From IMG/VR virus record IMGVR_UViG_3300046171_000120, positions 1 through 29,647 of that record: a DNA stretch of 29,647 bases. The stretch is one strand, 5' to 3'. The notes beneath the pieces were generated by a model, which saw nothing but the letters and a program-made list of their open reading frames with translations, made no database searches and was not told where the DNA came from. The stretch comes from a virus. Position numbers and translations under genes: made by a program. This document shows positions 1-29,647 of this stretch, in pieces (the stretch's first letter is position 1; each line of letters starts with the position of its first letter).

Positions 1-143
1 GTTTGACCGTCCGCAATAAACGATTCAATGCCTTTGTTGTATTCGCTTTTATAAAAACGTTTAACAATTGCAATTTGTTTTTTTTCGGAAATGTCCAATT
101 GCTTTTCGAAATCCGTTTGCCATTTGTCCCGATCTAATTTCAA
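1..143 (-). CDS. MuF-like minor head protein, N-terminal part (continues at 29647)
   Basis: This is the first 47 codons of a head morphogenesis protein that runs off the left edge. The open frame starts at a TTG (141-143), two bases past the portal stop. The only in-frame codons above it back to a stop are ATT and AGT, so TTG is the best start. The visible protein (KLDRDKWQTDFEKQL..., ending GIESFIADGQ) is charged and helical, as expected for the N-terminus of an SPP1 gp7 / Mu F type protein. Read as a circle, the split codon AC|T at the edge gives Thr and the frame continues without a stop into position 29647. The whole gene is then 825 nt, 274 residues. Its place after the portal and before the protease is the usual one for this family. 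Confidence 0.8.
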   Translation of the reverse strand, partial: MKLDRDKWQTDFEKQLDISEKKQIAIVKRFYKSEYNKGIESFIADGQ

Positions 144-144
144 A

Positions 145-2380
145 CTAATCGTTTAAATCATTCAACTTTTTATTCACCCAATCGCGCATTGCAGTTCCAC
201 CCCATAAATTCCAGGAAACAAAACCATTGTCGCGCCACGGGGTGTCCTTAAAACGTTCCGCAATTGTTTGGTTGCCCTCGTGACGTGCAAAAAATGATTT
301 GACGCGGTTCAACATTTCAATCGTTAATGGTTCACGATTTGCCAACATTCGGGCGCGTCGCCAACCGGTCATTGTTCCCGCTTGTACTTCATCGCCGTAT
401 TTTTCGCGCCATTCAATCATTCGTTTGGCGTTATTGGTTGCGGTTTGGGGATAATCTGAAAACGTTTCGGCCTTTTCTGTTGGTTTGTCTTTGCTGCTCA
501 TTGGGTGTCCCTCGGGCAATAAATCGGTGTCGTGTTTGCCACTTCTAAATTTGCCGTTTTTAAGCGCGTATAAATAAGAATTGACGCGCGCCATTGCCCA
601 TTGTTGTGGTGATGATACCGACGGCCGAACGCTTTGTGGGTTTGTTCTATATGCACCGATTCCGCGTTCATATACTTTGAAAAGCGTCGGAACGTTTGTT
701 TTTTTACTTTCGGCGTTGTTTACGGCTTCATTGTGGTCGTCCGCTTTTTTTTTTAACGCCTTTTTTAGGCGTTCCGAAATTTGTTTTTTGTCGTTTTCGT
801 CGTCGTCGTGTGGTTTGCCCTCGTGATATTTTTGTTCGTCAATCGCGTCTTGGTATTCCGAATGCGATTCAAAAGGCATATAAACAACCTCACCGTCAAA
901 TTCGTGTTCGTGATGACCTGAACCGCCCAATGCTTCGGCACGCGCTTCGGCTTCCTCAACGGTTGTGTAAACGTCCGTCATTCCCGGCACTAATTTTTTG
1001 CTCAAAAATTTATTGACATCAACGTCAACCGATTCCATTGGAACTTCAACGTCGTTTGATTTTACCGGAATAAGATTCGCCGGGACAAAATAATCGTCCA
1101 ATTCGGTCGTGTCCTCATCTTTTCCGTAATTCATTGCAGCGCGTTTTTCGTTTGGTGTGATCCACCACGCCTTTGACAATTGGTCAACGACTTTGTCGGT
1201 TTCCTCTTGCAGTTCCGGAACAACTGAAAAATCAAATTCAATACAAAGTTTGTCCCCAAATTTAGGCGCCAACCAACGGTTTAATTCGTCTTTTATCTTT
1301 AACAATTCCGGAATGACGCAATTTTGATACAACGCTTTTTTAGCCTCTTTCATATTGTTATATGAAGCCGATTCGGTGTTGTTTAATAGCTGAACCGGCA
1401 CGTTGTAGATATTACATAAATCTTTAATTGATGCGTTGTATTGTTCAATCAACGAAACGTCCGCGGCGTTCAATCCAAAGTTCACCCAACTTAATTTTTT
1501 AGGGGTGATAATAACGTCCCCGGCATTGTCCGAACCTTGGAATTGTTTTCGGAATTTGTCTTTTAATTGTTGCGCTTGGACTTCATTAATATCGCCCTCA
1601 TCGGACATCAACAATCCACGCGCCGTTTGGTTTTGTAGGTACTTGACCCCGGTTTGTGTGGCCTCGTTGTTTGTCGTTAATGATCGCATTCCCGCACGCA
1701 ATGGCGATTGTCCGTACAAATGCGAACCGGTGCCGTCATAATAGGGATTGAAATCCTTAATGTGGCATATTTCGTCCGCTGCAATTTCAAACGTGCCGTT
1801 GTATTCAACACGATATTTTGAAACGGGTTCCATTATGCCATTGGAAACGATTTCCATAATTTGTGACGGCATCACATAAAGTTCGGTATATTTCCCAACA
1901 TTGGCGCCGGTGTCCGGTCCAATCCCATAAATATAGCGGTTTCCGGTAAGTTTCCCGAATGCAATCAATTCCGATATAAACGAATTGTAAGATTGCGCCG
2001 GGTTTGGACGTTCTAATATTTTATGCAAGTTCGGTGTCTTGTAATTCAACCAATGACCGTTTTTGTAATATCGCGGCTTTGTGTATTGATGAAGCGTCAA
2101 ACGTTCCCGATGTAAGCGCCTTGTAACGCTTGTAATCATTTTCGTTTGTCTTTTCGTAAACCTGGAACGGAATTGTTGTCGCGGCCTTTGTTATGATATT
2201 AATAAGCGAATAAATCGTCGCGTTTTTTCGATAACCCTCGGTTATATATGCGTCATCATTTTCGGCGTTCCAAACGATTGAATTGCCGATGTAATTATAC
2301 ACGGCGCGGTTGTATTGTTGCGCCGTTTGTTGTGAATTTTTAATTAATAGGGATTTGAAACGGTCAAATAAAGAAGCCAT
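145..2380 (-). CDS. Portal protein with extended C-terminal domains (frame broken once)
   Basis: HK97/SPP1-like portal, the dodecameric ring at the DNA entry vertex. The first part (2380 down to 2021) holds the N-terminus through ELQDTELA and then meets a stop. The rest (open down to 145) carries HKILERPNPAQS, GNRYIYGI and the clip and wing regions. Skipping one base at about 2024-2029 (GAA CTT g CAT) restores the family sequence DTELHKILERPNP and gives about 744 residues. That is 250-300 more than usual for a portal. The extra C-terminus holds a histidine-rich GHHEHEFDGEVVYMP block, a block with RGIGAYRTNPQSVRP and WAMARVNSYLYAL, and a last block with YPQTATNNAKRM, FFARHEG and WNLWGGTA, modules I recall from other phage head proteins. 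It starts 80 bases after terL. The break is probably a sequence error, since portals are essential. Confidence 0.88.
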
Positions 2381-2406
2381 ATTTTATTGTGATATAAAAT
2401 TTTTGT

Positions 2407-2421
2407 AAAAATACAAAATTT
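2407..2421 (-). promoter_or_regulatory. Late-type -7-like element upstream of portal
   Basis: On the minus strand this reads AAATTTTGTATTTTT. The next base on the minus strand is A, giving the box TATTTTTA about 25 bases before the portal ATG. The same 15-mer core is found in the repeats at 20140-20159 and 22901-22920. It resembles the Bacteroidota -7 box TAnnTTTG with the last G changed to A. No TTTG sits at the -33 distance, so this is a weak promoter call on its own; its recurrence in front of other genes is what supports it. Confidence 0.4.
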
Positions 2422-2460
2422 AAAATAGTTTTTTAGACAACAAAAAATTCCGTTCGGTTT

Positions 2461-3613
2461 TTATATTTTGAATAAACCGCGTATCGCAAGCAGCGTCATT
2501 AAATGATTGTTAGCATCAATCGGTTTGTTGATGATTGTTTCGTCTTTTAATCGTTGCCAAAAATATGTGTGTTGTTCGTGTTTTAGGTTTGTCGATTGTT
2601 CCGAAACAAATATTTCGTGTTCCTTTAATAAACTGATTCCGGCGCTTATTGATCCGGCGCCCTTTGTCGCACCTTTTGCCAATACGCCCATTTGACGCAA
2701 TTCAACAATTGATTTTGGTTCCGCTGAATCGCAATAACTTAACACGTCCGCTTTGCCAATGTTTTTAAGGAAATTAGCAATGTCGCGGTTTGTCATTCCT
2801 TTTTTATACATTAATTCGTTGACATATAAACGATCTTTAATTTTGCCGACTTCCAAAATCGCTAATTCGTCATTTGTAAATCCAAAATCAATGCCAATGA
2901 CCGTTTCGTCAAACTCCGGAAATTCAGACAATGGAATATATTTCCAATTTGTAAAGATTTGACGGTCTGAAAAAACCGCGCGTTGTCCCTCTCCATAAAC
3001 GCGCCAATAATCGGGGTCACGCAATTTGATGCGTTCGATTTCCTGGACTAATTCCGACGGCAAAAATTGATTGTCTTTGTACGTTGTAATAAACAAATCC
3101 GAATCGTCGCGTTCAATCACTTCATTATAAAGCCAATGAACCGGGTCTGACGGGTTGAAGTCAATAATTAATTCGCCAACGGTTCGCATATTCAATTGAC
3201 GAAAAGATTCAAACGTCAATTCGTTGGCCTCGTTCAAAAAACAAATATCGTGTTTGGCGCCACGGATTTTTTGCGGGTCGTCGGTTGATAAGAACTGAAC
3301 AATCGAGCCATTGAATTTAAAGGTGTTTTCCGCCTTGTTGTGTTCGCCTTTATAGTAAACCCCTAATTTAGTGGCAATGCCGATAAAATCGCGTAATACC
3401 GACCTTTTAAGCGCCGGCAATGTTTTTCCGCACGATTGATATTGTGATCGGCTTTTTGGTTGTTGTTAGCTTATAAATTAAGAATTGGCAAATGGCATAC
3501 GTTTTCCCGGAACGCGTCCCGCCTTGATGTACTTTAATTCGAGCCTTTGAATTCAATGTTTGGTAAAATTGAACGTTGCAAAACTCTTTTATTTGTCCTT
3601 TGCCGGTGTCCAT
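2461..3613 (-). CDS. terL: Terminase large subunit (frame broken once)
   Basis: The packaging motor ATPase and nuclease. It starts at ATG 3613, overlapping terS by 25 nt. The Walker A motif GGTRSGKT (residues 31-38) is in the first frame, which stops at 3407 after IVRKNIAGA. The continuation, TLPALKRSV, is in the +1 frame. The two join at the A5 run at 3423-3427: four A residues would give RKTLPALKRS and one 383-residue protein. Beyond the join come FLNEANEL (Walker B-like with catalytic acid), IIDFNP (coupling motif) and GIDFGFTNDELA with CDSAEP (RNase H-like nuclease acids), as in PBSX/Terminase_3 type enzymes. The single extra A in a homopolymer looks like an indel error; a functional +1 shift is possible but less likely. 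Confidence 0.9.
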
Positions 3614-3939
3614 TCAATGACTTTTGATTCAATGTTGCCGTCCATTTGTATTTCTTGACGTTCAATGAACCCGCGTTTTTTTCCTTTCGTTTTTAAATAG
3701 AATATTGTTGCCGTTGTGTTGCCCTCTTTTATTTGTTCGTGCAATTGTGATTCAACAAAATCCAATGTAAGGTCTTGCAGTTCGTCAACCTTTGCCCGGA
3801 ATACTTTGTCGCTTTTGTAATACTTATAAAACGTTGAACGGTTGCAGCCGACAACTTTGCAAGCGGTCGTCACAATTCCCAATGATTGTTCCAACGCTTG
3901 AATCAAATTGTTTTTTAATATGTTGGTTTTTGTAGCCAT
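3589..3939 (-). CDS. terS: Terminase small subunit
   Basis: 116 residues, directly upstream of and overlapping terL, which is the standard position. The N-terminal half has a helix-turn-helix pattern, LGIVTTACKVVGCNRSTFYKYY (about residues 20-41), suited to recognising the packaging site on DNA. The C-terminal half has VESQLHEQIKEGNTTATIFYLKTKG, the helical pair plus KTKGKKRGF seen in small terminases of Bacteroidota phages, for oligomerisation and contact with TerL. A terminator (3974-3999) separates it from the upstream gene, so it needs its own start of transcription. A TAAATTTG box lies at 3944-3951 but is only 5 bases from the ATG and has no -33 partner, so I do not call it. Confidence 0.82.
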   Translation of the reverse strand: MATKTNILKNNLIQALEQSLGIVTTACKVVGCNRSTFYKYYKSDKVFRAKVDELQDLTLDFVESQLHEQIKEGNTTATIFYLKTKGKKRGFIERQEIQMDGNIESKVIEWTPAKDK

Positions 3940-3973
3940 ATTGCAAATTTAAACAAAATAAACGAGCATAAAA

Positions 3974-3999
3974 AAACCCCTACATTTCTGTAAGGGTTT
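3974..3999 (-). terminator. Rho-independent terminator after the 50-residue gene
   Basis: On the minus strand AAACCCTTAC, loop AGAAAT, GTAGGGGTTT, then a run of T. The stem has 10 positions with one mismatch. It lies 18 bases after the stop at 4018 and ends the small unit before terS. Confidence 0.85.
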
Positions 4000-4017
4000 G
4001 AATTTTTGGTTGATTTT

Positions 4018-4170
4018 TTATTCCTCGATTATTTCTTTTATGTTATCATATCCCCACCGATTTACAGCTATTTCTGTCGCCTCGTCCATATTTTCAGCGC
4101 GGACATAACCATAAAAATTTGTTTCAATTCCGTTTTTTTTCCAAGTTGTTGTTCTAATTACTTTGTACAT
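4018..4170 (-). CDS. Small protein of unknown function, 50 residues, own transcription unit
   Basis: Starts MYKVIRTTTWKKNGIE and ends NRWGYDNIKEIIEE. It looks like a small alpha/beta domain: a strand-rich front half (VIRTTTWKKNG...NFYGYV) followed by a helix, RAENMDEATEIAV, and the GYDNIKE strand. This is the pattern of short phage proteins sometimes annotated as DUF-type beta-beta-alpha domains, but I do not recognise the family. It has the best-formed promoter of the genome just upstream (4208-4238) and a terminator just after its stop. It is therefore made from a short monocistronic RNA, which suggests strong or separately timed expression. No membrane segment and no cysteines. Confidence 0.7.
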   Translation of the reverse strand: MYKVIRTTTWKKNGIETNFYGYVRAENMDEATEIAVNRWGYDNIKEIIEE

Positions 4171-4207
4171 AATGTTTTATTTTATCAGTTTGTTTATTAA
4201 TATACCC

Positions 4208-4238
4208 CAAAAGTAAAAGAATTTTTTCAATTACCAAA
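4208..4238 (-). promoter_or_regulatory. Promoter, TTTG-N4-TTGAAA-N9-TACTTTTG
   Basis: On the minus strand, TTTG (4238-4235) and TACTTTTG (4215-4208) are exactly 19 bases apart, the spacing of the Bacteroidota housekeeping consensus TTTG-N19-TAnnTTTG. TTGAAA sits between them at 4230-4225. The same TTGAAA-N9-TAnTTT layout is found at 6992, 11304 and 26965. It faces the 50-residue gene, about 37 bases from its ATG. Confidence 0.75.
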
Positions 4239-4265
4239 CAAAAATGAAAGTTTTTTTTAATTTTT

Positions 4266-4285
4266 TACGAAAACTTACGAAAACT
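4266..4285 (-). repeat. Two tandem 10-bp repeats upstream of a promoter
   Basis: Minus strand AGTTTTCGTA twice in a row with no spacer, ending 27 bases before the TTTG box of the promoter at 4208-4238. The 10-bp period would place two binding sites on the same face of the helix, so an activator or operator site is plausible. No copy was noticed elsewhere. Confidence 0.45.
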
Positions 4286-4287
4286 AT

Positions 4288-4470
4288 TTATTTTGCGGTG
4301 TACCAAACAAAGGAAATACCAATGACAAACAAATGAAATTCCAAACAATGTTCGTCGGCGTCGTCGGCTGCTGATTCAACAACAACGTGATCCATTGTTG
4401 AATTCCAATAATTTACGCCAATTAAACAACCGAAAATCGGGTAGATAATAGTATTAAAATTTAATCTCAT
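4288..4470 (-). CDS. Small membrane protein, 60 residues
   Basis: The ATG at 4470 is chosen because a longer reading to 4515 would run into the gene above (which ends at 4473) and would leave no room for a leader. The protein has two hydrophobic stretches: NTIIYPIFGCLIGVNYW (about residues 6-22) and the C-terminal LFVIGISFVWYTA. Between them is an acidic loop, VVVESAADDADEHCLE. This suggests a small two-span membrane protein. I do not recognise a family. It is the last gene of the early run of genes. A late-type element TACCTTTA lies at 4489-4496. Confidence 0.6.
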   Translation of the reverse strand: MRLNFNTIIYPIFGCLIGVNYWNSTMDHVVVESAADDADEHCLEFHLFVIGISFVWYTAK

Positions 4471-4472
4471 AA

Positions 4473-4691
4473 TTAATAATATTTTTTGTAAAGGTACAAA
4501 TATAATTCCCAACATTTATTGTTTGCTTGGATTTTGGAATATGTTTCCGGGGACAAAATTCGGGTGCCGCGATTGTTTATTTCAACGCGCAAGCCTTTCA
4601 ATGTTGGGTGTTGTGATACCTTAATTTCGTTTTTTAAGCACCATTTAAGCGCCTTTTGGTGTTCCGGTGTGGGTTGTGTAGCCTTTGCCAT
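4473..4691 (-). CDS. Hypothetical protein, 72 residues
   Basis: Starts MAKATQPTPEHQKALKWCLKNEIKV; the ATG overlaps the stop of the methylase-like gene upstream by one base (TAATG), so the two are probably translated together. The sequence is basic and soluble: a front helix (EHQKALKWCLKNE), a strand stretch (GLRVEINNRGTRILS) and a tyrosine-rich tail (ELYLYLYKKYY). I do not recognise a family. The tight coupling suggests a role close to that of its neighbour, but this is only inference. Confidence 0.62.
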   Translation of the reverse strand: MAKATQPTPEHQKALKWCLKNEIKVSQHPTLKGLRVEINNRGTRILSPETYSKIQANNKCWELYLYLYKKYY

Positions 4692-5296
4692 TAAAATAGT
4701 TTAGTTTGAATTAATGGTTTTGTAAATTGATTCGCCATTGCTTTCGCAATTCCCATAAATGTAACACTTCGCGCGTCGTTTTCTTTTGCCTCTGAATACC
4801 ATTTCGGCATTTTTTTTCCGCTTTTAAATGTTATGAATTCGCCTTTGTCAACAATTTTTGTGGGTTGTAATTTATTTAAATTTTTAAGCCATAAACAAGT
4901 GGATTTTTGAAATGAATCGCCAAAATAGTATGGTTGAATTATTTGATCCGGTTTTCTGTAAATTTTCGACATTATTCCGATTGGATTTTCAATTGCAATT
5001 TTATCAATTGGCGCGTAAACCAATGACATAAAGAATTCAATTGCTTTTTGTTGTCGTCCGTCTTTTATTTTTTCTTTAAAATGTTTTGCGCCTGAAACCG
5101 CTAAATGTGTACAGGGCGGGAATGCAATCATTAAATCCCAATTTTGGTCAATATGTTTTAAAACGTCATCTTTTATGTGCCAATTTTTATTTTGTCCGGT
5201 TGTTTCTAATATATCGCACGAAAACGCATTGTGTCCCAACAACCGCAGTTCGTTTGTCACTCTTTGACTAACTTCGCACGCAACCAAAATGTCCAT
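4691..5296 (-). CDS. Cytosine-C5-methylase-like protein, short form
   Basis: 201 residues. MDILVACEVSQRVTNELR with GHNAFSCDIL is a Rossmann S-adenosylmethionine-binding start (motif I and the acidic end of strand 2). FPPCTHLAVSG (59-69) matches motif IV with the catalytic Pro-Cys, and IENPIGIM (102-109) stands for motif VI (ENV in classic enzymes). It lacks the separate target-recognition domain and the long C-terminus of classic C5 methylases, which are 300-400 residues. Proteins of this short type are common in phages and are annotated as DNA methylases; their activity and target are mostly untested. It follows the primase-helicase gene with one base between stop and start. Possible roles are protection against host restriction or another base modification. 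Confidence 0.72.
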   Translation of the reverse strand: MDILVACEVSQRVTNELRLLGHNAFSCDILETTGQNKNWHIKDDVLKHIDQNWDLMIAFPPCTHLAVSGAKHFKEKIKDGRQQKAIEFFMSLVYAPIDKIAIENPIGIMSKIYRKPDQIIQPYYFGDSFQKSTCLWLKNLNKLQPTKIVDKGEFITFKSGKKMPKWYSEAKENDARSVTFMGIAKAMANQFTKPLIQTKLF

Positions 5297-5297
5297 A

Positions 5298-6971
5298 TTA
5301 AAACGGAATATTATCTTTAATCACTTCAAATTTTTTTGTTTCCAAATCAATGTCTTTATAAATCCCGCCATTGTTGAAATCCGGTGCAATATCAAAATCG
5401 CCCAATTGTCCATTTTCTTTTCGTTTGACCTTTTCAATATATATTTTAACCACGTCGGATTTGAATTTAGTACGTTCACCAATGCAGCGGTAAACAATCA
5501 AACCGTTGTAGGCTTTATTGAAAAAATCGGCTGAACCGCTAATGTCATAAAGCGTTGGTTTTTTATATCGTCCATTTTCGGATTCTATTTTGCGGGGGTG
5601 CGCCACTAAAAACAAATGCGTGTTTGTTTGTTGACAAAATTGCGTTATTTCTGAAAGCGCCCGGCCAATATATGAATGGTCGCGTTGCGCTGAATGGTCC
5701 AACATATTCCAGGGGTCAATGACGCAAACGTTGATTCCCTTTTGGAATACTAATTCTTTAAAGGCGTTTAATATGCCTTTTAGTGTTAAATTTTCCAAAT
5801 CTATTTTGACCCAAAAAAAATGATCTTGAATAAAATCTTTTGTTTGGTTCAATTGGTCGTTGTTGCAATTGGTTTCGTTTAATTTATTCGCGATGCGTTT
5901 AATGTGGCCCTCGTATGGAAACGATTCCGGCGCAAACATAGCGCAACGCATATCGTATTTTAACGCCATATTACAACAGATTTGATCCATTACGTCCGAT
6001 TTTCCCGAATTCGGAATCCCGGTCACAACGGACCATTGTCCCAATTCCATTTTGAAATAATTATCGGCGTTTGGTAAACCAATAGAATAATTTTTGACGC
6101 CGTTTTCGTTATAATTTAAAACGGAATCCCAAATATTATCTAAATTCAATACGCCCTCTAATGGAAAGTTTTTTGCCGTTTTAATGACGTTTCGCAAAGT
6201 TTCGGCACCTTTTGTCGTCAATATCTCGTTGGCGTCCTTAAAAGCGCCAAAATCGACGTATTTGCAACGATATGCGCCGAAGCGTCGCGCCAATTCATTG
6301 CGTAATTCAATCCCGGGGTTGTCATTGTCGGTGCAAAGTATGATTTCTTTTTTGTCTTTAAAATACTGAAAACAGTTGTCTAAATATTCCAAACGTTGAT
6401 TTCCTTTTGATGCGCCGTTCGGAACGGAACAAACGGAATAAATCCCGGCCTCGTGCAATGACAATGCGTCAATTTCGCCCTCAACAATGAATATTTTTTC
6501 CATTGTTTTGATATTATCAAGGCCGTAGAATATCAATTCAGCACCGGAAACCATTTTAAAATTCTTTTGCCCGTCACGATATTTGACATTCACCAAATCA
6601 TTTTCGCGGTAATAATTGAAATTGATCGCGCGGCGTTTTTTACCTACTTGCGGAAAGTATTCCAATGATTCGCCAATTTTCCAATGTTGAAGCGTTGGTT
6701 CTGAAATGCCACGTTCACCGAACCATTTGACAACGCGTTCGGTCAAATTGACTTTTATTTTTTCAGGACGGACAAATTCTTTTTTCTTTTCAAATTTAGT
6801 GGTGCCGGAAAAACCGCAGTTGTGACAATTGAATAAACCTTTGTCAATATCAACGGACAAACATTTGTCGCGTTTGTTTTTTCGTGTGTGGCTGCATTGT
6901 GGACATTGGGTTTTTATTTTACCGGTCGATTTGTTGCCGATGTCAATGCCGAAATCGTTAAATGTTTTCAT
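5298..6971 (-). CDS. DNA primase-helicase, T7 gp4-like
   Basis: 557 residues, the central replication enzyme: it makes primers and unwinds the fork. Domains in order: zinc ribbon CPQC (23-26) ... CHNC (49-52); primase core; TOPRIM fold with VEGEIDAL (163-170) and TDNDNPG (214-220), which hold the metal-binding acids; RecA-like helicase with Walker A GIPNSGKS (318-325), Walker B VCVIDPWN and the later LFLVAHPRK motif; C-terminal SGSADFFNKAYNGLIVYR. Length and order match bifunctional gp4/Twinkle-type proteins. The ATG at 6971 follows an early-type promoter (6992-7022) by about 20 bases. The gene begins a run of four genes down to 4288 with almost no gaps. Confidence 0.93.
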   Translation of the reverse strand: MKTFNDFGIDIGNKSTGKIKTQCPQCSHTRKNKRDKCLSVDIDKGLFNCHNCGFSGTTKFEKKKEFVRPEKIKVNLTERVVKWFGERGISEPTLQHWKIGESLEYFPQVGKKRRAINFNYYRENDLVNVKYRDGQKNFKMVSGAELIFYGLDNIKTMEKIFIVEGEIDALSLHEAGIYSVCSVPNGASKGNQRLEYLDNCFQYFKDKKEIILCTDNDNPGIELRNELARRFGAYRCKYVDFGAFKDANEILTTKGAETLRNVIKTAKNFPLEGVLNLDNIWDSVLNYNENGVKNYSIGLPNADNYFKMELGQWSVVTGIPNSGKSDVMDQICCNMALKYDMRCAMFAPESFPYEGHIKRIANKLNETNCNNDQLNQTKDFIQDHFFWVKIDLENLTLKGILNAFKELVFQKGINVCVIDPWNMLDHSAQRDHSYIGRALSEITQFCQQTNTHLFLVAHPRKIESENGRYKKPTLYDISGSADFFNKAYNGLIVYRCIGERTKFKSDVVKIYIEKVKRKENGQLGDFDIAPDFNNGGIYKDIDLETKKFEVIKDNIPF

Positions 6972-6991
6972 TGTTTATTGTTTTTCAATTG

Positions 6992-7022
6992 CTAAACTAA
7001 AAAAATATTTTCAAATATTAAA
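6992..7022 (-). promoter_or_regulatory. Early-type promoter before primase-helicase
   Basis: Minus strand TTTA-N4-TTGAAA-N9-TAGTTTAG, the same spacing as at 4208, 11304 and 26965. The -33 box differs from TTTG in its last base. It overlaps the last codons of the methyltransferase gene at 7018 and faces the ATG at 6971. Confidence 0.6.
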
Positions 7023-7626
7023 ATAATCTTTGTTGTGCTTTGTGTTGTTGAATTCTTTTTATTGCAGAATTATAATAATCTTTGTCAAGTTCGCACGCGG
7101 TCAAATCAAACCCTAAATTGTGGCACGCAATCGCAATAGAACCGGAACCCAAATGCGTGTCAAGTATTCGGAAACCGTCTTTTGCATATTTCATTAATAA
7201 CCACGCGTAAAGTTTAACCGGTTTTTGTGTTGGGTGTTGTTTTGGTCCGTCAATATCCGGCAAAGTTGACAATCTTTTAAAAATTCTAATATTTTTTTTT
7301 TGATTGCACCAAGCCAACTCCGCTTCCGAAAATGACAAATTCGGATTCAATTTGTCCCAAATTATCCAATTATTATTCAATGGCAAATCAAAGTAATTTC
7401 CGCCCCAAATTATTTGATTTTTTGAAACCCTAAATAATTCATTAAAATATTCTTTTTTTGGAACATCATTGTCCCAATTTTTGTTTTTTTTGAATTTATG
7501 TTTTCCGGTTCCCAATGTCATTTTTGATGCACCAATGCCATAAGGCGGATCAACAATCGCCAAATCGAAATAATTGTCGGCGTATCGCGCCATTAACTCC
7601 ATATTATCTTCATTTGTTATTTTCAT
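7018..7626 (-). CDS. DNA N6-adenine / N4-cytosine methyltransferase, beta class
   Basis: 202 residues. DPPYGIG (26-32) is the catalytic motif IV of amino-methyltransferases. HPTQKPVKLY (131-140) and DTHLGSGSIAIAC (156-168, motif I, AdoMet binding) follow. Motif IV before motif I marks the beta class, like many phage orphan methylases. The product would be N6-methyladenine or N4-methylcytosine in a short target that cannot be read from the sequence. The stop codon lies 5 bases after the next upstream gene's stop-start gap: the PD-(D/E)XK-like gene ends at 7632 and this one starts at 7626. The pairing is discussed as a possible restriction-modification unit. Confidence 0.87.
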   Translation of the reverse strand: MKITNEDNMELMARYADNYFDLAIVDPPYGIGASKMTLGTGKHKFKKNKNWDNDVPKKEYFNELFRVSKNQIIWGGNYFDLPLNNNWIIWDKLNPNLSFSEAELAWCNQKKNIRIFKRLSTLPDIDGPKQHPTQKPVKLYAWLLMKYAKDGFRILDTHLGSGSIAIACHNLGFDLTACELDKDYYNSAIKRIQQHKAQQRLF

Positions 7627-7631
7627 TTTTT

Positions 7632-8165
7632 TTAAATTTTAGGTAAATAATAAAATAAATTTTCAATGTTTTTTAATTTTTTGTTTTCAATCTCGTAAGT
7701 ATTTGTTTTCATTTTAAATGACGTGCCGTTTGTTCGGTTTCGTTTGTCGCCTTTTTTATACAATACCGCTAATTTTAATAAATCTTTTTTACTTAAATAA
7801 CCGCAAACCGTCAATTCATTTGTTTTTTTATTTAATGAACAAAATATATAAATATCACAATCAAATTTCGATTGATGCGCCACGAAATTGTTGACAAAAT
7901 AATCTTTGACATCAACATTGCGTCCCATTGTTTTAACGTCAATTTTTAGGCCTTTGTATTCAAAATCAAAACCGCCGTCAAAACCATTTTTAAATTGGTG
8001 ATCAAAACCAAACAATCGTTTCACCATTATTTCACCAATCAATCCAACGAATTGTTGTTCTTTTGAACCGTTGAATTCAAAGCGGTTGCCGATATTATGT
8101 TGATTGACGAAATGCCAAACATCATTTTTTAGTTTTTCCGGGATTTTGAATTTTTTATAATTCAT
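7632..8165 (-). CDS. PD-(D/E)XK-like nuclease candidate
   Basis: 177 residues. The pattern fits the PD-(D/E)XK fold: a front helix with conserved acid, FVGLIGEIMVKRLFG (Glu45), then GFDGGFDFEYKGLKIDVKTMG, in which Asp63 or Asp67 could be the first metal-binding acid and Asp76-Val-Lys78 the D-x-K pair on the next strand, followed by a strand-helix stretch, CDIYIFCSLNKKTNELTVCGYL. It has no clear DNA-recognition domain. It overlaps the initiator-like gene by 11 bases and is followed 5 bases later by the methyltransferase. It could be a restriction enzyme, a recombination nuclease or an enzyme that cuts host DNA. The family call is from motif spacing only. Confidence 0.6.
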   Translation of the reverse strand: MNYKKFKIPEKLKNDVWHFVNQHNIGNRFEFNGSKEQQFVGLIGEIMVKRLFGFDHQFKNGFDGGFDFEYKGLKIDVKTMGRNVDVKDYFVNNFVAHQSKFDCDIYIFCSLNKKTNELTVCGYLSKKDLLKLAVLYKKGDKRNRTNGTSFKMKTNTYEIENKKLKNIENLFYYLPKI

Positions 8166-9057
8166 TCAAAACGTATTTTTTTAATTCCTGGAATTCGTTT
8201 GTCATCATTAAACCCCGGATTTGAAATTCGTGAATGTCGCCGTTTTTAGTTTTGGCGCCTATTTCTTTTTTTCCGTTGGACGGGTTTTTGTATATAAAAA
8301 ATTCTTTTAGGTTTTTAATTTTAGTAAATCCAACCGGTTTTTGTTTTGCTTTGTGTTGGACCATAAAGCGGTCAATGTATTTGATGCCGTTTTTGTCGGT
8401 GTTTCTTAATTTTAAAATTGATAAAAAATTGTTTTGCCAAAATTCGTCATTTCGCAAATTTTTAGAAACATTGTAAACCTCGCGCAAATCGTAACCGTCC
8501 AACCTTTGCAGTTTGTCCAAACAATCCAACCATTTGATTTTTTGTGTTTCGGTTTTAGGGCGGTATTTCAAATCAAATAATGCTGCAAAATGCGGAAACG
8601 CCGTTTTGGTTTTATCGTCAAATTGGCGCTTTTCCGATTTTGTGGGTATTTCTTTTTTTAGTATTTCTTTATTAGTATAGTTTATATTAGTATTACTTTG
8701 TTGCGGATTTACCGCAGCGGTAAAAACCGCCGCGGTTTTTCCGGCGCCGGTTTTTCCGGTTGCGGTGTCATTTAGATGATAATTATATCCCGCGAATTTT
8801 CCGCCCTTGCGAACCTCAACGCGCACCAAAAAACCCGTTTCAATCAATTCTTTTATTCTTTTATTTATGGCGTCTTTGCCCTCTTTAAAATGGCCGCAAA
8901 TGAATTGCACGGTCATTTCGGTGTTTGAATCGTGGGAAAAAAGCCAACAATATAAACCGGTCGAAGCTGCTGAAATGCCTTTGTGTCTAAATATTGCATT
9001 CGGAACAACCGTGAACCGGTCAAATTTTTTTGGCTTGAAAATCTTATTGTATTGCAT
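8155..9057 (-). CDS. Replication initiator-like protein with N-terminal winged helix
   Basis: 300 residues. The front (about 10-95) reads FTVVPNAIFRHKGISAASTGLYCWLFSH..., then NKRIKELIETGFLVRVEVRKGG, the winged-helix pattern of phage replisome organisers and DnaD/lambda-O-type initiators (HTH_36-like). A low-complexity linker follows with four 5-residue repeats, TATGK, TGAGK, TAAVF, TAAVN (98-117), then a polar stretch and a charged C-terminal domain (about 140-300) that might bind the helicase. The linker DNA carries 15-bp repeats and an AT-rich tract that look like an origin, as in lambda O. It lies upstream of the primase-helicase. The ATG at 9057 is the first in frame after the hairpin at 9069-9112. 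Confidence 0.75.
   Translation of the reverse strand: MQYNKIFKPKKFDRFTVVPNAIFRHKGISAASTGLYCWLFSHDSNTEMTVQFICGHFKEGKDAINKRIKELIETGFLVRVEVRKGGKFAGYNYHLNDTATGKTGAGKTAAVFTAAVNPQQSNTNINYTNKEILKKEIPTKSEKRQFDDKTKTAFPHFAALFDLKYRPKTETQKIKWLDCLDKLQRLDGYDLREVYNVSKNLRNDEFWQNNFLSILKLRNTDKNGIKYIDRFMVQHKAKQKPVGFTKIKNLKEFFIYKNPSNGKKEIGAKTKNGDIHEFQIRGLMMTNEFQELKKYVLNEL
8646..8766. other. Candidate origin of replication inside the initiator gene
   Basis: Four 15-bp repeats run in the minus direction from 8766 to 8707: ACCGCAACCGGAAAA, ACCGGCGCCGGAAAA, ACCGCGGCGGTTTTT, ACCGCTGCGGTAAAT. Several are palindromes (for example AAAAACCGC-C-GCGGTTTTT at 8722-8740). An AT-rich tract follows with ATACTAA at 8693-8687, 8678-8672 and 8664-8658, about 14-15 bases apart. 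Iterons next to an AT-rich unwinding tract inside an initiator gene is the lambda ori layout. The repeats keep the reading frame (5 residues each). Confidence 0.6.
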
Positions 9058-9068
9058 ATTAAAAAAAT

Positions 9069-9112
9069 AACCCTATCAAATCGGCGGTCGCGGTCGCTTC
9101 ATCAATAGGGTT
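9069..9112 (-). terminator. Hairpin before the initiator gene, possible terminator or attenuator
   Basis: Minus strand AACCCTAT ... ATAGGGTT (8 bp) with a 28-base loop that holds the short repeat GCGACCGCGACC, followed by A then seven T and, 12 bases after the stem, the ATG at 9057. The long loop makes it weaker than the other terminators here. It could limit read-through into the initiator gene. Confidence 0.5.
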
Positions 9113-9162
9113 TTGGTAAAATTTTATTGCCGCGACGCAAAAAACAAATTTATAAAAATTAA

Positions 9163-9408
9163 TCACAAAATCAAATTGTATTTTATGTGATCGCAAAAGG
9201 AACGTAAATCGTCAAAGATTTTTTTCAGTTGTTCCAATTCAATGTCGCCGTCCTCAAATTTATACCATAGTAACTCAATGAACAAATCAAATTCAACGCG
9301 GGTTGATTTGCCAATGTAATTGTAAGAAACCGCGATATCGTCCGGTGAACTTTGTGTGAAACGAATTTTTTGATTTTTGTCATCAAAATATATAGTGTGA
9401 TATTTCAT
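9163..9408 (-). CDS. Hypothetical protein, 81 residues
   Basis: Starts MKYHTIYFDDKNQKIRF at an ATG that shares ATGA with the stop of the VRR-NUC gene, so it is translationally coupled to it. Strand-rich first half (HTIYFDDKNQKIRFTQ, DIAVSYNYIG), acidic helical second half (FIELLWYKFEDGDIELEQLKKIFDDLRSF). Acidic, small, no membrane segment. I do not recognise a family; an acidic partner or inhibitor of a nuclease would fit the coupling, but nothing in the sequence proves it. Confidence 0.65.
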   Translation of the reverse strand: MKYHTIYFDDKNQKIRFTQSSPDDIAVSYNYIGKSTRVEFDLFIELLWYKFEDGDIELEQLKKIFDDLRSFCDHIKYNLIL

Positions 9409-9794
9409 TTTTGTGGTGTGATTTTTAATTCATTTTTAAAATATTTGTCTATTGTTTCAATACATTGTTCTAAATCATTCGACCAAATCGCCGCCCAATT
9501 GCAGTTTTTAAGCCATTTAAGCCACTTTTTTTGTCTTTCCGTGGGTTTGTTATATTTATATTTTAATTCGAGCGCTAAACCGCTAAAATTAGCGTTTGGC
9601 GTAAATATCAATAAATCCGGAATTCCTGGCTTTGTCCCCAAATATTTCATTTTGTATTGTTCGAACGGTGTCCGGCGCCCCTCATTCATTGGGTGTGTGA
9701 ATACCGCGTTCGGATATTGCAGTTCTAAATAGTTAATTATTGCGCGCTGCATTTTGTCCTCACCTTTTAAATATTTTGAATAGGGATTCGCCAT
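9405..9794 (-). CDS. VRR-NUC domain nuclease
   Basis: 129 residues from the ATG at 9794 (MANPYSKYLK). The frame is open further up to 9851, but that extension (RCVFWDICILRNVKNKK) does not look like the family. The pattern is that of VRR-NUC PD-(D/E)XK enzymes: N-terminal helix with EDKMQRAIINYLE, then HPMNEGRR, GTKPGIPDLLIF (Asp60 of the G-x-P-D motif), LALELKYK (Glu76-x-Lys78) and the TERQKKWLKWL helix. Stand-alone VRR-NUC proteins of this size in phages can cut branched DNA, as in Holliday-junction or flap processing. It sits between the DnaA-like protein and the initiator, as part of the replication and recombination set. Confidence 0.85.
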   Translation of the reverse strand: MANPYSKYLKGEDKMQRAIINYLELQYPNAVFTHPMNEGRRTPFEQYKMKYLGTKPGIPDLLIFTPNANFSGLALELKYKYNKPTERQKKWLKWLKNCNWAAIWSNDLEQCIETIDKYFKNELKITPQK

Positions 9795-9884
9795 TGGTTT
9801 TTTATTTTTTACGTTTCTTAAAATACAAATATCCCAAAAAACACAACGCAAAACAAACCGGGCAAGGGTGAAAAAATGCCGGAT

Positions 9885-10022
9885 TCACGATTTTTGTTTT
9901 TTAGTTATGACAAAGCCATTTTTTTTAAGCATCTTTTTGGCCTTTTCAATTTCTTTTTGTTGGGTTCTGTACGCGTCAAACGTTTCGTTTTCAATCGCGT
10001 TTGTTTGGTTTTTATAATTCAT
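9885..10022 (-). CDS. Small basic helical protein, 45 residues
   Basis: MNYKNQTNAIENETFDAYRTQ... ends KKNGFVITKKQKS. The ATG overlaps the stop of the DnaA-like gene (ATGA at 10022-10019), a strong sign of a real coupled gene. It is mostly one helix (EIEKAKKMLKKN) with a basic tail. No family recognised. A role next to the DnaA-like protein is possible from coupling alone. Confidence 0.6.
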   Translation of the reverse strand: MNYKNQTNAIENETFDAYRTQQKEIEKAKKMLKKNGFVITKKQKS

Positions 10023-10396
10023 TTTTGATATTTTTTAAGTTGTTTTTTTAATACGTCGTTTTCAATTAATAATGTATTGTATTTATAAAGTAATGATTCG
10101 GGCGTCATTTTTTTGGTTTCATAGCTGCTTAAAATAATCATTTTCAACGCCTGAAAATCAACGCGGAAAAAATCATCGAACCGAATCCAATTATCCAAAT
10201 TCGCCAAACCATAAAGAACGGACGCGTGATCGCGTCCAACGGCCGCACCGATTTTTTTAACTGATTTTTTAGTTGTGTATTTTGCAAGCCAAAAATAAAC
10301 CGCGCGCGCCATAACCAATTCACGTTCGCGGGTGTTTTGTGTGATGTCACAATTGAAATGTTTGTTGACTTTTTTTATCAAATATTCTAATTCCAT
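10019..10396 (-). CDS. Stand-alone DnaA domain IV-like DNA-binding protein
   Basis: 125 residues. The region 10-65 matches the C-terminal DNA-binding domain of bacterial DnaA: RERELVMARAVYFWLAKYTTKKSVKKIG, then GRDHASVLYG (54-63), the DnaA signature (G-R-D-H-S/A-T/S-V) whose residues contact the DnaA box. There is no AAA+ ATPase domain, so it can bind DnaA-box-like DNA but cannot form the DnaA filament. It may compete with or recruit host DnaA, or act as a regulator. The tail (ESLLYKYNTLLIENDVLKKQLKKYQ) looks like a short coiled coil for dimerisation. It lies 5 bases after the exonuclease gene. Confidence 0.88.
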   Translation of the reverse strand: MELEYLIKKVNKHFNCDITQNTRERELVMARAVYFWLAKYTTKKSVKKIGAAVGRDHASVLYGLANLDNWIRFDDFFRVDFQALKMIILSSYETKKMTPESLLYKYNTLLIENDVLKKQLKKYQK

Positions 10397-10400
10397 AATA

Positions 10401-11157
10401 TTATAATATTAAACTTCCGTCGTCGTGAAACTCATTCCAGGTGAAGCCGGAAACAATACCGGTGTCACAATATATTTTCCAATCGTCAAACGCGCGTTTC
10501 CACGCCTTGCGGCCTTGTTCAATCATTTCGTCGCTTAATGTGTAAACCTCAACCGTGAACGGGTAGTTTGTTTCAACCGCAATAAATTTAAAGTTGTCAA
10601 CGCCGCATTGGTCCATATAAAACGCCGCTTGTAAATGATAGGCGTATTTGTAAACGTCCCGGCGAAACGCAACGGGTGAATTGTCCTGACAAGTTTTGAC
10701 GTCCGATATAAACCCCGAAACGCGGTTCAAACAATCCGGACGGACGCGAACGTCCAAACCGTCGTGTTTGCCATAATGCGACAATTCAATTTCGCCTTGA
10801 CAATACTTTTGCGCCAAATCGTGATTGCGAAAGTTTTCCAAAATTTTGGTGATTTTTTCGTGATCATCAAATGAAACTAATTTTTTGCCGGCGGCCTTTT
10901 TTTGTTCCATTTCAAATTGTTCTTTTCCCGCTTTTGTCCGGCGGTCAATTTTCGGCATTACGTGAAAATCCTTATAATACATTTCCGGTTCTAAGCATTG
11001 CGCAATGAACCGCCGTTCCCAATGCCATTGCGGAACTCTCAAACGGTTTTTGGTTAATGAAATGATATACAGATTTTTTATAAATAGCTTTTAAACCCGA
11101 CGCGCTGATTCCCGGCGACGAATGATATTTTTCATTTGAATCAAATTGTGTTTTCAT
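10401..11157 (-). CDS. RecE/ExoVIII-like PD-(D/E)XK exonuclease (frame broken once)
   Basis: The start at 11157 gives YHSSPGISASGLKAIYKKS and AMALGTAVHCAML, the N-terminus of the RecE-type family (DUF3799-like), but this frame stops at 10972. The +1 frame continues LEPEMYYKDFHVMPKIDRRTKAGK, again family sequence. Joined at 10989-10996 (ATG CTT a GAA) the protein is 251 residues and reads GTAVHCAMLEPEMYY. Catalytic parts follow: RVRPDC, FISDVKTC (D-x-K) and YHLQAAFY (the Q-x-x-x-Y helix). It would resect double-strand ends 5' to 3' for the annealing protein encoded upstream. The break is probably an indel error; CTT AGA also resembles +1 slip sites, see findings. Its ATG overlaps the stop of the 43-residue gene by one base. 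Confidence 0.82.
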
Positions 11158-11288
11158 TATTCTATTATTTTATAGTTGTTAATTTCTTTAATGATTTTCT
11201 TTAAATTTTTATTTTCCTTTTGAAGCCTTGAAAGGTTGTTTTGTAACGCGTCAATTCGCCAATAAAGGAACTCTAATAAATTTTCCAT
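11157..11288 (-). CDS. Small coiled-coil protein, 43 residues
   Basis: MENLLEFLYWRIDALQNNLSRLQKENKNLKK... is one amphipathic helix with leucine or isoleucine about every seven residues (L5, I12, L19, L22, L29, I32), that is, a short leucine zipper. Its stop overlaps the start of the exonuclease gene (TAATG), so the two are coupled. An early-type promoter (11304-11334) lies directly before it and a terminator before that, so it heads a transcription unit that runs on through the exonuclease and the DnaA-like gene. Function unknown. Confidence 0.65.
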   Translation of the reverse strand: MENLLEFLYWRIDALQNNLSRLQKENKNLKKIIKEINNYKIIE

Positions 11289-11303
11289 TTTGTTAATTTT
11301 TTA

Positions 11304-11334
11304 TAAAACTAAAAATATATTTTCAATTTGCAAA
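11304..11334 (-). promoter_or_regulatory. Early-type promoter before the coiled-coil / exonuclease unit
   Basis: Minus strand TTTG-N4-TTGAAA-N9-TAGTTTTA. TTTG (11334-11331) and the TAGTTTTA box (11311-11304) are 19 bases apart. The ATG at 11288 is 15 bases downstream. The last base of the -7 box differs from the consensus. Confidence 0.68.
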
Positions 11335-11347
11335 ATTATTTTCAAAA

Positions 11348-11377
11348 AAAAACGGCTTCATATCTGAAACCGCTTTT
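11348..11377 (-). terminator. Rho-independent terminator after the SSB-like gene
   Basis: Minus strand AAAAGCGGTTTCA, loop GATA, TGAAGCCGTTTTT, then more T. The stem is 13 bp with two G-U pairs. It separates the SSB-like gene (stop at 11401) from the promoter at 11304. Confidence 0.85.
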
Positions 11378-11400
11378 CGCTTTGTTTGTCATTTTGCCGA

Positions 11401-11637
11401 TTAAAACGGCAAATCGTCGGACGTTTCCGCAACTGGTGCCGCTTCCGGTTTGACGTATGGATCGGACAATTTGATTGAAAAAAACTTTCCTTTTGCGCCC
11501 TCTTTTATCCACGCGGCGATTTGTTGATTTGTGCCGTCTTGTAATTTAATCGAACCGGAATAATCGGGTTGATTGTCATTTGTTTTGTTGGTGTTTTTGA
11601 ATAAACTTCCATTTCCATTGTTGTGTTCGTATGCCAT
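11401..11637 (-). CDS. Single-stranded DNA-binding-like small protein
   Basis: 78 residues. The body has DYSGSIKLQDGTNQQIAAWIKEGAKGKFFSIKLSDPY, a short strand-rich stretch like those of small phage DNA-binding proteins, and the C-terminus ends TSDDLPF. An acidic tip finishing in D-D-x-P-F is the hallmark of SSB proteins, where it docks partner enzymes. The N-terminus (MAYEHNNGNGSLFKNTNK) is polar and flexible. It is too short for a normal OB fold, so it may be a minimal or unrelated SSB. It lies 11 bases after the ERF-like gene and ends at a terminator, so it belongs with annealing and recombination. Confidence 0.65.
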   Translation of the reverse strand: MAYEHNNGNGSLFKNTNKTNDNQPDYSGSIKLQDGTNQQIAAWIKEGAKGKFFSIKLSDPYVKPEAAPVAETSDDLPF

Positions 11638-11648
11638 TTTTATTGATT

Positions 11649-12152
11649 TTAAATATTAAATTTTTGCTTTATTTGTTCGCGGTATTGTTTTTTAATTAAG
11701 AAGCCGGCCAATACCTTTTCCGCTTGTTCCTTTGTTGCTTTCATTGTCGCGTTGAATTGCGCGTCCGTTAGCCATTTTTTGCCGTCTTTAATTTTCGTCT
11801 TTTCAGCGCTTTGATTTTTAACGGCGTTTTGAACTTCATTCGCTGATGCGATTGACGTGTCAATTCCAATGCCTAAATAACCCAACGCCCGGCCCAATGC
11901 CGACGTGAAACCATTTTCAACAAATGACGTTTTGTTTATATATGACGAATCGCGATACTCTTGCGAATGCGCCGAAGCAATTTCAACGCCTTTGTCGTCG
12001 CAAATTATGACTTTAAAAACGCCCTCTTTTTCGTCAATGTGGACCAATGATTCTTTTATTTGCCAACCGTCAAATGTTGGTTCGCTTCTAAAATATTTTA
12101 GACGTTCGTTGACGGTGATATATTCCCGTCCTTTTATGTTTATTGTTTTCAT
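11649..12152 (-). CDS. ERF/Rad52-like ssDNA annealing protein candidate
   Basis: 167 residues. ENGFTSALGRALGYLGIGIDTSIASANEV (from residue 79) resembles the S-A-x-G-R-A-L-G-x-x-G-I-G motif of phage ERF-type and related annealing proteins, and the front half is strand-rich (REYITVNERLKYF, GVFKVIICDDKGVEIASAHSQEY). The tail is basic and helical. A RecE-like exonuclease and an SSB-like gene follow, which makes a Red-like pair of exonuclease and annealing protein the natural reading. The family assignment is from motif memory only; a non-catalytic recombination mediator is the main alternative. Confidence 0.6.
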   Translation of the reverse strand: MKTINIKGREYITVNERLKYFRSEPTFDGWQIKESLVHIDEKEGVFKVIICDDKGVEIASAHSQEYRDSSYINKTSFVENGFTSALGRALGYLGIGIDTSIASANEVQNAVKNQSAEKTKIKDGKKWLTDAQFNATMKATKEQAEKVLAGFLIKKQYREQIKQKFNI

Positions 12153-12173
12153 TTTATTAAATTTTAAAGGTGA

Positions 12174-12362
12174 TTAAATATCCAGGATTTCAGAAATTCC
12201 AAAACCGGCGTCGCTTAAAATAGTGACTTCGGCAATTGTGAATGAATCCGGATTTTGCAAACGTGATTTTAATGTTGGCATTGTGCAATTAAGCAATTCG
12301 CAAACATCGTAACGTTTTAAATTTAAGCGCTTTAATTCCGCTTTGAATTTATTTTCAAACAT
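12174..12362 (-). CDS. Small HTH regulator
   Basis: 62 residues from the ATG at 12362 (MFENKFKAELK); an upstream TTG in frame is less likely. KRYDVCELLNCTMPTLKSRLQNPDSFTIAEVTILSDAGF is a helix-turn-helix of the kind in small phage regulators, with TMPTLKSRL as recognition helix. It is the first gene after the terminator that ends the tail region, so it opens the early region and is a candidate control protein for it. It lacks the length and dimer domain of a CI-type repressor. Confidence 0.7.
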   Translation of the reverse strand: MFENKFKAELKRLNLKRYDVCELLNCTMPTLKSRLQNPDSFTIAEVTILSDAGFGISEILDI

Positions 12363-12384
12363 ATTTTTCAAATTGTGTTGGCAA

Positions 12385-12392
12385 CAAAAGTA
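12385..12392 (-). promoter_or_regulatory. -7 box TACTTTTG before the HTH regulator
   Basis: Perfect TAnnTTTG match on the minus strand, 22 bases before the ATG at 12362. No TTTG at 19 bases upstream (the sequence there is TTTT), so this is only a half-supported promoter. A degenerate copy of the TTGAAA element is at 12421-12426. Confidence 0.45.
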
Positions 12393-12433
12393 AAAAATTT
12401 CTTTTAAATAAAAAAAATATTTTCAAAAAAAAA

Positions 12434-12464
12434 CCGCCGCAAATCAATTAAGAAATAACGACGG
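12434..12464 (-). terminator. Terminator between tail and early regions
   Basis: Minus strand CCGTCG ... CGGCGG with a 19-base loop, followed by nine T. One G-U pair in six, plus two possible G-U pairs outside. It comes 22 bases after the tail gene stop at 12486. Confidence 0.7.
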
Positions 12465-12485
12465 CCGACAAACAAAGCAAATGTT

Positions 12486-14717
12486 TTATCGATATGAATT
12501 CGTTGTTGTCACGTCGTCATCATCGTTTGGAACGTGCGACTTGATTTTGTATTCATTTTTTTTGACGTTATATGACAACCCGTCAATGATTGCCGGTTGT
12601 TCGTTTTCTGTTTTTGTGGCAAAATTCACCCATAATTTATTGTGAATTGACAAAGGTTTGCGCCTTGAATTTCTAAAAAGGCCGTCGTATCTTTTGACAA
12701 AACTTCTAAAATCATTTGCGATGTTTTGCGTTGTGACTTCATAGGCTTTTTTAAATAAATTTGACCCACCCATTACGGACAAATTGTCCCGTGTTCGTGC
12801 TAAATTTTTATTAAAAATCGACGGGTGTTTGTGCTTAAATATTTCGTGAAATTTTTTGTTGTTGTGGTTGTGGTTGCGTTTGAAATCGTTGTTTTTAATG
12901 TGACATCATCAACCGACCGCACGTCGTCCGGCTTAAATGTTTTCATATTATCAAAATAGGTTGTCACATAGGTTGACGCCGTTGTTGTTGTGTTTAATAA
13001 AAACGCTTCCATTGTCACGGCCGTCAATGTGGCTTGACTTGGACTTTGATCGATTCCGTTGCTACTTAATTTTTGACTGAATTTTTTAAACAAATTATTT
13101 TCCGAACTTGTTAAATTATTTACAACTGGCAATTGTTGTAACGAACTAAAATTTGTAAATTTTTTCGCGTCGGAATCCCAACCATAAAAATGCGTTAATT
13201 GTGGCGTCACAAAATCCAAACGCAAATCAATTTTAAATGAAACGTTTGCTTCAACACCGCCGCCGCTTGTTTCCTCAACAAAATAATAAAATTCCAATCC
13301 GAATTGGTTTAATTCCTCAAAGAAATTCGCAACGTCTATTGTTCCGAAACTTTGAAAATTCATTATCTTTATATTTCTCGGGACTTGTTGGCGCGGTTCC
13401 GGTCAACCTCAACGCCTTTTTGCCCTTGAATTTAAAATCGGCGTCAACAACTTCGGCGTAATTATTTAAAATGGTCCAATCGCTTGCGCCGTATTCAAAG
13501 CCTGAATTGTAAAATTCACCCCGCAAATTGTTTTGTTTTGACTTTACAATAATAGAATTAAGCGGTTGCAAATATTCAACATTAAAATCGCCGCCAATCG
13601 GTGTCAATTCTTTTGGCGCCACCAACACAACCGGTTCATTGATCGTGTCAACAATAGCGCCCAAATAATCGTGACGCCTATTTTTTACGCGTTCATTATG
13701 CGTTGAATTTAGTTGATTAAAAATATCGTTTTGAATCCCCGTCGGAACCGCGTTGTTTGCTTGTAAGTAAGCATAAATTGAATCTTTGACCGTAATGTCA
13801 AAAATGTTTGACGCTTCAACAATATACCATTTGCCAAACGACTGAAAAATCCTTTGATTGTATAAACCTAAAATCAATTCCAATTGTTCCTTTGCGTTAA
13901 AAATATCAAAATCGTTTGCCAATTCTTGCGTTGCAAACATTGTCGCATTGTATGGAAAAACCGAATCGGTTGATCCGTAATTGTAACCGGCAATAATATT
14001 CCCAAAATGTGATGTCATTAATGCAATTAATTGGAATGTCCAAATCTAAATTTTGCAAAATCAATGCAATTCGCTGAATGTCGTTGTAGGAATTTGTATT
14101 TGATGACGAATAAAAATCGGCAACCGTGCCGTCAAAATCTGAAAGTGTCCCCAAACCGTCAAACGCGTTCAAAGTAATTTCAAACGGTGGCGATTGTAGT
14201 GATTCGCGGAACCTATCAACCACCAAAAAGCCGGTCCAAAATAAACCGAAATCGTTGTGAATGTCATTTGAAATTTGACTTTCAATACAATTCAAACTTT
14301 CTATTATTCCCGAATCATTGAAAACCCTTTTTTGATAAAACGTTGAATCTTTGAAAAACTTTGTTTCGTTTTCTAAACAATCAAACGATTCAATGAACCC
14401 ATTGTCCGCAACAATTCGCGTTTCAAAATCATCAACAATTGGTTTGGAATAATAAACATTACTTTGTATTCGCGTTCGTCGAATTTGTAAAAATCATCGT
14501 ATGAAACCGAATCGGTGACAAACAATTTTAATTGACATTTTGATCCGATAATTGATTTATAAAAATCGTCTGATGATTGCCACGAAATTTGAACGGGATT
14601 TGAACCGCCGATAATTGGCAAAACATCACCGGAATAATTTTTTTTAAGTATTTCAAGTTTTTTTGGATACCCCAAAACGTCCGAAAATTCAAGCCTATAT
14701 TTTACGCCGTATGCCAT
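12486..14717 (-). CDS. Large distal tail protein (frame broken four times)
   Basis: One gene of about 743 residues in four pieces plus its tail: 14717 to about 14455 (MAYGVKYRLEFSDVLGYPKK...), to about 14005 (VDDFETRIV, GLFWTGFLVVDRF), to about 13345 (GNIIAGYNYGSTDS, SFGKWYIVEASNIFDI), to about 12805 (FGTIDVANFFEELNQFG) and to 12486 (SVMGGSNLFKKAYEV). The breaks are -1, +1, +1 and -1, so the first and last pieces share a frame. Each join restores sense, for example DITFGNIIAGYNYG at the T4 run 14004-14007. The front resembles baseplate or tip proteins that follow the tape measure in Bacteroidota siphophages. No nonsense codon is found apart from those caused by the shifts. Possible roles are tail hub or fibre attachment. 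Confidence 0.7.
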
Positions 14718-14726
14718 AAGTTGTTT

Positions 14727-16909
14727 TTAATATATTCGTCCGGCCGTTTCATTGGCGCGTTCAATCGCAATCAATAAGTCTTGACCGTCAACCCTCACGT
14801 TTCCGGTGACGGTTAAATTTCCACCACCGGCGCCACCAATCATTGATTGCAGTTTGTTAAGCGGTGCAATGACTTCCGGATTTTGTCGCGCGCCTGGATA
14901 TTCACCAACCAATCCCATTGTGGGACCGCTAACAATACCACCGTTGGCGAATGCGGTTGCACCGCCACCTTTGGCAATTTTACTTGCTTGCGCCCTTGCA
15001 AACGAACCCAACGCAATCAAAGCGATACCGGCCGCAATTGCAGCCACCGGATTCAATGATTTTAGCGCTTTTTTTATACCCTCAACGGCCAAACCAATAC
15101 TTATTGCAAGTTTACCTAATTGAATCGCCATTCCGCCAATAGTTGTCAAAACAACTTGTGAAAGTTTTTGCGCTAAATTTCCGCCACCGCTTATTGCTTG
15201 TCCTAATGCCGAACCAATTCCGGTTGCTAATTGATTCAAACCGCCCGTGATAATGTTTCCAATTTCTGAATTAAAAGCCATTGCGTTTGCGATTGCAATT
15301 TGTTGTTGTTCGGACAAAACCGATTGTTGTTCGGCAATTGCCGCCGGGATTCCCGCCGTGTCGGCTTTTATTGCGTTTGTGACCGGTGTCATAATACCGC
15401 CGGATTCAAGCGCCGAAACACTTGAAACGGCACCACGCCCACCACCACCGCCACCGCCGCCGGACGTTGTTGTTGTTCCGTCACCGCCGCAGCTTGACCG
15501 CCGTCACCGGCTGAAACAACCGCCACCGGAACGACAATTGGCGAAATTTGTTTTTGTTCTAATGCCTCGTTGAAATTATCAACAACACTTGAACCCAATG
15601 TTTTGGCGTCGGTTTTTATATCATTGAACGCGCTAATCATATTGTCTTTAATACCTTTTGACGCCTTAACAAAACCGGCTTTTATTTGTTCCGGATCAAA
15701 CGTGAAAATCCCCATTATAATGTCACCAACGCCACCCAATATTGAAACAATATTTTTTCCGGCCGTTTTTAAAATTGTGACCAATGTTGAAAAAACAAAT
15801 TTTCCAACCGCAACCAAATTTTTGAATTGCATAATTATTGCGTCCACGGCCAATTGTATCGGCAACGAATTGTTGTATAATTCAATAAAATAATTGCCGA
15901 CTTTAATCAATGCGGCTTTTATACCCGCCCAATTTTTATAAATAACAACGCCAACCGCCGTCAATGCAGCAACGACCAAACCAATAGGCCCGGTCATCAA
16001 AGTTAATGCGGCACCGATTGCCGGCGCCATTGTTAAAAGTGTTCCAATTATTGCAATCACCGGTCCCAATGCAGCGACAACGCCGCCAAATATTAAAATA
16101 ATTTTTTTAACCGTTGGCGACAAATCGCCGAATCGTTGAATTAAACCATTCAAAAAAGTCACTAATTTTGTAAATACCGGCAAAATAATTTCACCAAATC
16201 GCGCCGCTAATTCTTTTAATGACTCTTGAAAAATACGCATTTGATTTGCAGCGCCACCGCTTGTTCGTGAAAAATCACCTTGGGCGTTCGCCGTTTTTGC
16301 CATAATAAATTCATATCTCAACGCGACCTTTTCCGCTTGCGACATTGTTTTAATATTGGCGTTCATTCCTTGTTCCATTGCGAAGTTTTTCAAATTGACT
16401 TCGGTCATAACAACGCCCAATCTTTTCAATGATTCCGTTTCGCCCGTGAAAACGCCGGCCAATGCCGTTTGCGCTTGTTCAATATCAATGTTTTTAAAAG
16501 ACGCCAAATCGCCGGCCAAACCAACTAATTGGGTTGACATTCCCGCCGCGGCGTTTGTTGACAATCCCATTGATGTCGCCATATCACCAAACAATGCAGC
16601 CATATCAAGCGCGGAACCCTCGGCGATTCCGAATTCTTTTAATGTTGTTTTTGCGAATTCTTTGACTTCTTTTCGTGAGTTTCCAAACGCAACATCAACC
16701 TTGTTCATTGATTCCTGGAAATCACTTGCAAATTTTATCGCAGCGCCCCCGGCGGCAACCAACGGCAACGTCAAACGTGTGGACATTTGTTTTCCAACGT
16801 TTTGCATTTTGGAACCAAAAGATTGCATTTTTGCCGAAGCGCTTGACAATGCGCTTTTAAGTTTCGACGAATCGCCGGTGATGTTTAATTTTAAATTTGA
16901 TTCGGCCAT
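14727..16909 (-). CDS. Tape measure protein (frame broken once)
   Basis: About 727 residues, which sets tail length and forms the inside of the tail tube. The main piece (16909 to 15389) has the family start KLNITGDSSKLKSALSSASAKM, the core FASDFQESMNKVDVAFGNS and GDMATSMGLSTNAAAGMSTQL (PhageMin_Tail-like), then hydrophobic segments (IILIFGGVVAALGPVIAIIGTLL). The second piece (down to 14727) continues a Gly-rich hinge, SGGGGGGGGRGAV, IMTPVTNAIKAD and ends with GGLNQLATGIG and GNVRVDGQDLLIAIERAN. The -1 break lies at about 15479-15494. By the usual 0.15 nm per residue this predicts a tail near 110 nm. The gene is preceded by the palindromes at 17021-17053. Confidence 0.87.
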
Positions 16910-16926
16910 AAAAGGAATATTTTAGA

Positions 16927-16934
16927 CAAAAATA
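16927..16934 (-). promoter_or_regulatory. Late-type -7-like box TATTTTTG before the tape measure gene
   Basis: Minus strand TATTTTTG, a full TAnnTTTG match, 17 bases before the ATG at 16909. It shares a 14-mer with the repeats at 20140 and 22901. No clear -33 box. Confidence 0.42.
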
Positions 16935-17020
16935 CAAAAAAAAAGACGCATTAAAATTTAAAAAATTTTTTCAATTTTATACGAAGGTAAATTTTGATTG
17001 TTGAATGTTCTCGAATTTTT

Positions 17021-17053
17021 GGTATATATATACCGCAGCGGTATAAAAACCGC
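17021..17053. repeat. Two overlapping palindromes resembling the origin repeats
   Basis: GGTATATATATACC (17021-17034) overlaps TATACCGC-A-GCGGTATA (17029-17045), followed by AAAAACCGC (17045-17053). The core TACCGCAGCGGTA and the neighbouring AAAAACCGC also occur at 8710-8730 in the candidate origin. This gap (16910-17118) holds no gene that I can see. Confidence 0.6.
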
Positions 17054-17118
17054 TTAAAACGGCTAAAAAGCGCCTTAAATCAAATGTCCGTTTTCGGTAC
17101 TTTTGCCGTTTTTTGTAA

Positions 17119-17454
17119 TTATTTTAACGTCTTTTTGTTCGTCATTTGTTTGGCTTTTAATTCAAACGCTTCCATTTGTTCCCGTGTTGATTTTGGTTTG
17201 GCGCGTTCAATTTGACGTTTTTTGTCAACCGGCAATTCAAACAATTGTTCCGGTTTCAACATTTGCGATTTCTTTTGACATTGGACATTGTGAATCATTG
17301 CGGCCAAATACCGCGTTTGTTCCCATTGCAAATTGATGTTGTTGTGATAATGTTCGGCGATTAATCCGTTTTCACGCCACGTTTGCCGCCAAAAATCGTT
17401 TGGTTTTATGCCAATCAAACCAATATAATAATCGGTTAAAGTTTCAAAATTTAC
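17119..17454 (-). CDS. Tail assembly chaperone, T extension of the G-T fusion
   Basis: This frame is read only after a -1 shift from the gene above. It has an ATG at 17418, but the frame is open to the slip site and the residues before that ATG (VNFETLTDYYIGLIG) look like real protein leading into IKPNDFWRQTWREN. The fusion is 124 + 111 = 235 residues. The basic, Gln-rich tail (QIERAKPKSTREQMEAFELKAKQM) fits a T domain, which in lambda-like phages binds tail tube subunits while the G part coats the tape measure. It lies directly upstream of the tape measure gene, the usual place. Confidence 0.82.
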   Translation of the reverse strand, partial: VNFETLTDYYIGLIGIKPNDFWRQTWRENGLIAEHYHNNINLQWEQTRYLAAMIHNVQCQKKSQMLKPEQLFELPVDKKRQIERAKPKSTREQMEAFELKAKQMTNKKTLK

Positions 17455-17825
17455 TTTTTTGACGGCTTCACCTTTCCCGGCTTTTCCATTTCGGCGTCTA
17501 ACGAGTTGCCCAAAATTTTGGATTGCAACATCGCGTTCACAATGTCATTGATTGTTTCCGCTTCCAAATCGTCCAACCACGCACCAACGGTGAAAATATT
17601 GTAATCAACATCGTTTCCGTTTTCCTGGTCGTTTGCTAATATTGCGGAATAAATAAGCGCCCGCAATCCTTTTAATGAAATACCGTTTTGAAAAACGTTT
17701 CCGATGTCTTGAAGTGAAATTCCCATTTGTTCGGTAAACTCCGACCAAAAATTCATTGAAAAATGAAGTGTTCGTTTTTTGCCACCGACATTAATGTCAA
17801 TGTACCCTTTTTGTTTGTTTGCCAT
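17451..17825 (-). CDS. Tail assembly chaperone G
   Basis: 124 residues, starting MANKQKGYIDINVGGKKRTLHFSMNFWSEFTEQMG. The front strands (YIDINVGGKKRTLHFS) and the helical rest (NVFQNGISLKGLRALIYSAILAN, ETINDIVNAML) fit G-type chaperones of siphophages, which keep the tape measure soluble until the tube forms. It ends KPSKK and stop, with the slip site at the last two codons. It lies between the tail tube gene and the tape measure gene. A terminator-like hairpin precedes it (17859-17883), so part of the RNA from the tube gene ends before it. Confidence 0.85.
   Translation of the reverse strand: MANKQKGYIDINVGGKKRTLHFSMNFWSEFTEQMGISLQDIGNVFQNGISLKGLRALIYSAILANDQENGNDVDYNIFTVGAWLDDLEAETINDIVNAMLQSKILGNSLDAEMEKPGKVKPSKK
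17454..17460 (-). promoter_or_regulatory. Programmed -1 frameshift site A AAA AAG
   Basis: Minus strand codons TCA AAA AAG TAA. The heptamer A AAA AAG is in the right phase for tandem -1 slipping (as in dnaX), directly before the UAA stop. After the slip the ribosome reads GTA AAT TTT and goes on for 111 codons. Tail chaperone genes of this type use this kind of site widely. Confidence 0.87.
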
Positions 17826-17858
17826 TTTTGTTGTTGTTTGTCGTTAATAAATAAAAAA

Positions 17859-17883
17859 GCCACCGCCAAAAAATGACGGCGGC
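17859..17883 (-). terminator. Terminator between tail tube and chaperone genes
   Basis: Minus strand GCCGCCG ... CGGTGGC (7 bp with one G-U) then TTTTTTATTT. It lies 24 bases after the tube gene stop at 17908. The abundant tube protein needs more RNA than the chaperones, so partial termination here would make sense. Confidence 0.75.
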
Positions 17884-17907
17884 CGAAAATAATAAACTTT
17901 AAATTTT

Positions 17908-18315
17908 TTAGTTTGTGGACTTGGTGATCGCGCCGGTAATTGTAAGTGAACCGGAATAAGTGGTTGCCGCTTCCATTTCCCCGGACATTTCAACAGATGT
18001 CAAAAATGCTTCGGCGGTATATATAGCGTCCCCGCTTTCAGTTGTTCCAAATACACAAGTTAATTGTGTTCGAGCCAATAAGAAATCGGCCATTTCAATT
18101 GCGTTTGAAGTATCGTCATAAGCAATTAAACCCTCGAATGATATTTCACCGCCTTTTACTCCGGCGATATATTCTGAAAAACCCGCGGAATCTTTTGTTG
18201 TCGCTTCCGGCGTGTCCATTGATAATGAAAGCGAACAAGATGTCGTGTGACCGACCGTTGTTCCCTCAATTTTTAATAATAAGTTTGTCCCGTTAAAAAC
18301 TCCCGTTGTTGCCAT
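17908..18315 (-). CDS. Major tail (tube) protein
   Basis: 135 residues. MATTGVFNGTNLLLKIEGTTVGHTTSCSLSLSMDTPEATTKDSAGFSEYIAGVKGG is the front of the TP901-1-like tail tube family, followed by EISFEGLIAYDD, YTAEAFLTSVEMSGEMEAATTYSGSLTITGAI, the strand-rich tube fold. Subunits stack in hexamer rings around the tape measure. Size and position (before the chaperones and the tape measure gene) are typical. A TATATTTA element sits at 18348-18355 in front, and a terminator follows. Confidence 0.85.
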   Translation of the reverse strand: MATTGVFNGTNLLLKIEGTTVGHTTSCSLSLSMDTPEATTKDSAGFSEYIAGVKGGEISFEGLIAYDDTSNAIEMADFLLARTQLTCVFGTTESGDAIYTAEAFLTSVEMSGEMEAATTYSGSLTITGAITKSTN

Positions 18316-18341
18316 TTATTTATTTTTTAAGTTTATTAAAT

Positions 18342-18358
18342 TTTTTGTAAATATACGA
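18342..18358 (-). promoter_or_regulatory. Late-type element before the tail tube gene
   Basis: Minus strand TCGTATATTTACAAAAA, identical over 17 bases to 28946-28962 in front of the protease gene. It contains TATATTTA, one base off TAnnTTTG. Confidence 0.42.
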
Positions 18359-18372
18359 ATTATTTATTTTAA

Positions 18373-18729
18373 TTATTTGATATATTTAACGCCCATAAAT
18401 GCGTGAACGCCCTCATTATCCAAAACAATTTCATAATCGGACCATAAATCCAACGGCAAATCGCCCTCAATTTCTGTTTCCTCATCAACCGGACGGATTG
18501 AATCGCGCCAAAGTACGTCAACGGAATATTTGTCCGCAAATTCCGGCGCTTGTATTTGTTCGCCCTCGTCATTATATTCGCCTTTTTTTGTGCAAACAAA
18601 ACCCAACTTCACAATTGAATTTTTGTGTGCCGGGTGTTCGTTGCCCTCGTCGTCTTTTATGACGCCTAATTTTTTAATATATTCGTCCGCTTTTTTTTCG
18701 CTTGGAAATTCGTATTTTTTAACTATCAT
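18373..18729 (-). CDS. Hypothetical protein of the tail region, 118 residues
   Basis: Starts MIVKKYEFPSEKKADEYIKKLG and holds KNSIVKLGFVCTKKGEYNDEG, YSVDVLWRDSIRP and GVHAFMGVKYIK. It looks like a small soluble alpha/beta protein; the helix SEKKADEYIKKLG after a first strand and the HAFMGVKYI strand at the end are the clearest parts. Similar short proteins, often with WxxxxP-x-x-W and H-x-F-x-G patterns, occur next to tail genes in marine phages, but I do not assign a function. The 117 bases before it (18730-18846) are AT-rich with no gene; a weak stem, GTGTA/TACAC, follows the fibre stop. Confidence 0.7.
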   Translation of the reverse strand: MIVKKYEFPSEKKADEYIKKLGVIKDDEGNEHPAHKNSIVKLGFVCTKKGEYNDEGEQIQAPEFADKYSVDVLWRDSIRPVDEETEIEGDLPLDLWSDYEIVLDNEGVHAFMGVKYIK

Positions 18730-18846
18730 TTTTATTTATTTTTAGTTATAACTATTAGTGTTTATATGTATAGTTTTTTTAATTTTTTTATCTTATTGTG
18801 TTTCTTATGTAAAGATTTACCCTTGTTTTTATCATAGGTGTAATTG

Positions 18847-20127
18847 CTACACTTGTGTCAATGTTGTTAATTCGCTTGTTGTCAATGTTTCGTCAAATAT
18901 AGCGTGCGCAAACAATTTTCGCGTTGAATTGCCCGTCGTTGCTTTTGCAAAATCCGAAACAATCGCTTCGCCATTTAAAACGTCAAAATCACCCGTGACC
19001 GTTCCGGTTTTTACTTGCGAACCATTTACAAAAATAATAAAAGAATTCCCAAACAATCGAATCGCCAATTTATTGCGTTGAAAAAATGGTACTAAATTTT
19101 CACTTGTTGAAATTAAAGTATTTGACGAACCATTGTTTGACGATGCGCTTATATATGAAAAATAATTAATGCCACTTTTATAAGTTTGCAATCTTAAAAA
19201 TTTAGTTGTTCCGGCGTTAACCGCGGAAAATAAACGTTCGCCGTTTGTGGTATATGTATCAATTTCAAAATCAAAATAAAACGTTGCATCGGCGCCCAAT
19301 GTGAATGTGGACGTATTCACGCAATCGTCAAAATCTCTTGTGATTGCGGTCGATTCGGTTTTTATATATGTACTTGCGCCGACTGATTGTTCAACCTGGC
19401 AACCCCATAAATAAACAAATGACGTTGATGTTGAATTTGTTGCGTCAATAACGCCGTCCGATGATCGCGGCGAAAAGGTGGCGCTAATTGTTGTAGCGGT
19501 GTCCGTTGTGTATTCAAATTGCAAACGAAACCACCCGTTTCCGTATTCCTCAACTTTTGTTTTTCCGGCGGTAAATGTTCCGACGGCATTATATGAATAA
19601 ATTGTTTTTGTGCTGAATTGAAATTTTGCGTCAACGCGGTTTGGATACGTTCCCGTTGACCTTAAAGCAAAGTAATCGCCCTCACCTTGTTTAACAAAAA
19701 CCGACGTTGTCATTTGCAAAGCCGTCGCCGATTTTGTTGAAGTGTCTTGCATATACGACGATGACGTTGACGTTCTTAAAATTTTGTCGGCGTTTGTTGT
19801 GTTGTCCGGTGATGTGATTTGATTCGCCGTTGCGGTTATGTTTATTTTATTCCACGCTGCATTGTCAAATTCCTCTGATCGGACTTGAATATTTGACGCG
19901 GAACCCTCAACGAGTAAAGACGGGCAACCGCCATTGTAATGATTCAAACGCGGTATATTGGCGCTTTTTGTTTCGATTAAACCGCTAACATTTTGACGCG
20001 TTGCGTCGTCACCGGTGCGCGCAAACGTGAAGTCAAATGCGCCGGAACTTGGAAAAATTGAATAAACTTTTGCGGACTTGTAACCGGACGGAATTAATAA
20101 AAATTTTGCTTTGTCTAAAATTGCCAT
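18847..20127 (-). CDS. Tail fibre / receptor-binding-like protein A
   Basis: 426 residues, strand-rich and Ser/Thr-rich. Recognisable parts are FARTGDDATRQNVSGLIE, IPRLNHYNGGCPSLLVEGSASNIQVRSEEFDNAAWNK (a signature of phage fibre and adhesin proteins with a carbohydrate-binding jelly-roll domain), then GNGWFRLQFEYT and YLWGCQVEQSVGASTYIKTESTAITR, and a C-terminal LamG/concanavalin-like stretch, TFYFDFEIDTY...NKLAIRLFGNSFIIFVNGSQV...AHAIFDETLTTSELTTL. These domains bind sugars on the host surface. It shares this layout with fibre B (20170-22443), which lies directly upstream, so the two are likely paralogues. Its DNA composition matches the rest of the genome. Confidence 0.78.
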   Translation of the reverse strand: MAILDKAKFLLIPSGYKSAKVYSIFPSSGAFDFTFARTGDDATRQNVSGLIETKSANIPRLNHYNGGCPSLLVEGSASNIQVRSEEFDNAAWNKINITATANQITSPDNTTNADKILRTSTSSSYMQDTSTKSATALQMTTSVFVKQGEGDYFALRSTGTYPNRVDAKFQFSTKTIYSYNAVGTFTAGKTKVEEYGNGWFRLQFEYTTDTATTISATFSPRSSDGVIDATNSTSTSFVYLWGCQVEQSVGASTYIKTESTAITRDFDDCVNTSTFTLGADATFYFDFEIDTYTTNGERLFSAVNAGTTKFLRLQTYKSGINYFSYISASSNNGSSNTLISTSENLVPFFQRNKLAIRLFGNSFIIFVNGSQVKTGTVTGDFDVLNGEAIVSDFAKATTGNSTRKLFAHAIFDETLTTSELTTLTQV

Positions 20128-20139
20128 TTTTGTAGTTTG

Positions 20140-20159
20140 TACAAAAATACAAAATTTTA
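20140..20159 (-). promoter_or_regulatory. Late-type repeat element, 20 bp
   Basis: Minus strand TAAAATTTTGTATTTTTGTA, identical over 20 bases to 22901-22920. Contains TATTTTTG (TAnnTTTG) 14 bases before the ATG of fibre A. Confidence 0.5.
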
Positions 20160-20169
20160 CAATGTTATT

Positions 20170-22443
20170 TTATGAAGTCAAACATTGAAGTTCCGCATCT
20201 GTTAATGCTTCTTTAAATACTGCAACACATTTAGCGTTTCCGTAAAAGTTTAAAGCTCCATTACCAGTATCGAAAGTAATTCTATCTAATCCTATTGGAG
20301 TAGCTCCAGTTGTATCTGTTGCAACTTCTACACCATTAATCCATAAAGCAAAATCATTTTCTTTGTATTTAACACAGATTTTGTGATAATCTAAAGTAGA
20401 TGCGACAATTTTTTGTTCATCAAATGAAGTAGAGCCATTACTTTTAACTATTGTCCTTATAGAATTAGAATTAGTACCTAAAACAAGCGTTAATCTATTA
20501 TTAATAGAGCCATCATACAAAGATATACATCTATTAGTTCCATCATTAGCCAAAGCAGAAATCTCCGCATATAAAACCCCCTCTGTTGAGTTTATTAAAT
20601 CGCTACTACCAGCATTGTTGCAAACGTCTGCTAAACGTGTTACTGTGCTTCCGCTTGTTGGTATGTAGGAAGTTGCGTATGATTGTTCTTCTAATTGTGC
20701 TCCCCAAACATTATAAGAGGTTGCGGTTGAAGAACTGGAATCATCTATATTGCAATGAAATTGAGTTCCTGAACTTGTTGAATTAAAAGTTCTCGAAAAT
20801 TTATGTCTTTTCCAATTGTTTGTTAAAGTAACAATTTTATCTCCAGCATCGTCTACTCCATTAGACATCTGTAGTCTTAATGTTCCACTTCCTTTTAAAT
20901 AAACTGAAAAAGATAAAGTTTTATTTGCTGAATCAAAACTTGATGGATAAAATCTTAAATCATTACTACCAGTACCATCTAAACCAGTTATGTTTGTAGC
21001 ATTATTTTGACCACTTGGACTTAATATATTTGTTGCACTTATAGTAGTATTACCTGTTTTAGTCCAACCATTAAAATTTTCTGAATACGTTACGAGATTA
21101 GTACTCTGTGGTTCTAACAACAAACTCCCAGTTCCATCTGTATAATCTATTCTTGGTAAGTCTGTGTCGTCTGTTATTTCTATTACTGATATGTTGTCTA
21201 TTGTGACATTTGATGAATTAGACCTTATAGCTAATGCATTTGAACTATCTTTTGTAATGTAAACAGATTTTAAACCTATTGTAGTAAATGAAGCGTATGT
21301 AGTTGCAGAACCTGTATCGTATATATTACAAACACCGTCTGCAATTGATACTATTTCAAATTGTACTTTATATAATTTGTTAATTGTTAAAGATGCGTTT
21401 GTAATTAAATTTCCTGTTGAACCTGTGTGTAAAGCTACACCATCTCCAATAGACCACCCTGTACCAAACGTCCAATTCTGTCCGACCTCTTTGACTGATA
21501 CGTTGTCTATTGTTCCTACAAAAGAATTATTTCCGCCTACATAAAAAACTTTATCTGTATTTGTTCTTTCTACTATAAAAGAATGAACTCCTACCGTAGA
21601 ATCCCTATCGGTAACAGTTCCTCCTAAACCAATTCTAACATTTCCTGAACTTATACTTACTACTTCATATGAAATTTTATACTTTTTATTTAGTAAAGTA
21701 TCAACTACCCTATAAGTGTAAATATTTCCACCTGAACCTGTTCCATTAAAAACAATTTCATTATTAATTATATCTACAGCGTTATTACTCGTATTCCACC
21801 CTGTACTTCCATCACTAAAATCTCCATTAACAACCAACTCCGAGCCTTCTTCAGAGAAATCTCCGTTTTGTACTAAATTCCCACTTAATATCTGTACATC
21901 TTCTATAAGTCCTTTTTCGTTTACTCGTGTGGCACTTGAGCCTCTTGTAAAGTCAAAGTCTGCGTCTATTACTTCTTTTACGCTTACGTTGTCTATTGAG
22001 CCTACAGTATTAAAACTTGGATTTTCTCTCCAAAACTCTATGGTTTTTATACCATCGCTAATATGAAAAGTAAATTTCTCCGAATAACTTTCATTAGCAG
22101 TATGAGTTCTTGTTAATTCTCTATATGAATTATCAAAAGTTCTTGCTACAACTATAAATCCACCACTTCCTGATTCTTCTGAAATATCCACATTAACAAC
22201 TAAATTTCCATTTAAAGAAACGTCTTGCTTTAAAATAGTAAATGCATTAGAATCTATACTTGCTTTACCATCAGCTATAACCCATTCTCCTGCCGTTATT
22301 GTCCAATCACTATCAGTTGCAAAATCTCCATTAGTAACCAATTCACTACCAAAAGTTTTAACTGGCTTAACACTATGTAAAGACCCATTATCGTAAGCAG
22401 TAGGTGTTGTAATTATCGACGCTTTTTGTAATAAATTCGGCAT
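20170..22443 (-). CDS. Tail fibre / receptor-binding-like protein B, foreign composition
   Basis: 757 residues. The front has repeated NGDF modules: ELVTNGDFATDSDWTI ... IDNVSVKEV, then ELVVNGDFSDGSTGWNTS ... IDNVSVKEV, and a shorter GLKSVYITKDSS ... IDNISVIEI, the carbohydrate-binding-module-like repeat common in marine phage fibres. FTRGSSATRVNEKGLIED and PRIDYTDGTGSLLLEPQSTNLVTYSENFNGW correspond to the same motifs of fibre A but are split apart here by the NGDF modules. The C-terminus (ISALANDGTNRCISLYD...HKICVKYKENDFALWINGVEV...AVFKEALTDAELQCL) is LamG-like. Codon use is clearly unlike the neighbours (few CG-containing codons, many AGA, TCT, CCT), which suggests recent transfer. It probably sets the host range. 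Confidence 0.8.
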   Translation of the reverse strand: MPNLLQKASIITTPTAYDNGSLHSVKPVKTFGSELVTNGDFATDSDWTITAGEWVIADGKASIDSNAFTILKQDVSLNGNLVVNVDISEESGSGGFIVVARTFDNSYRELTRTHTANESYSEKFTFHISDGIKTIEFWRENPSFNTVGSIDNVSVKEVIDADFDFTRGSSATRVNEKGLIEDVQILSGNLVQNGDFSEEGSELVVNGDFSDGSTGWNTSNNAVDIINNEIVFNGTGSGGNIYTYRVVDTLLNKKYKISYEVVSISSGNVRIGLGGTVTDRDSTVGVHSFIVERTNTDKVFYVGGNNSFVGTIDNVSVKEVGQNWTFGTGWSIGDGVALHTGSTGNLITNASLTINKLYKVQFEIVSIADGVCNIYDTGSATTYASFTTIGLKSVYITKDSSNALAIRSNSSNVTIDNISVIEITDDTDLPRIDYTDGTGSLLLEPQSTNLVTYSENFNGWTKTGNTTISATNILSPSGQNNATNITGLDGTGSNDLRFYPSSFDSANKTLSFSVYLKGSGTLRLQMSNGVDDAGDKIVTLTNNWKRHKFSRTFNSTSSGTQFHCNIDDSSSSTATSYNVWGAQLEEQSYATSYIPTSGSTVTRLADVCNNAGSSDLINSTEGVLYAEISALANDGTNRCISLYDGSINNRLTLVLGTNSNSIRTIVKSNGSTSFDEQKIVASTLDYHKICVKYKENDFALWINGVEVATDTTGATPIGLDRITFDTGNGALNFYGNAKCVAVFKEALTDAELQCLTS

Positions 22444-22444
22444 A

Positions 22445-22594
22445 TTAAAATGAACAAGTTTCGAATTCTGTTAATATTTCGGTTGTACCGGCGGAATTTT
22501 CAAAATATGTTGACCGCGATTGTAAGGCACCCAACAATTGATTGATTTCGTTTGGCGCAACGCCCGTTGTGATTTGTAAACCTAATCCAATCAT
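22445..22594 (-). CDS. Small hypothetical protein, 49 residues
   Basis: MIGLGLQITTGVAPNEINQLLGALQSRSTYF... ends ETCSF. Its stop is one base from the start of fibre B and its start 10 bases from the stop of the 90-residue gene above, so it fills the gap exactly and in the same direction. Codon use follows the normal genome style (GCG, CCG, CGG), unlike fibre B. It could be a short structural or linker protein made with the fibres; no family recognised. Confidence 0.6.
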   Translation of the reverse strand: MIGLGLQITTGVAPNEINQLLGALQSRSTYFENSAGTTEILTEFETCSF

Positions 22595-22604
22595 TTAATT
22601 GGTT

Positions 22605-22877
22605 TTATCTTAAATAACAAATAACTTTGCCCGATGCACAATCAACGTCGTCAAAATTTCCGTAAATGATTGATCCGGCACCCAATGCCAAAGACGTGAT
22701 TGAAGCATCACCGGCCGCGGCGTCAATGTCACACGAAATTGTTGACGCTTCGATTGCTTGAATTGCGCAAAAACTTTCGCCGGCAATTGATGTTCCGGAC
22801 GCCGGAATGATACGCAAACCATTGTCGCCAAATGATAATTTTTGAAAATCGCTTGAATAATATAAATTTGAAGCCAT
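22605..22877 (-). CDS. Small structural-like protein, 90 residues
   Basis: MASNLYYSSDFQKLSFGDNGLRIIPASGTSIAGESFCAIQAIEASTISCDIDAAAGDASITSLALGAGSIIYGNFDDVDCASGKVICYLR by parts: small residues (Ala, Ser, Gly), alternating strands and three cysteines in the second half. This is typical of small beta-structured virion proteins (cement, fibre tip or tail accessory) in Bacteroidota and marine phages, and proteins with the phrase SGSIIYGNF-like near the end are common there. Position just before the fibre genes supports a virion role. It has a late-type 20-bp element in front (22901-22920). No enzyme motif. Confidence 0.65.
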   Translation of the reverse strand: MASNLYYSSDFQKLSFGDNGLRIIPASGTSIAGESFCAIQAIEASTISCDIDAAAGDASITSLALGAGSIIYGNFDDVDCASGKVICYLR

Positions 22878-22900
22878 AAAATTTTTTTTTGTTTATTATT

Positions 22901-22920
22901 TACAAAAATACAAAATTTTA
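22901..22920 (-). promoter_or_regulatory. Late-type repeat element, 20 bp, second copy
   Basis: Identical over 20 bases to 20140-20159. TATTTTTG (22910-22903) lies 25 bases before the ATG at 22877. Confidence 0.5.
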
Positions 22921-22936
22921 AATTGTTGTTTTTGGC

Positions 22937-23059
22937 TTAATTCCGACCTTGACCGATGTATTTTTTTTTGCGTTGGGACAACGATTTGTTTTTGGAATGA
23001 CGCCCGGGACGTTTTTTTCGTTGCTTCTTAAAAAAAGAATTTATTTGTTTTTTAGCCAT
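22937..23059 (-). CDS. Very basic small protein, 40 residues
   Basis: MAKKQINSFFKKQRKKRPGR then HSKNKSLSQRKKKYIGQGRN: nearly half Lys or Arg, with no hydrophobic core. The ATG at 23059 is chosen because it follows the holin stop (23061) by one base and because the frame above it (ICCRHCCC...) reads through the holin gene. Short basic proteins with a R-P-G-x-H-x-K ... G-Q-G-R ending are, as I recall, frequent in Bacteroidota phages and are of unknown role; DNA or RNA binding is the simple guess from charge. Confidence 0.72.
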   Translation of the reverse strand: MAKKQINSFFKKQRKKRPGRHSKNKSLSQRKKKYIGQGRN

Positions 23060-23060
23060 T

Positions 23061-23543
23061 TTATTTTTTCCAGGTTTTGACAATCTTTTCCGCTGAACGT
23101 GCGCCAAAATAACCACCATAAACAAGCAGCAGCAATGACGACAACAAATCAATCCATTGTGGCGCTATATTAAAGCCACCAATCGACGAATCTAAAATAA
23201 TATATATAAACAACGTCAACGATAAAAAAGCCAACACAAGCGGCCGAATGTTTTGTGTTAAAAACGAATCGGTTGCATTGTCGGAAACCCAACGTTTTGT
23301 GACCTCTTGCATTTCAATGACGTCAAATTCTAATTCAGCCAACAACATTTGTTTGTCGGCTTCGGACAATTGGCCGTCGCTTTTTATTTTATCGCTTAAT
23401 TTGTTCAATGATTCAATTCCGGTAATGTTCCCGGCAATGTCCAAAATTTCCGGCGCAACATCTTTTCCACGGGCCACCAACCACCGCAAAGCATCACCGA
23501 CGCGCGTTGTTCCGTTTTTATCTTTATAGGATTGTTTTGCCAT
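23061..23543 (-). CDS. Holin (3TM-type)-like protein
   Basis: 160 residues. The soluble front (GDALRWLVARGKDVAPEILDIAGNITG, LSEADKQMLLAELEFDVIEMQEVTKRWVSDNATDSFLTQNIRP) and the two clear membrane spans, LVLAFLSLTLFIYIILDSSI and WIDLLSSLLLLVYGGYFGA, followed by RSAEKIVKTWKK, match the holins of the gene-transfer-agent release / Holin_3TMs type. They make the hole through which the endolysin reaches the cell wall. The endolysin gene ends at the base where this gene starts (overlap of one), so the two form a lysis pair. Confidence 0.82.
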   Translation of the reverse strand: MAKQSYKDKNGTTRVGDALRWLVARGKDVAPEILDIAGNITGIESLNKLSDKIKSDGQLSEADKQMLLAELEFDVIEMQEVTKRWVSDNATDSFLTQNIRPLVLAFLSLTLFIYIILDSSIGGFNIAPQWIDLLSSLLLLVYGGYFGARSAEKIVKTWKK

Positions 23544-23941
23544 TATTTTGTTGTTTTATCAAATCGAACTTTCTGATCGCGAATGTCAACGTGTGTAAAC
23601 GTGTTGTATTTTCCAACGCCGCCAAAATTAAGAATTTTCATTTCAATCAATTCGTCAATTAAACGATACAATTCAAACGGGTGTTTTGATTCGGCCACGA
23701 TGTCCGCGGCTTTTCCCAATTTGTGTTGTGAATGTTTGGCGCCATTGACGTGATTGTCATTGTAATCGGCGCAACGAAAACCCGAATTTATTTTAATTGG
23801 GACGCCTAAATAATCACGCAAAATCTGTAATTGTTCGGCCAATTTCAAAAGATTGTTTTTGACGTTGGCGGTCATTTTACATTCGCAACCTTTTAAATTT
23901 CCTTTGCATGCGAATTCAGAAATTTGAAAATTTTCAGTCAT
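23543..23941 (-). CDS. Endolysin, M15-type peptidase
   Basis: 132 residues. SGFRCADYNDNHVNGAKHSQHKLGKAADIV and THVDIRD give the zinc ligands of the M15 (D-Ala-D-Ala carboxypeptidase-like) family: His73, Asp80 and His117. The front (ISEFACKGNLKGCECKM) has the family's SEFxC pattern. It cuts peptide links in the cell wall at lysis. No signal peptide, so it depends on the holin. It overlaps the small membrane protein gene above by 8 bases. Confidence 0.9.
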   Translation of the reverse strand: MTENFQISEFACKGNLKGCECKMTANVKNNLLKLAEQLQILRDYLGVPIKINSGFRCADYNDNHVNGAKHSQHKLGKAADIVAESKHPFELYRLIDELIEMKILNFGGVGKYNTFTHVDIRDQKVRFDKTTK

Positions 23942-24095
23942 TTTCTTTGCCTTTGTTTTTGTTTAGATAGTACCAACGTTGCGCGGTGTATCCAACAGAA
24001 ATCAACAATAATACAATTTTTAAAATTTCATCAATCGCGGTGAATGAAACGACAAAAGAAAAGGTGTTCAATAGGTATAATTTTAAATCATTCAT
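23934..24095 (-). CDS. Small membrane protein of the lysis cluster, 53 residues
   Basis: Start ATG at 24095 (MNDLKLYLLN); a longer frame up to 24158 reads into the gene above and looks unnatural. Two hydrophobic stretches: LLNTFSFVVSFTAI and ILKIVLLLISVGYTAQRWYY, ending in a basic tail, NKNKGKEND. Its stop overlaps the endolysin start. A small two-span protein beside the endolysin could be a second holin, an antiholin or a spanin-like partner; this cannot be settled from sequence. Confidence 0.68.
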   Translation of the reverse strand: MNDLKLYLLNTFSFVVSFTAIDEILKIVLLLISVGYTAQRWYYLNKNKGKEND

Positions 24096-24099
24096 TTTA

Positions 24100-24537
24100 T
24101 TAAATTTGTTCGATTTTGTTTGACAATTCAATGATTGCCCGATAATATGTAAAGTCACTCAAATCGTCTTCCAAATATTTCACGCCCTCGTTTACGCTTG
24201 TATAAACATTAAATCCGTTACTGCCTAAATTAAAATAGTCACCCGACCGGGTTCGCAAAATTGACAAACAATTCTCAACCATTATGTTGACATCTAATTC
24301 GCCACCGTCGTTTGAACTGTAACGTGTCACGCATTCGATTCGTGTGATTGTTTCGGTTGTAAATGACGTTTGGTTTTGATCCGTTTCGTCGGTTGAAACT
24401 GAATAAACTTTTATAAAAGGATAAACGGCGTCCGTTGGTACTCTATTATAAACCGAAACCGCCGAACCGTCAATTGTGACGTTGCCGGTTAATTTTGTGA
24501 TAATTTCTTTGCGTACAAATCGAATTGGATCTTTCAT
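24100..24537 (-). CDS. Tail terminator / tail completion-like protein
   Basis: 145 residues. MKDPIRFVRKEIITKLTGNV ... VYNRVPTDAVYPFIKVYSVSTDETDQ ... IECVTRYSSNDGGELDVNIMVENCLSILRTRSGDYF follows the DUF3168 / lambda gpU-like pattern (helix, strand Y-P-F-I-x-V, later V-N-x-I-V helix). Such proteins cap the finished tail tube at its head end. It comes right after the HK97 gp10-like gene (overlap of one base), the standard order. Confidence 0.75.
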   Translation of the reverse strand: MKDPIRFVRKEIITKLTGNVTIDGSAVSVYNRVPTDAVYPFIKVYSVSTDETDQNQTSFTTETITRIECVTRYSSNDGGELDVNIMVENCLSILRTRSGDYFNLGSNGFNVYTSVNEGVKYLEDDLSDFTYYRAIIELSNKIEQI

Positions 24538-24980
24538 TATTTTATTGCTTTTTTAATTTCACCATTTAGGCGATTGAATAAATTTTGAAACCCAACGCGC
24601 GCGGAACTGAAAAAAAACGGACGCGCCGGCAAATTGACGTCGCGAATGCCTTTGCCTTTAAATTGTGCGGCATAACTTGCCGGAATGCCTAATCGCAACA
24701 TATCGTCCAAATCAACGCGTCCACCGGTCCCAAATTCAACATAAGGCGCGTAATGTGCCGCGGCAATCACATTCAACGTTTTACCGCTTCGTTGTGCGCT
24801 AATCGATTGTTTTAACGTGCCTTTGTCAACCGGCGCGGCACGTTTTGCCAACCTGACGATTTCCAGGCCGGTTTTTCCTAATTCATTGGAAACCTTTTGC
24901 GATTCAAACGCGCGAAGTTTGTCCAACTTTTTGTTGAGTTTTGACAAATCCGAAGCGTTTATTTTTATGTTTACGTCCAT
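24537..24980 (-). CDS. HK97 gp10-like neck/tail protein
   Basis: 147 residues. LGKTGLEIVRLAKRAAPVDKGTLKQSISAQR ... AAAHYAPYVEFGTGGR ... LPARPFFFSSARVGFQN are the family hallmarks: A-P-V-D-x-G-x-L-x-x-S-I, H-Y-A-P-Y-V-E-F-G-T, and P-A-R-P-F-F. Such proteins act in head-tail joining or tail completion. Start at 24980, one base after the stop of the head-tail stopper gene (24981). Confidence 0.88.
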   Translation of the reverse strand: MDVNIKINASDLSKLNKKLDKLRAFESQKVSNELGKTGLEIVRLAKRAAPVDKGTLKQSISAQRSGKTLNVIAAAHYAPYVEFGTGGRVDLDDMLRLGIPASYAAQFKGKGIRDVNLPARPFFFSSARVGFQNLFNRLNGEIKKAIK

Positions 24981-25307
24981 TTATTGTGATTTTGTCGCCA
25001 ATAGTTTTGTAAAGAAATCCAAATCAAATTCAAATTTGTCGTTGATGCGGTATTTTTGCGTCGCGCCCTCTAATGTAAACACGTCGCCCAACTGAATCAA
25101 ATCGGCGGTGTTTTTACGCATTGTAATTTCGACGTCAATGTCTTGACCCCTTTTGCCGAGTTTGTCCTTTATTTCGCCCTTAATTTGCGTTAAATGGCAC
25201 CAAACCGTTGCAACGTCCGACAATGTTGAATTGTAACCGCCGAAACCGTCCGCAACTTTTGTGAAACGTTTGATTGTTATTTTAGAATCTAATTTCCCGG
25301 CTTGCAT
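24981..25307 (-). CDS. Head-tail joining (stopper) protein
   Basis: 108 residues. MQAGKLDSKITIKRFTKVADGFGGYNSTLSDVATVWCHLTQIKGEIKDKLGKRGQDIDVEITMRKN ... DVFTLEGATQKYRINDKFE matches the SPP1 gp16 / HK97 gp9-like stopper fold: I-x-R, D-x-x-G-G, A-T-V-W-C, then E-x-T-x-R and the I-N-x-x strand. It closes the connector after packaging. Its start overlaps the stop of the connector gene by one base. Confidence 0.85.
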   Translation of the reverse strand: MQAGKLDSKITIKRFTKVADGFGGYNSTLSDVATVWCHLTQIKGEIKDKLGKRGQDIDVEITMRKNTADLIQLGDVFTLEGATQKYRINDKFEFDLDFFTKLLATKSQ

Positions 25308-25819
25308 TAAACGAACATTGATTTGAATGAAGTTAATATATTTTTTGTGCTTGACGGCAATTCGTTCAAGTTTACGCCCGTGACAAAATTCGTGCGGTTG
25401 TCGTAATACGTTGAAATCAATTGCAACATCGCTTGTTTGATTAGCGGATTGTTGATGCCGTTTGTTATGTATGTGATTTTAACACGTTCGGCCGGACCTT
25501 GATCTAATTCGATTGTCACATTGTCCAATCCCAAAATTTCATAATCGGTTGATGTCGTGCCGTTGATTGTTAGTTGCGAAATACTTGCAACCGGACCAAA
25601 TGGCAAATCAAAGACGCCGTTTGTTTTGTCTAAATAATACGTTCTATTTTTTGCAACAATATCACGCGAAATGTAGTTTTCGCACCAAATGCGCGCTTGT
25701 GAAATCATTTCACCGATTAATGTATCGTCGGCGGTTGTATCAATACGAACATAATCTTTGACGTTTTGCGTCGTCAATAATTCCGAACCGGTTGTTGAAT
25801 TAATCTTTATTTGTCGCAT
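25307..25819 (-). CDS. Head-tail connector (adaptor), HK97 gp6-like
   Basis: 170 residues from the ATG at 25819 (MRQIKINSTTGSELLT). A TTG further up would add 8 residues, but ATG is preferred. VKDYVRIDTTADDTLIGEMISQARIWCENYISRDI is the gp6/gp15 signature (D-D-x-L-I, A-x-x-W-C-E-x-Y), followed by the strands FDLPFGPVASISQLTI and a C-terminal helix, LIKQAMLQLISTYYDNR. The ring sits below the portal. It overlaps the 70-residue gene above by 20 bases. Confidence 0.85.
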   Translation of the reverse strand: MRQIKINSTTGSELLTTQNVKDYVRIDTTADDTLIGEMISQARIWCENYISRDIVAKNRTYYLDKTNGVFDLPFGPVASISQLTINGTTSTDYEILGLDNVTIELDQGPAERVKITYITNGINNPLIKQAMLQLISTYYDNRTNFVTGVNLNELPSSTKNILTSFKSMFV

Positions 25820-26012
25820 CGTCTTTTGTTTCAACTTGTTCAACTTTCAATTCCTTTGTTTCAATTTTGGCTTTGCTTTGCTTTTTAACTATTGGCGAAG
25901 CGTAACCCCTGGAAATCCAATTGGCGGCGATGTGATCCGGCAATTCGATTTTGTCGCCCTCGTCGTAACGTTTCCCGCCTCTTAAAATTGAAGTTTTGAT
26001 TTTTAATTGCAT
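25800..26012 (-). CDS. Small head-region protein, 70 residues
   Basis: MQLKIKTSILRGGKRYDEGDKIELPDHIAANWISRGYASPI then a Lys/Glu-rich tail to DDATNKD. The front is the small strand-strand-helix domain (G-G-K-x-Y-x-x-G-D-x-I-E-L-P, then helix, W-x-x-R-G-Y-A) that many phages carry between capsid and connector genes; its exact role is not established. It is the first gene after the terminator at 26041-26068, so it opens the neck operon. A TATCTTTA box sits at 26028-26035, 15 bases before the ATG. Confidence 0.7.
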   Translation of the reverse strand: MQLKIKTSILRGGKRYDEGDKIELPDHIAANWISRGYASPIVKKQSKAKIETKELKVEQVETKDDATNKD

Positions 26013-26040
26013 AACTAAATATTTTTGTAAAGATAAAAAA

Positions 26041-26068
26041 AAAGCGCCACATTAAATTGTGACGCTTT
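26041..26068 (-). terminator. Terminator after the accessory nuclease gene
   Basis: Minus strand AAAGCGTCACA, loop ATTTAA, TGTGGCGCTTT then TTTTTT: an 11-bp stem with one G-U pair. It separates the accessory island from the neck operon. Confidence 0.88.
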
Positions 26069-26094
26069 TCCGAATGAAAACAATATGAAAAACA

Positions 26095-26457
26095 TTAAAG
26101 TATCGCAAAGTTATTAAAATTATTTGAATATTTTTTCATTCCCAATGTAAAGGATTTCAAAACGCCGTCGTTTTTAATAATGAAAAAACCGTTTCGTTGT
26201 TTGGAATATATGGCAAAAAAATCAACGTCCGTTGTTTTATATTCGTTTTGATTATTGTCGGACAATCTTATTCGGTTGCGTTTTCTGTTGGCCTCGTTAA
26301 TGGCTTTTATTTGCACTTTGAACAATCCTTTTGGCGAATCAACAATGCAGTCATAAACGGACGAATGAAGCAGCGGAAACGAAACTAATAAATTGTTTTT
26401 CATCGCTTCAACGGCGAAAAGGTATTCGGCGAAACAACCAAATTGATTCGGATTCAT
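26095..26457 (-). CDS. PD-(D/E)XK nuclease-like protein of the accessory island
   Basis: 120 residues. GCFAEYLFAVEAMKNNLLVSFPLLHSSVYDCIVDSPKGLFKVQIKAIN has the PDDEXK_5-like order: helix with Glu11, strand, Y-D-x-I-V-D (Asp36), then Gln-Ile-Lys (49-51) on the next strand. The rest (DVDFFAIYSKQRNGFFIIKND) gives the core strand pair. Known relatives include archaeal-type junction resolvase-like and intron-associated nucleases. It stands alone between two terminators in the middle of the head gene cluster, so it is an accessory (moron-like) gene. The start ATG at 26457 is the first in frame. Confidence 0.75.
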   Translation of the reverse strand: MNPNQFGCFAEYLFAVEAMKNNLLVSFPLLHSSVYDCIVDSPKGLFKVQIKAINEANRKRNRIRLSDNNQNEYKTTDVDFFAIYSKQRNGFFIIKNDGVLKSFTLGMKKYSNNFNNFAIL

Positions 26458-26475
26458 TTTATAAAGTTATAAAAA

Positions 26476-26501
26476 AAAGCGGTTAAATTAATAACCGCCT
26501 T
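26476..26501 (-). terminator. Terminator after the microgene cluster
   Basis: Minus strand AAGGCGGTTA, loop TTAATT, TAACCGCTTT then more T (8 in all). 10-bp stem with one G-U pair. It follows the 46-residue gene by 24 bases. Confidence 0.87.
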
Positions 26502-26525
26502 TTCAAATCAAACTAACTAATAAAA

Positions 26526-26666
26526 TTAATCTTCGTTGTTTAAGGCCAACGAAAAGCCGATAAGAAATAAAAATATTGTTCCGATAATATCGTTATAAAG
26601 AAACATTTGACGTGTGGCAAAAAACCAAAACAACATTGTTAAAATAAAGTTAAGAAATTTTTTCAT
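26526..26666 (-). CDS. Small membrane protein, 46 residues
   Basis: MKKFLNFILTMLFWFFATRQ MFLYNDIIGTIFLFLIGFSL then ALNNED: two hydrophobic helices (about 4-17 and 26-42) with a short turn, so a two-span hairpin in the membrane. The ATG shares ATGA with the stop of the 41-residue gene above. Function unknown. As part of the accessory island it might act on the host envelope, for example against superinfection; this is only inference from position and type. Confidence 0.66.
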   Translation of the reverse strand: MKKFLNFILTMLFWFFATRQMFLYNDIIGTIFLFLIGFSLALNNED

Positions 26667-26788
26667 AGTTGATCGGCTTTAAAGCAAATATCTGAACAAA
26701 CAAAAACGTCCTCAAATAATTTGACGCCGCAAACACGACATTCGAATTCCGGTTCATCGTCCGGGAAATAATCTAAACCCCACGCCAT
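26663..26788 (-). CDS. Zinc-ribbon-like microprotein, 41 residues
   Basis: MAWGLDYFPDDEPEFECRVCGVKLFEDVFVCSDICFKADQL. Cys17-x2-Cys20 and Cys31-x3-Cys35 look like a four-cysteine zinc site with a 10-residue loop. The front is acidic. It overlaps the 52-residue gene above by 16 bases and the membrane protein below by 4, so the three form one coupled unit. Such short zinc knuckles in phages often bind host proteins such as RNA polymerase, but there is no direct evidence here. Confidence 0.66.
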   Translation of the reverse strand: MAWGLDYFPDDEPEFECRVCGVKLFEDVFVCSDICFKADQL

Positions 26789-26931
26789 AGCTTAATATTT
26801 AAAAGGTTCAACATTCTGTTTAAAAATTTATCAAATTTGCTTTGAGATTCCAAATTTTCAATTTCTTTTTTGGTGTAAACATTTACGCGTTTTCCGTCGT
26901 GAATGATTGTTAATCCGGTTGTTGTTTTCAT
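26773..26931 (-). CDS. Small hypothetical protein, 52 residues
   Basis: MKTTTGLTIIHDGKRVNVYTKKEIENLESQSKFDKFLNRMLNLLNIKLWRGV. The ATG at 26931 is used because the frame above it crosses the capsid terminator and promoter. Front: a two-strand hairpin (GLTIIHDGKRVNVYTKKEIENL); back: an amphipathic helix (KFDKFLNRMLNLLNIKLW). It is the first gene after the promoter at 26965-26995. No family recognised. Confidence 0.65.
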   Translation of the reverse strand: MKTTTGLTIIHDGKRVNVYTKKEIENLESQSKFDKFLNRMLNLLNIKLWRGV

Positions 26932-26964
26932 AATTGTTTTATGCTTTTTAGTTAAACATTTAAA

Positions 26965-26995
26965 CAAAACTAAAAAAAAATTTTCAATTAAAAAA
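26965..26995 (-). promoter_or_regulatory. Early-type promoter of the accessory island
   Basis: Minus strand TTTT-N4-TTGAAA-N9-TAGTTTTG; the -7 box is a full TAnnTTTG match and the spacing is that of the three other copies. It lies just after the capsid terminator and 33 bases before the ATG at 26931. Confidence 0.68.
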
Positions 26996-27023
26996 ATATT
27001 TTGTGTTTTTTTCTTATATAAAA

Positions 27024-27050
27024 AAAGGCCCGGAATAAATCCAGGCCTTT
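27024..27050 (-). terminator. Terminator after the major capsid gene
   Basis: Minus strand AAAGGCCTGG, loop ATTTATT, CCGGGCCTTT then TTTT: a 10-bp GC-rich stem with one G-U pair, 23 bases after the capsid stop at 27074. Confidence 0.92.
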
Positions 27051-27073
27051 GATTTTGGTTGATTTCCGTAAAA

Positions 27074-28246
27074 TTACGGCGTTTCCAAATCAGCAATTGC
27101 AGCGGCAAAAGTACCTTTAACAAACGCGTTTGGTAAGTAATTAGTCAACGCGATTCTTTCAGAAACACGAACGGTCACAAAACCGTCACGAACGTTTGTT
27201 CCGTCTTCTTTAAAGAATTCAACGTTGATTCCGTCACGAACCCAAAGTTGCGTCCCAACGCCAAAGTTTCCAATTAAGAAACTACCGGCGGCGATTGCGC
27301 TATTTAAAACAACTTTCACGCCCATAAATACGGGTTGTAAACCTTGGTAAACTTGTTCTTTTAGATAGTTATTTTGACTATCTTTTAACAATAAGATTTT
27401 GTGAAAATCTGTTGGGTTCAAAAGAATTGTATCGGCGTTGTAGTTTGCCAATGCTAATTGATTTAAAGAAGCAACAATTGCGTCAAATTCATTTGCGTTG
27501 TCAACTGAATCGGCTAAATCACCGGCGGCAAAAGCAGTCGCTGAATTTATGATCCCGCCTAAATCGTTGCCACTTAAAATGTTTGCGTCTTCAACGTCCA
27601 ACAATTTTTCCGGCGCACGGCTTGACAAATAAGAAGTCAATTGTGCGGTATCGGCCAACATTTCCTCGCTAATTCTGAAATAAGTTCCAATTTTTTGAAC
27701 GTTTGCAGAAACGGCGGTCATATCGAAATCCGATTGTGTAAAGGTTGCACCCTCGGCCGTGATATCGGCACCGTTTGAATATCCGCTTTCTTTAACGTAA
27801 CGAACAACATCGGATTGTGTTGAACCTTGCGCCAATAATTGACGAATGTGTTGTGGACGGCTTGGATCAAACTTAAATCCTGGCACTCTATCCGCGGGAA
27901 TAACTTCGCCCGTGAAATCGGCACCGGTTGTCATATCGGCTTTAATTTCGAATGCTGCACTTCTTGAATGTCCTTTTGACATTTTTTCGATTGCACCATT
28001 TGAAAACGCTTCGGTTAAAGCGCCTTTGAATGACATTCTTTTTTTAGCGCTGAATTGCTTTTTGTTAGCAACTTCAATCGCGTCTAATCTCTCATTTAAT
28101 TTTGTTGCCATTTCAGAAACTTCATTTTTTACAATGTCGTTTGCTTTAACAACAACCGCATCAACAACTTCGTTGTTTGATTTTTCGATTTTTGAATCAA
28201 TGGCGCTATTAAATTGGTCCAATTGATTTTTGATATTTTCTTCCAT
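27074..28246 (-). CDS. Major capsid protein, HK97 fold
   Basis: 390 residues. Residues 1-65 (NQLDQFNSAIDSKIEKSNNEVVDAV...EMATKLNERLDAIEVANKK) are a coiled-coil delta domain that acts as scaffold and is cut off by the protease. The mature part holds the HK97 signs: VIPADRVPGFKFDPSRPQHIRQL, the FTQSDFDMTAVSANVQKIGTYFRISEEML E-loop and spine region, ILLNPTDFHKILLLKDSQNNYL, and PVFMGVKVVLNSAIAAGSFLIGNFG. Codon use looks tuned for high expression. It follows the protease gene by two bases and ends at a strong terminator, so much of the RNA ends here. Confidence 0.93.
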   Translation of the reverse strand: MEENIKNQLDQFNSAIDSKIEKSNNEVVDAVVVKANDIVKNEVSEMATKLNERLDAIEVANKKQFSAKKRMSFKGALTEAFSNGAIEKMSKGHSRSAAFEIKADMTTGADFTGEVIPADRVPGFKFDPSRPQHIRQLLAQGSTQSDVVRYVKESGYSNGADITAEGATFTQSDFDMTAVSANVQKIGTYFRISEEMLADTAQLTSYLSSRAPEKLLDVEDANILSGNDLGGIINSATAFAAGDLADSVDNANEFDAIVASLNQLALANYNADTILLNPTDFHKILLLKDSQNNYLKEQVYQGLQPVFMGVKVVLNSAIAAGSFLIGNFGVGTQLWVRDGINVEFFKEDGTNVRDGFVTVRVSERIALTNYLPNAFVKGTFAAAIADLETP

Positions 28247-28248
28247 TT

Positions 28249-28938
28249 TTAGTTTTTTAAGGAATTTAATAAATAATTTAACACTTCCAAATCATCGTTT
28301 TTTGTTTCTTTTTTCGGCGAAGTGATTTCATCAACCGGCTTCGTGAATTCCACAAATAATGATTTTAATTTTAATATTTCCGCTTCAATTGCAAATCCCA
28401 TTTCGTCGGAAATTGAACCTTTGCGAATAAGTTTCGAAAGATTGTCATATCTTTTTGACAACTTTTCAACGTCAATATTTCCTTTGACGTCTAATATTTT
28501 GGCTTGATCGTTGGCCGCTAATGTAACGGCGCTGATTTCGTACAATTTAACTTCTTTAATTTCACGATAATCGCCCTTATTTTCTTTTTGAATTGGCATA
28601 ATACCGACTGAATTTTCGGTGATGACGCCGGATTTCATAAGTTCAACAACGTCCATTCCCATTTGTGTTTTGGCAATTTCGGCCACGAAAACCAATCCTT
28701 TGTCGTCCTCATATAATTCGGTCATTTTTCCGATTGGCTGATTCATATCGTGTTGATATAAATATTTCACGCGTTCACCATTTTCGGCGATTGTCTTTTT
28801 ATATGCGCCTTTGACGATGACGTCATTGTCGGAATCTTTGTTCCCGAAATAACTGCCATAACCTTTGATTATTCCGGCCTTTTCGTCCGCGTCGATTAAT
28901 TCACCAACGGGCGCCGCTTTGTAAAGAATTGTATTCAT
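28249..28938 (-). CDS. Prohead protease, HK97 S78 type
   Basis: 229 residues. GIIKGYGSYFGNKDSDNDVIVKGAY is the family start; LYQHDMNQPIG holds the catalytic His63, GVITENSVGIMP the Ser110, and KLYEISAVTLAAN the third acid region (Glu134). The enzyme cuts the delta domain of the capsid protein and then itself. The tail after residue 150 is charged and helical and may tether the protease in the prohead. Order MuF, protease, capsid is standard. A TATATTTA element is 13 bases before its ATG. Confidence 0.9.
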   Translation of the reverse strand: MNTILYKAAPVGELIDADEKAGIIKGYGSYFGNKDSDNDVIVKGAYKKTIAENGERVKYLYQHDMNQPIGKMTELYEDDKGLVFVAEIAKTQMGMDVVELMKSGVITENSVGIMPIQKENKGDYREIKEVKLYEISAVTLAANDQAKILDVKGNIDVEKLSKRYDNLSKLIRKGSISDEMGFAIEAEILKLKSLFVEFTKPVDEITSPKKETKNDDLEVLNYLLNSLKN

Positions 28939-28945
28939 AATAAAA

Positions 28946-28962
28946 TTTTTGTAAATATACGA
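28946..28962 (-). promoter_or_regulatory. Late-type element before the protease gene
   Basis: Minus strand TCGTATATTTACAAAAA, identical over 17 bases to 18342-18358 before the tail tube gene. Contains TATATTTA. Confidence 0.42.
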
Positions 28963-28965
28963 TTT

Positions 28966-29647
28966 TTAAAAATTAGTAAAGCCACCGGCGGCAACCCCCA
29001 AACCAATGGATTGAATTTCCTCAATGGTTTGCGCGCCCTCTTTTGGTATGTGAGCAATTGAGCAACGACAATTGACGACTTCTTTTGCCGGCGCGCTTGG
29101 GTCCCCCGGAAACATCATTGAAAAACCACCAACAGAAAATGGCGCGTTTTGGTCAACGATTTGTCCGTCGGCGCGCTGATGCGTTGGCCGTGTCCTATCG
29201 TCAAAACTTGCAATCCATTCCTTTTGTAATTGGTCGCCCGGAAAAATAGTTGTTGCGGCTTCGGACGTTGCGAAATTAGCCGCGGCGGTTGATTCGGTTC
29301 GAACCAATCGTTCCGCCTGGAATTGTGAATATCTGTTGAATTGGTTGCGTAATATTCGCCCCTTTTCAACGGCGCCCAATGTCATAAATTCCGGGTCCGT
29401 CATCAATCGTTGTGTGATTCGAATAAGCGTTTGTTTTGCAGTACCGGCGACCAACGAAACGCGTTGTGAACCGACGGCGACGCCCAACGCTGCAAACCGT
29501 GCGGCCCAAATATCATTTAAATTTGACGTGTCAATTTGTTTGGTCAAATACTTTTCAAAGTTTTTGGCGTACCAATTCGCAAATCGAATTCCAATTTGTG
29601 TATATAAATCGGAATAAATTTTAAGCAATGGTTTGTCGTCAAATAAA
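28966..29647 (-). CDS. MuF-like minor head (head morphogenesis) protein, main part
   Basis: This is the body and C-terminus of the gene that begins at 143-1. The frame is open to the right edge; a TTG at 29626-29628 could be taken for a start but is internal. The family is recognised from its C-terminal signature: RTESTAAANFA, then WIASFDDRTRPTHQRADGQIV, then FPGDPSAPAKEVVNCRCS, the conserved Arg-Thr-Glu, Asp-x-Arg-Thr-Arg-x-x-H and N-C-R-C motifs of phage Mu F / SPP1 gp7 proteins. These proteins sit in the procapsid in low copy near the portal and help assembly or DNA ejection. The protease gene follows 27 bases downstream. The assembled protein is 274 residues, a normal length. Confidence 0.88.
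   Translation of the reverse strand, partial: LFDDKPLLKIYSDLYTQIGIRFANWYAKNFEKYLTKQIDTSNLNDIWAARFAALGVAVGSQRVSLVAGTAKQTLIRITQRLMTDPEFMTLGAVEKGRILRNQFNRYSQFQAERLVRTESTAAANFATSEAATTIFPGDQLQKEWIASFDDRTRPTHQRADGQIVDQNAPFSVGGFSMMFPGDPSAPAKEVVNCRCSIAHIPKEGAQTIEEIQSIGLGVAAGGFTNF

Follow-up and report, generated by a model that had tools for sequence, protein, structure and literature searches.

The main finding of this investigation is that the candidate promoters of a phage genome fall into two classes, E and L, that differ in both sequence and gene context; the mechanism by which they would be read is putative. Class E sites combine a −33 TTTG or T-run, a spacer element TT-N2-AAAA (frequently TTGAAA in this case, at approximately −27 to −21 from the predicted start) and a −7 box TAnnTTTG, and the phage would place this full form before an HTH regulator, replication/recombination genes and small accessory genes. 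Class L sites, which several virion genes would use, have the same −7 box directly abutted by TTTTG and are devoid of the −33 box. We consider it probable that class E sites are promoters read by the host RNA polymerase with the primary Bacteroidota sigma factor, with the inner box serving as an optimised spacer element; both the activity and the effect on strength are deduced from sequence. From their gene content, class E would be early and class L late.

The window, i.e., the whole stretch of DNA analysed, is the complete IMG/VR record IMGVR_UViG_3300046171_000120 (29,647 bases), a siphophage-type genome in which all annotated genes lie on the minus strand, hereafter the coding strand. Portal, terminase, primase/helicase, methylase, exonuclease VIII, SSB, tape measure, tail, capsid and protease genes are annotated therein, with the closest annotated relatives of the primase/helicase coming mostly from Flavobacteriia phages (Tenacibaculum phage JQ, Cellulophaga phage phi10:1 and Flavobacterium phages). 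Related loci, hereafter the relatives, were retrieved via the capsid, primase, exonuclease and terminase proteins, giving a redundant set of 303 loci (3.45 Mb). The portal (145-2380), terminase large subunit (2461-3613) and exonuclease VIII (10401-11157) genes of the window each occupy two overlapping frames; since the exonuclease (251 aa) and portal are single frames in relatives, a frameshift or sequencing indel is likely in the split genes.

Class E sites in the window and in related phages

The original prediction had described four copies of a motif with TTGAAA exactly 9 bases before a TAnTTTnn box. All four were found at the coordinates given (4208-4238, 6992-7022, 11304-11334 and 26965-26995), on the minus (coding) strand and reading toward genes, with the 9-base spacing exact before TACTTTTG, TAGTTTAG, TAGTTTTA and TAGTTTTG. 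The proposed fit to host-type −33/−7 boxes stood in part: the sites are promoter-like with host-type boxes, and the TTTG-like outer box is an exact TTTG in two of the four, being TTTA or TTTT in the others. A fifth site had been overlooked at 12385-12415 (a TTTAAAA variant), upstream of the gene for a 62-aa HTH protein. The −7 box TAnnTTTG is exact at 4208, 12385 and 26965, and one base off at 6992 (TAGTTTAG) and 11304 (TAGTTTTA). The candidate promoters and adjacent features are as follows.

26965..26995, minus strand: candidate class E promoter 1 (T-run; TTGAAA at 26982-26987; −7 box TAGTTTTG at 26965-26972)
27024..27050, minus strand: terminator-like hairpin that follows the major capsid gene and immediately precedes candidate promoter 1
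12385..12415, minus strand: candidate class E promoter 2 (TTTAAAAGAAATTTTTTACTTTTG; −7 box at 12385-12392; third best score in the window)
12174..12362, minus strand: 62-aa HTH protein with a lambda-repressor-like fold, preceded by a class E site in 35 of 42 distinct relatives
11304..11334, minus strand: candidate class E promoter 3 (TTGAAA at 11321-11326; −7 box TAGTTTTA at 11304-11311)
11159..11290, minus strand: 43-aa gene after candidate promoter 3, followed by exonuclease VIII (10401-11157, two frames)
6992..7022, minus strand: candidate class E promoter 4 (TTGAAA at 7009-7014; −7 box TAGTTTAG at 6992-6999)
5298..6971, minus strand: DNA primase/helicase, after candidate promoter 4
4208..4238, minus strand: candidate class E promoter 5, the site under study (TTTGGTAATTGAAAAAATTCTTTTACTTTTG; −7 box TACTTTTG at 4208-4215; best score in the window)
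4018..4170, minus strand: 50-aa gene with no assigned function, after candidate promoter 5
3974..3999, minus strand: terminator-like hairpin between the 50-aa gene and the terminase small subunit gene

With up to three mismatches allowed, the full pattern was matched six times in the window versus 0.38 expected, a count reached in none of 100 shuffles, and all four occurrences of TTGAAA-N9-TAnTTT lie on the minus strand (Markov mean 0.17; maximum 2 in 300), with none on the plus strand. When a weight matrix was built exclusively from relatives' sites distinct from those of the window (7 sites, near-window ones having been removed), its top window scores went to five minus-strand sites, i.e., the four known ones and 12385-12407; none in the shuffles scored at least 18 bits. 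The original prediction had named many copies inside genes as evidence against itself; none of these five sites falls within an annotated gene. The E. coli sigma-70 pattern TTGACA/TATAAT was not above chance (43 versus 48.5 and 38 versus 44.2 expected from shuffles).

Candidate promoter 1 lies upstream of a 52-aa gene (ATG at 26931), and its layout recurs downstream of the capsid gene in relatives (L014-L016); being inside the virion module past a terminator-like hairpin, it could also feed genes further down. Relatives retain candidate promoter 3 ahead of their exonuclease VIII gene, and candidate promoter 4 in the form TTTAAA/TTGAAA-N9-TAnTTTAGC.

The motif search in related phages that had been proposed as a check bore out the spacing, with 55 distinct sense contexts for TTGAAA-N9-TAnnTTTG versus 0-11 for other spacings and 0 in antisense; at a threshold of at least 24 bits, 332 sense sites and no antisense site were likewise scored in the relatives. 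Among the genes downstream of these sites, those that could be assigned comprise the HTH gene, primase/helicase, exonuclease and two small genes; many others are small and have no counterpart in the window. Position and spacing of the inner element were thus upheld, and the word itself was not: the same position also holds TTAAAA, TTTAAA or TTCTAAAA, with TTTAAA predominating at the primase site. Among 49 clustered class E sites, numbered from the T of the −7 box, the near-fixed positions are the T pair (−15/−14), the AAAA block (−12 to −9) and a TTT (−3 to −1); the base between the T pair and AAAA is free and the G of TTGAAA is optional, so that the conserved element is TT-N2-AAAA followed by T-rich DNA. 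Across relatives, the core comprises a T-run, TAaTT-N2-AAAA, TTT and TAnnTTTG. Near the −33 position, 51% of the class E clusters have TTG at −24 to −21, as against 4.5% for class L. A search for AATTGAAA-N9 across viral contigs yielded, among the matches listed, mostly chance-like ones.

Class L and the partition of genes

Overlooked by the original prediction, class L consists of TTTTG abutting TATTTTTG or TATTTTTA, without the −33 box, and precedes virion genes. On the coding strand of the window, TTTTGTAnnTTTR occurs four times, before the portal and tape measure genes, a tail gene and gene 22605-22877.

22903..22915, minus strand: TTTTGTATTTTTG, candidate class L promoter before virion-module gene 22605-22877; in 8 of 10 distinct relatives
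20142..20154, minus strand: TTTTGTATTTTTG, candidate class L promoter before tail protein gene 18847-20127; in 14 of 19 distinct relatives
16927..16939, minus strand: TTTTGTATTTTTG, candidate class L promoter before tape measure gene 15389-16909; in 14 of 14 distinct relatives
2406..2418, minus strand: TTTTGTATTTTTA, candidate class L promoter before the portal gene (2021-2380 + 145-2139, split)

In the relatives, 207 class L matches (115 distinct) lie upstream of ORFs, 187 of the matches being before virion-module genes. The spacers of clustered sites are opposite by class, with an A-tract in E and a T-tract in L. When distinct upstream regions of assigned genes were tallied, virion genes had 0 E and 45 L sites and non-virion genes 59 E and 6 L, a partition with a Fisher p of ~1e-24, which overstates the evidence since the sequences are related and non-independent. 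The earlier statement that no site precedes a virion gene holds for the window and extends to the relatives, in which no class E site of at least 24 bits was found before an assigned virion gene. Many virion and non-virion genes are preceded by neither class, as is expected from operons.

Neither Flavobacterium phage hattifnatt nor Tenacibaculum phage JQ showed this partition: in both, an E-like site precedes the portal gene, and the partition is thus confined to the studied clade; in Cellulophaga phage phi10:1, no sense-strand site of at least 15 bits was found. In JQ (L572 12603-12640), a promoter-like site is followed by AAGTGTAAA, matching the sequence downstream of many relatives' class E sites.

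Host promoters and the role of the inner element

Comparisons with presumptive hosts drew on Flavobacteriales genomes. A TerL search for hosts turned up a single Flavobacteriaceae genome (Winogradskyella, 46% identity), along with a phage contig that had been binned into a Rhodobiaceae genome. The presence of the latter contig (L308; NYTN01000018.1), which carries a 97% identical terminase, in the Rhodobiaceae MAG probably reflects misbinning and not an association with a host.

In host genomes, TTTG-N19-TAnnTTTGCA was matched 281 times (forward plus reverse-strand), far above the reversed-pattern control; in these promoters, the stretch 11-8 bases ahead of the −7 box is an A-tract (z 4.1 to 5.5), and T is favoured at −6, −3 and −2. 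The fuller layout TTTG-N4-TTGNAA-N9-TAnnTTTG gave ~60 matches versus 24 for the reversed pattern in 395 Flavobacteriales genomes. Among 20 host loci chosen by eye out of these ~60, several sites lie at most 100 bases from ribosomal-protein genes and two lead into tRNAs; the neighbouring genes include those we take to be S21, S12, L11, L31 and the YceD-L32 pair, with S21 confirmed by PF01165 downstream of the full layout in two genomes (G071 and G113). The inner TTG is absent from most host S21 promoters. One host genome (G024; 2,612,925 bases), picked because of its excess, displays a clear three-box profile TTTG-N4-TTG-N12-TACCTTTGC: of 112 promoters, 24 carry TTG at −15, and TTTG stands at −24/−23. 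Such a TTG at −15 is not general, occurring in 6/131 promoters of nine other Flavobacteriaceae and in 2/143 of the N19 set; the extended motif had a single match in the 395 Flavobacteriales genomes. As a general host promoter word, TTGAAA-N9-TAnnTTTG was not supported, the 9-base spacing being no commoner than others (228 versus 268 per spacing in 60 Flavobacteriaceae genomes).

Class E is akin to the Bacteroidota primary-sigma (sigma-ABfr) promoter, −33 TTTG/−7 TAnnTTTG, in its −7 box, 18-19 base spacing and AT-rich spacer and, at some of the sites, in an exact −33 TTTG, and differs by the fixed inner TT-N2-AAAA, often TTGAAA, at a single spacing; class L differs from that promoter in having no −33 box. 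Promoter maps of F. psychrophilum and B. thetaiotaomicron both support TAnnTTTG. In F. johnsoniae promoters, AT-rich motifs centred at −18 and −28 are more evident than the −33 motif (PMC6847099). Class E shares with these a helical-turn-spaced AT-rich signal between the boxes that is clearer than the −33 motif; however, the F. johnsoniae signal is a statistical preference, whereas that of class E is near-fixed and limited to non-virion genes in one phage clade. The A-tract shared with hosts, the occurrence of the full layout ahead of some ribosomal-protein and tRNA genes, and the published AT-rich motifs lead us to regard the inner box as belonging to a strong promoter of host type rather than as a proven activator site. 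It would represent an optimised form of the AT-rich spacer preference of host promoters, and probably boosts promoter strength through DNA shape or polymerase contact.

The main rival to this reading is that the inner element is an operator of the phage's 62-aa HTH protein, which, bound between the −33 and −7 boxes, would shut off class E promoters including its own in the style of Cro or C proteins; we deem this unlikely. In the relatives, the HTH gene carries the most frequent assigned class E site, and a site of at least 30 bits is present in 85 of 89 loci of at least 10 kb that hold the gene. The putative recognition helix CTMPTLKSRL is nearly invariant, and the predicted model resembles lambda-repressor-like regulators, C proteins, SinR and P22 c2, with weak Foldseek E-values (none <0.001). 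The site at 4208 even contains a spaced dyad, GTAA-N2-GAA-N4-TTC-N2-TTAC, yet its right half varies in relatives (TTC, AAC, TTG or TTT) and most class E sites are without a dyad, such that conserved dyad symmetry was found neither between 4208 and its relatives nor at the other class E sites. Moreover, JQ has E-like sites with no detectable HTH homologue, and the A-tract spacer is also found in host promoters.

Binding of a phage-encoded activator that recruits polymerase, the first of two ideas originally offered for the inner element, appears improbable: it gained no positive evidence, and the second idea, a strength element, fits better. TTGAAA at exactly 9 bases is specific to the promoters of this clade and rare in most hosts, as an activator site might be; class E, however, is already equipped with a −33/T-run as well as a consensus −7 box, its inner word is variable, the G of TTGAAA not being conserved, and the half-palindrome at 4208 is lost in relatives, with JQ again having E-like sites and lacking the HTH gene. 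Furthermore, the genes needed first in infection cannot await a phage activator unless it is carried in. Chance similarity among ordinary AT-rich intergenic stretches merits next to no credence; intergenic DNA here is indeed very AT-rich, but the strand asymmetry, the peak at a single spacing and the conservation before the same genes all speak against it, and the spacing and strand controls refute it.

Gene timing

The promoter logic of Bacteroidota phages is little studied, and no description of promoter classes in flavophages was found in the open-access literature. Since non-virion genes and several virion genes carry different versions of the signal, the gene timing of this marine flavophage may be encoded in its promoter sequences. 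Lytic phages such as T4 possess early, middle and late promoter classes. The classes described here are alike in that promoter sequence varies with gene class and in that the class without an upstream box has an extended proximal box; they differ in that neither a phage sigma factor nor a MotA/AsiA-like or other known switch protein was identified, and the classes are defined by sequence. A tentative extension, which we hold to be possible if somewhat doubtful, is a two-class code built on one −7 box, in which class E (−33 plus spacer element) would serve early genes and class L (TTTTG abutting, no −33) virion genes; a phage factor, or one that the phage modifies, would redirect host polymerase from E to L in the course of infection.

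The partition affords a testable, sequence-level prediction of early versus late genes in an uncultured marine phage group, and class E suggests a strong promoter design for flavobacterial genetics. A published, unexplained AT-rich spacer signal is also now linked to promoters of ribosomal-protein and tRNA genes.

In some relatives, class L sites, for example those before the tape measure gene and before homologues of the gene at 14727, overlap the T-run of a GACGC..GCGTC hairpin; at these sites, a terminator and the next promoter appear to be fused. Within the tail region of the window, the large ORF 20170-22443 has a GC content below that of its neighbours and codon use visibly unlike theirs, and is possibly a recently acquired tail-fibre-type gene.
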